From contig NZ_AWFF01000032.1 of the NCBI RefSeq assembly GCF_000682755.1, forward strand, positions 1 through 64,000: a DNA stretch of 64,000 nt. The letters are read 5' to 3'. The notes beneath the pieces are model-generated. The model saw only the letters and a list, made by a program, of their open reading frames with translations, ran no database searches and was not told where the DNA came from. Of this stretch, positions 1 through 64,000 are shown piece by piece; within the stretch, counting starts at the first letter, position 1; the number at the start of each line of letters is the position of its first letter. Both the position numbers and the translations under genes were made by a program. The DNA comes from Hyphomonas beringensis. Lineage in GTDB: Bacteria > Pseudomonadota > Alphaproteobacteria > Caulobacterales > Hyphomonadaceae.

Positions 1-358
1 TCTGCAGGTGCGGGATGCCACAGGCAAACTCGACCACGTCGATGCCGCGCTGCACGTCGCCGCGCGAATCCGCGACCACTTTTCCATGCTCGGAGGAGAG
101 CAGCTCGGCCAGCTCGTCGATATTGGCTTCCAGCAGGCGCTTGAACTCGAACATCACGCGCGCCCGGCGCTGAGGGTTCGTCATCGACCAGGCCGGGAAA
201 GCCGCCGCGGCATTCGCCACCGCATCGCCGAGTTCCGCATCGGTCGCCAGGGAAACACGCGCCTGCACCTCTCCGGTGTTCGGATTATAGATGTCGCCGA
301 ACCGGCCGGATGTCCCTGAAAAAGACTGTCCGCCAATGAAGTGATGCACTTCGCGCAT
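1..358 (-). CDS. mmsA: Methylmalonate-semialdehyde dehydrogenase, N-terminal part (cut by window edge)
   Basis: The first 119 residues of an aldehyde dehydrogenase of the CoA-acylating methylmalonate/malonate-semialdehyde type; the rest lies beyond base 1. The start MREVHHFIGG, then YNPNTGEV and LLSSEHGKVVADSRGD, are typical of MmsA, which converts (methyl)malonate semialdehyde to propionyl- or acetyl-CoA in valine and inositol breakdown. The cofactor and catalytic regions are not in view, so the assignment rests on the N-terminal family signature. A GGGAGCGATCT stretch just upstream can serve as ribosome binding site. The gene follows the alpha-glucuronidase gene on the same strand after about 160 bases with no recognisable gene, so it may have its own promoter. 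Confidence 0.85.
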   Translation of the reverse strand, partial: MREVHHFIGGQSFSGTSGRFGDIYNPNTGEVQARVSLATDAELGDAVANAAAAFPAWSMTNPQRRARVMFEFKRLLEANIDELAELLSSEHGKVVADSRGDVQRGIDVVEFACGIPHLQ

Positions 359-520
359 AGATCGCTCCCTGTGATTTTAACGAAAGCCTACAGCGCGCGT
401 AAATTCAGGTAAATGGACAATATCGCAGACAATGACTGCGAATTTGCTGGTAAAATACAATCTCCCGGGATGGCCTTCGCCTCTTGCCGGATGTCACCGA
501 AATGGGCTGACAGGCTGGCT

Positions 521-2680
521 CTATTCGCCCTGCCCCGGCGCATTCGGGAAAGAGAGGCTCTTGTAATACTCCAGGTCATGTGGCGGCGGGGCCTCGCCCT
601 CCGGCAGGGGCAAATCGTTGATGCTCTGCCAGTAGGCGATGGAGGCATCCCGCCACCATTGCGCCTCTTCATGCTGGATCTTCAGATAGTCCGTCACCTG
701 GTTGAAGCGCTCGGGGTCGATCTGCCCTTTGAGGCTCGCCCATTCAGCCTGCATTTCTTCCACGGTCGCGATGCCTCTTGAGTAATGCGCCACAAGGGAC
801 TGCCAGAGTGTGCTTCCATCCCGCATCTCATAATCCCACGGCACATGGTGGAACCAGAGCAACAAATTGTCTGGCACCGTGTCCAGGCTCGCCCATTCCT
901 GCGCAATCGGACCGGCATATTGGTCCACGGCGTCAGAGCCGTTTTCCGTGCGATCAAAGCCGATGCCGTCCCTCGTCGCCTTGTGATAATAATAGGGTGT
1001 CCAGTCGGCGCGCCCGAGATCATCCACCCACGGGGCGGGCCCATAATGGTGGCCGGTCCCCATCAAATGGGTCAGCCCCAGCGGGGTCATATAGTCGACC
1101 ACCGCCTCGCGGGACTTCATCATTATGGCGGTGATCTCATTCACAATCTCCGGCTTGCGGCTGAACGTCTGCTTTACCCATTCGCGCGCAATGTCTTCTG
1201 CAGACGCGTCCGGGTTCCAGGCAAGGCGGCCAAAGGCATACCAGTTGGCCTGGTCAAAGATGGAGCCTGCCCAGTTGCGATCCGTCCCGATATTCGAAAC
1301 GCCGGCCATGCCGGTATAGGCATAGTCATGCGCCTCGCCATCAACCACAGAGGCGACCGTCGTGCCCTCACCTTCGGCATGGGTATCCGCAGAGAGGACC
1401 TCCTCCCACAGCGTACCGAGATAGGCGAGATGCGTGGAAAAGCCGAGATATTCCTTGGTAATTTGCAACTCGATCATCAGCGGCGTTTCCGGCATGGCGC
1501 CGAACAGCGGATGGAAAGGCTCGCGTGGCTGAAAATCCAGCGGGCCATTCTTCACCTGCACCAGCACATTGTCAGCAAACTGACCATCCAGTGGTACGAA
1601 TTCCGTATAGGCCTGCTTCACCCGGTCTTCCGGCTCCTCCGCAGAATAGACAAAGGCGCGCCACATGACGACACCCCCATGCGGAGCAACGGCCCTGGCA
1701 AGCATGTTGGCGCCTTCAGCATGGCTGCGGCCATAGTCCTGAGGGCCAGGCTGGCCTTCGGAATTAGCCTTGACGAGAAAGCCGCCAAAGTCCGGCACAT
1801 AGTCATAGATCTCATCTGTCTTGGCCTGCCACCAGGCCTGAACTGCCGGATCCAGCGGGTCGGCTGTGGGGAGCCCACCCAGTTCCATCGGCGCAGAAAA
1901 GCGCGCCGTCAGATACACCTTGATACCGTAGGGCCTCAGCACATTGGCAATCGCGGCGACCTTCTCAAGATATGGAGGTGTCAGCACGGTGGCATCAGAG
2001 TTCACATTGGTCAGCGAGGTGCCATTGATACCGATAGACGCATTGGCGCGGGCATAGTCCGTATAGCGCGGATCGACATAGCCCGGCAGGCGATGCCAGT
2101 CCCAGATCGACTGACCTGAATAGCCGCGCTCGACATGGCGGTCGAGATTGTCCCAGTGATTGAGCAAGCGCAGCTTTGTCTTCGGCCGGGAAGTGACGTC
2201 TAGATCCGCGACTGCATCCCCAGACGACATCCGGCGCAGATAATCGAACACGCCATACAGGACGCCAGCATCAGACTGCGCCGCAATCAGCGTCACCGGC
2301 TTTCCATTGATGCGCGTGGACTGAAGCACATAACCTTCCGGCCCCACCTGATCTACTGTGGGCAGTGCGCCATCGGGAAGGCTTGTGCCACATGCACCAC
2401 TGGCCAGGACCAGCGCGTTGCGGCTGATCTTGCCACTCTGCTTCAGCGGCTGACCAAGCATGGACGCGCTGGCACGGGAGATTTCGGAAAGCGCCGCATC
2501 CAGAGTGGGCGAGACATCAGAACAGGCAGCAACGACGCTGTGCGGCGCCGCCTTGGGAACCTGATCCAGTCTCTCATACCGGAGCCAGAGCTCATATCCG
2601 TCTTCTGCGACAGCGTGCTGGAAAAGACCGGAGACGAGCAGGCAGAATGCTGCTGCGACGCGCTTTATAAAATTTTTCAA
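521..2680 (-). CDS. aguA: GH67 alpha-glucuronidase, secreted
   Basis: Removes 4-O-methyl-glucuronic acid from xylan oligosaccharides. The 719-residue length fits GH67 (about 680-730). Residues 1-25 are a signal peptide (hydrophobic AAAFCLLVSGLF, cleavage near AVA-ED), so the enzyme is periplasmic or outer-membrane facing. Conserved blocks include RLLNHWDNLD near 171, ANSEGQPGP near 305, VKNGPLDFQPREPF near 376 and IELQITKEYLG near 403. By spacing to characterised members, E308 is the likely acid and D382 and E410 the base pair; this alignment was done by eye. The start is a TTG placed directly before the signal peptide; no ATG fits. A LacI-type palindrome lies about 50 bases upstream. No xylanase or other glucuronate gene is adjacent. 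Confidence 0.93.
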   Translation of the reverse strand: MKNFIKRVAAAFCLLVSGLFQHAVAEDGYELWLRYERLDQVPKAAPHSVVAACSDVSPTLDAALSEISRASASMLGQPLKQSGKISRNALVLASGACGTSLPDGALPTVDQVGPEGYVLQSTRINGKPVTLIAAQSDAGVLYGVFDYLRRMSSGDAVADLDVTSRPKTKLRLLNHWDNLDRHVERGYSGQSIWDWHRLPGYVDPRYTDYARANASIGINGTSLTNVNSDATVLTPPYLEKVAAIANVLRPYGIKVYLTARFSAPMELGGLPTADPLDPAVQAWWQAKTDEIYDYVPDFGGFLVKANSEGQPGPQDYGRSHAEGANMLARAVAPHGGVVMWRAFVYSAEEPEDRVKQAYTEFVPLDGQFADNVLVQVKNGPLDFQPREPFHPLFGAMPETPLMIELQITKEYLGFSTHLAYLGTLWEEVLSADTHAEGEGTTVASVVDGEAHDYAYTGMAGVSNIGTDRNWAGSIFDQANWYAFGRLAWNPDASAEDIAREWVKQTFSRKPEIVNEITAIMMKSREAVVDYMTPLGLTHLMGTGHHYGPAPWVDDLGRADWTPYYYHKATRDGIGFDRTENGSDAVDQYAGPIAQEWASLDTVPDNLLLWFHHVPWDYEMRDGSTLWQSLVAHYSRGIATVEEMQAEWASLKGQIDPERFNQVTDYLKIQHEEAQWWRDASIAYWQSINDLPLPEGEAPPPHDLEYYKSLSFPNAPGQGE

Positions 2681-2705
2681 CCCGATGACCTGATAGCTAA
2701 AAGGG

Positions 2706-2724
2706 GGAGGATTCTGTGTCCTCC
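2706..2724 (-). other. Short hairpin in the leader of the alpha-glucuronidase gene
   Basis: GGAGGA and TCCTCC pair across a 7-base loop, giving a 6-bp stem between the LacI-type palindrome and the TTG start. It could affect mRNA stability or translation. A chance occurrence cannot be ruled out. Confidence 0.3.
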
Positions 2725-2730
2725 ACCCTA

Positions 2731-2748
2731 AATGTTTGCGTTATCATT
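2731..2748. promoter_or_regulatory. LacI-family-like operator upstream of aguA
   Basis: AATGTTTGCGTTATCATT is an imperfect 18-base palindrome with a central CG and AATG/CATT ends, the layout of LacI/GalR-family operators. A second inverted repeat, GCGTTA-N8-TAACGC (2738-2757), overlaps it. It sits about 50 bases before the alpha-glucuronidase start. No LacI-type gene is in the window, so the regulator would act from elsewhere. Confidence 0.45.
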
Positions 2749-2804
2749 ATGTAACGCCTTAGCTATCGCCTGTCACGGCCTCCGATCGAAAACGGAGATC
2801 CGAT

Positions 2805-4367
2805 CTATTGGTTTTCGGCCATATGGGTCGACATCTCGTCAAACCGGCCTGCCACTTTCGGCTTCACATCGCGGCCAAACTTGCTGACCAGATAGGCTGC
2901 CAGACCAGACAGGAAGAAGCCCGGGATCATTGCGTAAACAATGGATTCGAGGGGCTGCGCGCCCTCTTCACCCGGAATGATCGGCACGTAGAGCCAGATC
3001 AGAACCGTTACCGCACCAACGATCATGCCGGCCAACGCGCCATCCCGCGTCAGGTGACGCCAGAACAGGCTGAGCAGAATGATCGGGCCAAAGGCAGAAC
3101 CGAAGCCGGCCCACGCATTGGAGACCAGATCCAGAATGTTGCTGTTCGGGTTGAAGGCGAGTGCAATCGCCACAAGGCTGACCACAACGGTCGCAATCCG
3201 GCCAATCGTCACGAGTTCCGTCTGCGAGGCTTCGCGGCGGAAGAAGGTCTTGTACACGTCTTCGGTGATGGAGCTGGAAGAGACCAGCAGCTGAGACGAA
3301 ATCGTACTCATGATTGCCGCCAGGATCGCCGCCAGAAGGAAGCCGGAAACCAGCGGATGGAAGACGACCTGCGACAGCAGAATGAAGATTGCCTCGGAAT
3401 CCGTCAGGTCTGCGCCGAGATCATGCTGATTGACATAGGCCACGCCCACCGCGCCGACAAACACGGCACCGATCACGGTCACCAGCATCCAGCTCATCCC
3501 GATGATACGGGCTGTCTTGATGTCCTTCAGCGAGCGGATCGCCATGAAACGCACGATGATGTGAGGCTGGCCAAAATAGCCAAGCCCCCAGGCTAGCAGG
3601 GAGATGAGCCCCAGGAAGGTCATGCCTTCCGGCCACATATTGAAGAAGTGGTCTCGGGTTGGCCCCGCTATCTCGGTAACAGGGTCTACATAGGGCGGCG
3701 ATTGCAGGATCGCCTCCTGCATGCCGCTCCAGCCACCAACCACGACGAACGCAATGACCGGCACGACAATAAGCGCCAGGAACATGATGCAGCCCTGAAC
3801 GAAGTCCGTCAGGCTGACCGCGAGGAAGCCGCCGACCACGGTATAAGCAAGTACAACGCCAGCCGTCACGAACAGGCCGAGCTGATAGTTGAGCCCGAAG
3901 GCCGATTCAAACAGCTTGCCGCCCGCCACAATGCCGGAGGAGGTATAGACTGTGAAGAAAATGATGATGACCAGCGCGGAGATGGTGCGGAGTGCGTGCG
4001 ACGCATCATGGAAGCGTTTCTCGAAGAAATCCGGAATGGTGATCGAGTCATCGGCCATTTCGGTATAGACCCTGAGGCGCGGCGCCACGAACCGGTAGTT
4101 CAGATAAGCGCCGATGGTCAGGCCGACAGCGATCCATGCTGCTGAGAAGCCGCTGACATAAACGGCCCCTGGAAGCCCCATCAGCATCCAGCCACTCATG
4201 TCAGAGGCACCTGCAGACAATGCCCCCACAGCCGGGTGCAGGTTACGCCCACCCAGCATGTATTCAGACACATCGCTCGTAGACTCTTTGTACGCATAGA
4301 GCCCGATGAGCATCATCAGGACAAAATACGCGCCAAGGGAAACCATTTCCGGAAGGCTGATCGTCAT
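2805..4367 (-). CDS. putP: Sodium/proline symporter PutP (SSS family)
   Basis: A 520-residue inner-membrane sodium:solute symporter with about 13 transmembrane segments. The opening LGAYFVLMMLIGLYAYKEST, then LGGRNLHPAVGALSAGASDMSGWMLMGLPGA, closely follow the PutP signature including the Na-site Ala-Ser-Asp-Met-Ser stretch. The start was chosen at MTISLPEM, where a GAGAAC ribosome binding site sits 6 bases upstream; a longer frame adds 21 unlikely residues. It lies downstream of proC and proA on the same strand, so proline synthesis and uptake genes are clustered. That fits either osmoprotection by proline or simple anabolic co-regulation. Confidence 0.93.
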   Translation of the reverse strand: MTISLPEMVSLGAYFVLMMLIGLYAYKESTSDVSEYMLGGRNLHPAVGALSAGASDMSGWMLMGLPGAVYVSGFSAAWIAVGLTIGAYLNYRFVAPRLRVYTEMADDSITIPDFFEKRFHDASHALRTISALVIIIFFTVYTSSGIVAGGKLFESAFGLNYQLGLFVTAGVVLAYTVVGGFLAVSLTDFVQGCIMFLALIVVPVIAFVVVGGWSGMQEAILQSPPYVDPVTEIAGPTRDHFFNMWPEGMTFLGLISLLAWGLGYFGQPHIIVRFMAIRSLKDIKTARIIGMSWMLVTVIGAVFVGAVGVAYVNQHDLGADLTDSEAIFILLSQVVFHPLVSGFLLAAILAAIMSTISSQLLVSSSSITEDVYKTFFRREASQTELVTIGRIATVVVSLVAIALAFNPNSNILDLVSNAWAGFGSAFGPIILLSLFWRHLTRDGALAGMIVGAVTVLIWLYVPIIPGEEGAQPLESIVYAMIPGFFLSGLAAYLVSKFGRDVKPKVAGRFDEMSTHMAENQ

Positions 4368-4400
4368 AGTGTTCTCGCTATCCTCGTAAATTTTATGAAC

Positions 4401-4422
4401 GGCGCCGCTGTTACACGGCGCC
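4401..4422 (-). terminator. GC-rich hairpin between proA and putP
   Basis: GGCGCCG and CGGCGCC form a perfect 7-bp stem with an 8-base loop, 14 bases after the proA stop. On the minus strand it is followed by GTTCATAAAATTTA rather than a clean T-run. It may be a weak terminator or processing site that reduces read-through into putP. Confidence 0.4.
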
Positions 4423-4436
4423 TGTACCAAATTTCT

Positions 4437-5699
4437 CTACGGTCGCGTTTGCCCCGCCCCGTGCACTAGATATTTAAAACTCGTCAACTGCTCCAAGCCA
4501 ACTGGGCCTCGGGCGTGCATTTTGCCCGTGGCGATACCAATTTCTGCCCCCATTCCGAACTCTCCGCCATCCGAAAATTGTGTGGAGGCGTTGTGCATGA
4601 CCACAGCGCTATCGATGCTGGTCATGAATCGGCGTGCGGCATCCACGTCTTCGGTCAGGATCGCATCGGTGTGGCCAGAAGAGTTCTTGCTGACAAAAGC
4701 GATCGCCTCGTCCAGCCCGTCAACCAGCTTCACGGATGCGATGGCGTCGAGATACTCGGTTGACCAATCGTCATCAGAGGCCTCAGCGAGGCGCGGTTCA
4801 ATCGCGCGCGCATCTGCATCCCCGCGCAGTTCGCATCCATGCATGGCGTCGACCAGTCTTGGCAACACCTCCTCGGCAATGGCGCGATCAACCACGATAC
4901 TCTCGGTTGCGCCGCAAACACCAGTACGGCGCAGCTTCGCGTTCCGCACCACCTCAAGCGCCTTGTCGATGTCGGCATCGGCGTGAATGTAGGAATGGCA
5001 ATTGCCGTCCAGGTGAAGCAGGGTCGGCACCTTGGCCTCGTCCCGTACCAGCTCGACCAGGCCGCGTCCGCCGCGCGGAATAACCAGGTCGACATAATCA
5101 ACAGCATGGAGCAGCGCTTTCACGGCGCCGCGGTCTGTCGTCTCTACAGTCTGCACTGCTTTCTCGGGAAGGCCAGCAGCTTGCAGGCCTTTCTGCATGC
5201 ATTCGACGATGACGCGGGTGGAATTGCCGCTTTCCGATCCACCACGCAGGATCACTGCGTTCCCGGATTTGAGACATAGCGCGCTGGCATCCGCGCCAAC
5301 ATTCGGACGGGACTCGTAAATCATACCGATCACACCAATCGGCACAGCCACGCGTTCAATCTTCAGGCCGTTGGGCCTGTCTGTCGTATGAAGCAGTCGG
5401 CCCACAGGGTCAGGCAGATCTGCAATCTGTTCAATCGCAGAGGCAATGCCCTCAATACGCTCATCGGTCAGCTTGAGACGGTCAATGAAGGAGTCCGGCC
5501 GGGAATCCCCGACGCTGGCAACATCTTCGGCATTGGCCTGCAGCAGTTCTGACTTGGCCTGTCTCAAGGCCGCCGCCGCAGCGCGCAATGCTTCATTCTT
5601 TTGATCTGTTGTGGCCGTCATCAGGGCCTTGGCAGCAGATTGTGCATCCGAGCCAAGCCCGGCGATATAGGCGGTTAAACGGGAGTCCAATGTGGTCAC
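4437..5699 (-). CDS. proA: Glutamate-5-semialdehyde dehydrogenase (gamma-glutamyl phosphate reductase)
   Basis: The second step of proline synthesis: NADPH reduction of gamma-glutamyl phosphate to glutamate semialdehyde in the cytosol. The 420 residues match the usual length. Family blocks are [14 protein letters not shown] (121-134), [15 protein letters not shown] (140-154), [13 protein letters not shown] (203-215), [12 protein letters not shown] (227-238) and [11 protein letters not shown] with catalytic Cys262. The C-terminal block [15 protein letters not shown] is also present. It begins 30 bases after the proC stop and is probably co-transcribed with it. Confidence 0.97.
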
Positions 5700-5729
5700 G
5701 TTTCTTCCTTTACTTGATTGTAGGGGCGC

Positions 5730-6509
5730 TCAGCGCAGCTCCACAGCGCGCTTGTAAGCAGCCTCCGTCGTTGATTTCAGGAGCTTGGTCAGAGAGCCGT
5801 CACCATTCAGCGCGTTCAGGCCCGCTTCGGTCGTGCCGTTCTTGCTGGTGACAGAGTTGCGCAGGTTTTCCGGATCGTCACCGGTTTCCAGAACCATCTG
5901 GATAGAGCCATTCAATGTGCCCATGACGAGATCGCGTGCTTGCTCGGCCGAGAAGCCAAGCTCCTGCGCAGCTTCGATATAGGCGCGCGCGATTTCAAAC
6001 ACATAGCCCGGGCCACTGCCTGCGACAGCCGTTACGCGGTCCAGCATGTCCTCTTCGCCAACCCAAACGGCGGTGCCAGCAGCTTCCATAAGCTCTTGAA
6101 CGCCATCCTTATGCGTCTTGCCAGCGTCTTCACTGGCATAAAGACCTGCCACCCCGGCTCCGATGGCAGAAGGCAGGTTCGGCATGATGCGGACAACAGG
6201 AAAACCTGGCAGCGCTTTCTTCAGGCGCTGTACCGAACATCCTGCAGCGATAGAGGCAATCGCCCCATCTGAAGCCAAGACATTCTTGTAGGCTGGCAGG
6301 ATTTCATCGATCATTTGCGGCTTGATCGCCACGATCAGCAGATCAAACTGCTCATCTCCGAGATCCTCTACTTTCTTCAGGAGGCGCGCCCCCTCAGGCT
6401 GCTGATCCAGAAACGGATCCAAAATGGTGAAGTCGGCCTCTACCGCCTTTACCCATTGCGTCAGAAGGGCACCGCCCATTTTTCCACAACCCAGAAGAAG
6501 TATCTTCAT
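5730..6509 (-). CDS. proC: Pyrroline-5-carboxylate reductase
   Basis: Last step of proline synthesis, NAD(P)H reduction of pyrroline-5-carboxylate. Starting at MKILLLGCGKMGGALL gives 259 residues, close to the family norm. The start is supported by an AAAGG 7 bases upstream; the 11-residue longer frame has no ribosome site. Visible features are the GxGxMG Rossmann loop at the N-terminus, VAIKPQMIDEILP, VVRIMPNLPSAIGAGVAGL, and the C-terminal helical signature VTAVAGSGPGYVFE and LRNSVTSKNGTTEAGL. It is the first gene of the leftward proC-proA-putP group and diverges from proB. Confidence 0.97.
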   Translation of the reverse strand: MKILLLGCGKMGGALLTQWVKAVEADFTILDPFLDQQPEGARLLKKVEDLGDEQFDLLIVAIKPQMIDEILPAYKNVLASDGAIASIAAGCSVQRLKKALPGFPVVRIMPNLPSAIGAGVAGLYASEDAGKTHKDGVQELMEAAGTAVWVGEEDMLDRVTAVAGSGPGYVFEIARAYIEAAQELGFSAEQARDLVMGTLNGSIQMVLETGDDPENLRNSVTSKNGTTEAGLNALNGDGSLTKLLKSTTEAAYKRAVELR

Positions 6510-6706
6510 GCTCAGCCTTTCTTTGTTTTCCTGAGTCGGCACATAATAATATTTGTTTAGAATTCAAATTATATACTGCAGGCAGAGACCTGGGCGGTTA
6601 GCAAAAAGCTACCATATGTCCCGTTAATTCGGGGTATTCGTGTATATGAGCAACACCCGCGGGTATTTTGTAAGCTAACCATTTGCATCCCGTGGGAAAT
6701 CTACCT

Positions 6707-7903
6707 ATGTCCGCCCCTAAGCTACTACGGGAGCATATTTTGCCTGCTAAAAAACGCATAGTCGTGAAAATCGGATCCAGCCTTCTCGCCAATCCTGACC
6801 TTCTCACGCCTCGCTGGGCATTCATACAACGACTTCTCGAAGACATCACGAAACTTCGTAATGATGGATATGAAGTCGTTCTTTGCTCATCTGGCGCCGT
6901 GGCCCTCGGCCTGAACATGCTGGGTGAAAAACCTGAAACCGCCGGACTTCGGGATAAGCAGGCCGCTGCAGCCTGCGGCATGCCGCTTCTCCTGAACGCC
7001 TACAAGCAAGTCGCTCATGAGTTTGGCTTCGATATCGCCCAGGTTCTGGTGACCCTGCAGGACATGGAAGAGCGCAAGCGCTTCCTGAACACAAAGAACA
7101 CGGTCCACCGACTGCTCCAGGGCGACATCCTGCCCATCGTGAATGAGAACGACTCCATCACGACCGAGGAAATCCGCGTTGGCGACAATGACCGCCTCGC
7201 CGCAAAAGTTGCCCAGATGATCCAGGCGGATCATCTCGTGATCCTCACCTGCATTGACGGTCTGTATGATCGCAATCCCGAAGAGGAAGGTGCGCAACTG
7301 GTTGAGGAAGTCTCAGATGTCAGCGAGTACATAGCCGTGACGGATGGCACGAGCAGTCTCGGTAGCGGCGGTATGCTCACCAAGATGCAGGCCGCAAACA
7401 TGGCCCAGAATGCTGGCTGCACCACGCTGATCGCCAATGGCGAACATGAAGAGCCGGTATCATCTGTCCTCTACGGCCAGCGCAAGCACACCAAGTGCAT
7501 CGCGCATACGAAACCGGCCTCTGCCTGGGCAGCCTGGCTGACAGACCGCCTGCAAGTTGCCGGCAGCCTCGTGATCCGTGACGATGTCGCTAAGAAGCTC
7601 TCAAAAGAGATCGACCACATTCGCCACGAAGACATCAAGTCCATTCAGGGCCCATATGTTAAGGGCGACGTGATCCACGTCTATGATGAGCATGGTGAAG
7701 AGATCGCCCGCGGCATGACCAATTTCTCTTCCGAGGAAACAATGGTTCTGGCACGGCACCCGGAAATGCCGCCCAAGGACCTTCTGGGTTACCAGACGGG
7801 CGGCACAGTCATCAGCCGGGAAAACCTGATCATTCTGGAAGATCGCCACCTTCTCTGGGACAGCCCCAAAGAAGAGACATTCGTGGAAGTTTCCGACACC
7901 TGA
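6707..7903 (+). CDS. proB: Glutamate 5-kinase with PUA domain
   Basis: First and usually proline-inhibited step of proline synthesis, phosphorylating glutamate. The amino-acid kinase domain covers roughly residues 15-265: RIVVKIGSSLLANP, CSSGAVALGLNML, IVNENDSITTEEIRVGDNDRLAA and GTSSLGSGGMLTKMQAA. A C-terminal PUA domain follows from about 290 (AGSLVIRDDVAKKL ... GYQTGGTVISRENLI). Length 398 fits two-domain ProB. The ATG at MSAPKLLREH was chosen over an upstream TTG that adds 8 residues. It diverges from proC, and its stop abuts the stop of the convergent marR gene in a TGATCA palindrome. Confidence 0.96.
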   Translation: MSAPKLLREHILPAKKRIVVKIGSSLLANPDLLTPRWAFIQRLLEDITKLRNDGYEVVLCSSGAVALGLNMLGEKPETAGLRDKQAAAACGMPLLLNAYKQVAHEFGFDIAQVLVTLQDMEERKRFLNTKNTVHRLLQGDILPIVNENDSITTEEIRVGDNDRLAAKVAQMIQADHLVILTCIDGLYDRNPEEEGAQLVEEVSDVSEYIAVTDGTSSLGSGGMLTKMQAANMAQNAGCTTLIANGEHEEPVSSVLYGQRKHTKCIAHTKPASAWAAWLTDRLQVAGSLVIRDDVAKKLSKEIDHIRHEDIKSIQGPYVKGDVIHVYDEHGEEIARGMTNFSSEETMVLARHPEMPPKDLLGYQTGGTVISRENLIILEDRHLLWDSPKEETFVEVSDT

Positions 7904-8380
7904 TCAATCAGGCTGGGAGAGATCTCCCACCTCAAGGATCGGCGCCGCATCCAGGCTCTCCGCGTTCATCATGGCAGCAAGTCTCTGCACAGATGAAACG
8001 AGGAGAGTCTTTTCCCACATCTCCAACGCATCGAACCGCTTCAGGAAACCTTCCTGGAGCGGCTCTGGTGCGTCCGCAAGATTCTTCCGGCCACGCTCGG
8101 TAATCACCACATCGATCACACGCCGGTCATCCTGATTGCGCTTGCGCTCCACCAGCCCAGCCGCTTCCAGCCGGTCGACAATCGACGTGACAGTTGCCTG
8201 CGACAGATGAATTTGCCGCGCAATCTCGGACGGCTTGTCCCAACCGGAGCGCGCCAGGGTCTGCAGCACCAGCAATTGCGGCGCCGTCAGCCCGGATGTT
8301 TTGGCAAGGCGTTTGGAGTTAAGGTCAATGGCCCGCGTTATCTGGCGCAGGGCAATAAGCAGATCTTGATGGTCAGACAT
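7904..8380 (-). CDS. MarR-family transcriptional regulator
   Basis: A 158-residue winged-helix regulator. The core is LTAPQLLVLQTLARSGWDKPSEIARQIHLSQATVTSIVDRLEAAGLVERKRNQDDRRVIDVVITERGRK (recognition helix LSQATVTSIVDRL, wing with the DDRR motif typical of MarR). Flanking helices for dimerisation are at both ends. It lies 31 bases downstream of the AceE-like E1 gene on the same strand, so the two may form an operon and the regulator could control its own operon through the palindrome upstream of E1. The effector cannot be told from the sequence. No strong ribosome binding site precedes the ATG. Confidence 0.88.
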   Translation of the reverse strand: MSDHQDLLIALRQITRAIDLNSKRLAKTSGLTAPQLLVLQTLARSGWDKPSEIARQIHLSQATVTSIVDRLEAAGLVERKRNQDDRRVIDVVITERGRKNLADAPEPLQEGFLKRFDALEMWEKTLLVSSVQRLAAMMNAESLDAAPILEVGDLSQPD

Positions 8381-8411
8381 ACAGGCTAATAGAAAGACAA
8401 AACCGAAAGCG

Positions 8412-10808
8412 TCAAATATTTTGAGCGCTGAGCCGAATACGGCGGCCCACTGACAGATGGTTCGCCGCGTTTACGATGGCGTCTGCATCAATCATGAAGT
8501 GGCGGTAGAGATCAGAGATTGTGCCGGTCTGGCCAAAATGTTCCACGCCCAACGGCACCGTGCGATGCCCCGTGACAGACCCGATCCAGGCGAGGGTGGC
8601 TGGATGCCCATCCGTGACCGTGATCAGGGTCGCTTCGCGCGGAACGTCTGCCATCAGGCGTTCGATCTGGCTCATGGCGGAGGTGTGCCCTCGGGCGCGG
8701 GCGCGGCGCGCAGCCGTCCAGCCCGAATTCAGCCTGTCCGCAGACGTGATCGCGAGAACGCCGATATCGCGGCGATCATTGCCGATCCGGCCTGCCGCCT
8801 CGACCGCCTCGGGCGCAACACAGCCCTGATAAGCAATGATGATCTCGCAATTCGGGCCCGGCTCTCTCAGCCAGTATCCGCCATCGACCACGCCGCGGCG
8901 GAACTCTTCATCATCGCGCGCCTTCACGCCCGGCTGCTCAAGAGGACGCGTCGTCAGACGCAGATAGACCGAGCCGCCAGTCTCGTCGCGCAGCCAGGTG
9001 CGCTCGTCCGGATCGCCCTCGCCGCTGCGCTGCAGATAGTCGAATGACCAGTCCATGATGATGGACAATTCGTCCAGAAAAGCCGGCTCGAATGAGACAA
9101 GCCCGTCCTGGCTCATGCCGATCAGCTGCGCTCCGATGGATTGGTGCGCGCCGCCTTCCGGGGCCAGCGTGACGCCGGACGGCGTGCCCACGATCATGAA
9201 GCGCGCATCCTGATAGCAGGCATAATTCATCGCATCCAGACCGCGCGCCACGAAGGGGTCATACACGGTTCCGATTGGAATGATCCGTTCACCGAACAGG
9301 CTGTGCGAAAGGCCCGCCGCGCCCAGCATCAGGAACAGATTCATCTCTGCAATGCCCAGCTCAATATGCTGGCCTTCCGGAGAGAACTGCCATTTCTGCG
9401 TCGAGGGGATGCGTTCTTCCCGAAACCGGTCCTCGCGCGTATCCCGCGCAAATAGGCTGCGCCGGTTTACCCAAGGGCCGAGATTGGTCGAGGCCGTTAC
9501 ATCGGGGGATGTGGTCAGGATACGGTCGGCCAGCTCGCTGTCGGTCTTCGCCAGCGCATCGAGGATCTTGCCAAACCCCGCCTGTGTGGAAAGTTCGCGG
9601 TCATCCAGAAAGACAGGCCCCGGGCTTTTGACGATGGGCGCCTCATAGCGGCGTGCGCCTTTTGAGAAGAACTCCGCCTTTTCCATGAAAGCCTGAAGGC
9701 TTCCAGCATCATCCACTGCGGCAAACGGCTCCCACTCCTGGCCTTCGGGAATGCCCATCCGTTTCTGGAAGTCGGCCATCTGCGCCGGGTTCATCAGGCC
9801 GGCATGATTGTCCTTGTGCCCCGCAAGCGGTGTGCCCCAGCCCTTGATCGTATAGGCCAGGAACACAGTCGGCTGGTCATCATGAATGCTGTCGAACGCC
9901 TCCATCAGCGTCTCGACGCACTGACCGCCCAGATTGTTCATCAGCGCTGCCAGCTCATCATCGGAGCGTGTCTCCAACAGCTCTGTGACATCGCCCTGAT
10001 CGCCAATGTCATCCATCAGGCGTTTGCGCCATGCCTTGCCGCCCTGATAGGTCAGCGCGGAATAATCTGCATTCGGACAGGACTGGATCCACTGCTTCAG
10101 CGCCTCGCCGCCCGGCTCCTCAAAGGCCGCGCGTTGCAGCACGCCATGGCGCAACACGACGGTACGCCAGCCAAATGCCTTGAAGATCGCGTCGATCTTT
10201 TCCCACAGCCCTTCGCGGACAACCCCGTCCAGGCTTTGGCGGTTATAGTCGATGATCCACCATGTATTGCGCAGGCCATGCTTCCAGCCTTCCTGAAGGC
10301 ACTCATAGACATTGCCCTCATCCAGCTCTGCATCACCAACCAGCGCGATCATCCGGCCGAGCGGCGTGTCGCCCGCCCATGTCTTGGCCTCCAGATAGTC
10401 TTGCATCAGGGAGGCAAAAGCCGTGATCGCCACGCCAAGGCCGACAGAGCCGGTGGAGAAATCTACATCATCCACATCCTTGGTGCGGCTGGGATAGGAT
10501 TGCGCGCCGCCGAGGCCGCGAAAATTCTCCAGCTTCTCGCGCGTCTGATTGCCCATCATGTACTGCATCGCGTGAAAGACAGGCGAGGCGTGCGGCTTCA
10601 CAGCGACACGGTCTTCCGGTTTCAGCTCATGGAAATACAGCGCCGTCATGATCGAGACCATCGAGGCGCAGGAGGCCTGGTGGCCGCCAACTTTGACGTC
10701 GCCATCGGATTTGGCACGCAAATGGTTGGCGTTATGAACAATCCAGGCAGACAGCCAAAGCAGGCGCTGCTCAATCGATTTGAGATGCTGTGTCGTATCT
10801 TGTGTCAT
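8412..10808 (-). CDS. AceE-like thiamine-diphosphate 2-oxoacid dehydrogenase E1 (transketolase-like)
   Basis: A 798-residue homodimeric-type E1 related to pyruvate dehydrogenase AceE (about 885) and to the MdeB group. The N-terminal pyrophosphate domain carries GDAELDEGNVYEC ... DYNR (158-190), a form of the GDG-N thiamine motif. The pyrimidine domain has the GQHIELGIAEMN block, and the C-terminal domain HTSAMSQIERLMADVP and VEHFGQTGTISDLY resemble AceE. It would decarboxylate pyruvate or another short 2-oxoacid. No lipoyl E2 or E3 gene is in the window, so it must borrow partners or act alone. A palindrome sits just before its start and a MarR gene follows. The substrate is unknown. Confidence 0.85.
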   Translation of the reverse strand: MTQDTTQHLKSIEQRLLWLSAWIVHNANHLRAKSDGDVKVGGHQASCASMVSIMTALYFHELKPEDRVAVKPHASPVFHAMQYMMGNQTREKLENFRGLGGAQSYPSRTKDVDDVDFSTGSVGLGVAITAFASLMQDYLEAKTWAGDTPLGRMIALVGDAELDEGNVYECLQEGWKHGLRNTWWIIDYNRQSLDGVVREGLWEKIDAIFKAFGWRTVVLRHGVLQRAAFEEPGGEALKQWIQSCPNADYSALTYQGGKAWRKRLMDDIGDQGDVTELLETRSDDELAALMNNLGGQCVETLMEAFDSIHDDQPTVFLAYTIKGWGTPLAGHKDNHAGLMNPAQMADFQKRMGIPEGQEWEPFAAVDDAGSLQAFMEKAEFFSKGARRYEAPIVKSPGPVFLDDRELSTQAGFGKILDALAKTDSELADRILTTSPDVTASTNLGPWVNRRSLFARDTREDRFREERIPSTQKWQFSPEGQHIELGIAEMNLFLMLGAAGLSHSLFGERIIPIGTVYDPFVARGLDAMNYACYQDARFMIVGTPSGVTLAPEGGAHQSIGAQLIGMSQDGLVSFEPAFLDELSIIMDWSFDYLQRSGEGDPDERTWLRDETGGSVYLRLTTRPLEQPGVKARDDEEFRRGVVDGGYWLREPGPNCEIIIAYQGCVAPEAVEAAGRIGNDRRDIGVLAITSADRLNSGWTAARRARARGHTSAMSQIERLMADVPREATLITVTDGHPATLAWIGSVTGHRTVPLGVEHFGQTGTISDLYRHFMIDADAIVNAANHLSVGRRIRLSAQNI

Positions 10809-10824
10809 GGCTTCCCGGTAGCAG

Positions 10825-10849
10825 GTTTCATGGTGAAACTACCATGAAA
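10825..10849. promoter_or_regulatory. Palindromic operator upstream of the AceE-like gene
   Basis: Two nested perfect inverted repeats overlap here: GTTTCA-TGG-TGAAAC (10825-10839) and TTTCATGGT-GAAACT-ACCATGAAA (10826-10849). They lie 17-41 bases upstream of the E1 start, where a repressor would block transcription initiation or clearance. The MarR protein encoded at the end of the same unit is the obvious candidate, but this is inference. Confidence 0.5.
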
Positions 10850-10926
10850 ACCGGGTAGCGCAGACTTACCGCTTTGTCAGGCTTATTCGGGGTAAAAATG
10901 TCGCCGGAGGGAAAATACAGGGTATT

Positions 10927-11547
10927 TTATTTCGGTTTCTTGGGGTTATCATCCCAACAATCTCCCAGAATGCTTTCCAGGACAGGCTTCATGGTCTCCA
11001 GGAATGTGGCCCGCTCCTGCTCAGGATGTCGCAAGGCCCGCGCAGGAAGCCCGGAGAACATAGTGAAGAGAAGCTCGGTGCGCAGCTGGATGGAATCGAG
11101 TCCGGCTCGTGCCAGAATGGCGCTAAATTCCTGACGCATCACGGCGTCATGGTTCTGTAGAATGTCAGCAACAGAGGGATTTCGCTGCGCTTCGGCGAGA
11201 ATTTCGAAGTTCAGAACGGTTCGGAAAGGGTCTTCCTTACGCATGATGATGTCAGAAATCGTGCTTACGATCCCTTCCTGAACCATCTGCGGCGTATCAT
11301 TCTCAAACTCCCGCATGCGCTCAAGCTGGCGGGTAAGTTCGCGTTTAGTTACGGCCTCGACCAGTGACTCCTTTGAAGGAAAATAGTGATACAGATGGCC
11401 AACGCTGATGCCACAATCGCGTGCAATTCCGGAGATTCCGGCCCCATGGAACCCCTTCTCAACAAAGTTCTTTTCAGCGCAATCGAGTATGGATGCGATG
11501 CGCGTTTCGCGTTTTGCGCTCATCCTTGTTCCCAAAATCTGACCCAT
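10927..11547 (-). CDS. TetR-family regulator, divergent from RND efflux operon
   Basis: A 206-residue TetR/AcrR-type repressor. The N-terminal DNA-binding domain reads ILDCAEKNFVEKGFHGAGISGIARDCGISVGHLYHYFPSKESLVEAV, the family's helix-turn-helix; the rest is a helical ligand domain. An alternative ATG eight codons later (MSAKRETR) is equally possible. It is divergent from a complete RND pump with a 122-base shared region that contains a 20-base palindrome, the usual layout of a local repressor of a multidrug pump. The ligand cannot be predicted. Confidence 0.9.
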   Translation of the reverse strand: MGQILGTRMSAKRETRIASILDCAEKNFVEKGFHGAGISGIARDCGISVGHLYHYFPSKESLVEAVTKRELTRQLERMREFENDTPQMVQEGIVSTISDIIMRKEDPFRTVLNFEILAEAQRNPSVADILQNHDAVMRQEFSAILARAGLDSIQLRTELLFTMFSGLPARALRHPEQERATFLETMKPVLESILGDCWDDNPKKPK

Positions 11548-11605
11548 TAACGTTTCCCACCCATAATTTCGTGCACCTGATCCTTGACTTGCTGCGACGC
11601 ACCAT

Positions 11606-11625
11606 TAGATAGAGCGCTCATTCTA
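11606..11625. promoter_or_regulatory. Candidate TetR operator between regulator and RND pump
   Basis: TAGATAGAGCGCTCATTCTA is an imperfect 20-base palindrome of the form TAGA-N2-GAGCGCTC-N2-TCTA. It overlaps a TATAAT hexamer at 11624-11629, a possible -10 box for the rightward pump operon, and lies about 45 bases before the adaptor start. Binding here would block pump transcription and could autoregulate the tetR gene. Confidence 0.6.
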
Positions 11626-11669
11626 TAATTTGCATAGCCTGCGGGCTGGTCAGCCGTCAAGGAACTTTC

Positions 11670-12854
11670 ATGCGCATACCAACACAAACCCTTTCGGCGC
11701 TGGTTGTGGCCACCTCACTGCTGCTTGCGGCGTGTGGAAATGACGCCCCAGCAACCGACATGAGTCAGCAACAGGCTGCCCCTCGCGTTGAGACGATGAC
11801 AGCTGAGCTGACGAGCGTGCCCAACACGATCGAGCTGTCGGGCCGCGCACGCGCCTATACTGAAGCCGAAATTCGTCCTCAGGTGACCGGCCTCATCAAG
11901 GAACGCCTTTTCAAGGAAGGCGACGTTGTTCAGAAAGGACAAGCGCTCTACCAGATCGATGCGGCCGAATACGCCGCTGCGGCACGCAGCGCAGAAGCCT
12001 CGCTGGAACGTGCCCAGGCAACCGCAGATGTGGCGCGGGAAACCGCCAATCGCTACAAGCGCCTTGCAGAGATCAACGCAGTCAGCCAGCAGGAATATGA
12101 CCAGGCGGTCGCATCCGCACGTCAGGCTGAAGCTGACATTTCCATGCAAAAAGCCGCCCTTGATCGCACGCGGATTGATCTGGCTCGCACCAAGATCACC
12201 TCACCAATCACCGGCACAATCGGCCGCTCTTCTGTCACGCAGGGCGCGCTGGTCACACAGAACCAGGCCGAGCCTCTGGCGCGTGTGCTGCAACTCGATC
12301 CGGTCTATGTCGACCTGACAGTTTCAAGCTCCCGCATCCTGAACTGGCGCCAGCAGATGGCATCCGGAGAGATTGCGACCACTGAGAAACGCACCATTCC
12401 GGTCAATATCCTGCTGAGTGACAATGACACAAACGGCCTCGTGGGCGACCTCGAGTTCAGCGAAGTGAACGTTGATGAGAGCGCTGGCACCGTCGCCGTT
12501 CGCGTCGTGGTACCCAACCCTGACGGCATCATTCTGCCGGGCATGTTCGTGAGAGCCAACTTCTCCGCTGGCAACTATGAGGGCGTATTCCTTCTGCCGC
12601 AGTCTGTTGTCTCAAGATCCGCCACCGGTCAGGCAACCGTGATGATCGTGAAAGACGATGGCACGCTGGAACAGCGCGTGATCGAGATTGCCGAACAGAT
12701 GGACAATTCCTGGATCGTCACATCCGGCCTGAAGCCAGGTGAGAAGATCGCTGTATCCAATCTGCAGTCCATCCGTCCCGGCATGAAAGTCACGCCTATC
12801 TCCGAAGCCAGCAAGCTGTCCGCATCCCAGGATGCCCGCGGCGGCTCGAAATAA
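11670..12854 (+). CDS. RND efflux periplasmic adaptor (membrane fusion protein), lipoprotein
   Basis: A 394-residue adaptor of the AcrA/MexA type linking inner-membrane pump and outer-membrane channel. The lipoprotein signal ends in LLLAACGN (lipid on the Cys near residue 22). Typical blocks: IELSGRARAYTEAEIRPQVTGLIKERLFKEGDVVQKGQALYQID, a coiled-coil hairpin near 95-150 with repeated Ala/Glu/Arg, DLARTKITSPITGTIGRSSVTQGALV, and a C-terminal beta domain with ILPGMFVRANF. It is 18 bases ahead of the pump gene and clearly co-transcribed with it. Confidence 0.95.
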   Translation: MRIPTQTLSALVVATSLLLAACGNDAPATDMSQQQAAPRVETMTAELTSVPNTIELSGRARAYTEAEIRPQVTGLIKERLFKEGDVVQKGQALYQIDAAEYAAAARSAEASLERAQATADVARETANRYKRLAEINAVSQQEYDQAVASARQAEADISMQKAALDRTRIDLARTKITSPITGTIGRSSVTQGALVTQNQAEPLARVLQLDPVYVDLTVSSSRILNWRQQMASGEIATTEKRTIPVNILLSDNDTNGLVGDLEFSEVNVDESAGTVAVRVVVPNPDGIILPGMFVRANFSAGNYEGVFLLPQSVVSRSATGQATVMIVKDDGTLEQRVIEIAEQMDNSWIVTSGLKPGEKIAVSNLQSIRPGMKVTPISEASKLSASQDARGGSK

Positions 12855-12872
12855 GACCTACGGAAGTTTCAA

Positions 12873-15800
12873 ATGGCAAAGTTCTTCATTGATCGCCCGG
12901 TATTTGCCTGGGTGATTGCAATCCTCATTATGCTTGCAGGCGGCCTGGCCCTGCGAACGCTTCCGGTTTCGCAGTATCCGGATGTTGCCCCGACGACGAT
13001 CAGCATCATGGGCAACTACCCGGGGGCATCTGCCAAGGCAGTTGAAAACTCCGTCACGCAGGTTATCGAGCAACAGCTGACCGGTCTTGATGGACTCGAT
13101 TACATCACGTCGACCAGCAGCTCGAACGGCTCTGCCACAATCAACCTCTCTTTCAAGCCAGGTACAGACCCGGACATTGCACAGGTACAGGTTCAGAACA
13201 AACTGTCCCTCGCGACGCCTTTCCTTCCTGAACAGGTGCAGCGGCAAGGCGTGACCGTCAGCAAGGCCAGCAATGGCTTTCTGCTGATCACCGCGCTCTA
13301 TTCTCCGAACGGAACATATGACCAGACCGATCTGGGGGATTATGTCCGCTCCAATATTTACGATACCGTCAGCCGCCTAAATGGTGTCGGCCGGGTTGAG
13401 GCATTCGGCTCACGTTATGCCATGCGGGTCTGGCTGGAGCCTGAAAAGCTGGTCGAGTACAAATTGATGCCTTCTGACATCGTGAATGCGATCAAGGCAC
13501 AGAACGCACAGATTTCCTCAGGCTCCCTCGGTGGTGCGCCCTCTGTGGAAGGTCAGGAAATCAACGTCACGATCACGCTGCAATCCCTTCTCTCAACGCC
13601 GGAAGAATTCCGTAACCTGTTGATCCGCACGACACCCGAAGGCGGCTCTGTCCGTCTTGAAGATGTTGCAAAGGTTGAGATGGGCGCTGAGAATTACGAG
13701 TTCATCTCGAAATATAACGGCATGCCGGCTACTGGTTTTGCTGTCTCCCTTGCGACCGGGGCTAACGCCCTGGACACAGCCGAATTGGTGAAACACACTG
13801 TCGAAGAGATGTCGAAGGACTTCCCGGAAGACATCGAGTATGCCTTCCCGGTAGACTCCACCCCCTTTATCGAGACGTCCATTCACGAAGTACAGAAGAC
13901 CCTGTTTGAAGCCATCATTCTGGTCTTCCTCGTGATCCTGGTCTTCCTGCAAAGCTTCCGCGCATCCTTCATTCCGTTGATTGCTGTTCCGGTCGTGCTG
14001 CTCGGTACATTTGCCGTGCTGCTGATCATGGGGATGTCGATCAATACGCTGACCATGTTCGCCATGGTGCTCGCCATCGGCCTGCTGGTGGATGACGCGA
14101 TCGTTGTTGTGGAGAACGTTGAGCGTGTGATGCATGACGAGAATCTACCACCCCGCGAGGCGACGATCCGCTCGATGGAACAGATCATTGGTGCCCTTGT
14201 CGGTATCGCCGTGGTTCTGTCTGCTGTGTTTGTCCCCATGGCCTTCTTCCCGGGCTCGGCTGGCATCATCTATCGCCAATTCTCGGTAACCATCGTCTCC
14301 GCCATGGCGCTGTCAGTGTTTATCGCAGTCGTCCTGTCCCCAGCGCTCTGCGCAAGCATCCTGAAGCCCAAGAGCGATACGAAAAGCTCTTGGCTGGGCA
14401 AGCCGGCGGAAATGTTCAATTCCGGCTTTGACAAGCTGACCATTGGCTATGAAGCGGTCGTGAACCGCATCCTCAGACGGCGCCTCATAATGCTTGGCGT
14501 CTTCGCTATCATTGTCGCCCTGACGGGCCTGGCGTTTGCGCGTATCCCCAGTTCCTTCCTTCCCGATGAGGATCAGGGCAACTACTTCACCCTTGCTCAA
14601 TTGCCGGCAAACGCCAGCCTTGAGCGCACCATGTCCGTCATGGATGAAGTCGTCGACTATTATCAGACGGAAGAAGGTGACAACGTCCAAGGCATCTTCT
14701 CGCTCGCTGGCTTCAGCTTCGCAGGTCAGGGCCAGAATAACGGCATCGCCTTCGCATCTCTGAAAGACTGGTCCGAACGCCCCGGCAAGGAAAACTCTGT
14801 ACAAGCCATTGTCGGCCGCGCCATGGGCGAACTCTCCAAGATTGACAAGGCCCAGGTTTTTGCAATTTCCCCGCCCGCCATTCGCGAACTGGGTAATGCC
14901 AGCGGCTTTGACCTTTTCATTCAGAACACCGGCAGCCTGTCTCATGATGAGTTTGTTGGTGCCCGTAACCAGCTGCTCGGCATGGCCTCACAGGATCCGC
15001 GCCTGGTGGGTGTGCGCCCGAATGGCGTGGAAGACGGCCCTCAGTTCAATCTGAGCCTTGATTACCAGAAGGCTCAGGCCCTGGGCGCGTCTGTCTCTGA
15101 TGCAACCAGCCTGCTGTCCACAATGTTCGGCGGCCTCTACGTCAATGACTTTATTGACCGTGGTCGGATCAAGCGCGTCTATATTCAGGGCGACGCAAAA
15201 GACCGTATGCAGCCGGAAGACATCTCCAACTGGTATGTAAGAACCACTTCCGGTGAGATGGCGCCGCTTGACGAGATGGTTACCAGTGACTGGGTCATCG
15301 GCTCACCTCAGCTGCAACGCTTCAACGGCATTTCCGCCTTGAACATTCAGGGATCCGCCGCACCGGGCCAAAGCTCCGGCGGCGCCATGGATGCCATGGA
15401 AGAACTGATCGGTCAGCTGCCGCCCGGCATCTCTTATGAGTGGAGCGGCCTCAGCCGTCAGGAACGCGAGTCAGGCAACCAGGCGACGACGCTGTACATC
15501 ATCTCCATCCTGTTCGTGTTCCTCTGCCTCGCTGCCCTGTATGAAAGCTGGACCATTCCGGTTTCGGTGCTGCTGGTTGCCCCTCTGGGGGTGGCAGGTG
15601 CCGTGGCAGGCGCAACGCTTGGCGGACTGGCTAATGACGTCTTCTTCCAGGTGGGCCTTCTCACCACGGTGGGCCTCGCCTCCAAGAACGCCATCCTGAT
15701 CGTCGAGTTTGCCCGCAACCTTGAGAATGAAGGTAAGGAACTGGTGGAAGCAACGATCGAAGCCGTTCGTATGCGTATCAGACCGGTTCTGATGACATCC

Positions 15801-16007
15801 TTCGCCTTTGCCTTTGGTGTCTTGCCTCTTGCACTCAGCAGTGGCGCAGGCGCGGCAGGCCGGAATGCCATCGGCATTATCGTTCTCGGCGGCGTCATCG
15901 CAGCGATGACCTTCAGCCTGCTTTTCGCCCCGCTCTTCTATGTTCTGGTGCGTAAGCTGACATCCCGTACTCCCAAAAATGGCGACACAGCCGGAGATCC
16001 AGCATGA
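12873..16007 (+). CDS. RND multidrug efflux pump, inner-membrane subunit (HAE1 family, AcrB-like)
   Basis: A 1044-residue proton-driven drug exporter of AcrB/MexB type. It starts MAKFFIDRPVFAWVIAILIMLAGG, as AcrB proteins do. The proton-relay aspartates lie in VLAIGLLVDDAIVVVENVERVM (TM4), and the duplicated second half ends with ASKNAILIVEFARNLENEGK and RIRPVLMTSFAFAFGVLPL. Two large periplasmic loops flank each half. The family exports hydrophobic antibiotics, bile salts, dyes and solvents; the actual substrates are unknown. The stop overlaps the channel gene by 4 bases (ATGA). Confidence 0.96.
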   Translation: MAKFFIDRPVFAWVIAILIMLAGGLALRTLPVSQYPDVAPTTISIMGNYPGASAKAVENSVTQVIEQQLTGLDGLDYITSTSSSNGSATINLSFKPGTDPDIAQVQVQNKLSLATPFLPEQVQRQGVTVSKASNGFLLITALYSPNGTYDQTDLGDYVRSNIYDTVSRLNGVGRVEAFGSRYAMRVWLEPEKLVEYKLMPSDIVNAIKAQNAQISSGSLGGAPSVEGQEINVTITLQSLLSTPEEFRNLLIRTTPEGGSVRLEDVAKVEMGAENYEFISKYNGMPATGFAVSLATGANALDTAELVKHTVEEMSKDFPEDIEYAFPVDSTPFIETSIHEVQKTLFEAIILVFLVILVFLQSFRASFIPLIAVPVVLLGTFAVLLIMGMSINTLTMFAMVLAIGLLVDDAIVVVENVERVMHDENLPPREATIRSMEQIIGALVGIAVVLSAVFVPMAFFPGSAGIIYRQFSVTIVSAMALSVFIAVVLSPALCASILKPKSDTKSSWLGKPAEMFNSGFDKLTIGYEAVVNRILRRRLIMLGVFAIIVALTGLAFARIPSSFLPDEDQGNYFTLAQLPANASLERTMSVMDEVVDYYQTEEGDNVQGIFSLAGFSFAGQGQNNGIAFASLKDWSERPGKENSVQAIVGRAMGELSKIDKAQVFAISPPAIRELGNASGFDLFIQNTGSLSHDEFVGARNQLLGMASQDPRLVGVRPNGVEDGPQFNLSLDYQKAQALGASVSDATSLLSTMFGGLYVNDFIDRGRIKRVYIQGDAKDRMQPEDISNWYVRTTSGEMAPLDEMVTSDWVIGSPQLQRFNGISALNIQGSAAPGQSSGGAMDAMEELIGQLPPGISYEWSGLSRQERESGNQATTLYIISILFVFLCLAALYESWTIPVSVLLVAPLGVAGAVAGATLGGLANDVFFQVGLLTTVGLASKNAILIVEFARNLENEGKELVEATIEAVRMRIRPVLMTSFAFAFGVLPLALSSGAGAAGRNAIGIIVLGGVIAAMTFSLLFAPLFYVLVRKLTSRTPKNGDTAGDPA

Positions 16008-17425
16008 GTCACAAACTGAACCTTCTAGCGGCGGCCAGCCTGGTCACCCTGACGGGCTGCATGAACATGGCCCCGGAATATGAGCGCGTTGACATGCCTG
16101 TGCCGGCTGAGTTCGACTCGGCCACAGTAGACCAAGGCTATGAAGCCCCGCTCTACTGGGAAGGTGTGATCACCTCCCCGGCCCTGAGCAACCTGGTAGA
16201 ACAGGCCCTGGAGAGCAATCGGGACCTGCAGGCCGCTGCGGCAAATGTCCGTGCGGCGCAGGCCAACCTCGTGACGTCTCGCTCGCAGTTGTGGCCCTAT
16301 ATCAGTGCGAGTGCGGCAAGCCAGGTGGGCGACACATTCGACAATGGGTCTGGCCCCAACACCCGCTTTGTCGACAGCAATTATGCCCAGGTTGGCGTCT
16401 CGGCATGGGAACTGGATTTCTTCGGACGCATCAGCAACCTGAACGCGGCCGCCTTGCAAACCTATCTCGCAACGGCGGAAGGCGAACGCGCCACAAAGAT
16501 TGCGCTTGTGGCGACGGTTGCCGAAACATGGCTACAGCTCGCATCCGATCAGGAATTACTGCGTCTGGCGAACCAGACTGTGGAAAGTCAGTCTGAAAGT
16601 CTTTCTCTGACGGATGAACTATTCGAAGCTGGCACCGCAAGTGAGCTGGACGTCCGCCGGGCGTCTGCATCCGTCTCTCAAGCTCAGGCACAAGCGGCTC
16701 AATATGAAGCCGCCGTGCGCCGCGACCTGAATGCCCTGCGTTACCTGACGGGCACGGACCTTCCTGCAAACCTGGCCAGCCAGGCTTCCCTCTTCCCGGC
16801 TCCGGTCAGAGTGGACATTCCTGTCGGCCAGTCTTCTGCTGCGCTGCTGATGCGCCCCGATGTGATCTCGGCTGAGCGTCAGCTTCTGGCCGCCAATGCC
16901 AATATCGGCGCGGCCCGTGCAGCCTTCTTCCCGTCAATCTCCCTGACCGGAAATGTTGGCGTGGCCAGCAGCGACCTTGATGATCTCTTCAGTGGCGATG
17001 CGACCAGTGGCTGGACGTTTGCGCCAAGCATCAGCGTACCTATCTTTGACTTTGGCAGCCGCAAAGGCCGGCTCGATGCGGCCCGCGCCAATGCAGACGC
17101 TGCGCTCGCCAATTATGAAAGCACCATCCAGCAGGCTTTCCGCGATGTCTCTGACACTCTGGCTGTCTCGGAAACCATCGACAAACGTCTGGACGCGCTT
17201 GAACAGCTGGCAGACGATACGACCGTCACGCTCTCCCTGTCATCAGAACGCTTCAAGTCCGGCCTGGATGGCTACCTGACGGTGCTTGATGCCCAAAGGG
17301 AAGACTACAGCGCCAAGCAGCAGCTGATCATTGCCAACCTGGACCGCAGCCTGAATGCGCTCGCGCTCTACCGCGCACTCGGCACATGGGAACAGGAAGC
17401 GCCAGACGCTGGCGAAACCAACTAA
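16004..17425 (+). CDS. RND outer-membrane channel lipoprotein (OprM/NodT family)
   Basis: A 473-residue TolC-like outer membrane factor completing the first pump. The signal ends at the lipobox VTLTGC (Cys near residue 19). Two OEP repeats are visible: VEQALESNRDLQAAAANVRAAQANLVTSRSQLWP and the second around LLAANANIGAARAAFFPSISLTG. FDFGSRKGRLDAARANADAALANYE and FKSGLDGYLTVLDAQRE are classical family motifs. It starts inside the pump gene's stop codon. The stop codon interlocks with that of a convergent gene in a 4-base CTAA overlap. Confidence 0.95.
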   Translation: MSHKLNLLAAASLVTLTGCMNMAPEYERVDMPVPAEFDSATVDQGYEAPLYWEGVITSPALSNLVEQALESNRDLQAAAANVRAAQANLVTSRSQLWPYISASAASQVGDTFDNGSGPNTRFVDSNYAQVGVSAWELDFFGRISNLNAAALQTYLATAEGERATKIALVATVAETWLQLASDQELLRLANQTVESQSESLSLTDELFEAGTASELDVRRASASVSQAQAQAAQYEAAVRRDLNALRYLTGTDLPANLASQASLFPAPVRVDIPVGQSSAALLMRPDVISAERQLLAANANIGAARAAFFPSISLTGNVGVASSDLDDLFSGDATSGWTFAPSISVPIFDFGSRKGRLDAARANADAALANYESTIQQAFRDVSDTLAVSETIDKRLDALEQLADDTTVTLSLSSERFKSGLDGYLTVLDAQREDYSAKQQLIIANLDRSLNALALYRALGTWEQEAPDAGETN

Positions 17426-17973
17426 GCGGCGGAAGAGCCTGTCGGCTGCAGTGTCAGACTGCCGGGCTCTTCCCGCTCTTTCCCCGGATAGACCTTTTCC
17501 AGCCAGGTACGGACTTCCTCCATGTCGGCCTTTTCGACAACCCCGACCTTCACGATCAGGTCCTCTTCGACCCCGTAGATAAGCACATAGGATGGCCTCG
17601 CTTCTCTGACGGCCACCCGATCTTCGCTTCCGGACTGTTCCAGCATCACATTTGTGGCTGACGCCGTACCCGCATCCAATGCCGTGTAAACGACTTCGCC
17701 AGCATACCAGCCGCTTACATTAGCTCCGTCCACCTGCCAGGCCGGGGATGGCTTGCGCCAGACCCAAACGCTTCCCGTTTCACTGAAGCCCAGCGCGGTT
17801 TTGCCATAGGCGTGGATGAACTGGATCGGCACCGGCACATTGGCTTCGAACTCCTCTTCCGCCTCCTGTCTCAGCGTGTCGCTGGACGTCTTGACGAAGG
17901 CTTTCAGCAAACCGATGACAGCGGACACAAAGACCAGTGCCGCAATGAAGATGATGATAGTGGTAATGCCCAT
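17422..17973 (-). CDS. Unknown protein with N-terminal membrane anchor
   Basis: 183 residues with no family recognised. Residues 3-25 (ITTIIIFIAALVFVSAVIGLLKA) form one membrane helix, then an acidic linker TLRQEAEEEFEANVPVP and a mostly beta-type soluble domain with SVWVWRKPSPAWQVDGANVSGWYAGEVVYTALD and PSYVLIYGVEEDLIVKVGVVE. The C-terminal tail is Ser/Pro-rich. By topology the domain could face either side. A CTA-ACCCC palindrome like those bound by CsoR/FrmR-type metal or aldehyde sensors lies 58-78 bases before its start. It is convergent with and overlaps the end of the RND channel gene. Confidence 0.7.
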   Translation of the reverse strand: MGITTIIIFIAALVFVSAVIGLLKAFVKTSSDTLRQEAEEEFEANVPVPIQFIHAYGKTALGFSETGSVWVWRKPSPAWQVDGANVSGWYAGEVVYTALDAGTASATNVMLEQSGSEDRVAVREARPSYVLIYGVEEDLIVKVGVVEKADMEEVRTWLEKVYPGKEREEPGSLTLQPTGSSAA

Positions 17974-18030
17974 GATGCCCCAGCTCGTCTCTTATGGAGA
18001 CATGAATCTAGAAGCATTGGCCGCAAAGAA

Positions 18031-18051
18031 CTACACCCCTGGGGGGTATAG
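18031..18051. promoter_or_regulatory. CsoR/FrmR/RcnR-like inverted repeat
   Basis: CTACACCCC-TGG-GGGGTATAG: 9-base arms with one mismatch around a G/C-rich core. Operators of the CsoR/RcnR/FrmR family share the TA-CCCC...GGGG-TA pattern. It lies between the end of the MFS gene and the start of the 183-residue unknown gene, upstream of the latter. No gene for such a regulator is in the window. Confidence 0.45.
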
Positions 18052-18095
18052 AGGGCTCGCGCAGCCAGTCTCTATGTGACGGCAACCCCGTTCCT

Positions 18096-19394
18096 TTAGT
18101 CGCTGAACAGGTCCAGCTGCTCGTCCTCTGAGCCACGCGGGTCCACCTCAGCAAGGGCATAGCTGGTAGCGCTGACGACGCCGAAAGGCTCCTTGTCTTC
18201 CTCTGGGGTATTCTCATAGCGCACAGCCCGCGTCACCATCAGCACAGCCAATGTGGCCAGAGACACACCGGAGAACACGAACAAGCCTGGCGCACCGAGC
18301 GACCGCGTCATGACCAGACCTGCCAGCACAGGCCCCATCGCTGAACCAATGGCCCAGATGGTCAGCATTCCCGCCATCATGGACGTTACCTGCTCCGGGT
18401 TGGCCCGGTCAGCCGCATGGGCCACCGCGATGGCATAGCAGCTAAGCGAGCCCGCCCCGAAGGCCAGCGCAAAGCCGAGAATGATCACGGCAGACCCGGA
18501 TCCGGCAAACATCACCATACCCGCCGACGCAGCTGCGCCGATGGTCGCCAGTACGCACAGCACAAGGCGCCTGTCCACACGGTCAGAGATCGTGCCCGCC
18601 GGCCACAGCGCCAGCATGGTGCCAATGGTCAGCGCGGCATTGAACTGCGCGGCAAACACCGTGCTGGTTTCCGGCATCACCTGAGACGCATAGACCGGAT
18701 ACAACTGAGCAACCGCATTGTTCACGATCCCCACGGTGAAGGCCGTATAGACCGCACCCGGCGCTTTCCGGAGAATTTGCCTCGGCCCGAACGGTGCCGC
18801 GCCAGAGAATGATGGTTGCGCCCGGTTCGTCGCTGTCACCGGCAACAGCGATGCGGCAAACAGGGCTGCCAGCACCATGAAGCCTGTCGTCAGATTGCTG
18901 ATACCCGCAATCACGAACGGCCCCGCCACAGCGCCTACTTTGGAAACAAAGTAATAGAAGCCCAGCACTGCGCCGCGCTTGTCAGACGGCGCGGCATCCG
19001 CGATCCAGCTCTCGCCGGAGGTCAGCAGCCCTGCGCAGCAGATGCCCAGAAACACCTGCAACCCGGTCCAGACCAAAATGCTGATGCTGAGCGTATAGGC
19101 CAGTGCCACAATCGCCGCGATCGCGGCAAAAAAGGCGAAGGAACGGATATGCCCGATCCGTTTGATCTCGAACGGGGACAGATTGGTCCCGATCAGGAAG
19201 CCTACGGAAAAGGCCGATGCGACAAGGCCCAGCGCCGCATTGGAAATGCCCGCATTTCGCAAATTCAGTGCGATCAGAACTGACAGCGCCGACATCGCGG
19301 CTTGCAGCACGGTCAGCGCGCCGACAATCGCGAGAATGTTGCGGTAACCCGACACGACGGGCTCTGGCAGTTGGGGGGTATCTGTTTCCATCAT
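18096..19394 (-). CDS. MFS transporter (YcaD-like)
   Basis: A 12-helix major facilitator of about 432 residues. It has the long N-terminal block VLQAAMSALSVLIALNLRNAG and the conserved GLLTSGESWIADAAPSDKRGAVLGFYYF between helices 4 and 5, which matches YcaD-type transporters of unknown substrate. WPAGTISDRVDRRLVL is the loop 8-9 MFS signature. The C-terminus is acidic and ends in DEQLDLFSD. The start is uncertain: the frame extends 14 codons further to an ATG at 19436; MMETDTPQLPEP was chosen as the conserved-looking N-terminus. Confidence 0.82.
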   Translation of the reverse strand: MMETDTPQLPEPVVSGYRNILAIVGALTVLQAAMSALSVLIALNLRNAGISNAALGLVASAFSVGFLIGTNLSPFEIKRIGHIRSFAFFAAIAAIVALAYTLSISILVWTGLQVFLGICCAGLLTSGESWIADAAPSDKRGAVLGFYYFVSKVGAVAGPFVIAGISNLTTGFMVLAALFAASLLPVTATNRAQPSFSGAAPFGPRQILRKAPGAVYTAFTVGIVNNAVAQLYPVYASQVMPETSTVFAAQFNAALTIGTMLALWPAGTISDRVDRRLVLCVLATIGAAASAGMVMFAGSGSAVIILGFALAFGAGSLSCYAIAVAHAADRANPEQVTSMMAGMLTIWAIGSAMGPVLAGLVMTRSLGAPGLFVFSGVSLATLAVLMVTRAVRYENTPEEDKEPFGVVSATSYALAEVDPRGSEDEQLDLFSD

Positions 19395-19482
19395 CGCCAG
19401 ACCCATAACCAGTAAATGCGCGTATTTGCACCCCAAAATGATGCTGCGCGAACTGAAAGTTTTCTAAGTTTTTGGAAGCGGA

Positions 19483-20850
19483 CTAGATGTCGCCAAATCC
19501 CAGCGAGGCGTTCAGCGTAATGATCGCGGCGGCCAGATCGGCCTGCGTATCAATCACGGTCTCACGGCTGGCGATCAGCTGACGCTGGGAATCCAGCACG
19601 TCCAGGAAGCTCGACAGGCCTTCCCGATAGAGCGCTTCCAGCTGTCGATAGGCCGACTCGCTGGCTTCGACGGCGCGGTTCAGCTCGTCCAGACGCTGTT
19701 GCAGCGCCTCAATGCGCACCAACGCTGTCTCGACTTCCTGAAGCCCGTCCAGCACGCTTGCGCGGTAAGTTGTCAGCGCAATATCAGCCTGCGCCTTCTG
19801 GGCCTCCAGCCGTGCCTTGCGCGCGCCTGCATCAAACAGCGGCACATCCAGTATGGCGGACAGGCCAAGGGTCACCTGTTCAGCCACCGAATTGCTGGAG
19901 CCTCCACGGGCCTGGATGGTGCCCGGCAAACGCAGAGACGGATAGAGATCCGCCTTGCGCGCGCCAACAGAGGCCAGCTCTGCCACCAATTGCGCCTCAG
20001 CCGAGCGAATGTCTGGGCGTCTGCGCAGCAAGTCAGCCGGCACTCCGGCGGTCAGCGATCCCTGATAGGTCGGCAGCTCTTCCTGACGCTCACTTTTAAG
20101 CACCAGATCTTCCGGGCTGCGGCCAGCGAGAACAGACAGTGCATAATCGGCGCTTTTGCGCGTTGCTTCCAATACGCCCTTCTGCGCGCGGGTCCGGGCC
20201 AGATCAGCGGCCACACGGTCAACGTCCAGCGCCGGGGAGAGGCCTGCATTATAACGCGACTGCACAATCTCCAGCGTCTGCGTCTGCAAATCGAGAGAGG
20301 ATTGCAGCAAGACAAGCCGGGCCTCTGCGCGGCGCAGTTCGATATATTGGAGAGCGGCCTGACGGGTTACCAGCCGCCGCACATCATTGACTGTGATACG
20401 CGCTGCTTCCAGGCGCGCCATCGCGGCTTGCACATCGCGTTTGTTACCGCCCGCAATGTCCACATCATAGCCAAGCGTGCCGCCCGCGGCAGCGCTGACA
20501 TCGCCGTCCACGCCGCCCGTCAGCACTGAGTTCAGCTGCGTCTGCATGAAGCCATCAAAAGACGGCAGCAAGGCCGCGCCGGCAATCGTGACATCCGCCT
20601 CCCGCACACGCACATTCGAAAGCGCGATATCAATATCGAGGTTCTGTTCCAGCACGACATTCATGACCCGGGAAAACTCCGCATCATCGAAATTCTCCCA
20701 CCAGTCCGCATCCATGGCCTGATCGGCTTCCGGATTGATCTCAGTGAGGTATGTGTCCGCTACGGGAATGACTGGCGGCTCGGTCGACGGGCCAACCATA
20801 CAGCCCTGCAGCACAGCCAGACAGGCGATTGCCGAAATCGAATACTTCAT
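19483..20850 (-). CDS. Second RND outer-membrane channel lipoprotein (NodT family)
   Basis: A 455-residue outer membrane factor with lipobox AVLQGC near residue 17. The two OEP repeats show NVRVREADVTIAGAALLPSFDGF and RRRPDIRSAEAQLVAELASVGARKADLYPSL, with LFDAGARKARLEAQKAQADIALTTYRASVLDGLQEVETAL and FLDVLDSQRQLIASRE. It is the last gene of the second tripartite pump operon and overlaps the pump gene's stop by 4 bases. Confidence 0.94.
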   Translation of the reverse strand: MKYSISAIACLAVLQGCMVGPSTEPPVIPVADTYLTEINPEADQAMDADWWENFDDAEFSRVMNVVLEQNLDIDIALSNVRVREADVTIAGAALLPSFDGFMQTQLNSVLTGGVDGDVSAAAGGTLGYDVDIAGGNKRDVQAAMARLEAARITVNDVRRLVTRQAALQYIELRRAEARLVLLQSSLDLQTQTLEIVQSRYNAGLSPALDVDRVAADLARTRAQKGVLEATRKSADYALSVLAGRSPEDLVLKSERQEELPTYQGSLTAGVPADLLRRRPDIRSAEAQLVAELASVGARKADLYPSLRLPGTIQARGGSSNSVAEQVTLGLSAILDVPLFDAGARKARLEAQKAQADIALTTYRASVLDGLQEVETALVRIEALQQRLDELNRAVEASESAYRQLEALYREGLSSFLDVLDSQRQLIASRETVIDTQADLAAAIITLNASLGFGDI

Positions 20851-23800
20851 TCTGCAGGCCCCATATGCGTCTCGGGCTTTTCGCCGTGAGCGCTCTTGAG
20901 TTCATGGTCCAGTGCCTTGCCACTGGAGGTCCGCGTGCTCGCAAATCGTGCAATGCCGAGATACAGAACCGGCGTCAGGAACAGGGTGAATACGGCGGCC
21001 AGCCCCAGCCCCCCGAACACGACCCAACCAATTGCCTGGCGTGCCTCAGCCCCTGCCCCGCTGGACAGGATGAGTGGCACAGCGCCCAGCGCCGTGGAGA
21101 TCACGGTGATCAGAATAGGCCGGACACGGATGGAAGCCGCTTGCTGAACCGCTTCGCGCACAGACTTGCCCTCTCCCCTCAACTGGTCGGCAAATTCGAC
21201 CAGCAGAATTCCGTTCTTCGCCATCAGGCCGATCAACAGGATCAGGCCGATTTGCGAGAAGATGTTCAGCGACGTTCCCGTCAGAACCATCGCATAGATG
21301 GCCGCCGCCAAGCCGAACGGCACGATCAGCATGATGACCAACGGGCTGGTAATGCTTTCGAACTGCGCGACAAGCGCCAGGAACACAATGATGAGGGCAA
21401 AGCCAAAGGTCAGCAGCAATTCGTGAGAGGACTCTTCAAGTGTGGCCGCCTCTCCCTGCAGAACCAAATTCATACCGCTTGGAAGCAGCTCAGCCGCAAT
21501 GCCTTCAATCTCTTGAACGGCATCGGCCATGGGAACGCCTGTTGCGACATCCATTTCAAACTGGATGGCCCGGCGTTGCTCCACACGGTCAAGCTGGGCC
21601 GCAACGCCTTCTTCCACGATCTTCGTAAGGCTGGACAGCGGGATCAGCGCGCCTGTGGAGGAGCGGACATAGAGGTTGCTCAAATCCGTTGGCGACACGA
21701 TGGCAGTGGCCTGGGATTCCAGGAAGATCGGAATAGTCTCATCATTCACGTTCAAATCGACCAGGTCTTCGCCTCCGACCATGGCTCTGAGGGTCAGGGA
21801 AATCTCTTCCAGCGGCACATTCAGATCCGCCGCGCGGCGACGGTCGATCTCGACGCGCAGCTGGGGCTGGGTCGGCTGATAGGAAATTTCCGGATTGAAC
21901 AGGTTAGTGGATTGCGTCTCGATGCGGTTCGCCATCTCCCGCGCGACCTCATAGATCTCCTGATAGTCCGCGCCGGTGATCGCAACCTGCAGACCCGACC
22001 GGTTGCCCCAGCCAACGGCCAGGCTGCTGCGACCAAACGCAGAGACGCGCGCGCCGGGAATGTTGGACAAGGGCTGACGCAGGCTGGCGATAATATCCTG
22101 CTGGCTTTTCTCACGGTCATCCCATGGCGCCAGCTCCGCCGTTACCATCACGCGGTTCGGGTCCCACTGGCCAACAACTGTAAAGACAGACCTTATCTCG
22201 CCGCTATCGACCAGCGGCTGCAGGATTTCCTCAATCTGGTCTGCCTGGCGTTCCATATAGGAAATGCCAACGCCATCCGGCCCGGTCGCAAAGACCTGGA
22301 TGCGACCCCGGTCTTCCGGTGGCACAAGCTCGCTGTTCAGATTCTTGAAGGCGAAATAGGCGCCGCCTGCCAGCGCGACGGAAATGAGTACGGTGATGAT
22401 CGGGTGCGTCAGGCTGGTATTCAGCGCGCGGTCATAGCCGCCCTGCATCACGCTGCCCACAGAGGAGATGAAACCGGATTTGTGGTCTGTCTCTTCCTTG
22501 AACTTGAACTGCGCCGCAATCGCCGGTGCGATCGTCAGCGCCACAAAGGACGAGATAATCACGGCGATGGCGAGCACGAAGCCAAACTCCCGGAACAAGC
22601 GCCCGGTCATGGAAGGCAGGAAGGAGATCGGCACAAACACGGCAACCAGTACAGCGGTCGTCGCGATGACGGCGAAGAAAACCTGCTCGGTGCCCAGCAC
22701 AGCTGCAGCACGGCGCTTCAGCCCTTCGGACTGACGGCGCTGAACATTCTCCAGAACGACAATCGCGTCATCCACGATCAGGCCGGTCGCGAGAACCAGG
22801 GCCAGCAGGGTCAGCAGATTGATCGAAAAGCCAAAGGCCCAGATGCCGGCCAGCGTGCCGATCAGAGCCACAGGGATCGTCACCGCCGGAATGATCGTCG
22901 CCTTGAGAGAGCCGAGTGACAGCCAGATCGTCGCGATCACGATCAGGATCGTGAACAGCAGACTGGTCACCACTTCGCTGACGGAGGTTTCGATGAAGAC
23001 GGCCTCATCGGAGGTGATCAGAACCTCCACATCCGGCAGGCGCTTGTTCAGCAGCTCCACCTTCTTCTTGATATTGCTGGAAATCGCAATCGTGTTGGAC
23101 TGCGCCTGTCGGACAACACCCAAGCCGATCACCGGCGCACCATTCAGACGCAACATGTTCTCTGCATCCGCCGGGGCCAGCACCACATCCGCCACATCGC
23201 CAATCCGGATCGGGTCGCGAATGATGACATCCTTCACCAATTCCGGCGTTGCGGCCGTCGCTTCGGCGCGCACCAGCAATTCCTGGTCATCCGAGCGGAA
23301 GCTGCCAACCGGCACATCAAAGGGCGCCGCCCTCAGAGCCGTTGCAACATCACTGATCGTAAAGCCAAAGCGGTTGAGGCGAAGCGGATCGATCACCACG
23401 CGCATCTGGCGCTTACGCGTGCCAAATTCCTGCAGGGTGGCGACACCTTCGACAGCCAGCAATTCCGGCGAAATATCCTTTTCGATGATCCGGGTCAGTT
23501 CATCTTCCGGTACCGTGTCGCTTACGACGGCAATCGTCATGATCGCAGACGCATCCTCATCCGCCTTGGTGACGAAGATGTTCTCGACCCGGTCCGGCAA
23601 TTGGCGGTTCACGCGGCTGACAGCCTCGCGCACATCCGAAGCGGCCACGTCCAGATCCACACCGGGATTGAACTCGACACGGATACGCGCGCTGTTCTCT
23701 TCACTGGAAGAGACAATTTCCCGGATGCCGGAGACGCGTGCAACGGCGCCTTCCAGAACACTCGTCACTTCTGCATCAATGGTTTCCGGCGCCCCGCCCG

Positions 23801-23972
23801 GCAAGGTTGCCCGCACCATGACGATGGGCTGGTCAACATCCGGCAGCTCGCGTACTTCCGTGCCAAACAGCGCGGCGAGGCCCGCAATAATGATCAGCAG
23901 GTTCAGGACTGTTACAAAAAGGGGACGACGGACAGCAAGTTCCGCAATCCCGCCAGAGCGGCGAAAATGCAT
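20847..23972 (-). CDS. Second RND efflux pump, inner-membrane subunit
   Basis: A 1041-residue RND transporter that starts GGIAELAVRRPLFVTVLNLLIIIAGL. The proton-relay pair is in LVLATGLIVDDAIVVLENVQRR, and the second-half signature is LIGLMAKNGILLVEFADQLRGEGKSV followed by RVRPILITVISTALGAVPLILSSG. It belongs to the MdtB/MexF-like HAE1 branch with a shorter N-terminal segment than the first pump. The substrate is unknown. It overlaps the adaptor gene upstream by one base (TAATG) and the channel gene downstream by 4 bases, so expression is tightly coupled. Confidence 0.95.
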   Translation of the reverse strand: MHFRRSGGIAELAVRRPLFVTVLNLLIIIAGLAALFGTEVRELPDVDQPIVMVRATLPGGAPETIDAEVTSVLEGAVARVSGIREIVSSSEENSARIRVEFNPGVDLDVAASDVREAVSRVNRQLPDRVENIFVTKADEDASAIMTIAVVSDTVPEDELTRIIEKDISPELLAVEGVATLQEFGTRKRQMRVVIDPLRLNRFGFTISDVATALRAAPFDVPVGSFRSDDQELLVRAEATAATPELVKDVIIRDPIRIGDVADVVLAPADAENMLRLNGAPVIGLGVVRQAQSNTIAISSNIKKKVELLNKRLPDVEVLITSDEAVFIETSVSEVVTSLLFTILIVIATIWLSLGSLKATIIPAVTIPVALIGTLAGIWAFGFSINLLTLLALVLATGLIVDDAIVVLENVQRRQSEGLKRRAAAVLGTEQVFFAVIATTAVLVAVFVPISFLPSMTGRLFREFGFVLAIAVIISSFVALTIAPAIAAQFKFKEETDHKSGFISSVGSVMQGGYDRALNTSLTHPIITVLISVALAGGAYFAFKNLNSELVPPEDRGRIQVFATGPDGVGISYMERQADQIEEILQPLVDSGEIRSVFTVVGQWDPNRVMVTAELAPWDDREKSQQDIIASLRQPLSNIPGARVSAFGRSSLAVGWGNRSGLQVAITGADYQEIYEVAREMANRIETQSTNLFNPEISYQPTQPQLRVEIDRRRAADLNVPLEEISLTLRAMVGGEDLVDLNVNDETIPIFLESQATAIVSPTDLSNLYVRSSTGALIPLSSLTKIVEEGVAAQLDRVEQRRAIQFEMDVATGVPMADAVQEIEGIAAELLPSGMNLVLQGEAATLEESSHELLLTFGFALIIVFLALVAQFESITSPLVIMLIVPFGLAAAIYAMVLTGTSLNIFSQIGLILLIGLMAKNGILLVEFADQLRGEGKSVREAVQQAASIRVRPILITVISTALGAVPLILSSGAGAEARQAIGWVVFGGLGLAAVFTLFLTPVLYLGIARFASTRTSSGKALDHELKSAHGEKPETHMGPAE

Positions 23973-25090
23973 TATTCCAGGGCCCCTTGAGCCGACACCG
24001 CACCCGAGGGCACGCCCCGGCTGATTTCCTTGCGCGACTCCACAATGTTCATCACCGGCGTGCCATCACGCACCTTCTGAACCCCTTCGGCAATGATCAG
24101 ATCACCTTCCTGAAGATCGGCGCGCACCAGGACGCGGCCTTCCTTGCGGGTAATGATCGTCACCGGCATGCGCTTGGCCTTGCCATCTTCGACCGCCCAG
24201 AGGTACGGGCCATCGCCGCCCCAGACGATGGAAGCTTCCGGCACTTCCGGATAGGCGTCGCCGGCCACATCAAAGCTGACGCGGAAGCTCATGCCCGGGC
24301 GCAGCACATCATCGGAATTGTCGATGGCCGCACGCACGGTGAAGGATCTCTCTTCCACATTGATACGGCTGCCGACGACCGTGACTTCTGCTTCGACCTT
24401 GGCATTGACGCTGGCGAATGGATCGACATGCAGAATGCTGCCAGCCTCTATCTGGCCGAACAGCTGTTCCGGAAGCGAGAAGTCAACAAACAGGACGTCG
24501 CGGTCATCAATGCGGGTTATCTCAGTGGACTGAGTGACGCGCGCCCCGGGATCAATATCCGTGAAACCAACATAGCCAGAGAATGGCGCCCGCACCGCGC
24601 GGTCGTCCAGCAGCTCTTTAGACACGTCCAAATCCACTTTGGCCGCCTCGACGGCCGTCTTGGCAGCATCAATCTGGCTGGTAGAGACAGCGCCGGGCAC
24701 ATCAATGCGCTCATAACGCTCCAACAATTGCTGGGCATCCTTCAAGGCGATCTCAGCCTTCGCCACGGCTAGGCGCTGTTGGACATTATCCAGCTGGGCC
24801 AGGACGGTGCCCTTCTTCACATATTGCCCGGAGACAAAGTTCACGGATGTCACTAGGCCCGACGTTTCCGGGAATATCGTTGCGGCGCGCTCTGCGCGGG
24901 CCGTACCGACTGCCTCCACTTTCGAGGCCTCATGTGTCAGGCGGACTGGCTGAGCGATGATGCGCACACTGCGCTCGGCATCGCGCGCAGCCGGCTGCTG
25001 CGCCTCGTTTGACCCGCCGCACGCCGTGACGAGCAGAACACCCGGCACCAAAGCAGAAACTAAAACCTTGTTAAATAACACTTTTATCAC
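23972..25090 (-). CDS. Second RND periplasmic adaptor, lipoprotein
   Basis: A membrane fusion protein of about 372 residues. The open frame runs back to a TTG at 25204, but the lipoprotein signal VLFNKVLVSALVPGVLLVTACGG only makes sense with a start near the GTG at 25090, chosen here; a GTG nine bases later is also possible. Family blocks: VGTARAERAATIFPETSGLVTSVNFVSGQYVKKGTVLAQLDN, the helical hairpin near VAKAEIALKDAQQLLERYERIDV, AVRAPFSGYVGFTDIDPGARV and LRPGMSFRVSFDV. It is the first gene of the second pump operon. Confidence 0.9.
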   Translation of the reverse strand: MIKVLFNKVLVSALVPGVLLVTACGGSNEAQQPAARDAERSVRIIAQPVRLTHEASKVEAVGTARAERAATIFPETSGLVTSVNFVSGQYVKKGTVLAQLDNVQQRLAVAKAEIALKDAQQLLERYERIDVPGAVSTSQIDAAKTAVEAAKVDLDVSKELLDDRAVRAPFSGYVGFTDIDPGARVTQSTEITRIDDRDVLFVDFSLPEQLFGQIEAGSILHVDPFASVNAKVEAEVTVVGSRINVEERSFTVRAAIDNSDDVLRPGMSFRVSFDVAGDAYPEVPEASIVWGGDGPYLWAVEDGKAKRMPVTIITRKEGRVLVRADLQEGDLIIAEGVQKVRDGTPVMNIVESRKEISRGVPSGAVSAQGALE

Positions 25091-25205
25091 CAAACCCGAT
25101 CGGCCGCCTGAAATATCTCTCGTTAAACGGCCGATACGCCAAAATCCGTCGCAGAAATCTCGTATTTTTCGCTGCCATAGACACAGGGGTTTGCGCCCAC
25201 GCAAC

Positions 25206-25259
25206 GACCAGTCAGTATCTATAACAACAGATAAATTGATATTGCTCTAAGACCAGTCA
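25206..25259. promoter_or_regulatory. Direct repeats GACCAGTCA upstream of the second RND operon
   Basis: The 9-mer GACCAGTCA occurs twice, at 25206-25214 and 25251-25259, bracketing an AT-rich stretch that probably holds the leftward promoter of the second pump. GACCAGTC/GACTGGTC half sites are common in TetR-type operators. No regulator gene is adjacent. Confidence 0.35.
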
Positions 25260-25699
25260 TTCCGGCGCTTTTGCAAGATTAATGTACACGGCCGCTTCGT
25301 TCATATCTTTGGTTACGTTCGGCGCGGCGGAACAGATCCTCCCTCGCCGGGCTACGCCGAAAAGCCCGACGCGGACCCCATCTGAGTCGGTAGCCACCCC
25401 TGCCTGCCCCCATCCCTGCCCGGCTTTGAACCAGCCCTGCTATTTTTCCCTGACAAGGTGACGCGGAACTGTAAGTCGCGCCCCCTCAAAACGTCACACA
25501 AAATTCATCTGTACTCCAAGTTTTCATGCTCTTTGCAGACTTTTGACGACACGGTTCCACCTCAAAGCGACAAAGCGGGCTTGTGTAGTGGAATTGCCGC
25601 ATATCTGTTGCAAAACCTTGATTTGAGACACCCAACGGCAGTGACTAACCAGCGCCCCGGGGCGGCCATGTTGCGCCGCACACAAAGACGGGTTGAACA
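25260..25699. other. Long gene-free region between second RND operon and TonB receptor
   Basis: About 440 bases with no credible gene; the small frames here overlap the receptor start or lack a ribosome site. It contains one hairpin (GCCGGGCT at 25346-25353 pairing with AGCCCGAC at 25363-25370, 8 bp with one G-T pair) and a C-rich stretch at 25393-25430. Neither is followed by a T-run. It may be a long leader or a small RNA, but no known RNA family was recognised. Confidence 0.4.
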
Positions 25700-28147
25700 A
25701 TGAAACGTTACTATCTCTCCGCGACGGCGATCGCGGCAATCGGCATTTCCAGCCAAATATCTGCATACGCACAAACTGCACCAGCAGATGACTCCCGCCG
25801 CCTGGAAGTTGTCACTGTGACAACACAGAAGCAGGAACAGTCCCTCATCGATGTGCCGATCAACGTGTCGGTCACCAGCCAGGACCTGATCGACAAACTG
25901 GCCGCCGATGACCTCGAAGATCTAGGCAATTTCATCCCGGGCCTGTCTGTTCAGGCGCAAAGCCTCAACGCGCCCAGCTATTCCCTCCGCGGTGTGGTGT
26001 CCGATAGCGGCACCCCGCGCGTCGCCATGTTCCAGAACGGCGTAGCCATCGGTAATCCGGGCTTCGCCTCGAACCTCGCCATCTATGACATGGAACGCGT
26101 CGAGGTCGTCAAAGGCCCGCAGGCCACCCTGTTCGGCCAAGGCGCGCTCGTCGGCGGCATCAACTTCATCCAGAACCACGCATCCCTGAATGGCAATTCC
26201 GGATCCGTGACGCTGGAAGGCGGCGATTACAGCTTCCTGCGCGGCGAAGGCCACTATAATTATGTCGTCAGCGACACTCTTGCGGTTCGCGTTGCTGCCC
26301 AGATCAAGAATATGGATGGGTATGTTCCGAACACGGCCAACTCACCGGACCTGATGGGCCAGGACACGACAGCCCTGCGCACCGCCATCCGCTGGGCCCC
26401 GACGCCGAAACTGACTGCTGACCTCTATGTGAATTATCAGGAAGATGATTCCACCGGCACGCAGTTCACCTCCGGCTTCTTCCCGGTCAATGGCAAGGTT
26501 GACCCGTATGGCGCCACCGCCATGAACGTCAATGATGACCAGGTTCGCGGCAAACTCGGCAATGATCGTGAGCTTTTCTATGTCACCTCGAACATCGAAT
26601 ATGATCTGAACGATGCCTGGTCCCTCACCTCTCTGACAGACTATCGCAATCTGTTCTCGAACGAAGCCTGGGACTCTGACGGCGTAGCCCTCAACCTGCT
26701 TCAATTCTATCAGGCCCGTCAGGCCAACACGTTCAGCCAGGAACTGCGCCTCAACTATGATGCCGGTGGCAAGCTGACCGCCTTCTTCGGCGGCAACTAT
26801 TTTACAATCGAGGGCAAAGACGTCCTGCGCTTCTCGACAGACGAAGCCTACGCCCAGTCCCTGTTCGCACCACGCCTCGTCAGCGCTGTTGCCCCGGCCG
26901 GCACAACCGTAGATCAGTTCGGCGCCTATCTGGCATCCCAGGGCCTGCCCGGCGGGCAAAATCTCGGCAGCTTCGATACGCCTCTGCAATACTCCATGCT
27001 GGCCTTCCTTACGGGCGGCGGCGCCCTTGCTCCACTCTATGACGAACATCTTGAGGAACAGGTTGCCACCTATGGCCGTGACACCTACGACCTCTTCGGC
27101 GATGTGACCTATGCCCTGACGGACCGCCTCGAACTGACCGCAGGTCTGCGCTACACCAAGGAAGAATTGTCGGCGAGCACCATTGCCCACGTCCTTAAAT
27201 CCAACCCATATCTGGGTGGTCGCAACGGCGTGACCCTGGCCCCGACCGTCGTTTTCAGCAGTGCAACGGTGGACAATCTCGCCTCGGGCTCTGCGGACAC
27301 AGATGGTGCCTTCACCTGGCGTCTGAACGCATCCTACCGCGTCTCTGATGACATCAACACCTGGATCGCTTATGGCCGCGGCCGTCGTCCGGAAGTTCTG
27401 TCCGCCTCCGGAGCGACCTATGATGTCATCGATGCCGAGACGCTGGACAATGTGGAAGTCGGCATGTTTGGCCGCTTCTTCGATGAGCGCCTCCAGATGA
27501 CCAGCTCCATCTATTATGGCGAGTACAACGACTTCCAGACAACGAAGTTTGACCCGCTTCAGGGTATCTTCATTACGGAGAATTCCGGTACCGCCACCCA
27601 GTATGGCTTTGAGTTTGACGGTCAGGCGCTGGTGTCTGACAATGTCCGTCTGCTGGCGACCTATGCCTATACACACTCCAAATATGATGATGAAGATGCT
27701 GACGGCAATCCGCTTCAGTTTGCCGGTAACAGCTTCCGCATCAGCCCGGAGCACAGCTTCTCTGTGGCCGCAGACATCACCATCCCGGCGGGTGAATACG
27801 GCCAGTTCTCCATCGTCCCGACCTATATCTGGAAAGACGACCACTTCTTCGAAGACGACAATGGCTTTGACTATGTCGCCGATGGCAATGGTGGCTTCAC
27901 CCGGGTTCGCGAGACATATCCGGATGGCACACCAGTCGACGAGTTCCAGGATGCCTATGGCATTGCCAATCTCCGCGTAGGCTTTGACAGTGCCAGCGAG
28001 CGTTGGGGCGCCTATGTACTCGGTGAGAACATCTTCGATGAGGAATACCTGATCGACGTGGGTAATACCGGCGGCGCCTTTGGTCTGCACACGATCATCC
28101 GCGGCAAGCCGCAAATGCTGAAAGCGGGCGTCTACTTCAAGTTCTGA
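25700..28147 (+). CDS. TonB-dependent outer-membrane receptor
   Basis: An 815-residue gated outer-membrane transporter. It has a signal peptide (cleavage near AYAQT-AP), then a TonB-box-like EVVTVTTQKQEQSLIDVPINVSV, a plug domain with DLGNFIPGLSVQ and MERVEVVKGPQATLFGQGALVGGINFI, and a beta-barrel that ends in the classical aromatic residue (KAGVYFKF). It resembles the large proteobacterial receptor group annotated as siderophore or carbohydrate receptors; the substrate is not readable from sequence. The next gene, after a strong hairpin terminator, is a glycerophosphodiester phosphodiesterase lipoprotein, which hints at a phosphodiester ligand. Confidence 0.93.
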   Translation: MKRYYLSATAIAAIGISSQISAYAQTAPADDSRRLEVVTVTTQKQEQSLIDVPINVSVTSQDLIDKLAADDLEDLGNFIPGLSVQAQSLNAPSYSLRGVVSDSGTPRVAMFQNGVAIGNPGFASNLAIYDMERVEVVKGPQATLFGQGALVGGINFIQNHASLNGNSGSVTLEGGDYSFLRGEGHYNYVVSDTLAVRVAAQIKNMDGYVPNTANSPDLMGQDTTALRTAIRWAPTPKLTADLYVNYQEDDSTGTQFTSGFFPVNGKVDPYGATAMNVNDDQVRGKLGNDRELFYVTSNIEYDLNDAWSLTSLTDYRNLFSNEAWDSDGVALNLLQFYQARQANTFSQELRLNYDAGGKLTAFFGGNYFTIEGKDVLRFSTDEAYAQSLFAPRLVSAVAPAGTTVDQFGAYLASQGLPGGQNLGSFDTPLQYSMLAFLTGGGALAPLYDEHLEEQVATYGRDTYDLFGDVTYALTDRLELTAGLRYTKEELSASTIAHVLKSNPYLGGRNGVTLAPTVVFSSATVDNLASGSADTDGAFTWRLNASYRVSDDINTWIAYGRGRRPEVLSASGATYDVIDAETLDNVEVGMFGRFFDERLQMTSSIYYGEYNDFQTTKFDPLQGIFITENSGTATQYGFEFDGQALVSDNVRLLATYAYTHSKYDDEDADGNPLQFAGNSFRISPEHSFSVAADITIPAGEYGQFSIVPTYIWKDDHFFEDDNGFDYVADGNGGFTRVRETYPDGTPVDEFQDAYGIANLRVGFDSASERWGAYVLGENIFDEEYLIDVGNTGGAFGLHTIIRGKPQMLKAGVYFKF

Positions 28148-28159
28148 TCCCCCTGACCT

Positions 28160-28193
28160 GGCCGGAGCAAATTGATTGCTCCGGCCTTTTTCT
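28160..28193 (+). terminator. Rho-independent terminator after the TonB receptor
   Basis: GGCCGGAGCAA pairs perfectly over 11 bp with TTGCTCCGGCC across the loop ATTGA, followed by TTTTTCTTT. It lies between the receptor stop and the phosphodiesterase start (28214), so the downstream gene is expressed through read-through or its own weak promoter. Confidence 0.9.
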
Positions 28194-28213
28194 TTCAAAG
28201 ACAGGCACACACC

Positions 28214-29278
28214 ATGAAATACCTTATCGCTGCCGCTCCTGCCGTATTGCTCGCGGCCTGCAGCCAGGCAGAAGAAGCCAAGACAGCCCCTGCTGTCGAA
28301 ACTTCACAGGTTGAAACATCCACTCCGGAAGCAGTGGAAGAAACCGTAACCTTCAAGACGCTGACCGGTGAAGCTCCGATCATCATCGCCCATCGCGGCG
28401 CAAGCGGCCTCTACCCGGAACACACGATCAAGGCATATGAAACGGCCATCGAACAAGGCGCAGACTTCATTGAGCCGGACCTCGTCATGAGCTCCGATGG
28501 CGTTCTCTTCGCCAATCATGATGGCTATCTGTCCGACACGACGGACGTCGCCGATCACCCGGAATTTGCAGACCGCAAGAAAGTCCGCCAGACACCTTTT
28601 GGCGACCGCGAGGATTGGTGGTCTGATGATTTCACCTGGGAAGAACTGAAGACCCTGAAAGCGCGCCAGCGCGTCGAGGGCCGTGCCCAGGAATATAATG
28701 ACCAGTTCGATCTCGTCTCGTTTGACGAAATCCTGGATCTGGTCATGGATCAGGCCAAGAAAGGCCATAAGGTCGGTCTGCACATTGAGGCCAAATGGCC
28801 CAGCCACTTCTCCGCCGTCGGCATGGACATGGTTGCCCCCATTCTGGATGCCATGGACGCCAAGGGCCTGAAGGCTGCCGGTATTCCGGTCTATATCCAG
28901 TGCTTTGAACCGCAATTCCTGGCCGATGTTGCCGAGAAAAGCGACATTCCGCTGATCCAGAATCTGATCGGCCCGCCCTATGACAAGATGCTGGGCATGG
29001 AAATCAGCCTGGATGACGTCACCACGGCGGGCGTTGGCGCGAACAAGACCATGATCCTGAATGAAGACGGCACGACCACTGACTATATTGATCGTGCCCA
29101 TGACAAGGGCGTTCTGGTCCACGTCTTCACTGTGCGGGATGATGAGCCCGCCCCCGGTTTTGCAGACTCCCGCGCAGAACTGCGCGCCCTGCTCGACGCT
29201 GGCGCTGATGGCATCTGGACAGACTATCCCGGCACCGCCGTGGAAGTTCTGGAAGACTACGAAACATCAGATCAATAG
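28214..29278 (+). CDS. Glycerophosphodiester phosphodiesterase, periplasmic lipoprotein (GlpQ-like)
   Basis: Hydrolyses glycerophosphodiesters to glycerol-3-phosphate and an alcohol. 354 residues from ATG 28214; an upstream non-ATG extension was rejected because the lipoprotein signal AAAPAVLLAACSQ starts here. The TIM-barrel catalytic motif is IIAHRGASGLYPEHTIKAYE with GADFIEPDLVMSSDGVLFANHD (His, Arg, Glu, Asp and second His all present). KVGLHIEAKWP, FEPQFLADVAE and DGIWTDYPG complete the family. Lipidation and a long polar linker place it in the periplasm or at the outer membrane. A bidirectional terminator follows. Confidence 0.93.
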   Translation: MKYLIAAAPAVLLAACSQAEEAKTAPAVETSQVETSTPEAVEETVTFKTLTGEAPIIIAHRGASGLYPEHTIKAYETAIEQGADFIEPDLVMSSDGVLFANHDGYLSDTTDVADHPEFADRKKVRQTPFGDREDWWSDDFTWEELKTLKARQRVEGRAQEYNDQFDLVSFDEILDLVMDQAKKGHKVGLHIEAKWPSHFSAVGMDMVAPILDAMDAKGLKAAGIPVYIQCFEPQFLADVAEKSDIPLIQNLIGPPYDKMLGMEISLDDVTTAGVGANKTMILNEDGTTTDYIDRAHDKGVLVHVFTVRDDEPAPGFADSRAELRALLDAGADGIWTDYPGTAVEVLEDYETSDQ

Positions 29279-29320
29279 GCTCAGCTGAGCCGCACCAAAC
29301 CTGATGCGATCCGAAACAAA

Positions 29321-29350
29321 AAGGCCGCACCTTCTGACAGGTGCGGCCTT
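29321..29350. terminator. Bidirectional terminator between convergent genes
   Basis: AAGGCCGCACCT and AGGTGCGGCCTT form a perfect 12-bp stem with a 6-base loop, with A-rich sequence before and T-rich after. It separates the glycerophosphodiesterase gene from the convergent PhoD-like gene. Confidence 0.9.
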
Positions 29351-29392
29351 TCTTGTATGGAAGGTTCGGCCCATTCACATCGGCCTGACAGA

Positions 29393-30928
29393 TCACAGAT
29401 CTTTCGTGGTGACATCCAGATCCGTCGTCACCGGAGAATCTGCACGCCCGGAATCTTCCACAACCCGGAACTCCCCGCGGCAGGTGTCGCCAGTAAAGCT
29501 AGCGCGCAGATAGCCACGCTTCTTGCCATTCAGATAAGACACATGCGGATTGGCATCGCGTACAATTTCCATATCGCGTGCCCATGGGCAGAAAGAGGCA
29601 ATCGAGCTGCCCACCAGTTCATGGCCAATCCGGCGAGATGAGGGATCGAACTGGTTTTCTCGCAGCGTTGACGCCATCGCCGTATGCCAATCGCCTGTAA
29701 GGAAGACTGGATTGGACACATCATGACGGGCCAGCACGGACGACAGGCGATCCCGCGCGGCCGGATAACCATCCCAGCTGTCCATATTCGTCACCGGCTC
29801 TTCCGGCGCCTCGGTATAGCGGTAGGATGTAAACCAGATCTGCGTCGCGATCACATTGAAATTCGCCTCGGACCGCTTCAGCTCGCGCGTTAGCCAGGCC
29901 TCCTGCTCATGCCCCAGCATGGTGCGGTTCGGGTCAAGCGCGTCTTCGCAATAGGGCTTGCGACCATCACCACACGCCTGGTCGGAGCGGAATTGGCGGG
30001 TATCCAGCAAATGCACCTGAGCCGGGCCAAAACGGTATTTATTGTAGAGCTGCAAAGCCGGCTTCATATTCTTCAGCACTGGCGGCTGCTCTATTGGCAT
30101 ATGCTCATAATAGGCCTTGAAAGCGGCGTACTTCCGAACCTGGAATTCCAGCGGCGTCTGTTTCTCCGGGTCCTGAGGAATGTCAGCCGCCCAATTATTG
30201 TCCACTTCATGATCATCCATCGCAACGATCCATGGCGCAGCGGCATGGGCCGCCTGCAAGTGCGGATCAGACCGATAGAGCGCATAGCGATTGCGATAGT
30301 CCCACAGCGATGTGATCTCGCCGCTATTATGCTGGCGCACGATCTCGAAAAGACGGCGCTCGCCACCGCCAACATCCATCATGCGCGCCCCCAGCGGGCT
30401 GATCCCACCCTCATAGATATAGTCACCGACATGAACCACACAGTCCGGAGACCAGTCAGCCATGTCGCGATAGGCCGCATAATTACCCGTTTCATAATGC
30501 TGGCATGAGGCAAGCGCGATCTTCGCAGACGCATCTGCCGGATTGGAAGTGCGGGTCCGCCCGACAGGGCTCTCCTCATCGCCAAAATAGAACTGGTAGA
30601 AATACTCGCGGCCTGGCTGCAACCCCTTCACCTTGACGTGTACGGAGTGCGCCTTGTCACCTGATGTTTCTACAACACCATCCTGCAGCGTCTTGCGCAT
30701 GGCGGCGTCACTGCAGACCCGATATCGTACCTGGGCGATGCCTTCTGGCATACCGCCGCCCTTCAGCGGCTCCGGCGCCAAACGTGTCCAGAGAATAACG
30801 CTATCGGGATGGGGAGACCCTGAGGCCACACCCAGCGTGAAGTGCGGTTTGGTGCTTTGGGCGAGGGCCAGCTTGGGCACCCAGAGGGCAGCACCTGATG
30901 AAGCAAGAAACAGACGACGGGAAAACAT
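29393..30928 (-). CDS. phoD: PhoD-like alkaline phosphatase/phosphodiesterase, Tat-exported
   Basis: A 511-residue metallophosphoesterase releasing phosphate from phosphoesters and diesters outside the cytoplasm. The start MFSRRLFLASSGAALWVPKLALAQ carries the twin-arginine signal SRRLFL, as in PhoD enzymes that fold with Fe/Ca before export; a longer frame in front has no export signal. An N-terminal PhoD domain (TLGVASGSPHPDSVILWTRLAP) is followed by the catalytic metal motifs ALASCQHYETGNYAAYRDMAD, VVHVGDYIYEG, MDDHEVDNNWA and LTGDWHTAM. It lies downstream of a TonB receptor on the same strand, with two strong hairpins between. Confidence 0.93.
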   Translation of the reverse strand: MFSRRLFLASSGAALWVPKLALAQSTKPHFTLGVASGSPHPDSVILWTRLAPEPLKGGGMPEGIAQVRYRVCSDAAMRKTLQDGVVETSGDKAHSVHVKVKGLQPGREYFYQFYFGDEESPVGRTRTSNPADASAKIALASCQHYETGNYAAYRDMADWSPDCVVHVGDYIYEGGISPLGARMMDVGGGERRLFEIVRQHNSGEITSLWDYRNRYALYRSDPHLQAAHAAAPWIVAMDDHEVDNNWAADIPQDPEKQTPLEFQVRKYAAFKAYYEHMPIEQPPVLKNMKPALQLYNKYRFGPAQVHLLDTRQFRSDQACGDGRKPYCEDALDPNRTMLGHEQEAWLTRELKRSEANFNVIATQIWFTSYRYTEAPEEPVTNMDSWDGYPAARDRLSSVLARHDVSNPVFLTGDWHTAMASTLRENQFDPSSRRIGHELVGSSIASFCPWARDMEIVRDANPHVSYLNGKKRGYLRASFTGDTCRGEFRVVEDSGRADSPVTTDLDVTTKDL

Positions 30929-30963
30929 GGGGCAAGACCTTTGATAAAGGGGTGAAAGGGGAA

Positions 30964-31042
30964 GGCCACCGGCGGGGGATATCGCCGGTGGCCAGCCGTC
31001 CAATGCGGGCGAACACCTGACCGGGCTTGCACCCGGTCAGGT
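30964..31042 (-). other. Tandem hairpins between TonB receptor and phoD
   Basis: Two perfect stem-loops lie in the gap: GGCCACCGGCG/CGCCGGTGGCC (30964-30974 with 30983-30993, 11 bp) and ACCTGACCGGG/CCCGGTCAGGT (31015-31025 with 31032-31042, 11 bp). Neither has a clear T-run on the minus strand. They could end or attenuate receptor transcription, or stabilise the upstream message. Both lie in the phoD leader. Confidence 0.6.
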
Positions 31043-31052
31043 CATTGGACGG

Positions 31053-33797
31053 TTAGAAGGAGTACTCGTACTGGATCCAGAACGAGCGCGGCTTACCGTT
31101 CCAGCCATACTGGCGATAATAGGCCGCATCGTTTGGCCCGATCTCGCCTCGAACAGCCGCCCGATCGCGCGTATAGCTTGATCCGCCTGAGGCTCGTTCA
31201 AAATAATCTTCACCCAGAAGGTTCACCCCACGGATCAGGAAGCGGTGCTGTTTCTCATCTCCCAGGAAGTACTGAACAGACCCGTTGAGTACGAAATAGT
31301 TACCGAAGTTCAGACGCTCAAAGACGCGCTCGCCCTGCGGATTGACCAGTCGGGCCACAGACGTGCCGGAATTTGCAAACTCGTCGCCCTGCCAACGCGG
31401 GTTGAGGGAGAAGACCCAGCGATCTGTCGGCTTGTAGGTAATCAGACCGGACAGCGTCCAGTCAGGGCGCTCGGAGGACTGGATCTTGCGGTCACTGCCG
31501 CGAACACCGGGAATGATATAGCCATCCGGTGACAACAGCGCGGCAGACGCTCCTCTGGCGGTCAGCGTGCCTAGCTCTGCGGCCGTATAGTTTCCGTCCA
31601 GCGTGATGGCTGTGCCCTCAAGCCGGGCGAACTGGCCAAAGGTCGCGTTCTCCTCAAGGGATTCCATCTTGGTGAAGGAGAAGTCAGCCGCCCATTTGTC
31701 GAGGTCGAAGGCCACATCGATGGTGAAGCCCTGGATTTCCTGGGTGTTCAGCGCGTTGACGGAAACCCCCTGGCTGGCGTCAAGATTGTTTGAGGCCGCA
31801 TAGGAACAGAAACTGTCCGGCGGGATGATCGATTTACGATTGTTCTGGATCGCAGATGTATCATTATCCAGATCCGGATAGAGCGGATTTGCAACATCGT
31901 TTGCATACTGCAGACAGACTTGGCCAATGCTGCGGGACGAGAAGAGATTTTCAATGTCGGTATCGAAGTAACCAATCTCGATATTGTAGGTACCGCCGAA
32001 GATATCCCCGTCGATCCCCGCACCAACATTGAGGGCATCAACCTTTTGTGGCTCAAGCCCTGGATTGATGTTGGTGGTAGGACCAAAGGCACCAATTTCA
32101 TCAATCTTGGGCAGGCTGTAGGATGTCCCACCTGATCCACGCGCATAGAGTCCGTAGCCGAGATTCTGACGCATGCCGACTTTCCAGACTGACTGGTCAT
32201 CGAATTTGTCATTGAAATCCTGGCGGGCGGCGAAAGATCCGCTGAAACCATCCAGAACAGGCAGGCTCAGGCGCAGGTCACCATAGATGCCCGTGCTGCT
32301 GAGGGTCACATCACGGACACCGAAATCATCGTCGGAATTATCGCGGTAGCTCGTATTCTGAACCCCGGCGACCACTTCCACCATGTCGTTGATCGTATAT
32401 GTCGCGCGGGCGTTGAGGCCGAAATCGGTGTAACCGGACTCTCTTTGGTCAACCGTTCCGAAGCCTTTGGTCGGGCCACCATCCCCGAAGCTGGCCGTTG
32501 ACTGGATGACATAGCCAATCGGGTTGCCAATCGGGAACGGGTTGTCGAATGTTCCAAAGGGCTGGCCATAATACGGGCTGTCCGGATCATTGTTCAGCCA
32601 GAACGACCGGTCGATTCCGTCCGGCGTGTTTGCCTTATCGTCATACGCGCCACCCGCGCCGCCATAAGGGTTTGTGACACAGCCAGCGGCAAGGCCCGGA
32701 ATGTCTGCGGCAAATGCCTCGAACTGCGAAGCCGTACTGAAGCTGGTGATACCCTGATCGGCCGCGAGGGCCTGAATGTCTTGCGGCAAATCCTGAACGC
32801 GCGGAATCTGACAGATGCGGGCGTCGATCTCATTGTTTTTCAGTTGCGGGTTCTGGTAATGCCCTTCGACTTCCAGCTTCAGCTTGTCATTGAAGCGGTG
32901 CTCGAAAGCGGCATTATAGATCGGGAATTCCGTGAAGTTCGGCTGGAAGACTGTCGACTGCGGGAAGGAGTCGCGAAAATCGATCGTGGAATAGGAGGCG
33001 CCCAGACGCAGGTCTGTTTCGGGGGCAATCTGCCAGAGATATTTAAAGCCCAAACTGTTATAACTGTAAGGGAACTCGTGGCGGCCACCCAGGGCCAGCA
33101 CATTGTCGCCATAGGCATCTTCGGAAAACAGCTCGTGCGCGTCCGTCTCATAGGAGCGGCCATAGACCAGGAAAGAGTGCTTGCCTTCCTTGTCGAGCGG
33201 CACGGATATGTTGCCGTAGATTTCGCGTGTTTTGAAAGCGCCGGCATAGACCCCGAACTGGCCGTTTAGCGTTCCATCCGGCTCCTTTGTCTTCACACTG
33301 ACGACACCCAAGCCGCCATTGGACCCGAAATACAGGCTGTTGCCACCACGATAAACTTCAACAGAGCTGATCATACGCGGATCAATCGCTGTGGCCGGCC
33401 AGAGGTCCTCCAAAGGTGAGGACCGGTCAAAATATGGTACGCCATCCACCAGCAACAGCGTGTCACGGTCTGTGCCGCCATCGATGCGGATCGTGAATTC
33501 GCCTTCGTCAGGAGAATAACCGATATTGGCGCCGCGGATCAGGCCGGAAGCCAGTTCACCGAAATTGGTGAAGCCGCCTGTTGCAATCTCCTCATCTGTG
33601 ATCAGCTGCACCTGGGTGCCGTATTCAGCGAAATCTATCGCCAGGTCGCTGACCGACGCATCCACTGTCTGCCCCTCAACGCGAATTGTCTCAAGGCGCT
33701 TTGTGTCTTCCCCACCGGCGTCCGGCTCCGCCAAGGCAGCGGGAATGGCAGCTGTCGCCAGAAGGGCGCTCAAGCTGAACTTCAACATTCTGTTCAT
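31053..33797 (-). CDS. TonB-dependent outer-membrane receptor
   Basis: A 914-residue receptor whose start MNRMLKFSLSALLATAAIPAALAEP (signal peptide) is preceded by GGAG at proper spacing; a longer frame adds 26 residues without a signal. The plug domain includes FTNFGELASGLIRGANIGYSPDEGEFTIRIDGG, TLLLVDGVPYFDRSSPLEDLWP and ISSVEVYRGGNSLYFGSNGGLGVVSVKTK; the barrel ends WIQYEYSF. It is in a leftward unit with the PhoD-like phosphatase and diverges from the HAD phosphatase gene. The shared 211-base upstream region holds a TTGAG-N5-CTCAA palindrome. A phosphate-containing ligand is inferred from context only. Confidence 0.92.
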   Translation of the reverse strand: MNRMLKFSLSALLATAAIPAALAEPDAGGEDTKRLETIRVEGQTVDASVSDLAIDFAEYGTQVQLITDEEIATGGFTNFGELASGLIRGANIGYSPDEGEFTIRIDGGTDRDTLLLVDGVPYFDRSSPLEDLWPATAIDPRMISSVEVYRGGNSLYFGSNGGLGVVSVKTKEPDGTLNGQFGVYAGAFKTREIYGNISVPLDKEGKHSFLVYGRSYETDAHELFSEDAYGDNVLALGGRHEFPYSYNSLGFKYLWQIAPETDLRLGASYSTIDFRDSFPQSTVFQPNFTEFPIYNAAFEHRFNDKLKLEVEGHYQNPQLKNNEIDARICQIPRVQDLPQDIQALAADQGITSFSTASQFEAFAADIPGLAAGCVTNPYGGAGGAYDDKANTPDGIDRSFWLNNDPDSPYYGQPFGTFDNPFPIGNPIGYVIQSTASFGDGGPTKGFGTVDQRESGYTDFGLNARATYTINDMVEVVAGVQNTSYRDNSDDDFGVRDVTLSSTGIYGDLRLSLPVLDGFSGSFAARQDFNDKFDDQSVWKVGMRQNLGYGLYARGSGGTSYSLPKIDEIGAFGPTTNINPGLEPQKVDALNVGAGIDGDIFGGTYNIEIGYFDTDIENLFSSRSIGQVCLQYANDVANPLYPDLDNDTSAIQNNRKSIIPPDSFCSYAASNNLDASQGVSVNALNTQEIQGFTIDVAFDLDKWAADFSFTKMESLEENATFGQFARLEGTAITLDGNYTAAELGTLTARGASAALLSPDGYIIPGVRGSDRKIQSSERPDWTLSGLITYKPTDRWVFSLNPRWQGDEFANSGTSVARLVNPQGERVFERLNFGNYFVLNGSVQYFLGDEKQHRFLIRGVNLLGEDYFERASGGSSYTRDRAAVRGEIGPNDAAYYRQYGWNGKPRSFWIQYEYSF

Positions 33798-33963
33798 TGG
33801 AAATCTCCGTATAACCCCATCACCCACCGGCCATCGGCGGGCCGCGGCAAGGCACAGGAAATGCTGCATTGCCACACCGCCGCTCTAGAGGCCGAACGCA
33901 ACACTTCGATGAAGATTAAGCAAAACTTAGATGAACTGTATTTACTTCAAATGCGATTTATAA

Positions 33964-33978
33964 TTGAGGAATACTCAA
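33964..33978. promoter_or_regulatory. Putative RpiR operator upstream of the HAD phosphatase
   Basis: TTGAG-GAATA-CTCAA is a perfect inverted repeat 30 bases before the HAD gene and in the region shared with the divergent TonB receptor. It directly follows a TATAAT hexamer (33959-33964), so a bound repressor would cover the start site. Two overlapping variants of the same motif lie between rpiR and phnD at 35707-35731. A second small repeat, TAAG-CAAAA-CTTA, is at 33917-33929. Confidence 0.6.
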
Positions 33979-34008
33979 CATAGGGATTGATGATAGCTGG
34001 AGTTGAAA

Positions 34009-34779
34009 ATGGCCCATGGCTTAGCCCCCTCCGGGGCACATGATGTTGCCGCGATTGCGCGGACCACACGCGGATACCTCATGGACTGGGATGGATGCTG
34101 CGCTATCGAGAATACAGTGTCGCCTGCTGCGGCACGCTTTCTGAAGGCCAATCAGGACTGTGTTGCAATCGTCTCGAACAATTCCACACAGACCCCTCAG
34201 GACTTTCTGAACATTCTCTCTGCTGCCGGAATTGATATACAGGCGGAGCAGATCATTCTGGCCGGTATGGAAGCCATAGATGCGGCCCGCAAATATACTG
34301 ACAGCCAGGTCATGGTGATGGGAGACCCGCACATGCGGGGCATCGCCCGGAATGCCGGCTTGCAGCTGACGCAGGAAGAGGCAGACGTGATCGTCCTGTT
34401 GCGTGACACGCGCTTCACCTATCGCCGTCTGGAGCGGGCCGTGAACAGTTTGCGACAGGGGGCCAGACTGATCGTGGCCAATCCGGATCTCACGCATCCC
34501 GGCAAGAATGGCCGCATCAAACCGGAGACGGGCGCCCTGCTGGCCGCCCTGAAGGCTTGTATCGATCCGGCGTCAACCGACATTGAGATCATCGGCAAAC
34601 CGGGCCCGCATCTTTTTCTTAAGGGATGCAAGGCATTGGGCCTGTCACCCGCACAAGTGGTGATGCTGGGTGATAATCCGGCAACGGACCTGGCAGGCGC
34701 CAAAGCGCTCGGCATGAAGGCCATATTGACCTCTACTGACACGCCGGAAATCTTTGAAACCCTGCTGGGTCTACGCTAA
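34009..34779 (+). CDS. HAD-superfamily IIA phosphatase (NagD/AraL-like)
   Basis: A 256-residue cytosolic phosphatase. HAD motifs in order: LMDWDG with Asp26 and Asp28 (nucleophile and acid), VSNNST (motif II), Lys in GKPGPHLF (motif III) and MLGDNPATDLAGAKALG (motif IV). The cap inserted between motifs II and III is the IIA type, seen in enzymes acting on small sugar or glycerol phosphates (NagD, AraL, phosphoglycolate phosphatase). The start ATG has a GGAG 7 bases upstream; a TTG two codons earlier was rejected. It is convergent with rpiR (3-base gap) and preceded by the palindrome shared with the rpiR-phnD promoter, so it probably dephosphorylates what the adjacent ABC system imports. Confidence 0.88.
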   Translation: MAHGLAPSGAHDVAAIARTTRGYLMDWDGCCAIENTVSPAAARFLKANQDCVAIVSNNSTQTPQDFLNILSAAGIDIQAEQIILAGMEAIDAARKYTDSQVMVMGDPHMRGIARNAGLQLTQEEADVIVLLRDTRFTYRRLERAVNSLRQGARLIVANPDLTHPGKNGRIKPETGALLAALKACIDPASTDIEIIGKPGPHLFLKGCKALGLSPAQVVMLGDNPATDLAGAKALGMKAILTSTDTPEIFETLLGLR

Positions 34780-34782
34780 AGT

Positions 34783-35685
34783 CTAGAACCGCTTCAGGGA
34801 CAAAACATCGAATGTTTTCTTGAGAGTATCGGTCGCCCGGTCATAGTCCGCCAGCGCCAGTGCGGCGATCAGCGCGTCCAGCACACATAGCTGTGCAATA
34901 CGGCTGGTCATGGCTTCGGTGCGGAACTTTGTTTCGCGTGCCATGGTGAAGAGTTTCACATCCGCATAGGCCTGCAGGGGGCTGCTGGAAAAATTGGTCA
35001 CGATGATCGTTTTCGCCCCGGCATCCTTGGCAAGTCTTGTCGCAGCAAGTGTTTCATGTGTCGCACCAGAGTGCGAAATGGTCAGCACAGCAACGTCCGG
35101 TCCGGTTCGCGAGGCGCTGATCGCCTGCACATGGCTGTCCACCACAACCCGCGCATCCAGGCCAATGCGAAGCATGCGATACTGCGCGTCTTCGGCGATC
35201 GGGGCAGACGATCCGATGCCATAAATCTCAACCCGCTTGGCCTGGCGGATGATGTCGACGGCGGCGGCCACGGCATCGGCATCCAGAATCGAGAGCGTAT
35301 CCTTCAGGGCCTGAATGCCGGCATGGAATGTCTTGCGGCAAACTGTGGCTGTATCATCCTTGGGCTGCAAATCCTCATGGATGAACTGAACCGGCTGGAC
35401 AACTTCCTGAGCCAGGCTCAATTTCAATTGCTGAAAGCCTGACAGGTCCAGCTGCCGGCACAGATTGATAACACTACCATCGCTGGCGCCGGTCGCTTCG
35501 GCCAGTTCGGTGACAGACATGCCGACCACCTGCCGGGGATTATCCAATATGTAGTCCGCAATGGACCGCGTGCTGGGCCCGAGGGAATCATGACGCACAC
35601 GAATGCGGGTCATGACATTGTCCACAATGGGCACATCACTGCGCCGACGCGCCGGAGATTTCCGTTTGCTCTTACTCTCAGTCAT
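34783..35685 (-). CDS. RpiR/MurR-family regulator with SIS domain
   Basis: A 300-residue phosphosugar-type regulator. The N-terminal HTH_6 domain runs through RIRVRHDSLGPSTRSIADYILDNPRQVVGMSVTELAEATGASDGSVINLCRQLDLSGFQQLKLSLA. The C-terminal SIS domain has VEIYGIGSSAPIAEDAQYRMLRIG and LTISHSGATHETLAATRLAKDAGAKTIIVTN, the fold that binds phosphorylated sugars or polyols. The start MTESKSKRK has a GAGGG site upstream; 12 extra residues of the open frame were rejected. It diverges from the phnD-like gene with overlapping palindromes between, and its likely effector is a phosphorylated compound handled by this island. Confidence 0.92.
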   Translation of the reverse strand: MTESKSKRKSPARRRSDVPIVDNVMTRIRVRHDSLGPSTRSIADYILDNPRQVVGMSVTELAEATGASDGSVINLCRQLDLSGFQQLKLSLAQEVVQPVQFIHEDLQPKDDTATVCRKTFHAGIQALKDTLSILDADAVAAAVDIIRQAKRVEIYGIGSSAPIAEDAQYRMLRIGLDARVVVDSHVQAISASRTGPDVAVLTISHSGATHETLAATRLAKDAGAKTIIVTNFSSSPLQAYADVKLFTMARETKFRTEAMTSRIAQLCVLDALIAALALADYDRATDTLKKTFDVLSLKRF

Positions 35686-35706
35686 GCCGCCCTCTGTATA
35701 GATATA

Positions 35707-35731
35707 TTGAGTTATATTCAAATTATCTCAA
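35707..35731. promoter_or_regulatory. Composite RpiR operator between rpiR and phnD-like gene
   Basis: Two 15-base sites of the TTGAG-N5-YTNAA type overlap: TTGAG-TTATA-TTCAA at 35707-35721 and, on the other strand, TTGAG-ATAAT-TTGAA at 35717-35731. Together they make a 25-base palindrome ending TTGAG/CTCAA. The position between divergent genes suits control of both regulator and importer. Confidence 0.6.
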
Positions 35732-35841
35732 CGGTATATGAATTCCGTAACACCAATGTCACAAGCAGGTGTTATTCGCTGACCCAGTGATATCGCGGCG
35801 CACAAAAGGCGTCCGGACGATTTGCCAACAGGGGAACACGC

Positions 35842-36774
35842 ATGCGAATTCTCTCATTTCTCATCATGGTCACCCTGTCCCTCATGCCCGTTTCGGTGGC
35901 CGCGGCGCAGGCCATTGGCAGCGCCGAAAAGCCATTACGGGTGATGCTGATCCCGGCGGATGGCGGCACCGAAGACGGCACCAAGGCAGACTTCCTGCCC
36001 CTGTTCAATGCCATCACGCGGTCCAGCGGCCTGCATTTCGAGGTCAAGACGGGCCAGAGCTATTCCTCTGTCATTGAAGGCATGTGCGCGGGCCTGGCAG
36101 ACATCGCCTGGTTCGGGCCGGCCTCCTATATCGAGGCGCGCGACCGGAACTGTGCGCAGCTTCTCGCAGTGGAAGAGCGCGATGGCAGCTCCACCTATTA
36201 TGCCGGCCTGTTTGTCGGCGCCAATTCGGATGTGGACTCATTAGACGACATGAAGGGCGCCTCTCTGGCGCTCGGCTCCAGCCATTCGGCCAGCAGTTTT
36301 GCCTATCCGCTGGCCATGCTCGTCAATGCCGGGATTGATCCGCTTAAGGATCTCTCGGCCATCCGCATTACCGGCAGTCACACAAACAGCCTGCTGGCCC
36401 TGCGCAATGATCTGGTCGATGCGGCGGGTGCCTCCTTCATCTCCTTTGAGCGCGCCGTCAATCAGGGCGATCTCAACGCTGCCGATTTCCGCCTTGTGGC
36501 CAAATCAGACCCGATCCCCAATCCGCCCATCGCCATGCGGCCGGGCCTGCCGGATAACATCAAGACCAGTCTGAAAGTGGCCATGTCCACCGTGCATGAA
36601 GACCCGAATGTCCGGCCGGAATCCATTCGCGGCTATGGCGGCAAGCAAGTTGACCGTTACAATACGACTGCGCCTGAAGCCCTGTTCGACAAGGTCGTCA
36701 GCACGACCGCCTTCCTGACAGATGACTATCAGGCCGCCATCCTCAGAAAGGCTGACGACTCTCAGCGCTTCTAG
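35842..36774 (+). CDS. phnD: PhnD-like periplasmic binding protein of an ABC importer
   Basis: A 310-residue phosphate/phosphite/phosphonate-type binding protein. Signal peptide MRILSFLIMVTLSLMPVSVAAAQA. The PhnD-type fold shows in LRVMLIPADGGTED at the N-terminus, FEVKTGQSYSSVIEGMCAGLADIAWFGPASYIEA, DMKGASLALGSSHSASSFAYPLAML and the later block SFERAVNQGDL. The conserved Ser/Thr cluster that holds the phosphonate group is present as SSHSASS. It is the first gene of an ABC operon with AGGGGAA as ribosome site. Whether the ligand is a phosphonate, phosphite or a phosphate ester cannot be read from sequence; the SIS regulator and phosphatases nearby favour an ester. Confidence 0.88.
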   Translation: MRILSFLIMVTLSLMPVSVAAAQAIGSAEKPLRVMLIPADGGTEDGTKADFLPLFNAITRSSGLHFEVKTGQSYSSVIEGMCAGLADIAWFGPASYIEARDRNCAQLLAVEERDGSSTYYAGLFVGANSDVDSLDDMKGASLALGSSHSASSFAYPLAMLVNAGIDPLKDLSAIRITGSHTNSLLALRNDLVDAAGASFISFERAVNQGDLNAADFRLVAKSDPIPNPPIAMRPGLPDNIKTSLKVAMSTVHEDPNVRPESIRGYGGKQVDRYNTTAPEALFDKVVSTTAFLTDDYQAAILRKADDSQRF

Positions 36775-36798
36775 GCCAGAGGGAGCCCGCTTCTGTTT

Positions 36799-37587
36799 AT
36801 GACTGATCGCCTTCCCCCCGCCCCTGCCAGCCCGGCCCTTGAGCTGACGGCCCTGACCAAATCCTATCGCAATGGGCCAACGGCGCTGGATGATATATCG
36901 CTGAAAATCGAGCAAGGCAGCTTTTGTGTCGTGCTCGGATCATCGGGCTCCGGCAAGTCCACCCTGTTGAAATGCATCACCGGTCTCGTGACGCCCTGCC
37001 GCGGAGAGATCCGCGTAAAGGGCCGCCCGATGACGCGCCGCAATCTGCGCACCATCGGCATGGTCCATCAGGATTTCGGCCTGTCCGAGCGGCTGACGTC
37101 CGCTCAGAATGTCATGGCGGGCGCAGCGGCCATAACGCCCTTGTGGCGCATCCTGCTGCAGGCCTATCCCCTGCCCGTTCAGCGCAAGGCCTGCCAGCTG
37201 CTGGCCCGTGTCGGCCTGACAGAGGCCCATGCCAATCGCCGCGTCAAGGCGCTGTCCGGCGGGCAGAAGCAGCGCGTCGGCATTGCCCGCGCCCTGATCA
37301 CTGACCCCAGCCTGATCCTGGCCGACGAACCCGTGGCCAGCCTGGACCCGCGCACCTCCGCCGAGATCATGCAGCTGCTGAAAGATGCCGCGCGGGAGCG
37401 GGGCGCCGCAGTCTTGTGCTCTCTGCACCAGATTGATCTGGCGCGCGCCTATGCCGACCGGATCATCGGCCTTCAGGGCGGCCACATCATCTTTGATGGC
37501 CCGCCGGCTCAGCTGGACCGCGCGGCCCTCAGCGCGATTTTCAAGGCGGAGGACTCCGGCCCTCATCTGAAATTCGCGGTGGCCTGA
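36799..37587 (+). CDS. phnC: PhnC-like ABC importer ATPase
   Basis: A 262-residue nucleotide-binding subunit. Walker A is GSSGSGKST (47-55), the Q-loop region [13 protein letters not shown], the signature LSGGQKQR, Walker B LILADEP and the H-loop SLHQIDLA. The sequence [35 protein letters not shown] is typical of PhnC. It sits between the binding protein (24-base gap) and the permease (1-base gap), so the importer is complete. Confidence 0.93.
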
Positions 37588-37588
37588 G

Positions 37589-38602
37589 ATGACTGATATG
37601 CCCGCCTCCTCCGCCGCGCAGGCATGGAAACTGAAACAGCCCTATGGCTGGCGCACGCTTCTTGTTCTGGCGGCCTTGTTTGTCTTCTCGGCCATCTCTG
37701 CCGAGCGGATGCAATTCGACCGTATGCTGAGCCAGATAGGAGATTTTGCCCTGGCTAGCGTCGGCCTGAAGCAGGAATCCCAGATCGGCAAGGGCATGGG
37801 CCGCGTGGTTCAGGACATGTTTCCCATTGCCATTGCCGAACGCCGTCCGGTTGAGCTGATCGAGCCATTCGACGAAGCGAAGCTGCCGCTCTTTTCCCAT
37901 ATCGAAACCGTGAGCGTCGAACAGTCCAGCCTGAACCCCGAGACGCTGCAGATGGATACGGTGAGCCTTGAGAAGGCCTATCTGGTCGAACCGGTCGGGT
38001 ATCTTGTCTATGTGCTGGGAAAGATGGTCGAGACCATCGAGATCGCAGCCTGGGCCAGCCTGGTCGCCATTCTGTTCAGCCTGCCGCTGGCCTGGCTGTG
38101 CGCAGGAAATTACTCCCCTCATCCGCTGGTCTACGGTGCGGCGCGGTCTTTGGTCTCTTTCTTTCGGGCCATTCCGGAATTGATCAGTGCCCTGTTTCTG
38201 GTTCTGGCATTCGGCTTTGGCCCGGTTGCCGGCATTCTGGCGCTGACCTTCCACAGTATCGGCTTCCTGGCCAAATTCTATGCCGAGGATATTGAGGGCG
38301 CCGAGACAGCCCCACAGCAGGCCCTGAAGGCGGCGGGCGCCAGTAATTTCACCATATTGCGGCTGGCCGTTCTGCCGCAGGTTCTGCCCAGCTATACGGG
38401 CCTCTCTTTCTATATTCTTGATCGCAACATTCGCATGGCGACCGTGATTGGACTGGTCGGCGCGGGCGGGATTGGCCAGGAGCTGAAAGGCCGCTTTGAC
38501 ATGTTCCAGTATGACCGCGTTGGCACGATCCTGCTGGTGATCTTCCTGACGGTCATGGCCCTGGATCTGATCTCCGCGCGCTTCCGCCGGGACATTGTAT
38601 GA
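37589..38602 (+). CDS. phnE: PhnE-like ABC importer permease
   Basis: A 337-residue inner-membrane permease, longer than the usual 260-280 because of an N-terminal periplasmic stretch of about 100 residues after the first helix (RMQFDRMLSQIGDFAL ... IETVSVEQSSLNPETLQMD). The permease core has ETIEIAAWASLVAILFSLPLAWL, FRAIPELISALFLVLAFGFGPVAGILALTFHSIGFLAKFYAEDIE, and the EAA-type loop KAAGASNFTILRLAVLPQVLPSY, then RNIRMATVIGLVGAGGIGQEL, all typical of PhnE. It ends the importer operon; a small imperfect hairpin follows without a T-run. Confidence 0.93.
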   Translation: MTDMPASSAAQAWKLKQPYGWRTLLVLAALFVFSAISAERMQFDRMLSQIGDFALASVGLKQESQIGKGMGRVVQDMFPIAIAERRPVELIEPFDEAKLPLFSHIETVSVEQSSLNPETLQMDTVSLEKAYLVEPVGYLVYVLGKMVETIEIAAWASLVAILFSLPLAWLCAGNYSPHPLVYGAARSLVSFFRAIPELISALFLVLAFGFGPVAGILALTFHSIGFLAKFYAEDIEGAETAPQQALKAAGASNFTILRLAVLPQVLPSYTGLSFYILDRNIRMATVIGLVGAGGIGQELKGRFDMFQYDRVGTILLVIFLTVMALDLISARFRRDIV

Positions 38603-38677
38603 CGCGGCCAGCAGTTTTACCCGGCATGGCGGGGGCCATCCGGTAAGGGGAGCTGAGTTCGGGTTGTAAGTTCCGTG

Positions 38678-39052
38678 TCAGGACGTGTCTGGGGCGGGGG
38701 CGCGATAGGCTGCGCGCAGGTCTGCGATTGCAGATTCCATGAAATTGCACAGCGCGCTCAAGATGAACGGCTGGGCGTCCTCTGCAAACTCGACCGGCAT
38801 ATCGCTGCCCAGCGCCGGGCGTTCCCAGGCGGGCACGGCAGGCGCTTCATATTTGTAGAGATTCTTTGGTTTTGGCTTCGGGCGGTCGGACGCATATTTT
38901 AAACGGACGGAGCCATAGCGTGTGATGCGCAACAGGAAGTGCTGCCCGGTCTCTTTCTGATATTTCGCAATGGCCCAAAGTTGCAGCCACAACCACGGCC
39001 AGAAGACCGGGTGGACATAGGCAAAAGCCGGGGCAAAGCGCGGATCCGTCAT
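38678..39052 (-). CDS. Hypothetical protein, no family recognised
   Basis: A 124-residue soluble protein from MTDPRFAPAF (GGGA just upstream; a start 5 codons earlier is possible). It has an aromatic N-terminal stretch YVHPVFWPWLWLQLWAIAKYQKETGQHFLLRITRYGSVRL, a basic Pro-rich linker SDRPKPKPKNLYKYE and a helical C-terminus QPFILSALCNFMESAIADLRAAYRAP. The tryptophan-rich segment is not a plain membrane helix because it contains charged residues. The function is unknown. It is convergent with the PhnE-like gene. Confidence 0.6.
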   Translation of the reverse strand: MTDPRFAPAFAYVHPVFWPWLWLQLWAIAKYQKETGQHFLLRITRYGSVRLKYASDRPKPKPKNLYKYEAPAVPAWERPALGSDMPVEFAEDAQPFILSALCNFMESAIADLRAAYRAPAPDTS

Positions 39053-39174
39053 GTTCCCAATATACACCGGGAACGGAGGGTGTCGGACAAGTTTATTTTT
39101 ACCCCAGTGTTTGCTGCAGGTTGGGGGTGATTTTTTGTGGGATAAGCCCTGTGATGCGTCATCCCGCCCAAAGA

Positions 39175-39210
39175 AAAACGGCGAATGCCGGGATCAGCAT
39201 TCGCCGTTTT
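39175..39210. terminator. Bidirectional terminator downstream of the FKBP gene
   Basis: AAAACGGCGAATGC and GCATTCGCCGTTTT form a perfect 14-bp stem with an 8-base loop. On the minus strand it is followed by TCTTT. It lies 20 bases after the FKBP stop. Confidence 0.93.
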
Positions 39211-39230
39211 GTCTGGTCCGGTACGCCTGA

Positions 39231-39668
39231 TCAGGCGGCAGCGTCGATTTTCACCAGTTCGATGTCGAAGGTGAGATCCTTGCCAGCCAGCGGATGGTTT
39301 GCATCCAGCGTCACGGCATTGTCATCCACAGCGACCACGGTGACCGGAACAACTTGTCCCGTCTGGGTCTGCATCTGCAGGCGCGTACCAACTTCGGTCG
39401 GGATGTCTGCGGGGATCTGGCCGCGCGGCACTTCCTGGCGCATGTCCGGATTGACCGGGCCGTAGGCTTCGTCTGCAGGCACGTTCACGGTTTTCTTGTC
39501 GCCAATCGCCATGCCCGGAATGGCAGAGTCGAGGCCCGGAATGATCTGGCCGGAACCGACCTGGAAGGTCAGCGGCTCACGGCCTTCAGAGCTGTCAAAC
39601 GTCGTGCCGTCATTCAGCGTGCCAGTGTAATGAATGTGTACCGTATCGCCGGATTTCACTTGCGTCAT
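39231..39668 (-). CDS. FKBP-type peptidyl-prolyl isomerase (SlyD-like)
   Basis: A 145-residue prolyl isomerase/chaperone, probably cytosolic because it lacks a signal peptide. The FKBP core KSGDTVHIHYTGTLNDGTTFDSSEGREPLTFQVGSGQIIPGLDSAIPGM is followed by an insert-in-flap domain (VPADEAYGPVNPDMRQEVPRGQIP ... VTVVAVDDNAVTLDANHPLAGKDLTFDIELVKI), the SlyD architecture. The His/Cys-rich metal-binding tail of enterobacterial SlyD is absent; the protein ends IDAAA. It is a single-gene unit with a strong terminator. Confidence 0.93.
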   Translation of the reverse strand: MTQVKSGDTVHIHYTGTLNDGTTFDSSEGREPLTFQVGSGQIIPGLDSAIPGMAIGDKKTVNVPADEAYGPVNPDMRQEVPRGQIPADIPTEVGTRLQMQTQTGQVVPVTVVAVDDNAVTLDANHPLAGKDLTFDIELVKIDAAA

Positions 39669-39867
39669 AAATTATCCAATCTGTCTGGAGGTGAGTTTCA
39701 AAGGCCGCGTCACGCTCGCGGGTGCTTTGCTGGGGTTCACCGCTCAAGGTAGGAATTCTGACGCAGATGTAAACCCGCCGACAGTCAAGTTACCTCACCT
39801 GCAGCAAAAGCGCTTTGCGGGAAAGATTTCAAGACTGTAGCGGGTTCAACACTATCGGAAACACAGA

Positions 39868-41244
39868 TCAGTAGACGAACACGGCTTTCGTATTCACGAA
39901 TTCCTTCATTCCGTAGCCGCCATGTTCGCGGCCATAGCCGGAATCCTTCACGCCGCCAAAGGGCATGTTGGGCGTTGCGATGCCGTAGCCATTGATCATC
40001 ACCATGCCCGTATCGAAATGCTTCTGGGCCAGCTCAATCGCGCGGTCTTCATTCTTCGAGAAGATGCCGCCGCCCAGACCATACCGGCTGTCATTGGCGA
40101 TGCGCATGGCGTCTTCATCATCCTTGGCGCGGATGACAGAGGCGACCGGGCCGAACAGCTCGTCATCATAGGCCGGCTGGCCCGGCGTGACGTCGGTAAG
40201 AACCGTAGACGGATAATAATAGCCCTGTCGGTCTGGCACTTCACCACCGCAGCTGATCGTGGCGCCTTTCTCGACGCTTTTCTTGACCTGATCGGCTAGC
40301 GTGTCGCGCAGGTCTTCACGGGCAATCGGGCCGAGTTGGGTGTCTTCATCAAACGGGTCGCCCAGTTTGATATCGCTCATCGCCTTGACGAAATTCTCGG
40401 TGAAGGCGTCGTAGACCTTGTCTGTCACGATAAAGCGCTTGGCGTTCACGCATGTCTCGCCATTGTTGAATAAGCGGCCCTGGACACAGGTCTTCACGGC
40501 GAGTTCCACGTCTGCGTCTTCCAGCACGAGATAGGCATCATTGGAGCCGAGTTCGAGCACGGTTTTCTTCAGCGCCTTACCGGCCTTTTCGGCAACGATG
40601 CGGCCCGCCCCATCACTGCCCGTCAGCGTGACACCGCGCACGAGTTCATGTTCGATCACAGCGTCAGACTGATCATGCGAGATCAGCAGGACGGTAAAGA
40701 GGTTTTTCGGCAGGCCCGCGGCTTCATAGATGTCACGCAGCATCAGCCCGCTGCCGGTGCAGCTTTCGGCGTGCTTCAGCAGAATGCCATTGCCGGCCAT
40801 CAGGTTTGAAATGGAATAGCGGATCGCCTGATAGAGCGGGAAGTTCCAGGGCTGAATGCCGTAGACAATGCCGATCGGTGAATAGCTGACAATGCCCTTG
40901 CGGCCGGTCTGGATTTCGCGCTCTTCATCGGCGAGTTCCTTGGGACCATGCTCAGCCGTATAATCGCAGATCTGGGCACAGAGTTCGACTTCCTGCTTGC
41001 CATCCTTGTAGAGTTTGCCGACTTCCTTGGTCATCAGTTCGGCATAGTCATCGACATGCTTACGCAGCTCTTCGCCGATGGCCTTGATGACCTTGGCGCG
41101 CTCCTCAAGGCTCTGCATACGCCAGTCGAGATAGGCCTCATGACATTTGGCGATGGCGGCGTTCATGTCTGCGTCGCTCATGACCGGATAGGTCTTCAGC
41201 GTTTCACCGGTGGCGGGATTGATTGTGGTGAGTTGGTCGCTCAT
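39868..41244 (-). CDS. NAD(P)-dependent succinate-semialdehyde dehydrogenase-like aldehyde dehydrogenase
   Basis: 458 residues from MSDQLTTINPATGETLKTY, with GGAGA as ribosome site; a longer frame adds 29 doubtful residues. It matches the short Sad/YneI and GabD1 group (about 457-462). Blocks: PIGIVYGIQPWNFPLYQAIRYSISNLMAGNGILLKHA (cofactor binding), VTLTGSDGAG, KTVLELGSNDAYLVLEDAD with the catalytic Glu, and LFNNGETCVNAKRFIV with the catalytic Cys. ELGSNDAYLV rather than ELGGxxP is characteristic of this subgroup. It probably oxidises succinate semialdehyde or a similar aldehyde; no GABA gene is adjacent. Confidence 0.88.
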   Translation of the reverse strand: MSDQLTTINPATGETLKTYPVMSDADMNAAIAKCHEAYLDWRMQSLEERAKVIKAIGEELRKHVDDYAELMTKEVGKLYKDGKQEVELCAQICDYTAEHGPKELADEEREIQTGRKGIVSYSPIGIVYGIQPWNFPLYQAIRYSISNLMAGNGILLKHAESCTGSGLMLRDIYEAAGLPKNLFTVLLISHDQSDAVIEHELVRGVTLTGSDGAGRIVAEKAGKALKKTVLELGSNDAYLVLEDADVELAVKTCVQGRLFNNGETCVNAKRFIVTDKVYDAFTENFVKAMSDIKLGDPFDEDTQLGPIAREDLRDTLADQVKKSVEKGATISCGGEVPDRQGYYYPSTVLTDVTPGQPAYDDELFGPVASVIRAKDDEDAMRIANDSRYGLGGGIFSKNEDRAIELAQKHFDTGMVMINGYGIATPNMPFGGVKDSGYGREHGGYGMKEFVNTKAVFVY

Positions 41245-41280
41245 TCGGGAATCTCCAATTTGATATTCCCAGAAACAACG

Positions 41281-41329
41281 GGTGCGCCCCGGCAGGGTTC
41301 CGATAACAAAGCTGTTACCGGGGCGCGCC
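41281..41329 (-). other. Long imperfect hairpin between DUF389 gene and aldehyde dehydrogenase
   Basis: Arms GGTGCGCCCCGG and CCGGGGCGCGCC pair over 12 positions with one G-T pair, enclosing a second inverted repeat TAACA-AAGC-TGTTA. No T-run follows, so it may be a poor terminator, an RNA processing structure, or a DNA cruciform in the leader of the dehydrogenase gene. Confidence 0.5.
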
Positions 41330-41369
41330 ATGCATTTAATCCGTCTACGTTGTTATTCGTGACATCCGT

Positions 41370-42371
41370 CTAGCCAACAGACACTTTCGAGCCGAGGTCC
41401 AGCCAGAGGATCAGGGCCGTTGCCGCCGCCAACATCAGGACGGAGAGGGCCGCATTGATCCAGACTGCGCGGTTCGCGTTCTTCTGGTCGATCCAGGCGC
41501 GGGGCCGAATTTTCCGCAAGCGGAAAACGATGAGCGCGGCCAGCACCAGGGCCACGACATTGAGTGCCAGCAACAGGCCTGCGCGCAGGGCAAGCGTCCA
41601 GTGCCCCGACCCGGCGAACAAGCCAACAGCGGCGCCCGGCGGCAGCAAGGCCGCGGCGACCATCACGCCCACCAGGGCCGAGGCCTGTCCGCGTGTCAGC
41701 GACAAAGCCGCCGCGCCGCCCGCCGCCATGGCGAGGGCGAGGCCATCGAGGCGCACTTCTGCGCGGGACATCAATTGCTGGCTCTGAAGGTCAATCGCGA
41801 GGAAGAAGGACAGAATCCAGGAGCAGGCAAGCGCGATGCCGATACCTGCGCCGAGCGTCATGGAGGCCCGCTTCAGCAGCACGAAATCTCCAAGCGCAGC
41901 GCCCATGGAGAAGCCGAGCACAGGGCCCAGCAAGGGCGCGATCACCATGGCGCCGATCACGGCAGCCACACCATCCGAGTTCAGGCCGATGGCGGCCACC
42001 ACAGTAGACAGCACGACCATGATGATGAAATCCCGATCCAGCCGCGCGCCAGTGGAGACATCGGAATAGATTTCCTCCCGCGTCGCCTGGATCTTGCGTT
42101 CGGCCTTCTGGTCTGTCGCTTCCTTCAGCTTTGGCGCGGTGGCCTCAACAGGGAAGACCGTTATGCGGTAATCATCGCAGCCTTCCAGAACCGTCTGGAT
42201 ATTGTCCATGAGGGCCTGACCAGTGCCTTCGCGCAGGAAGACAGAGATCAGACGGCGGTCAACCTGCTGCGTATCCTGAACATAGTAATCAATCGGCTCA
42301 GCATGCTTGACGGCCCGCATAACCGTGTCGAACCGGTCGTCGGCGGGCATATGAAGTTCCAGAAGGCGCAT
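41370..42371 (-). CDS. DUF389 family membrane protein
   Basis: A 333-residue protein of the TIGR00341/DUF389 family. An N-terminal soluble part of about 100 residues (ELHMPADDRFDTVMRAVKHAEPIDYYVQDTQQVDRRLISVFLREG) is followed by the signature SDVSTGARLDRDFIIMVVLSTVVAAIGLNSDGVAAVIGAMVIAPLLGPVLGFSMGAALGD, then about five more helices (RASMTLGAGIGIALACSWIL, GMASALVGVMVAAALLPPGAAVGL). The biochemical role of the family is not known. It starts 6 bases after the reductase gene on the same strand, so the two are co-transcribed. Confidence 0.9.
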   Translation of the reverse strand: MRLLELHMPADDRFDTVMRAVKHAEPIDYYVQDTQQVDRRLISVFLREGTGQALMDNIQTVLEGCDDYRITVFPVEATAPKLKEATDQKAERKIQATREEIYSDVSTGARLDRDFIIMVVLSTVVAAIGLNSDGVAAVIGAMVIAPLLGPVLGFSMGAALGDFVLLKRASMTLGAGIGIALACSWILSFFLAIDLQSQQLMSRAEVRLDGLALAMAAGGAAALSLTRGQASALVGVMVAAALLPPGAAVGLFAGSGHWTLALRAGLLLALNVVALVLAALIVFRLRKIRPRAWIDQKNANRAVWINAALSVLMLAAATALILWLDLGSKVSVG

Positions 42372-42377
42372 CGGCCG

Positions 42378-43238
42378 CTAGTCCCGCTTCAGGCGGGCAA
42401 TAAGGCTGGATGTATCCCAACGCCGGCCGCCCATGGCCTGCACGTCAGCATAATACTGGTCGACCGTCGCAGTCAGCGGCAGGCTGGCGCCATTCTCACG
42501 CGCGGCCTCCAGCGTGATGCGCAGATCCTTGCGCATCCAGTCGACGGCAAAGCCATGATCGAACTTGCCCGCGACCATGGTTTTCCAGCGGTTCTCCATC
42601 TGCCAGCTCTGCGCGGCGCCGCCGCTGATCGCCTCGATCACCTTGGCGGCGTCCAGTCCGGCCTGTTCGGCAAAGTGCAGGCCTTCCGACAGGCCCTGAA
42701 CGATGCCGGCAATGCAAATCTGGTTGACGGATTTGGCGAGCTGGCCTGCGCCGCTCTCACCGATAAGGGTCATCTTCTTGCCGAAGGCAGCCATCACGGG
42801 TTCGGCCTTGGCGAAGGCTTTCTCGTCGCCGCCGCACATGATGGTCAGCTGGCCATTGATGGCCCCGGCCTCACCACCGCTGATCGGCGCATCCAGAAAG
42901 CGCGCGCCTTTTACGCGGCAGCGCTCGTCCAGTTCGCGCGCCAGGCCTGCTGAGGCGGTTGTGTGGTCCACCACGATCATGCCCGCGCCAAGGCTCGGCT
43001 CCAGCTGGGCGAAGACTTCGCTCACATCCGGATCATCGCCGAGGCAGAGGAATACGAATTCCGCACCGAAGGCCGCGTCGCCGGGGGTCTTGGCAATATC
43101 GCCCTTGTGCTGGGCGGCCCAGCCCTTGCTCTTTGCTTCCGTGCGGTTCCAAACGGTCACCTCATGGCCCTTTGCCGCCAGATGCCCCGCCATGTGAAAG
43201 CCCATCACTCCAAGGCCTAGAAAAGCCGTCCGCGCCAT
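42378..43238 (-). CDS. NAD(P)-dependent reductase of the 3-hydroxyisobutyrate dehydrogenase family
   Basis: A 286-residue beta-hydroxyacid dehydrogenase. Rossmann motif FLGLGVMGFHMAGHLAAKGHEVTVWNRT, the substrate motif FLDAPISGGEAGAINGQLTIMCGG, and the catalytic-Lys helix GAGQLAKSVNQICIAGIVQGLSEGLHFAEQAGLD are all present. Members oxidise or reduce 3-hydroxyisobutyrate, tartronate semialdehyde or succinate semialdehyde; the C-terminal helix DLRITLEAARENGASLPLTATVDQYYADVQAMGG does not distinguish these. A strong GGAGAGA site precedes the ATG. It forms an operon with the DUF389 gene. Confidence 0.92.
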   Translation of the reverse strand: MARTAFLGLGVMGFHMAGHLAAKGHEVTVWNRTEAKSKGWAAQHKGDIAKTPGDAAFGAEFVFLCLGDDPDVSEVFAQLEPSLGAGMIVVDHTTASAGLARELDERCRVKGARFLDAPISGGEAGAINGQLTIMCGGDEKAFAKAEPVMAAFGKKMTLIGESGAGQLAKSVNQICIAGIVQGLSEGLHFAEQAGLDAAKVIEAISGGAAQSWQMENRWKTMVAGKFDHGFAVDWMRKDLRITLEAARENGASLPLTATVDQYYADVQAMGGRRWDTSSLIARLKRD

Positions 43239-43338
43239 AAACTATCTCTCCTGAATTGAATCCGCTTTCCATCACGCCGCTAGACGTCTCGGATTCTTGA
43301 CCCCATTAGTACTAGAAGGGTGAGGGGGGAAAACAAGG

Positions 43339-44040
43339 ATGCTGGAATTTATTACGCAGGGACCGGGTGGTTTTTGCAGCTGGCTGTCAAATCAGGGCGC
43401 GCAGTGTTCGACACCGGTATTCGCCCTGAATATCTGGAATCTTCTGTCCGGCTTTGTGCTGTTTCTGATTGGCTGGATGGTTGCTGCGTTCATCATCAGA
43501 TACCGCAGCCTGCACACATTTCAGATCACCCACGGCATAACCCTGCCTCACAGATCCATGGATGATGTGAACATCATCAAGATGCATCCTTATCGTATGC
43601 GGGATCTGCTGGAAGAAAAACGGCTGGCCAAGCTGGGGCCAAAAGAGCTGACTGCCAAGCTGAACGAGAAGTACGAGAACCGCTATTTTGTGGTCATATT
43701 CCGCGAGAACAGCAAAACCGTCCTCAAGCGCGAACTCAAAATCCTGCCGGTTTGGGTAAAAACCAAGGAAAATGAAGTCCGCGCCGATGGGGAAACAGCA
43801 CGCCTGCTGAAGAAGGGCAGCGCCAGCCTTAGAGATGATGATACCGATTCATCACACGGCGTGGATGGCGTTTTTGACCTGTTTGTCCGGCCCATCAGAT
43901 GGTGGGATGTTCGCCATTGGCTATTCCACCCGAACCGTGAAGTAAAAGTAGGGGTTCGTGTGGCGTTTTTCATAACTGCGCTGGAATACTCCTCAGACAT
44001 ATGGAGAGTCATAAGGGCCGTGCTGACCGCGCCTTTTTGA
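43339..44040 (+). CDS. Hypothetical protein with one or two membrane segments
   Basis: A 233-residue protein, no family recognised. One clear helix is NIWNLLSGFVLFLIGWMVAAFII (32-54), followed by a basic juxtamembrane stretch and a soluble domain (HPYRMRDLLEEKRLAKLGPKELTAKLNEKYENRYFVVIFREN), then SLRDDDTDSSHGVDGVFDLFVRPIRWWDVRHWLF and a hydrophobic C-terminal segment. The start is supported by a GAGGGGGGAAAACAAGG region. It may function next to the MotB-like gene that follows in the same direction, but nothing in the sequence proves this. Confidence 0.6.
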   Translation: MLEFITQGPGGFCSWLSNQGAQCSTPVFALNIWNLLSGFVLFLIGWMVAAFIIRYRSLHTFQITHGITLPHRSMDDVNIIKMHPYRMRDLLEEKRLAKLGPKELTAKLNEKYENRYFVVIFRENSKTVLKRELKILPVWVKTKENEVRADGETARLLKKGSASLRDDDTDSSHGVDGVFDLFVRPIRWWDVRHWLFHPNREVKVGVRVAFFITALEYSSDIWRVIRAVLTAPF

Positions 44041-44159
44041 GCCCGCCCTCCTGATACGGTTTCCATTGAATTTCATGGAAATCGGCACGTTTGTTTCCAA
44101 CGGAGATTCACCAAGACCTGATACACAATCCCTTCCATTCAGAAGGATTGGGACGGATT

Positions 44160-44849
44160 ATGGCGCATGCCACCACCACTATGCAGCACCATCGGGCAGG
44201 CAGAAGGCCTGCCTTGCCTGCACGGCGCCTGGGCACCTGGAAGCTGGCCTATGCCGACTTCCTGACGGCCCTTATGGCGTTCTTTCTTCTGCTCTGGCTG
44301 GTCAGTGGCGTCTCGCCAAATGCACGCGGCGAAATCGCTGATTTCTTCAATAATGGCAAAACTGCCAGCGCCAGCACCCTGGTGAACATTCGCCCGAGCG
44401 AAACCCAGCGCCTCTACAGTCTTCTGTCTTCCGATGCCGCCCTTCAGAGCGCCGGAGACAATATCGTGCTGACCCGCAAGGCCAATGGCGTGCGAATCGA
44501 TCTGATCGATTCAGAGGCCCGCCCTTTGTTTGCAATGAACGAGTCCGGCTTCACCCCGGCTGGCGCACAGCTGATGGACACCGTCGGACAGCGCCTTTCC
44601 ACCCTTGATATGCCCCTCACCATTGAAGGCCATACCGACGCCTTTCCGAGCACGGATTCGGGGCGTAGCAATTGGGATATCTCTTCCGAACGCGCAAATG
44701 CCGCCCGCCGCGCCCTGACTGCTGCAGGCATTACAGACAGCCGCATCCGAGCTGTCACGGGCCTGGCCGCCACACGCCCCCTTTATGCGGGGCAGCCCCA
44801 CTTGCCAGCAAACCGCCGCGTGAGCATACTGTTGCAAGTTGACGGCTGA
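44160..44849 (+). CDS. MotB/OmpA-domain protein without an adjacent MotA
   Basis: A 229-residue protein built like a flagellar stator B subunit but shorter. The basic cytosolic head HHRAGRRPALPARRLGTWKLAYADFLTALMAFFLLLWLVSG holds the Tyr-Ala-Asp-Phe-Leu proton-channel motif; a plug-like segment SPNARGEIADFFNNG follows. The OmpA-like peptidoglycan domain has LTIEGHTDAFPSTDSGRSNWDISSERANAARRAL, ending LPANRRVSILLQVDG. ATG 44160 was chosen over an upstream in-frame ATG that adds 23 residues before the basic head. No motA or flagellar gene is in the window, so it may be a stray stator half or act in cell-wall anchoring or gliding. Confidence 0.88.
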   Translation: MAHATTTMQHHRAGRRPALPARRLGTWKLAYADFLTALMAFFLLLWLVSGVSPNARGEIADFFNNGKTASASTLVNIRPSETQRLYSLLSSDAALQSAGDNIVLTRKANGVRIDLIDSEARPLFAMNESGFTPAGAQLMDTVGQRLSTLDMPLTIEGHTDAFPSTDSGRSNWDISSERANAARRALTAAGITDSRIRAVTGLAATRPLYAGQPHLPANRRVSILLQVDG

Positions 44850-44891
44850 CCTGACTGGTAAGCCGGGGCGCGCTGATGAACCGGAGCCACA

Positions 44892-46736
44892 ATGTTGAGT
44901 GAACTGGCCGCAACCTGGCCCATGTGGGCGAGTCTCGCTGTCGTGTGCGCGGCAATCGCCTTTTACATGCTCGACAAATGGTCGATGGAGCTGGTCTCCG
45001 TCTGCGTGATGGCTGCGCTGCTGGTGCTGTTTACCTTCCCTGGCGCACATGGCGCGGATGGCGCACCAATCAGCGCGGCAGACTTGCTGTCCGGCTTTGG
45101 CAACCCCGCCCTGATCACGATCATGGCGCTGCTTGTGGTCGGCCAGGGCCTGTTCCAGACCGGCGCGCTCGAGGGGCCGACTAAGGCCCTGCTGGCAGGT
45201 TATGACAAGCGGCCCACCATAACGCTGGTGCTGGCCTTTCTGGCGGTCTTCGTGACCAGCGCCTTCGTGAACAATACGCCTATCGTCATCATGTTCCTGC
45301 CCGTGATGACGGCCATCGCGATGCGCATGAACACGCCGCAATCAAAGCTGATGATGCCGCTCAGCTATGCCTCTATCTTTGCCGGCATGACGACGCTGAT
45401 CGGCACGTCGACCAACCTGCTGGCGGCGGAATCCTATCTGCGGATCACCGGCCAGCAACTCGGCTTTTTTGACCAGACGCCGCTGGGCCTGATCCTGGCG
45501 GGGGCCGGTTTCCTCTACCTTATCGTCTTCTCTCGCTTCCTGCTGCCGAACCGGCGCGGCATGTCGGATGACATCGTGCAGCCTTCCGGCAAGCAATTCG
45601 TGGCGCAGATTGAAGTGACCAATGGCCACTTCCTGCAAGGCAAGAAACCGATCGCCGGCATGTTCACGGACCTGCCGGACATGACGGTGCGGATGATCCA
45701 GCGCGGCGAACGCGCGATCCTGCCGCCCTATGAAGACATTGCGCTACAGGCCGGGGATCTCGTGATTATCGCGGCCACACGCTCGGCGCTGCAAAACGTG
45801 CTCGCCCGCCAGCCGGACTTCCTGCAGCAGGTCTGGCAGGCCTCCGGCGTGGATCTGGAAGAAAATGGCAAGCCGAGCACGCTGGCGCTGACCGAAGCGG
45901 TGATCGCGCCAGGCTCCCGCATGGTCGGACGCACGGTGGAGATGCTGGGCTTTCGCCGCCTGACGCGCGCGGTGACGCTGGGCATTCAGCGCCGCAGCCG
46001 CATGATCCGCACCAAGCTGGGCGAGATCCGGCTGGAATCCGGGGACACGCTGCTGCTGTGCGGCCCCGTGGAAGCCTTCCGCGAGCTGCGTTCCAGCCGC
46101 GACCTGATCATGCTGGAATGGTCCCAGACCGAAATTCCGCTGACAACGAAAGCGCTGGCGGCGCGGATAATTTCAGTCTGTCTGGTGCTTGGCGCGGCGA
46201 GTGGGATCGTCTCCATCCTGCACGCATCTGTCCTGGCGGCCGTGGCGATGCTGATCGCGGGCTGTCTCAATACGCGGCAGGCGGCGCGCTCTCTGGACCT
46301 GCGCATCTTCCTGGTGATCGGCGCAGCGCTGGCCATGGGCATGGCGCTGGAGAAAACCGGCGCGGCGGCGATGATCGCACATGCCGTTGTGAACCTGGCC
46401 TCTCCGTTCGGAACGCTGGCGGTTCTGTCTGCCATTTTCCTGGCCGTGGCCATCCTGACCAATCTGCTGTCCAATGCCGCGACGGCCATTCTGTTCTCGC
46501 CGATTGCCCTGTCAGCTGCGGCGGAATTGAACATCGACAACCCGCTGCCATTCCTTCTAGCGGTCATTTATGGGGCAAACTGCAGTTTTGCGACGCCAAT
46601 TGCCTATCAGACAAACATGCTGGTGATGGGCCCTGGACACTATAAATTCAGGGACTTCATGACATTTGGCGCGCCTCTGGTATTCATATTATGGTTCGTG
46701 TTTACGCTATTCGCCCCTTGGCGGTTTGATCTGTAA
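44892..46736 (+). CDS. SLC13-type permease with RCK_C (TrkA-C) domains
   Basis: A 614-residue sodium/anion symporter of the DASS group. N-terminal helices include WSMELVSVCVMAALLVLFTFPG, FGNPALITIMALLVVGQGLFQTG, and SAFVNNTPIVIMFLPVMTAIAMRM ... YASIFAGMTTLIGTSTNLLAAE, the SNT-type motif. Two RCK_C domains lie between the membrane halves (EVTNGHFLQGKKPIAGMFTDLPDMTVRMIQRGERAILPPYEDIALQAGDLVII and VIAPGSRMVGRTVEMLGFRR). The second half ends NLLSNAATAILFSPIALS and GANCSFATPIAYQTNMLVMGPGHY. Homologues carry sulfate or dicarboxylates; the substrate is not predicted here. A CCGGAG ribosome site is present. Confidence 0.92.
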   Translation: MLSELAATWPMWASLAVVCAAIAFYMLDKWSMELVSVCVMAALLVLFTFPGAHGADGAPISAADLLSGFGNPALITIMALLVVGQGLFQTGALEGPTKALLAGYDKRPTITLVLAFLAVFVTSAFVNNTPIVIMFLPVMTAIAMRMNTPQSKLMMPLSYASIFAGMTTLIGTSTNLLAAESYLRITGQQLGFFDQTPLGLILAGAGFLYLIVFSRFLLPNRRGMSDDIVQPSGKQFVAQIEVTNGHFLQGKKPIAGMFTDLPDMTVRMIQRGERAILPPYEDIALQAGDLVIIAATRSALQNVLARQPDFLQQVWQASGVDLEENGKPSTLALTEAVIAPGSRMVGRTVEMLGFRRLTRAVTLGIQRRSRMIRTKLGEIRLESGDTLLLCGPVEAFRELRSSRDLIMLEWSQTEIPLTTKALAARIISVCLVLGAASGIVSILHASVLAAVAMLIAGCLNTRQAARSLDLRIFLVIGAALAMGMALEKTGAAAMIAHAVVNLASPFGTLAVLSAIFLAVAILTNLLSNAATAILFSPIALSAAAELNIDNPLPFLLAVIYGANCSFATPIAYQTNMLVMGPGHYKFRDFMTFGAPLVFILWFVFTLFAPWRFDL

Positions 46737-46752
46737 GTGTATCGTCGCAATT

Positions 46753-47514
46753 ATGAGGTTTACGGACTCCCAGATATTGCCCCCGGGGCTTGAACGGTCA
46801 CTCCGCTTTTACGTGACCAGCCCGAGCCCGTGCCCCTATCTGCCGGGTCTGAAGGAACGCAAGGCCTTCACCAATCTGGCTATCGGCAGCGAAGCCGACA
46901 GCGTGCACAACTCACTCAGCCATGCAGGCTTTCGCCGCAGCCAGACGATTGCCTATCGCCCGGCCTGCCCGCGCTGCAATGCCTGCCGCAGTGTGCGCGT
47001 GAACTCACGGGAATTCGAACTCTCCCGCAATGACCGCCGGGCGCTAAAGCGGAACGAGTCTCTTGTGCGCCGCCCCGTCGAGTCAGCCCCAACACGCGAG
47101 CAATACCGCCTGCTGAAAGCCTATGTGAAGCATCGCCACGACAAGGGCGGCATGTCGGACATGAGCTATCGGGACTATAGCGCCATGGTGGGCGCCAGCC
47201 CGGTGAAAAGCCTGATCTTCGAATATCGCGAAGGCCCGGAAGACGACGCGCCGCTGGTGGCCGCGTCGATCACTGATGTCCTGCGCGACGGCCTTTCCAT
47301 GGTCTACACCTTCTTTGACCCGGAGCATGAAGGCCGTGGCCTGGGCCATTACATGATCCTGGACCACATTCTTCATGCGCATGACCTGGGCCTGCCGCAT
47401 GTCTATCTGGGCTATTGGGTCAAAGGCAGCCCGAAAATGGATTACAAGCGGCGCTATAAGCCGTTGGAGGTTCTCGATGGCGACACATGGCGGTTGCTGA
47501 GAGACGATGAATAA
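46753..47514 (+). CDS. bpt: Aspartate/glutamate leucyl(arginyl)transferase, N-end-rule enzyme
   Basis: A 253-residue enzyme that transfers an amino acid from aminoacyl-tRNA to proteins with N-terminal Asp or Glu, marking them for ClpS/ClpAP degradation. MRFTDSQ was chosen as start; longer frames run into the permease gene. The conserved Cys-rich N-domain is SPCPYLPGLKERKAF and ACPRCNACRSVRV (C72, C75, C78), and the transferase domain has DKGGMSDMSYRDY, AASITDVLRDGLSMVYTFFDPEHEGRGLGHYMILDHI and YLGYWVKGSPKMDYKRRYKPLE, all family signatures. It follows the permease by 16 bases and has a weak ribosome site. Confidence 0.95.
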   Translation: MRFTDSQILPPGLERSLRFYVTSPSPCPYLPGLKERKAFTNLAIGSEADSVHNSLSHAGFRRSQTIAYRPACPRCNACRSVRVNSREFELSRNDRRALKRNESLVRRPVESAPTREQYRLLKAYVKHRHDKGGMSDMSYRDYSAMVGASPVKSLIFEYREGPEDDAPLVAASITDVLRDGLSMVYTFFDPEHEGRGLGHYMILDHILHAHDLGLPHVYLGYWVKGSPKMDYKRRYKPLEVLDGDTWRLLRDDE

Positions 47515-47569
47515 AACGTTGCGACCGCGACACGGCTGAGCGCCGGCGCAGACGCACGGGGGAGAGGAT

Positions 47570-48679
47570 ATGATCCACAGACGTAACCTGCTGGGCGCAG
47601 GGGCACTGGGCCTTGCCGGCGCGGCAGCCGCCTTTGCCAATCCGGAGAAAGCCGCTGACCTGGCCGCCCCGGCGATTGCGCGCAACCGGCGCCGCTTCAA
47701 CATGGTCACCACCTGGCCAAAAGGCTTGCCGGGCCTTGGCGAAGCGGCCGAACGCGTGGCGCAGCGCATTCAGACAATGTCTGACGGCCTGATGGAAGTG
47801 AAAGTCTATGCGGCGGGCGAACTGGTGCCGCCATTTGAATGTTTCGATGCCGTCTCGAATGGCTCGGCCGACATGTATCATGGCGCGGAATATTACTGGA
47901 CGGCGAAGTCCACCGGCTTTCCCTTCTTCACCGCCGTGCCCTTCGGCATGACGGCGCAGGAGATCATGGGCTGGATCGACTTTGGCGGTGGCCAGGAATT
48001 GTGGGATGAATTGTCGGGCCAGTTCGGCATCAAATCCTTTCAGGCAGCTAATACCGGCCACCAGATGGGCGGCTGGTTCCGCAAGGAGATCAACAGCCTG
48101 GATGATCTGGTCGGCCTGAAGATGCGCATTCCGGGACAGGGCGGCGACGTGCTGCGCGCGCTTGGCGGATCGGCCATCGCGCTGCCCGGCGGCGAGATTT
48201 ATCAGGCCCTTCAGACCGGCTCAATCGACGCAACCGAATGGGTCGGCCCGTGGAATGACTATTATCTCGGCTTCTATCGGGAGGCGCCCTACTATTACGG
48301 CCCCGGCTTCCATGAGCCCGGCGCGAGCCTGGCCGTGGGCATGAACCGCCGCGTCTGGGATGATCTGACGCCCGGAGAGCAAGCGATCATTCAGGCCGCC
48401 TGTGAAAGCGTGAACCATACATCGCTGGGCGAGTTCACCTATCAGAACTCGGTTCATCTCGACCTGCTGGTCAACGATCATGGCGTGCAGATGCGCAGCT
48501 TTCCGGATGAGGTTGTTTCCCGCATGGCAGAGGCGGCCTGGGATATCCGCGCCGCCTCTGGCCGCGATGGCATTGAAAAGCGCATTTATGAGAGCTTTGA
48601 GAAGTCGCTGAAGCTGATGCGCGGATGGGCGGATGTGTCTGACGGCCCGTATTATGCCGCCCGCGCGGCGAACAAGTAG
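47570..48679 (+). CDS. TRAP transporter binding protein (DctP/TakP-like), Tat-type signal
   Basis: A 369-residue periplasmic binding protein of the TakP group, which binds pyruvate and other 2-oxoacids. The N-terminus MIHRRNLLGAGALGLAGAAAAFA has an RR-N-L-L twin-arginine-like signal. Body motifs: FNMVTTWPKGLPGLGEAAERVAQRI, DAVSNGSADMYHGAEYYW, FQAANTGHQMGGWFRKEI, GLKMRIPGQGGDVLRALGGSAIALPGGEIYQALQTGSIDATEWVGPWNDY, close to the TakP ligand-site arrangement. It is the first gene of the TRAP operon, with a strong GGGAGAGGAT site. The 2-oxoacid assignment is by similarity and by the aminotransferase at the end of the operon. Confidence 0.9.
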   Translation: MIHRRNLLGAGALGLAGAAAAFANPEKAADLAAPAIARNRRRFNMVTTWPKGLPGLGEAAERVAQRIQTMSDGLMEVKVYAAGELVPPFECFDAVSNGSADMYHGAEYYWTAKSTGFPFFTAVPFGMTAQEIMGWIDFGGGQELWDELSGQFGIKSFQAANTGHQMGGWFRKEINSLDDLVGLKMRIPGQGGDVLRALGGSAIALPGGEIYQALQTGSIDATEWVGPWNDYYLGFYREAPYYYGPGFHEPGASLAVGMNRRVWDDLTPGEQAIIQAACESVNHTSLGEFTYQNSVHLDLLVNDHGVQMRSFPDEVVSRMAEAAWDIRAASGRDGIEKRIYESFEKSLKLMRGWADVSDGPYYAARAANK

Positions 48680-48696
48680 ACGGACGCGGGGTGGGC

Positions 48697-49362
48697 ATGT
48701 CTGCGGATGTTTTTCTGACACTGGGCGGATGGCTGAACTGGCTGGGCCTTGCCCTTTCACCCTTGCTGCTGCTGCCCCTCATCGTAACGATCTGGCCGGA
48801 CCCGGTTGAAGGCCCTGCCAAATGGCTGAGCCGCAGGATCGACGCGATCTCCGGCTGGGCGTTGGGCGGGGCGATTGCCAGCGCGATCATCCTGGTGATG
48901 GCGCAGCTGATGGTGGTTTTGTTGCGCTATGCGTTCGGCATGTCCTTCACTTGGCTGAACGAGATCGTGATCTATGCCTTTGCGGCAATGTTCATGCTGG
49001 GCGCGGCCTCAGCCCTGCGTGATGATGCGCATGTCCGTGTGGACATTCTGCGCCCGCGCTTCGGGCCGAGCGGACGCAACTGGGTTGAACTGGCTGGCAT
49101 CTATCTGTTCCTGTTTCCGATCTGCATCCGCCTGCTGGCGATGACGGAACAGGGGCTCGCACGCAGCTGGGCCTTGTTTGAGGGCTCACGCGAATCCGAT
49201 GGGCTGCCGCTGCTGTTCCTGTTCAAGACATTGCTGCCGGTCTTTGCCGTGTTGATGCTGGTGCAGGGCCTGTCGGAAGCGCTGAAAGCGGCGCTACGCC
49301 TGACCGGCAAGCTGGAAGACACGCCGGAAGAAGACCCCCATGGAGGCATCCATGGAGCTTGA
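48697..49362 (+). CDS. TRAP transporter small permease (DctQ)
   Basis: A 221-residue membrane subunit with four helices: LNWLGLALSPLLLLPLIVTIW, ALGGAIASAIILVMAQLMVVLLRYAFGMSFTWLNEIVIYAFAAMFMLGAASALRDDAHVRVD, LFPICIRLLAM and LLFLFKTLLPVFAVLMLVQGLSEAL. The block FTWLNEIVIYAFAAMFMLG followed by HVRVD is the DctQ signature. The ATG at MSADVFLTLGG was chosen over a GTG two codons earlier, because the GGGGTGGG stretch sits just upstream. It overlaps the DctM gene by 11 bases. Confidence 0.92.
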   Translation: MSADVFLTLGGWLNWLGLALSPLLLLPLIVTIWPDPVEGPAKWLSRRIDAISGWALGGAIASAIILVMAQLMVVLLRYAFGMSFTWLNEIVIYAFAAMFMLGAASALRDDAHVRVDILRPRFGPSGRNWVELAGIYLFLFPICIRLLAMTEQGLARSWALFEGSRESDGLPLLFLFKTLLPVFAVLMLVQGLSEALKAALRLTGKLEDTPEEDPHGGIHGA

Positions 49363-50938
49363 GGTGATCCTGGCGCTTTCGATGTTTGCCTGCGCCATTG
49401 CGGCGCTGCTGGCCGGCTATCAGGTGGCGCTGACCCTGGGCGGCGTGGCGTTGCTGTTCGCGCTGGCCGGGATTGGCATGGGCGTGTTCGACGAGGCCTT
49501 TCTGCGCAATCTGCCGAGCCGCATTCTTGGCGGATCGATCATGCAGAATACGACGCTGATCGCCGTGCCGCTATTCGTGCTGATGGGCGTGATCCTGGAG
49601 CGATCACGTGTAGCGGAAGACCTGTTGCACATTGCCAGCCGCCTGCTGGGCAAGGTACGCGGCGGGCTAGGCTATGCCGTGGTTCTGGTCGGCGCGTTGT
49701 TGGCGGCCTCCACCGGGATTGTTGGCGCGACGGTGATTACGATGACGCTGATCGCCCTGCCGACCATGCTGCGCCAGGGTTATGATCCGCGGCTTGCGAC
49801 CGGCACCATCGCGGCCTCTGGCACGCTGGGGCAGATCATTCCGCCGTCCATCGTGCTGATCCTGCTGGCGGACGCGATTTCCAATGCGGCGAGCCAGGCC
49901 AGTCAGGCGACCGGCGCGGCGGGGTCTTTCGTGGTTTCTGTGGGCGATCTGTTTGCGGGCGCGCTGATCCCCGGCCTCTTGCTGGTGGGATTGTACCTCG
50001 CATGGATCGCCATCACAGCCATCTGGAAACCCGAACGCTGTCCGCCGGTTGAGCAGGATGACAGCCCGCCGCTGACGGCCAAGGAAATCGCCTTCGGCCT
50101 GGGCGCACCTCTGGTGCTGATCTTTGCTGTGCTTGGCGCGATCCTGGGCGGCGTCGCCCCGCCAACAGAGGCCGCCGTGATTGGCGTGGCCGGCGCGATC
50201 CTTCTGGCCGGACTGAGGCTGGCGGATGAAGATCGTGAGCGACGTGTCAGCTGGCTGTTGATGGCCGGACTGCTCAGCGTGGTGGCGATTGTGTGCCTGC
50301 GCAATCTGTTCGATCTGCGCACCGGAGTCGCCTCGATTGGCAGGGCCAATGAAGTCGGCATCCTGCTGACCGGTCTGGCCTGTCTTGTTTTCTTCGCTGC
50401 CGTGGCGGCGGGCCTGATCGTGCTGCGCCGGATGCGGCAGCTGCTGCCCGCGCTGAAGAGTGCGACGCAGATTACCAGCATGGTGTTCCTGATCCTGATC
50501 GGCGCGTCTCTGTTCAGCCTCGTCTTCCGCGGCTATGGCGGCGACGACATCATCGCAGATGTGCTGCACGCCATGCCGGGTGGCAAATGGGGCGCCCTGG
50601 CCATGACCATGATCGTGATGTTCGTGCTGGGCTTCTTCCTGGACTTTATCGAGATCGTGTTCGTCGTGGTGCCTCTGGTGGCACCGCCCCTGATCATTCT
50701 GGGGTTTGACCCGGTCTGGCTGGCCATTCTGATGGCGCTGAACCTGCAGACCAGTTTCCTGACGCCGCCCTTTGGCTTCGCCCTGTTCTATCTGCGCGGC
50801 GCGGCCCCGGCGAGCGTCAAGACGATGGATATCTGGCGCGGGGCAATGCCGTTCATTGTGTTGCAGGTGTTGCTGATCACGCTGGTTGCGGCAATTCCGG
50901 CCTTGGCAACCTGGCTGCCGGGCATTACTGCCCGGTAG
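49352..50938 (+). CDS. TRAP transporter large permease (DctM), long form
   Basis: A 528-residue permease, about 100 longer than common DctM because of an insert around residues 285-390 (LADEDRERRVSWLLMAGLLSVVAIVCLRNLFDLRTG and later). The core blocks are SIVLILLADAISNA, LVGALLAASTGIVGATVITMTLIALPTMLRQGYDPRLATGTIAASGTLGQIIPPSIVLI, FGLGAPLVLIFAVLGAILGGVAPPTEAAVIGVAGA and LNLQTSFLTPPFGFALFYLRG. Of two candidate starts, the second (MELEVILALS) is preceded by GGAGG with 6 bases of spacing, which decides it. Long DctM subunits accompany TakP-like binding proteins. Confidence 0.92.
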   Translation: MELEVILALSMFACAIAALLAGYQVALTLGGVALLFALAGIGMGVFDEAFLRNLPSRILGGSIMQNTTLIAVPLFVLMGVILERSRVAEDLLHIASRLLGKVRGGLGYAVVLVGALLAASTGIVGATVITMTLIALPTMLRQGYDPRLATGTIAASGTLGQIIPPSIVLILLADAISNAASQASQATGAAGSFVVSVGDLFAGALIPGLLLVGLYLAWIAITAIWKPERCPPVEQDDSPPLTAKEIAFGLGAPLVLIFAVLGAILGGVAPPTEAAVIGVAGAILLAGLRLADEDRERRVSWLLMAGLLSVVAIVCLRNLFDLRTGVASIGRANEVGILLTGLACLVFFAAVAAGLIVLRRMRQLLPALKSATQITSMVFLILIGASLFSLVFRGYGGDDIIADVLHAMPGGKWGALAMTMIVMFVLGFFLDFIEIVFVVVPLVAPPLIILGFDPVWLAILMALNLQTSFLTPPFGFALFYLRGAAPASVKTMDIWRGAMPFIVLQVLLITLVAAIPALATWLPGITAR

Positions 50939-50939
50939 T

Positions 50940-52082
50940 ATGGGACAAGACATCGATCCATTCCGTGCGATCTCCGTCAGCAAACGGGCGCATGATCTGA
51001 AAGCCGAAGGCCGGCGTATCCTGCACATGGAATTCGGCCAGCCCTCCACACCCGCGCCGAAAGCCGCCATCGCCAAGGCGCATGACGTGCTGGACACAGA
51101 CCCGATGGGGTATTGGGAAAGCCGTCCGCTCAAGGAGCGTATTGCCCAATACTACAAGCAGCATCATGGCGTGGATGTACGGCCCGGCCGCATCACGCTG
51201 ACCTGTGGCGCATCGCCTGCCCTCGTGCTGGCGCTGTCGACGGCGTTCAATCCGGGCGACCGTGTGGCGCTGGCGCGGCCGGGCTATGTTGCCTATCGCA
51301 ACACGCTGCGCGCGCTGAATCTGGAGCCTGTCGAAATCGCCTGTGGAGAGGAAGCGCGCTATCAGCTGTCCGCCGCTGCACTGGACGCGATCGATCCGGT
51401 CCCGGCAGGCGTGATCATTGCCAGCCCCGCCAATCCGACAGGAACGATCATTCCGGCAGATGATCTGGCCGCGCTGGCCGATGTCGCCAAGAGAAAGAAC
51501 ATTCGCATTATTTCGGATGAGATCTATCACGGTCTCAGCTATGGCCCGGAAATCCGCTCCATGCTGGAGTTTGATCCGGATGCGTACATTGTGAACAGCT
51601 TCTCGAAATATTTCTCGATGCCCGCCTGGCGACTTGGCTGGCTGGTGTCGCCGGAAGATGGCGCTGAGCGGACGAGCGCCTATGTCGGGAATTTGTTCCT
51701 GACGCCGCCCTCGCTGTCCCAGCACGCAGGCCTCGCCGCCATGGACTCCACTGAGGAACTGGACGGGCATGTCGACGTGTACCGCCGCAATCGCGAACTG
51801 ATGCTGGAAGCGCTGCCCCGGCTGGGCCTGGAAAAGATCGCTCCGCCCGATGGCGCGTTCTATATCTATGCAGATATTTCAAAGTATACGGACGATAGCT
51901 TGTCCTTCTGCCTGAAACTGCTGGAAGAGACCGGCATCGCCACCGCGCCGGGCGTGGACTTTGACCCTGTCCTAGGGCACAAATTCATGCGCTTTTCCTT
52001 CGCGCTTTCCACCCCGCAGATCGAGGAAGCCATCAGTCTGCTGGAACCCTGGTTCGCGGCGCAGCCTCAGTCGCACGCATAA
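50940..52082 (+). CDS. Pyridoxal-phosphate aminotransferase class I/II
   Basis: A 380-residue aminotransferase starting one base after the DctM stop. The PLP fold shows ITLTCGASPALVLALSTAFNPGDRVALARPGYVAY, VIIASPANPTGTIIP, NIRIISDEIYHGLSY and YIVNSFSKYFSMPAWRLGWLV (Schiff-base Lys in SFSKYFS), then PPDGAFYIYADISKY and RFSFA. A substrate cannot be named. In an operon with a 2-oxoacid-type TRAP transporter, reversible transamination of the imported 2-oxoacid is a reasonable inference. Its last 16 bases overlap the end of a convergent lipoprotein gene. Confidence 0.92.
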   Translation: MGQDIDPFRAISVSKRAHDLKAEGRRILHMEFGQPSTPAPKAAIAKAHDVLDTDPMGYWESRPLKERIAQYYKQHHGVDVRPGRITLTCGASPALVLALSTAFNPGDRVALARPGYVAYRNTLRALNLEPVEIACGEEARYQLSAAALDAIDPVPAGVIIASPANPTGTIIPADDLAALADVAKRKNIRIISDEIYHGLSYGPEIRSMLEFDPDAYIVNSFSKYFSMPAWRLGWLVSPEDGAERTSAYVGNLFLTPPSLSQHAGLAAMDSTEELDGHVDVYRRNRELMLEALPRLGLEKIAPPDGAFYIYADISKYTDDSLSFCLKLLEETGIATAPGVDFDPVLGHKFMRFSFALSTPQIEEAISLLEPWFAAQPQSHA

Positions 52083-52390
52083 TCCGCAACGGCGCCGCCG
52101 TCTGGTGTGCGTTCAAGGGTGGCGAGTGTGCAGCCCTCTGGCGCGGCAGCGCTGGCGGCTTCCAGCAACGCGTCTTCGGTGGGCGCGCTGGCGACTCCGA
52201 AGCTGCCATCCGTCTTGACCGAGAATTTCAGCTTGAACCCCTGCCCTTCAACCGGCGCGGCGAAGAAGCTGTAATTGCCGCCGGCAACCGTGCGGTCCGG
52301 TAAGCCATTCCAGGCGGCTGCGCTCCACCCGGATGAAGATGCGGCGCAAGCCGAAAGAGCAAGCGCCGCACTGAGAACGAAATATTTCAT
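52067..52390 (-). CDS. Small predicted lipoprotein, unknown function
   Basis: 107 residues starting MKYFVLSAALALSACAASSSG with lipobox LSAC (Cys15). The mature part is a short beta-rich domain with NYSFFAAPVEGQGFKLKFSVKTDGSFGVASAPTEDALLEAASAAAPEGCTLATLERTPDGGAVADYACD; two cysteines near the end could form a disulfide. No family recognised. Its AGGAGG ribosome site lies inside a hairpin (52399-52415). It is downstream of lemA on the same strand with a 35-base gap, and its end overlaps the aminotransferase stop. Confidence 0.7.
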   Translation of the reverse strand: MKYFVLSAALALSACAASSSGWSAAAWNGLPDRTVAGGNYSFFAAPVEGQGFKLKFSVKTDGSFGVASAPTEDALLEAASAAAPEGCTLATLERTPDGGAVADYACD

Positions 52391-52398
52391 GGTCCCAC

Positions 52399-52415
52399 CT
52401 CCTGATAGTCAGGAG
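52399..52415 (-). promoter_or_regulatory. Hairpin enclosing the lipoprotein's ribosome binding site
   Basis: On the minus strand CTCCTGA-CTA-TCAGGAG folds into a perfect 7-bp stem; its right arm supplies the AGGAG of the ribosome site 8-13 bases before the lipoprotein ATG. Folded, it would hide the site, so translation could be coupled to ribosomes on upstream lemA or to an RNA switch. Confidence 0.5.
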
Positions 52416-52425
52416 ATAGCTTACC

Positions 52426-52989
52426 CTAGAATTTGACTTCCGGCACCTGGGACAGCGCCTCGCGGCCTTCGACGCCAACATCGAAGAAGTCGCGTTCCTC
52501 GAAATTGAACATGCCGGCAATGATGGAGCCCGGGAATTGTTCGCGGGAGGTGTTGTAGTCCTGAACCGCGGAATTGTAGAAGCGGCGCGCGGCGGCCAGC
52601 TTGTCTTCAATCGTGGACAATTCTGCCTGCAGCTGCAGGAAGTTCGTATTGGCTTTCAGGTCCGGATAGGCCTCTGCCAGGGCGAACAGCTTGCCAAGGG
52701 AGGCCGTCAGCATGCCTTCAGCCTGGGACATTTCTGCCGGCGTGCTGGCGCTCTGCGCGGCGCTGCGGGCCGCGATGACGGCGTTCAGGGTTTCCTTCTC
52801 GTGAGAGGCATAGCCCTTGACCGTCTCGACAAGGTTCGGGATCAAATTCTGGCGTTGTTTCAGCTGGACATCGACATCGGCAAAGGCCTGATTGACGCGC
52901 TGCCGCTTCATCACGAGGCCGTTATAGATCAGGATGACAAAGCCGACGATCGCGACGATGGCGGCCAGAATGATGATAATGGGGCTCAT
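52426..52989 (-). CDS. lemA: LemA family protein
   Basis: A 187-residue membrane-anchored protein. One N-terminal helix (IIIILAAIVAIVGFVILIYNGLVM) and the family motif KRQRVNQAFADVDVQLKQRQNLIPNLVETVKGYASHEKETL are followed by a helical domain ending EQFPGSIIAGMFNFEERDFFDV. The function of LemA proteins is unclear; most are periplasm-facing. The ATG at MSPIIIIL was chosen because GGAGGG sits 7 bases upstream; an in-frame TTG further up lacks a site. It is followed by a small lipoprotein. Confidence 0.95.
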   Translation of the reverse strand: MSPIIIILAAIVAIVGFVILIYNGLVMKRQRVNQAFADVDVQLKQRQNLIPNLVETVKGYASHEKETLNAVIAARSAAQSASTPAEMSQAEGMLTASLGKLFALAEAYPDLKANTNFLQLQAELSTIEDKLAAARRFYNSAVQDYNTSREQFPGSIIAGMFNFEERDFFDVGVEGREALSQVPEVKF

Positions 52990-53139
52990 AAGGCGTCCCT
53001 CCAAAAGAACCGGAATGTCAAAGGGGTATCCGGGCCCGCCGCCCAGCGCAAGAGTGCGGCGCGATTATCTGCGGCAACCAAGTGACTTGACCAGACGTGA
53101 TGGATACCGCCTCCTCTCTCAGCATGCAGGAGGCCAGCC

Positions 53140-53841
53140 ATGTCATCAAAGTACCCCTTGGGCGAACACCATTATATCCACCGGATTGGCTGGCTGCGTG
53201 CCACTGTGCTGGGCGCAAATGACGGCATCCTCTCCACGGCCAGCCTGATGATCGGGGTTGCCTCTGCCAATGCCACACCAGGCGCCATCATGACGGCAGG
53301 CCTGGCAGGCCTGGTCGCGGGGGCGATGTCGATGGCGGCGGGGGAGTATGTCTCCGTCTCCTCTCAAGCTGATACGGAAAAGGCCGATATCGAGATCGAA
53401 AAGGCCGCCCTGAGAGACCGTCCTGAAGCAGAATTGGTGGAACTGGCCAACATCTATATGAACCGCGGCGTGCACAAGGACACGGCCTATGAGGTCGCGC
53501 GGCAGCTGATGGACAAGGACGCGCTGGATGCCCATGTGCGCGACGAACTGGGCATGTCGGAGTTCGGCACGGCGCGGCCTGTGCAGGCTGCGATCAGCTC
53601 GGCGCTGAGTTTCTCTGCCGGCGCTTTGCTGCCGCTGCTGGCGGCTGTGGTGTCTCCAGAGGCGCTGGTGACGCCGGCCGTGGCGGGTGTGTCTCTGCTG
53701 GCGCTGGTGATCCTGGGTTTCCTGTCGGCCAAGGCTGGCGGGGCCAAGCGCACGAAGGCCGTCGTGCGGATCGTGTTCTGGGGCGCGGCTGCCATGCTCG
53801 TCACCGGGGCGATCGGCGCCGCGTTCGGGACGGTGGTCTGA
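53140..53841 (+). CDS. VIT1/CCC1-family membrane protein (predicted metal transporter)
   Basis: A 233-residue protein with about five helices. The signature HYIHRIGWLRATVLGANDGILSTASLMIGVASA is at the N-terminus, followed by MTAGLAGLVAGAMSMAAGEYVSVSSQADTEKADIEIEKAAL, a soluble linker with ELANIYMNRGVHKDTAYEVARQLMDKDALDAHVRDELGM, and three further helices. In eukaryotic homologues this family moves iron or manganese; bacterial members are less well defined. An AGGAGG site lies 6 bases before the ATG. Single-gene unit. Confidence 0.92.
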   Translation: MSSKYPLGEHHYIHRIGWLRATVLGANDGILSTASLMIGVASANATPGAIMTAGLAGLVAGAMSMAAGEYVSVSSQADTEKADIEIEKAALRDRPEAELVELANIYMNRGVHKDTAYEVARQLMDKDALDAHVRDELGMSEFGTARPVQAAISSALSFSAGALLPLLAAVVSPEALVTPAVAGVSLLALVILGFLSAKAGGAKRTKAVVRIVFWGAAAMLVTGAIGAAFGTVV

Positions 53842-53944
53842 CACTTTTCCGCTGTTTCAGACCACGGCACAGCTTTACAAATCCTCTCAATTCTTTAGCT
53901 CGTTGAAGAAGGACATAGCAGACAGGATTTTGTAAAACGCGCTT

Positions 53945-54694
53945 ATGACGGATGCAGGCCGCCTCGCGAGACATATCTCAGATGCCCGCCGGGTGATGGT
54001 TTTCACCGGCGCAGGCATCTCCACGGAAAGCGGCATCCCGGACTTTCGAAGCCCAGGCGGCGTGTGGAGCAAGATGTCTCCCATCTATTTTCAGGACTTT
54101 GTCGCCTCCCGCGATGCGCGCCGGGAATCGTGGCGCCGCGTGTTCAACCGCACCGAAGGCTGGACAGGCGCAGAGCCGAATGTCGGCCATTATGCGGTGT
54201 CGGATCTGGTAAAGCGCGGCAAGGTATCATCCGTCGTCACACAGAATGTCGACAATCTTCACCAGGCCTCCGGCGTGCCCGATGAGAAGGTGATCGAGAT
54301 TCACGGCAATGCCAGCTATGCCAAATGCCTGCAGTGCGGCAAACGCTATGAGTTTGAAAGCCTGCGTGAGCGCTGGGAAAATGATGAAGACCTGACCTGC
54401 ATATTCTGCACGGGCCTGTTGAAGAATGCCACCGTCTCCTTCGGCCAGGCCATGCCGGAAATTGAAATGCAGCGCGCCGGGGAAGAAGCCCTGCTGTGCG
54501 ATCTGTGTCTCGTGCTCGGCTCATCCCTCGTCGTGTATCCGGCGGCGGCCATTCCCATTGAGGCCAAGCGAAATGGCGCGCGCCTGATCATCGTGAACCG
54601 AGAGCCGACAGATCAGGACCCGTTTGCAGATCTTGTCCTTCACAAGGAAATCGGCTCTCTGCTGACCGATACGATGGCCATTCTGGACAAGTAA
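53945..54694 (+). CDS. cobB: NAD-dependent protein deacylase, sirtuin (CobB-like)
   Basis: A 249-residue sirtuin that removes acyl groups from lysines using NAD. Motifs: FTGAGISTESGIPDFRSPGGVW (20-41), TQNVDNLHQASG (99-110), catalytic His120 in EIHGNASY, zinc cysteines C128/C131 and C152/C155, and LGSSLVVYPAAAIP. All zinc ligands are present. It starts with a weak ribosome site and is followed after 3 bases by the APC-like membrane protein, so the pair is likely co-expressed. Confidence 0.95.
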   Translation: MTDAGRLARHISDARRVMVFTGAGISTESGIPDFRSPGGVWSKMSPIYFQDFVASRDARRESWRRVFNRTEGWTGAEPNVGHYAVSDLVKRGKVSSVVTQNVDNLHQASGVPDEKVIEIHGNASYAKCLQCGKRYEFESLRERWENDEDLTCIFCTGLLKNATVSFGQAMPEIEMQRAGEEALLCDLCLVLGSSLVVYPAAAIPIEAKRNGARLIIVNREPTDQDPFADLVLHKEIGSLLTDTMAILDK

Positions 54695-54697
54695 CAG

Positions 54698-55927
54698 GTG
54701 CATATCAGCCTGACTGATCCCTCGACACTTCTGGTGCTTCTGGCGACAGTTGTGGGGCTGGGCGTGCTTTTCCTGCCGCGCCTGAGGCAGTGGAGAGCCT
54801 GGCAGGCCACGGTGACACCGCTCGCCTCCATCATTGGTAGCGGCTTTCTGGTGCTAGGGCCGATCCTGGACGACTCCTATGGCAAATATGCGCCGCTGGT
54901 GATGGCGGGCTTGTGCCTGCTGGCCTTTGCCTTCGGCTATGCCATCCGCTTCAACATTGCACGAAGGGCAAAGGTGGGCGAGCGCAGCCGTGCCGAGGAA
55001 TGGCTGGAGGAGGCCGCCTCCTGGGCGCTGGCCTTCGCCTATTGCATCTCGGTTGCCTATTATCTGAACCTGTTCGGGGCGTTCGGACTGTCGCTGTTCA
55101 ATCTGGACAATCCCGCCTATCCGAAACTGCTGACCAGCGCGGTGCTCTTCTTTGTGGTCGCGTCGGGCCTGCTGGGCGGGTTCTCGGCCATGGAGAAGAT
55201 GGAGCAGTTTGCCGTCAGCCTGAAGCTGGCGATCATTGCCGGCCTGCTGGTGGGGCTGGCGCTGTATTTCGGCGGCAAGGCGACGAGCCATCAGCTGGTC
55301 TTCAATGATCTGCAGCTGCACGGCTGGCCCGCTATCACGCTGGCTTTCGGCCTGATCGTGACGGTGCAGGGCTTTGAGACATCGCGTTACCTGTCAGACG
55401 AGTACACGCCGGAAATGCGCATCAGGTCCATGCGGTGGGCGCAGATCATCTCGGCGGCCATCTACATGGTCTATGTCAGCCTGCTGTCCTACCTGTTCCA
55501 TCCCAGTGAGCTGGCCCTGGACGAGACGGCCATTGTGGACATGATGCAGATCGTGGCGCCCGTGCTGCCGCCGCTTCTGGTGGCCGCCGCCCTCAGCGCG
55601 CAGTTCAGCGCAGCCGTGGCGGACGCAAGCGGCGCTGGCGGGCTGGCCGAGGAAGTTTCGCGCGGGAAGATCACGCCGAAGCGTGCCTATCTGATCCTTG
55701 GCATTGTTGGCGCGCTGCTGACCTGGGGCGCGAATGTGTTCGACATTATCGCCTATGCTTCAAAGGCCTTTGCGCTCTACTATGCCATCCAGTCTGCCAT
55801 CGCGATGGTCGGAGACTGGAAGACAGCCGGCGGCTTCAACTGGCGCACGCCGATCTATGCGGGCCTCAGCCTGCTCGGCATACTGATTGTCCTGTTCGGA
55901 GTGGCAGCCGAAAGCTCTTCGCACTAG
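54698..55927 (+). CDS. APC-superfamily-like membrane protein, unknown substrate
   Basis: A 409-residue protein with about 11-12 hydrophobic segments. GTG start, 3 bases after the sirtuin stop; no ATG fits. The order of helices and blocks VVASGLLGGFSAMEKMEQFAVSLKLAIIAGLLVGLALYFGG, TLAFGLIVTVQGFETSRYLSDEYTPEMRIRSMRWAQIISAAIYMVYVSLLSYLF and AAALSAQFSAAVADASGAGG suggest an APC-type amino-acid/amine transporter, but the first-helix signature is not typical. Its stop codon overlaps that of the convergent pirin gene in a CTAG. Confidence 0.65.
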   Translation: MHISLTDPSTLLVLLATVVGLGVLFLPRLRQWRAWQATVTPLASIIGSGFLVLGPILDDSYGKYAPLVMAGLCLLAFAFGYAIRFNIARRAKVGERSRAEEWLEEAASWALAFAYCISVAYYLNLFGAFGLSLFNLDNPAYPKLLTSAVLFFVVASGLLGGFSAMEKMEQFAVSLKLAIIAGLLVGLALYFGGKATSHQLVFNDLQLHGWPAITLAFGLIVTVQGFETSRYLSDEYTPEMRIRSMRWAQIISAAIYMVYVSLLSYLFHPSELALDETAIVDMMQIVAPVLPPLLVAAALSAQFSAAVADASGAGGLAEEVSRGKITPKRAYLILGIVGALLTWGANVFDIIAYASKAFALYYAIQSAIAMVGDWKTAGGFNWRTPIYAGLSLLGILIVLFGVAAESSSH

Positions 55928-56784
55928 CCGACGCTGACAGGCACCGTGAACTTGCCCGCGCGATAGTCTGCATAGGCGTCATAAATTTCCTGCTCGGTAT
56001 TCATCACGAACGGACCATGGGAGACGATGGGCTCATTGATCGGCTCGGCATGGCCGTAGAGGATCACGGCGTCCGTGCTGGCGGCCATCTCTATGCCATC
56101 GCCCGCGCCAAGCTCTGCCAGATTGAATCCGGATACCTGCGTACCATTGATCGTGACCTCGCCTTTGGCGACATAGACGAACACATCGCGCCCCGTCAGC
56201 CCATCAAAGGCGATGCGGCTGCCGGAGGTCATGTCGAGCCAGCTCATGAAAATGCCGGTCAGGGAGTCGAAGGCGCCTGCCTGGCCGTCATGCTCACCCG
56301 ATACGAGGTGCAGGGTCACGCCGTCTTTCTGGATGGCGGGGATCTTGTCGGCCTGAAGACCGGTATAGCGCGGCTGGGTCATTTTCAGCCGCGAGGGCAG
56401 ATTGATCCACAATTGCAACAGCTCCATCGGTCCGCCTTCCTTCTTGAAGGCTTCCGGGGAGACTTCCTCATGGACGAGGCCACTGCCAGCCGTCATCCAC
56501 TGGACACCGCCCTCATGGATGATGCTCTCATGACCTGCACTGTCGCGGTGGGCGAGTTCACCTTCCAGAATGAACGTAACCGTCTCAAAGCCGCGATGCG
56601 GGTGAGGGCCGAATGGCAGGCCGCGATTGTGCGGCGGATAGATCTGCGGGCCGTGATGGTTCAGGAACAGGAACGCCCCGATATGGCTGACGCCGCGCCC
56701 CGGCACAGGGCGGCGGGTAACAAGATCGCCAATATCATCCCGCATGGCGGGGTGGATGGCGATGACGGGTTTGAGCTGTGGCAT
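55924..56784 (-). CDS. Pirin family protein (two-cupin)
   Basis: A 286-residue cupin protein. The N-terminal cupin binds a metal through PHPHRGFETVTFILEGELAHRDSAGHE, IHEGGVQWMTAGSGLVHEE (His, His, His, Glu). The C-terminal cupin holds FVYVAKGEVTINGTQ. Several pirins have quercetin dioxygenase activity; the natural substrate of bacterial ones is uncertain. It starts with GAGGAG as ribosome site, and its stop interlocks with the membrane protein's stop. Confidence 0.94.
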   Translation of the reverse strand: MPQLKPVIAIHPAMRDDIGDLVTRRPVPGRGVSHIGAFLFLNHHGPQIYPPHNRGLPFGPHPHRGFETVTFILEGELAHRDSAGHESIIHEGGVQWMTAGSGLVHEEVSPEAFKKEGGPMELLQLWINLPSRLKMTQPRYTGLQADKIPAIQKDGVTLHLVSGEHDGQAGAFDSLTGIFMSWLDMTSGSRIAFDGLTGRDVFVYVAKGEVTINGTQVSGFNLAELGAGDGIEMAASTDAVILYGHAEPINEPIVSHGPFVMNTEQEIYDAYADYRAGKFTVPVSVG

Positions 56785-56869
56785 ACCGCGCTCCTCATGA
56801 TCGGTTCTATACTCATGTAGGAACGCGGCACGCCGGAAAAAGTGTCAGCCGCAGTGCAGGCCTGATGCG

Positions 56870-59104
56870 CTAGCCGCTGAATGTGCCGCTTCTCGGGAAG
56901 CCTTTGGGCACGGCCTTGCCGGCCTGGGCGCGCTTGCCAATCCATTCTTCCCATTCCGGGAAGGCGCGGTGGCGGCCACCTGTCATGACGATCAGGCCAT
57001 CTTCGGCATCGAACGTCATCAGATCTGCCAGCGTGTGCTTGCCGCTATAGGATTGCAGCTTGTTGCCCTTGCCGCGTGCCATTTCGGGCAGCTCTTCCAG
57101 CGGGAAGATCAGCAGCTTGCGGTTTGTTCCGACCACGGCCAGCATATCGCCTTCGACTTCCGGACAGACGAGCAGTTCGCCCTTGCCGGTATTGACGGCC
57201 TGCTTGCCAGCCTTGCGGTTGGATTCCAGTTCCTTTTCCTCGACCACGAAGCCATAGCCTTCGCTAGAGGCAACAACCCGTTTGCGCTCGGGCTCAAACC
57301 GGAACATGGCGATGATGTCGACGCTGTCTTCCAGGTCAATGGACAGGCGGATCGGCTCACCATGGCCACGCCCGCCGGGCAGCTTGTCTGCCAGTAGCGT
57401 GAAGGCCCGGCCATCGGACGCCATGAGGATGATCTTGTCCGTACTCATCACTTCTTCAGTGAGGTACAGCTCGTCACCTTCCTTGAACTTGGCGGATTCC
57501 GGATCGAGGCCATGGCCCTTCATGCCGCGGATCCAGCCCTGTTTGGAGAGCACGACTGTAACCGGCTCTTTCGGGCGGGTCGCTTCCAGAGCAGCCGCGA
57601 GATCCACCTCGGCCACTTCGCCAAAGGTCGCACGGCGGCGGCCAAGCTCAGAGTCCGGATCGAATGCCTCGCGGGCCTCTTTCAGCTCCTTGGAAACCTT
57701 GCTCCACTGGCGACGCTCTGAACCGATCAGCTTTTGAAGCTGTTCGCGCTCTTCGGTCAGCTTCGTGTGCTCACCGCGAATTTCCATCTCTTCCAGCTTG
57801 CGCAACGCACGCAGGCGAAGGTTGAGGATGGCTTCGGCCTGAATATCCGTCAGGCCGAATGTTTTCATCAGCACGGGCTTGGGCTCGTCCTCGTACCGAA
57901 TGATGCGGATCACCTCATCAATGTTGAGATAGGCAATCAGATAGCCATCCAGCAGGTGCAGGCGCTTCTCAATCTTGTCGAGGCGGAATTCCGCCCGGCG
58001 CACAACCACTTCACGGCGATGGTCCAGATAGGCCTTCAGCACATCCTTCAGGCCCATGACCTGTGGCGCACCCTTGTGCAGCACGTTCATGTTCAGGCTG
58101 AAGCGCGTTTCAAGATCGCAGACCTTGTAGAGGCTCTCCATCAGCACTTCCGGCTCCACCGTCTTGGAGCGTGGCACCAGAACAAGGCGGACGTCTTCCG
58201 CGCTCTCATCGCGCACATCGTCCAACAGCGGCAGCTTCTTCGCCTCGATCAGTTCGCCCAGCTTCTCAAGCAGCCTGGACTTCTGAACCTGATAGGGAAT
58301 CTCGGTGACGATGATCTGATAGGTGCCACGACCTGTATCCTCGACTTCCCAGCGGGCCCGCATGCGGAAGCTGCCCCGGCCCGTCTCATAGGCGTCCAGC
58401 ATGGCTTCGCGGGATTCGACGATGATGCCGCCGGTCGGGAAATCCGGACCTTTGACAAAATCCATCAGCTCCTCAGTGGTCGCCTTTGGCTTTTCGATCA
58501 GCAGGCGGGCCGCATCAATCAGTTCGGCAGCATTATGTGGAGGAATGGAGGTCGCCATGCCAACCGCGATGCCGCTGGCGCCATTGGCGAGCAGATTCGG
58601 AAAGCCTGCCGGCAGTACGACCGGTTCTTCGTCATTCTCGGCATAGTTTGCGCGGAAATCGACGGCGTTCTCATTGAGACCCTCCAGCAGCAACTCGGCT
58701 GCGACGGTCATCCGCGCTTCGGTGTAACGATAGGCAGCAGCGCTGTCGCCGTCGATGTTGCCAAAGTTCCCCTGGCCATCCACCAGCGGATAGCGAACGG
58801 TGAAATCCTGCGCCAGACGCACCAGCGTGTCATAGATCGAGCTGTCGCCGTGCGGGTGGAAGTTACCCATAACGTCGCCAACAATCTTGGCGCATTTGCG
58901 AAAGCCGCCTTCAGGATCCAGCTTCAGTACGCGCATTCCATACAGGATGCGCCGCTGAACCGGCTTCAAGCCATCGCGGACATCCGGCAGGGCGCGGGAC
59001 GTGATCGTCGAAAGGGCGTAAGCAAGATAGCGCTTGGACAGCGCCTCACTCATCGGCTCATTGATGATCCGGTCTTCCGGCGTGCCATCAATCGTATCGG
59101 ACAT
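56870..59104 (-). CDS. parC: DNA topoisomerase IV subunit A
   Basis: The DNA-breaking subunit of topoisomerase IV (chromosome decatenation), 744 residues from [10 protein letters not shown]; the frame extends 48 residues upstream but GAGG sits before this ATG. The catalytic Tyr is Y127 in AYRYTEARM. The quinolone region is [11 protein letters not shown] (S88 and D92), sensitive-type residues. Other marks: [21 protein letters not shown]-type region, and C-terminal beta-pinwheel repeats ([58 protein letters not shown]). Length and the truncated pinwheel favour ParC over GyrA. Confidence 0.95.
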
Positions 59105-59234
59105 TCTGGCCTCTTTGCAGTTTCGTGCCACATTCTGGTGCAGGCCCCAGCGTAGAATCATCGACTCATCAGGGCTACGTGACGTTAACACAAACGGGTT
59201 TTTGGTTAAGGAAAGGAAAAGGGCACAGCTGCCA

Positions 59235-59918
59235 ATGCACGCACTCAAAGCATGGATTCTGTTGATAAGCGTGCCGATTTTGGTCGTCGCCGCCCTGATC
59301 TGGCTGGCGCCGCCCCGTCACAACCCCTTCGCGCCGATCGACCTGACCGAGAGGCTGGGCCTCGGCACGCACCACAAGCTGATACGGGCCCGCGACAGCC
59401 GCGAGCTGTGCTTTACCGCGCTGGATGAGGCGGGCGTGCTGTATACACCGCTGGAAGACGAGAAAATGGAAGGCCGCTGCGGCCTGTATGACGCGCTGAC
59501 GCTGGACCGGACGATGACGCCCTATTCCGCCACGCTGCGGATGACCTGCGCCGAGGCCGCTGCGCTCTACACCTGGGAGCGGCATGTCGCGCGCCCGGCG
59601 GCAGTGGACATTCTCGGCTCTCCGATTGCGCGGATAGAGACCTATGGCAGCTTTTCCTGCCGTAACATCGCCGGGACAGGGCGCATGTCCCAGCACGGCC
59701 TGGGCAATGCTGTGGATATTTCAGGTTTCCGGCTGGAGGATGGCCGTCTGATCGACGTGAAGACGTATTGGAATGCGGGCGGCAAGGAAGCCAAATTCCT
59801 GCGCGCGGTGCACAAAGGCGCGTGCGAGGTATTCTCCGTCACGCTGGGCCCTGAATACAATGCCGCCCATGCCGATCATTTTCATCTCGACATGGGCGGC
59901 GGAAGAGTGTGTCGGTAA
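59235..59918 (+). CDS. Extensin-like family protein, membrane-anchored
   Basis: A 227-residue protein with an N-terminal helix or signal (ALKAWILLISVPILVVAALIWL) and an extensin-like C-terminal domain resembling D,D-carboxypeptidases of the LAS type. Metal-type residues appear in RMSQHGLGNAVDIS and HADHFHLDMGGG, and two Cys pairs (LCFTAL..., RCGLYD; SCRN, CEVF) may form disulfides. The family is thought to act on peptidoglycan but its activity is not settled. The start was chosen at the ATG before the hydrophobic helix; an upstream frame extends into parC on the other strand. Confidence 0.85.
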   Translation: MHALKAWILLISVPILVVAALIWLAPPRHNPFAPIDLTERLGLGTHHKLIRARDSRELCFTALDEAGVLYTPLEDEKMEGRCGLYDALTLDRTMTPYSATLRMTCAEAAALYTWERHVARPAAVDILGSPIARIETYGSFSCRNIAGTGRMSQHGLGNAVDISGFRLEDGRLIDVKTYWNAGGKEAKFLRAVHKGACEVFSVTLGPEYNAAHADHFHLDMGGGRVCR

Positions 59919-59920
59919 GC

Positions 59921-60109
59921 TTAGTTATCCAGGCACTCGAAGCCGTCTTCGGTGACTTCTTTCACGCGGCCTTCACCGCCGCACACGCGCAGCGCGGCTT
60001 CAGTGTTTTCATAGATCGCATCGCGGCCGTGTTCATCGGCATCGACGTGAATGCAGCCAGCCAGTGACAGCATGGCAATGGCGGTGACAGCAAATACAGT
60101 TTTCTTCAT
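59921..60109 (-). CDS. Small predicted lipoprotein, unknown
   Basis: 62 residues. MKKTVFAVTAIAMLSLAGCIHVDADEHGRDAIYENTEA: lipoprotein signal with lipobox LAGC (Cys19). The mature part has a second Cys in LRVCGGEGRVKEVTEDGFEC, possibly a disulfide pair. An AAGGG site precedes the ATG. No family recognised. It ends 2 bases from the convergent extensin-like gene. Confidence 0.75.
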   Translation of the reverse strand: MKKTVFAVTAIAMLSLAGCIHVDADEHGRDAIYENTEAALRVCGGEGRVKEVTEDGFECLDN

Positions 60110-60258
60110 GGCATCAGCCCTTGGGTTTGCACGGAACGCCCCAGTCCCTCAAAAATCGAGTTATCACCGCCGGGTCTGAATGTCTCCTGAATGGATGAGA
60201 CCTTGCTGCAGATTTCACAGCACGTAAGACTGCACGCAACAAAAGAGGAGAGAGCGCT

Positions 60259-60873
60259 TTGAAACTGTACAATTCGGTCGGACCAAACCCGCATGTCGTG
60301 CGGATGTTCATGGCAGAACGCGGCATCGACATGCCGATGGAAGACATCGACATCATGGCCGGGGAAAACCGCAAAGCCGCGTATCTGGAAAAGAACCCGG
60401 GCGGTCAGCTGCCGGCGCTGGAACTGGATGACTGCACGCTGGTGACAGAGATCACCGCGATCTGCGAATATCTGGACGAGACCCAGCCGGGCGACCGCCT
60501 GATGGGCGATACCGCTGTGGCGCGTGCGCAGAACCGCCGCTGGACCCGCTGGGTGGACCTGCAGATCATTGAACCGCTGACCACGGCCTTTCGGGGCGCA
60601 GAAGGCCTGCCCATGTTCAAGGACCGGATGCGCTGTCTGCCGGAGGCCGCCGATGGCCTGAAGGCCTGCGCGCAGGACGGCATGACCTTTCTGGACCAGC
60701 AGATGGCCGATGGCCGGGACTATATTGCCGGTGACACATTCGGCCTGGCGGACATCATGCTGTTCTGTTTTGTCGCGTTCGGCAATCAGGTGGGCCAGCC
60801 GCTCAATCCGGATCTGAAGCATGTCGGCGCCTGGTATGCCCGCATCAGCGAGCGGCCAAGCGTCAGCGCCTAG
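60259..60873 (+). CDS. Glutathione S-transferase family protein
   Basis: A 204-residue GST. The N-terminal thioredoxin-fold domain reads LYNSVGPNPHVVRMFMAERGIDM and ENRKAAYLEKNPGGQLPALELDDCTLVTEITAICEYLDE, with the GSH-binding Pro and Glu-Ser/Thr block (here TEITAI). The C-terminal helical domain ends AGDTFGLADIMLFCFVAFG. The start is a TTG directly behind GAGGAGAGAGCGCT; no ATG is available. It is convergent with recO with a CTAG 4-base stop overlap. The substrate is unknown. Confidence 0.9.
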   Translation: MKLYNSVGPNPHVVRMFMAERGIDMPMEDIDIMAGENRKAAYLEKNPGGQLPALELDDCTLVTEITAICEYLDETQPGDRLMGDTAVARAQNRRWTRWVDLQIIEPLTTAFRGAEGLPMFKDRMRCLPEAADGLKACAQDGMTFLDQQMADGRDYIAGDTFGLADIMLFCFVAFGNQVGQPLNPDLKHVGAWYARISERPSVSA

Positions 60874-61601
60874 ATCCGCTTCAGGATGCGGCCGGCCAGC
60901 CGCATCCGCTCTGGCGGCATGCCCCGGTTGAGGCCGCCAAACAGACGCTCTTCCATGAAATAGCCGGTCAGCTTCAACCCGTCGGCAATGTCGGCAGGCC
61001 CGACCGGCGCGGTGCTGGACACCAAAAATTGCGGCAGGCGCAACAGACGGTCGATATATTCTTCCGCCTCTGAGCCGCGCACGGCCCGGCCGGTTTTCGG
61101 CGACACATGGGTGAGGCCGTCATTCGCGCCGGACAGCGCGCACTCTTCCAGATCCAGCCCGAAGCCGAGCGCCGACAGCAGGCCAAGTTCCCAGCGCACA
61201 TAGAGCGCGGGCCAGATCTCCTGCGCCTCGATCTGGTCCAGCAGCAACTCGGTGGCTTCAAACAGGGCCGAGCCTCCGGCGTCGCCTTCGTCCAGCCCGC
61301 CGCGCAAAATGGCAGTAATGGAGGAAATGGCGGCGAGGGAAGCGGCATCGTCCAGCACATGGGCGGCGCGTTCGCGGCTTGCCTCTGCCACATCGAAGCG
61401 ACCGAGAGCATCTTCCAGACGCCCGGTCCAGCTGAGATGCACAGAGTTGCCCGCTTCATATTGCGCGCGGCGCTTGCGGGAGGAGCCGCCATAGACAAGG
61501 CCTGAGCGGCGGCCACGGGTACGGGTCAGAACGTCCAGGATGAGGCCACCTTCTCCAAAGCGGCGACCGCCAAGGATTATGCCGTCATCGGACCAGTTCA
61601 A
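60870..61601 (-). CDS. recO: DNA repair protein RecO
   Basis: A 243-residue recombination mediator that helps RecA load on RecF-pathway substrates. N-terminal OB fold: WSDDGIILGGRRFGEGGLILDVLTRTRGRRSGLVYGGSSRKRR; C-terminal helical domain with LYVRWELGLLSALGFGLDLEECALSG. The zinc cysteines of some RecO proteins are not all present. It starts in the era stop with a 4-base ATGA overlap. Confidence 0.92.
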   Translation of the reverse strand: MNWSDDGIILGGRRFGEGGLILDVLTRTRGRRSGLVYGGSSRKRRAQYEAGNSVHLSWTGRLEDALGRFDVAEASRERAAHVLDDAASLAAISSITAILRGGLDEGDAGGSALFEATELLLDQIEAQEIWPALYVRWELGLLSALGFGLDLEECALSGANDGLTHVSPKTGRAVRGSEAEEYIDRLLRLPQFLVSSTAPVGPADIADGLKLTGYFMEERLFGGLNRGMPPERMRLAGRILKRI

Positions 61602-62545
61602 ACATCAAACTCCAGGCCCAGCCCCTGATAGCTTTCCCGGCGCTCCTGCCACTTTTCATCCACCTTCACAAACAGGAAGAGATGAACCTTGCGGCCCAGC
61701 ATTTCAGACAGCTCCTCACGGGCCTTGCGGCCAATATCCTTAATCGCAGAACCGCCCTTGCCCAGCACCATGGATTTGTGATTGTCGCGACCGACGATTA
61801 CAACCTGCTGCACACGGACAGAACCGTCCTTGCGCTCTTCCCAGCTTTCGGTTTCGACCATCAGCTGGTAAGGCAGCTCCTGGTGCAGACGCAGCATCAG
61901 CTTCTCACGTGTCACTTCAGCGGCCAGCAGGCGCATCGGCAAATCGGCCACCTGGTCCTGCGGATAGAGCGCATGCCCTTCCGGCATCTTGGCGGCAAGG
62001 GCCGCTTCCAGCACATCCACGCCATCGCCGTTTTCTGCGGAGATCATGAAGACCTCTTCATAGACGCCAGTGTCATTCAGCTCAGCGATGATTGGCAGAA
62101 CCTGGTCGTGCGGGAACAGGTCAATCTTGTTCAGGGCAAGGAAGGCCTTGCTGCCGGATTGTTTCAGCTGTTCGATAACGCGGCGATCATCCTCGATCGA
62201 ATTCTTCTGCGCGCCAGTCAGGGCGTTCTCGCGCTCGGCCACCCAGGCAGACGCATCGATCAGGTGCACGATGGCATCGGCATCTTCCGCGCCGCTCCAG
62301 GCTGCCTTGACCATGGCGCGGTCCAGGCGGCGCTTGGCCGCGAAGATACCGGGCGTATCGACCAGCACGATCTGGGCACCATCCCGCTGCGCCACGCCGC
62401 GCACGGGAAAGCGCGTCGTCTGCACCTTATGGGTCACAATGGCCACCTTCGCGCCAACCAGGCGGTTCGTCAGCGTCGACTTGCCGGCATTCGGCGCGCC
62501 GATGATGGCGGCAAATCCTGCATGGGTGATGGGCGTATCTGTCAT
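61598..62545 (-). CDS. era: GTPase Era
   Basis: Ribosome-assembly GTPase acting on 16S rRNA, 315 residues. G1 GAPNAGKST (16-24), G3 DTPG, G4 NKID, G5 SAEN. The C-terminal KH domain has the block SMVLGKGGSAIKDIGRKAREELSEMLGRKVHLFLFVKV. Starts in the rnc stop and overlaps recO by 4 bases at its end. Confidence 0.97.
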   Translation of the reverse strand: MTDTPITHAGFAAIIGAPNAGKSTLTNRLVGAKVAIVTHKVQTTRFPVRGVAQRDGAQIVLVDTPGIFAAKRRLDRAMVKAAWSGAEDADAIVHLIDASAWVAERENALTGAQKNSIEDDRRVIEQLKQSGSKAFLALNKIDLFPHDQVLPIIAELNDTGVYEEVFMISAENGDGVDVLEAALAAKMPEGHALYPQDQVADLPMRLLAAEVTREKLMLRLHQELPYQLMVETESWEERKDGSVRVQQVVIVGRDNHKSMVLGKGGSAIKDIGRKAREELSEMLGRKVHLFLFVKVDEKWQERRESYQGLGLEFDV

Positions 62546-63297
62546 GTGTCTCCGGTGAGGCTTTTCAGTAGAAGCGCGGCAGCATTACGCTCAGCATCGC
62601 GCTTTGACGAGCCCGCGGCAACAGCAGAGCCTCGATCCGTCACGCTGGCTTCGACTTCATAAGTGGGTTGGTGATCCGGTCCAGAGCGGCTGAGAACGGT
62701 GTAATCCGGCAGGGGAAGGCCCTGCCCTTGCGCCCATTCCTGTAGCAGCGTCTTGGGATCCTTGGTTTCTGACGGGGCCGCGCTGAATTGCGGGGCCCAG
62801 CCCTTTTCGATGAATTTGCGGGCCTGGCTGAGGCCTGCGTCCTGATAGATCGCGCCGATAATAGCTTCGCAGGCATCGCCCAAAGTAGACTCCCGCTCGC
62901 GGCCACCGGAAGAAATCTCGCCATCCGACAGGATGATGAAGCGTTGCAATTCGAGGTGCCGCATGGCTGTGGCGCAGGCACCTTTCTTGACCAGACTGTT
63001 CAGGCGCGGGGCAAGATCGCCCTCACTTTCCATCTTGCGCCGGTCAATCAGGCGCTCGGCGATGACAAGGTTCAGCACCCGGTCGCCCAGAAATTCCAGC
63101 CGCTGATTGGACAGGCGCACAGAGTCCGCAGATGACACGGCGCTGGGGTGCGTCACCGCGCGGATCAGCATGTCAGGCGACTTGAATCGATGCCCGATAA
63201 TCTCCTGCAGCGCCTTCAGCTCATTCTCGGTGAGCGACGGCATTTCGGGCTTCGCCTTGCTGCGCAGACGGGTGCGTTTTGGACGGGCCGGCTTCAT
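62542..63297 (-). CDS. rnc: Ribonuclease III
   Basis: Double-strand RNA endonuclease, 251 residues, with an N-terminal basic extension of about 20 residues. The RNase III domain has [21 protein letters not shown]; at the first acidic position of the signature (Glu38 in E. coli) a Gln (Q65) is seen, while E68 and D72 remain. [17 protein letters not shown] carries the other metal residues. A dsRNA-binding domain follows ([23 protein letters not shown] ... [18 protein letters not shown]). Overlaps acpS and era by 4 bases each. Confidence 0.96.
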
Positions 63298-63704
63298 TTG
63301 CCTGCCACCGGCAGGGCTTCAATAATCACCTGGGCTTCCGCCCACGGATGGTCATCGGTGATGGTGAGATGCACGACAGCCTCATAGCCTTCGGGCACCA
63401 TCTTGGCCAGACGCTCGGCCGCGCCGCCGGTCAGCTCAACCGTCGGCTTTCCGGTCGGCAGGTTCACAACGCCCATATGTTTCCAGTGCACGCCCCGGCG
63501 CGGAACACCGGTGCCCAGCGCCTTGGCGCAAGCCTCCTTGGCCGCAAACCTTTTGGCGTAGGTCTCTGCCGTGCGACGGCGCCGGCGCGCCAGTGCGATC
63601 TCGGTTTCGGTGAAGACACGATTTTCAAAACGCTCGCCAAAGCGCTCCAGCGTCTTTTCCACGCGTTCGATATTGCACAGATCATTCCCGATACCGATGA
63701 TCAT
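63294..63704 (-). CDS. acpS: Holo-(acyl-carrier-protein) synthase
   Basis: Transfers phosphopantetheine to acyl carrier protein, 136 residues. [15 protein letters not shown] with D8 is the N-terminal signature; [15 protein letters not shown] holds the second magnesium-binding Glu. It overlaps pdxJ and rnc by 4 bases each; the lepB gene seen between acpS and rnc in many alphaproteobacteria is absent here. Confidence 0.96.
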
Positions 63705-64000
63705 GCGCCCGCCCCGTCCCGGGCCTCATCCATCAGGCGGCGCATTTCCTTGATCGCGGCATCAAGGCCGATGAAGATCGCCTCGCCAATCAGGAAGTGA
63801 CCGATATTGAGCTCGGCAATTTCGGGGATGGCGGCGACAGGGCCGACATTCTCGAATGTCAGGCCATGGCCGGCATGTGGCTCGATCCCGCGTTTGCGGG
63901 CCTCCTGGGCTGCGCGCTTCAGGCGCTCCAGCTCATCGGCTGCAGCCTCCTGCCCGCCTTCGATCCATAGTTCGGCATAGCGACCCGTGTGCAGTTCCAC
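63701..64000 (-). CDS. pdxJ: Pyridoxine 5'-phosphate synthase, C-terminal part (cut by window edge)
   Basis: The last 99 or so residues of PdxJ, the enzyme making pyridoxine 5'-phosphate from aminoacetone phosphate and deoxyxylulose phosphate. [59 protein letters not shown] is the family's C-terminal block with the TIM-barrel loop. The N-terminal part lies beyond base 64000. First visible gene of the pdxJ-acpS-rnc-era-recO operon. Confidence 0.94.

Follow-up and report, generated by a model that had tools for sequence, protein, structure and literature searches.

A conserved palindrome as the putative operator of an RpiR-family regulator beside phnDCE-like genes, with half-sites that may be shared with PhoB boxes in relatives

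Does a palindrome that recurs around an rpiR gene of Hyphomonas beringensis serve as the operator of the encoded regulator and, if it does, which genes are under its control? The locus lies in a 64,000-nucleotide stretch of DNA, referred to here as the window. The first-pass annotation had reported palindromes of the type TTGAG-N5-CTCAA at 33964-33978 and 35707-35731, and all three sequences were found exactly there, in the following setting:

29393-30928, minus strand, PhoD-type phosphatase, downstream of the TonB receptor (Pfam PhoD, PhoD_N)
31053-33797, minus strand, TonB-dependent receptor (Pfam Plug; its ortholog adjoins HAD in 32 of 33 fetched clusters)
33964-33978, unstranded, putative operator A1, TTGAG-GAATA-CTCAA (TTGAG-N5-CTCAA), ending 30 bp before the HAD start codon
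34009-34779, plus strand, HAD-IIA phosphatase (Pfam Hydrolase_6, Hydrolase_like)
34783-35685, minus strand, RpiR-family regulator, HTH_6 and SIS domains (Pfam and alignment)
35707-35721, unstranded, putative operator B, TTGAG-TTATA-TTCAA, in the rpiR/phnD gap and ending 21 bp short of the rpiR ATG
35717-35731, unstranded, weaker overlapping copy TTCAA-ATTAT-CTCAA (reverse complement TTGAG-ATAAT-TTGAA), the middle half-site being common with B
35842-36774, plus strand, PhnD-like binding protein (Pfam Phosphonate-bd; TIGR01098 above cut-off)
36799-37587, plus strand, PhnC-like ATPase (TIGR02315 254.2 bits, below the 266.1 cut-off)
37589-38602, plus strand, PhnE-like permease (TIGR01097 256.3 bits, above the 216.7 cut-off)

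The regulator has the architecture of the RpiR/MurR family, an N-terminal HTH_6 domain (PF01418, 66.1 bits) and a C-terminal SIS domain (PF01380, 71.5 bits), both above cut-off, and its SIS loop S-H-S-G-x-T-H-E-T is kept in the RpiR alignment. The HAD-IIA phosphatase keeps DWDG, SNNS, K and GDN..TD in its alignment, which we take to be the catalytic motifs. The PhnD-like protein scored 167.2 bits against the PhnD equivalog cut-off of 261.1. A second TonB receptor (TBDR2) and a glycerophosphodiester phosphodiesterase (GDPD) adjoin PhoD at 25700-29278 of the window; among the fetched loci, the GDPD was found only in L057.

With up to two mismatches, the literal motif matches the window 23 times, against 23.95 in shuffles, which is chance level. 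In the 3.8 Mb genome, perfect TTGAGN5CTCAA occurs at four places, the window's copy included, and with up to one mismatch (right arm YTCAA) there are 139 forward matches against 75 for a reversed control pattern. Literal counts, which are not clearly beyond chance, were set aside as evidence, and we rest the case on conservation of the sites. The other perfect copies were rejected: C32:133887 and C46:30284 fit the profile described below poorly (scores 8.7 and -3.5), and C76:10851 scores below the four best of its locus. A one-mismatch copy, CTGAGCCAGGCTCAA at 35407-35421, lies inside the rpiR frame, fits poorly (2.6) and coincides with a predicted small terminator-like hairpin. In 33780-35900, scanning for the sigma-70 consensus yielded two promoter-like sites against 1.7 expected, neither of them at the operators.

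PhnD orthologs were found in 34 of 105 family genomes, the window's included, and the RpiR ortholog in the same 34. We fetched the other 33 clusters and aligned 33 sequences (32 relatives plus the window), leaving out L055 (genome G033) because its rpiR is outside the fetched stretch. The order receptor/HAD/RpiR/PhnD is preserved in 32 of the 33 fetched clusters, L055 being the exception, with rpiR about 10 kb from phnD. PhnC and PhnE come next in 31 of the 32 order-keeping clusters (the L056 cluster runs to the end of its contig). PhoD is downstream of the receptor in 23 of the 32; for the remaining nine, the fetched stretches gave no PhoD.

In the receptor/HAD gap (region A), T33965, G33966, A33967, T33975, C33976 and A33977 show no variation in any of the 33 sequences, and the columns from A1 to the HAD ribosome-binding stretch drift. 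From the HAD-side sites of the 33 clusters, the window's own included, we built a 19-bp symmetric profile. In the 64-kb window it scores 22.4 at A1 and 23.0 at B, and the next-best place reaches 11.5. For B, which is scored here with a profile made from region A only, 500 shuffles gave a maximum of 11.1. Across the rpiR/phnD gaps (region B), the real score is reached by 17 of 16,500 shuffled sequences; for 26 of the 33 loci, all 500 shuffles stay below it. The gap holds a best profile match in all 33 aligned family sequences (L055 left out), two of which, L080 and L081, are weak. The first-pass annotation had made its proposal depend on conservation of the motif at orthologous clusters, and both sites are indeed kept at both promoters in the 32 relatives.

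Operator B and its overlapping copy (35707-35731) form three half-sites spaced 10 bp. The TCA half-site of the 35717-35731 copy recurs in many aligned relatives and is absent from L052, L054 and L079. In L056, L081 and L082, the right arm of site A reads CTCAG or CTCAT and the RpiR helix-turn-helix has SEGSI for SDGSV, changes that hint at co-variation.

For searches on a wider scale, we used a model of 40 sites (AT-rich spacer), with both window sites in its training set. At E<=10 it matched the 3.8 Mb genome only at the A1 and B places, among the 150 of 446 first-look candidates that were scored. At E<=2 it matched in 28 of 42 genomes of the genus; in most genomes the scoring covered a part of the candidates, and many had their A and B sites in the training set. 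These matches follow the regulator: 26 of 27 RpiR-bearing genomes have one (G057 is without), against 2 of 15 RpiR-lacking genomes. A lone unlinked match at G065:C8:200207, beside a LysR-like frame (judged by eye from its translation), was taken as chance; further lone matches occur in G038 and G064.

Searching named genomes with the RpiR alignment, we obtained 63 loci, spanning Hyphomonas, Henriciella, Ponticaulis, Woodsholea, Caulobacter, Asticcacaulis and sphingomonads as well as Cupriavidus, Pigmentiphaga, Paraburkholderia, Methylibium and others, that is, alpha- and betaproteobacteria. We analysed 39 of them (L142, L144-L176, L178-L182), none of which was in training, and left out 24 that repeat the family set. 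At a threshold score of 9 or more there are 91 sites in 38 of the 39 held-out loci (L169 has none), whereas 200 column-permuted profiles averaged 2.7 sites and never exceeded 15 sites or 12 loci; the loci are related, and so these counts are not independent events. From conservation, spacing, co-occurrence and the set of accompanying genes, we judge that TTGAR-N5-YTCAA is very probably the operator of the adjacent RpiR regulator; this degree of confidence is for the assignment of the regulon, and binding by RpiR itself is inferred.

To see which genes the sites accompany, we combined 83 loci: the 33 family stretches, the 39 outside loci, 10 phospholipase C (PLC) stretches and positions 20001-45000 of the window. 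The start of a cluster gene lies within 450 bp for 165 of the 173 sites scoring 9 or more. Sites stand at the gene start of HAD in 61 of the 62 loci with the gene, of the TonB receptor in 57 of 58, of rpiR in 55 of 72 (17 lack a site at their own start), of phnD in 41 of 60 and of PLC in 18 of 33. PhoD (0 of 35) and PhnC (0 of 63) have none in this count, and two sites fell to PhnE. TBDR2 and GDPD, with a site at 0 of 11 and 0 of 2 loci, were rejected as regulon members. A site between divergent genes was counted for both, so the counts show position and are not proof of control.

A phnD that lies apart from rpiR can carry a site: L055 retains one (17.4), as do L170 and L171, and the scores in L159 (8.7) and L163 (8.0) are below the cut-off. 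Good matches also occur at L055:6009 (G033; score 16.2, no assigned cluster gene within 450 bp) and, without an assigned gene start, at L151:3312 (inside the HAD match) and L154:1702. The first-pass annotation had one regulator controlling the HAD phosphatase, the ABC importer and possibly the TonB receptor/PhoD pair. The sites at HAD, receptor, rpiR and phnD agree with this; PhoD has no site of its own and would therefore be reached only by read-through from the TonB receptor.

In 25 of 73 loci, a second operator is separated from the first by 32 or 33 bp, which is close to three turns of the helix; spacings of 28, 48, 54 and 110-112 bp recur in 5, 7, 7 and 7 loci. On the basis of this 32-33 bp spacing and of column conservation, we propose a second copy in region A:

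33931-33945, unstranded, proposed operator A2, degenerate second copy TGAA-N5-TTTA, 33 bp from A1

Columns 33932, 33934, 33935 and 33944 are invariant in 33 of 33 sequences and 33933 is G in 28. The profile itself did not choose A2 in the window and preferred 33936-33950 (score 8.8, 28 bp from A1).

Unlinked PLC genes appear to be a further target in relatives, one that the regulon as first proposed did not include. Among proteins scanned from loci outside the family, 8 of 10 are phospholipases C near rpiR. The cut-off of TIGR03396 (phosphocholine-specific PLC, 580.25 bits) is exceeded by 5 of 6 scanned proteins; the sixth, L178:3757-5544, is a second PF04185 phosphoesterase near rpiR and lies below the cut-offs of both TIGR03396 and TIGR03397. 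In L144 and L161, PLC directly follows phnE and has no site of its own. A PF05506 gene, by which we assigned PLC (67-72% identity to the L159 PLC), is present in 10 genomes of the genus. All ten are cluster bearers, and their PLC gene is either on a different contig or separated from the cluster by more than 300 kb. Of these unlinked genes, nine have a site, 100-129 bp before the PLC match and scoring 10.5-20.7. The only one without, L206 (G059:C97), is the least similar to the query (67%) and is possibly a separate acquisition. As a control, nine PLC genes were taken from another genus, in eight genomes that showed neither PhnD nor this RpiR, and gave no site (best upstream score -1.5); this is mostly a different group of PLC, eight of the nine being 44-46% identical to the query and L207 73%, and four further PLC-bearing genomes of that genus lie outside the control set. 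A PF05506 gene was not found in the window's genome, so the PLC branch is absent there.

The sites also bear a relation to a second type of element. In 37 of the 173 sites, the operator's YTCA is followed at exactly 11 bp by the start of the GTCA in a TGTCAY, against 0.15 expected per offset. As its right half stands exactly 11 bp before TGTCAY, the operator would be nested in a PhoB-box-like repeat. Of the nested sites, 16 stand before the receptor, 15 before PLC and 4 before phnD, and 2 have no assigned gene. At position 16 after the start of TGTCAY, 35 of 37 have T, and at position 17, 32 of 37 have A, as for a -10 element. None of the 37 lies in the window or the 33 family stretches; those of Hyphomonas are at PLC genes. 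Among other TGTCAY offsets, 41 bp occurs in 20 loci, mostly at the family B site and including the window's, and 33, 43 and 44 bp recur in 5, 4 and 5 loci. A gene with a PhoU domain is present in the window's genome, and the window itself has two candidate elements of this kind:

35746-35777, plus strand, candidate PhoB-box-like direct repeat CGTAACACCAATGTCAC (35746-35762) and -10-like TTATTC (35772-35777) of phnDCE
33883-33935, minus strand, candidate PhoB-box-like 11-bp repeats and -10-like CTAGAG (33888-33883), toward the TonB receptor (from column conservation and -10 spacing)

In CGTAACACCAATGTCAC, GTAA (35747) and GTCA (35758) are 11 bp apart, TTATTC stands at the -10 spacing of the nested sites, and the GTCA is kept in place in 18 of 21 aligned sequences. 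On the receptor side, where the geometry is imperfect, TTCA (33935-33932), TTCA (33913-33910) and GTTG (33902-33899) are in 11-bp register, there is no TGTCA, and the right half of the proposed A2 is 22 bp from the second TTCA. A generic PHO-box pattern, which may not be the host's own, is mismatched at 4 of 12 positions at phnD and 5 of 12 on the receptor side and singled out neither. Since about 15 bp separate the end of operator B from the phnD box downstream of it, and since the receptor box lacks TGTCA, occlusion of PhoB would be a better fit for relatives and for PLC promoters than for the window. Overlap of operators with PhoB-box-like repeats in relatives looks like an addition to the picture that the first-pass annotation had drawn.

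Our best reading is that RpiR would gate the scavenging of phospholipid head groups, as presumed substrates, together with PhoB. In the window's genome, RpiR would control rpiR itself and HAD and, by position, also phnDCE and the unit formed by TonB receptor and PhoD; the phosphocholine-type PLC would be an additional target in relatives. At many target promoters, an 11-bp direct repeat resembling a PhoB box adjoins the operator. Operator-bound RpiR would block RNA polymerase and, at nested promoters, PhoB too, with the right half of the operator doubling at the 37 sites of relatives as the upstream half of the PhoB-box-like repeat. A phosphorylated compound at the SIS domain would free RpiR from DNA, so that the genes would be on when phosphate is short and substrate is present. 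Release by PLC and PhoD, import by the TonB receptor and PhnDCE, and dephosphorylation by HAD would then handle phospholipid head groups. This pathway is suggested by the target set, by the match of HAD to glycerol-3-phosphate phosphatase structures, among others, and by PhnJ of C-P lyase not being found in any cluster bearer; repression is suggested by operator position. We consider repression by RpiR with exclusion of PhoB to be about evenly balanced. The broader proposal, that the Pho regulon from Hyphomonas (at PLC) to Cupriavidus incorporates a dedicated RpiR-type repressor, its half-sites shared with PhoB boxes in exact 11-bp register, is tentative and falls a little short of an even chance. 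Sharing of half-sites would make the phospholipid-scavenging genes an AND gate for phosphate shortage and a head-group phosphate signal.

The palindrome could have other origins. Chance in AT-rich intergenic DNA would account for the frequency of the literal string in the window with up to two mismatches; it would not account for a core that is identical in all 33 sequences or for 38 of 39 held-out loci against at most 12 for permuted profiles, and its probability is negligible. A PhoB site of inverted TTCA half-boxes is also very improbable as an identity for the palindrome. The half-site YTCA does look like a PhoB half-box, and an 11-bp register between it and TGTCAY does occur. However, a PHO box consists of two direct repeats of 11 nt (PMC4415409, available text), the palindrome accompanies RpiR among genomes of the genus (26 of 27 bearers, 2 of 15 non-bearers), and the nine control PLC genes, in genomes without a detected RpiR ortholog, have none.

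RpiR could also bind these sites and activate together with PhoB instead of repressing, which we regard as rather unlikely. In the window, the PhoB-like boxes at phnD and at the receptor each have an operator upstream of them, a position that an activator might take, and paired sites on one helix face suit activation and repression alike; occlusion is favored by the half-sites that the 37 sites in relatives share with a PhoB-like box and by the closeness of A1 and B to the HAD and rpiR start codons (30 and 21 bp). In addition, HexR, of the same family, is described as a repressor in its apo form (PMC5489143, available text). Use of phosphonates in place of phospholipid head groups would suit an importer whose PhnD, PhnC and PhnE are nearest to phosphonate/phosphite systems. 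It appears unlikely given that the shared targets are PLC, PhoD and the HAD-IIA phosphatase and that PhnJ, which the search for C-P cleavage covered, occurs in 4 of 105 family genomes and in no cluster bearer.

If head-group scavenging under RpiR is correct, its significance lies in several directions. RpiR regulators in the cited literature, as far as its available text goes, deal with sugar and carbon metabolism; this one would deal with phosphorus from phospholipids. The regulon would offer a function and a candidate class of ligand for a PhnDCE-like cluster that is easily mistaken for a phosphonate system. The DNA layout may couple phosphate starvation with the sensing of substrate in a register exact to the base, and the nested sites would be a case for how two regulators share one half-site. 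A literature search (supplementary files and most subscription journals lay outside its scope) gave no publication that we recognised as describing this RpiR regulon.

Several known systems invite comparison. The importer resembles the PhnDCE/PtxB-type phosphonate-phosphite importers, with PhnE above its equivalog cut-off and PhnD nearest to PtxB and PhnD structures; it differs in that PhnD and PhnC are below theirs and that no PhnJ was found in the genome. Similarly, the HAD-IIA profile matches solved chains of NagD, chronophin and glycerol-3-phosphate phosphatase, such as 4i9f, whereas the protein here is below every equivalog cut-off listed.

Among RpiR-family regulators, HexR (site TTGT-N7-8-ACAA) and RccR (TGTAGT/ACTACA; a 15-bp site, in two copies 68 bp apart at aceE) both control carbon metabolism in Pseudomonas (PMC5489143, available text). 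As probably here, where RpiR binding is inferred, RpiR-family proteins act there on short pseudo-palindromes. The operators of HexR and RccR, as given in that text, read differently from TTGAR-N5-YTCAA, whose second sites are often 32-33 bp away and which accompanies phosphorus-scavenging genes. The window's regulator scored 171.2 bits with the NCBIfam HexR model against a cut-off of 296, and its site differs as well.

An arrangement comparable to the nested and adjoining sites is found at phoPR of Bacillus subtilis, where a CcpA site lies immediately upstream of the PHO box (PMC4415409, available text), so that the site of another regulator, one for carbon, adjoins the box. The regulator there is a different one, and the available text describes no shared half-site in 11-bp register. 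Closest in gene content is Caulobacter crescentus, in which PhoB controls TonB receptors, phospholipase C and glycerophosphodiester phosphodiesterases (PMC11208175, available text). A PhoB regulon with TonB receptors and phospholipase C fits the target set described here; unlike in the Pho regulon, the site of a second, substrate-type regulator would here be nested in, or stand beside, the box-like repeat.
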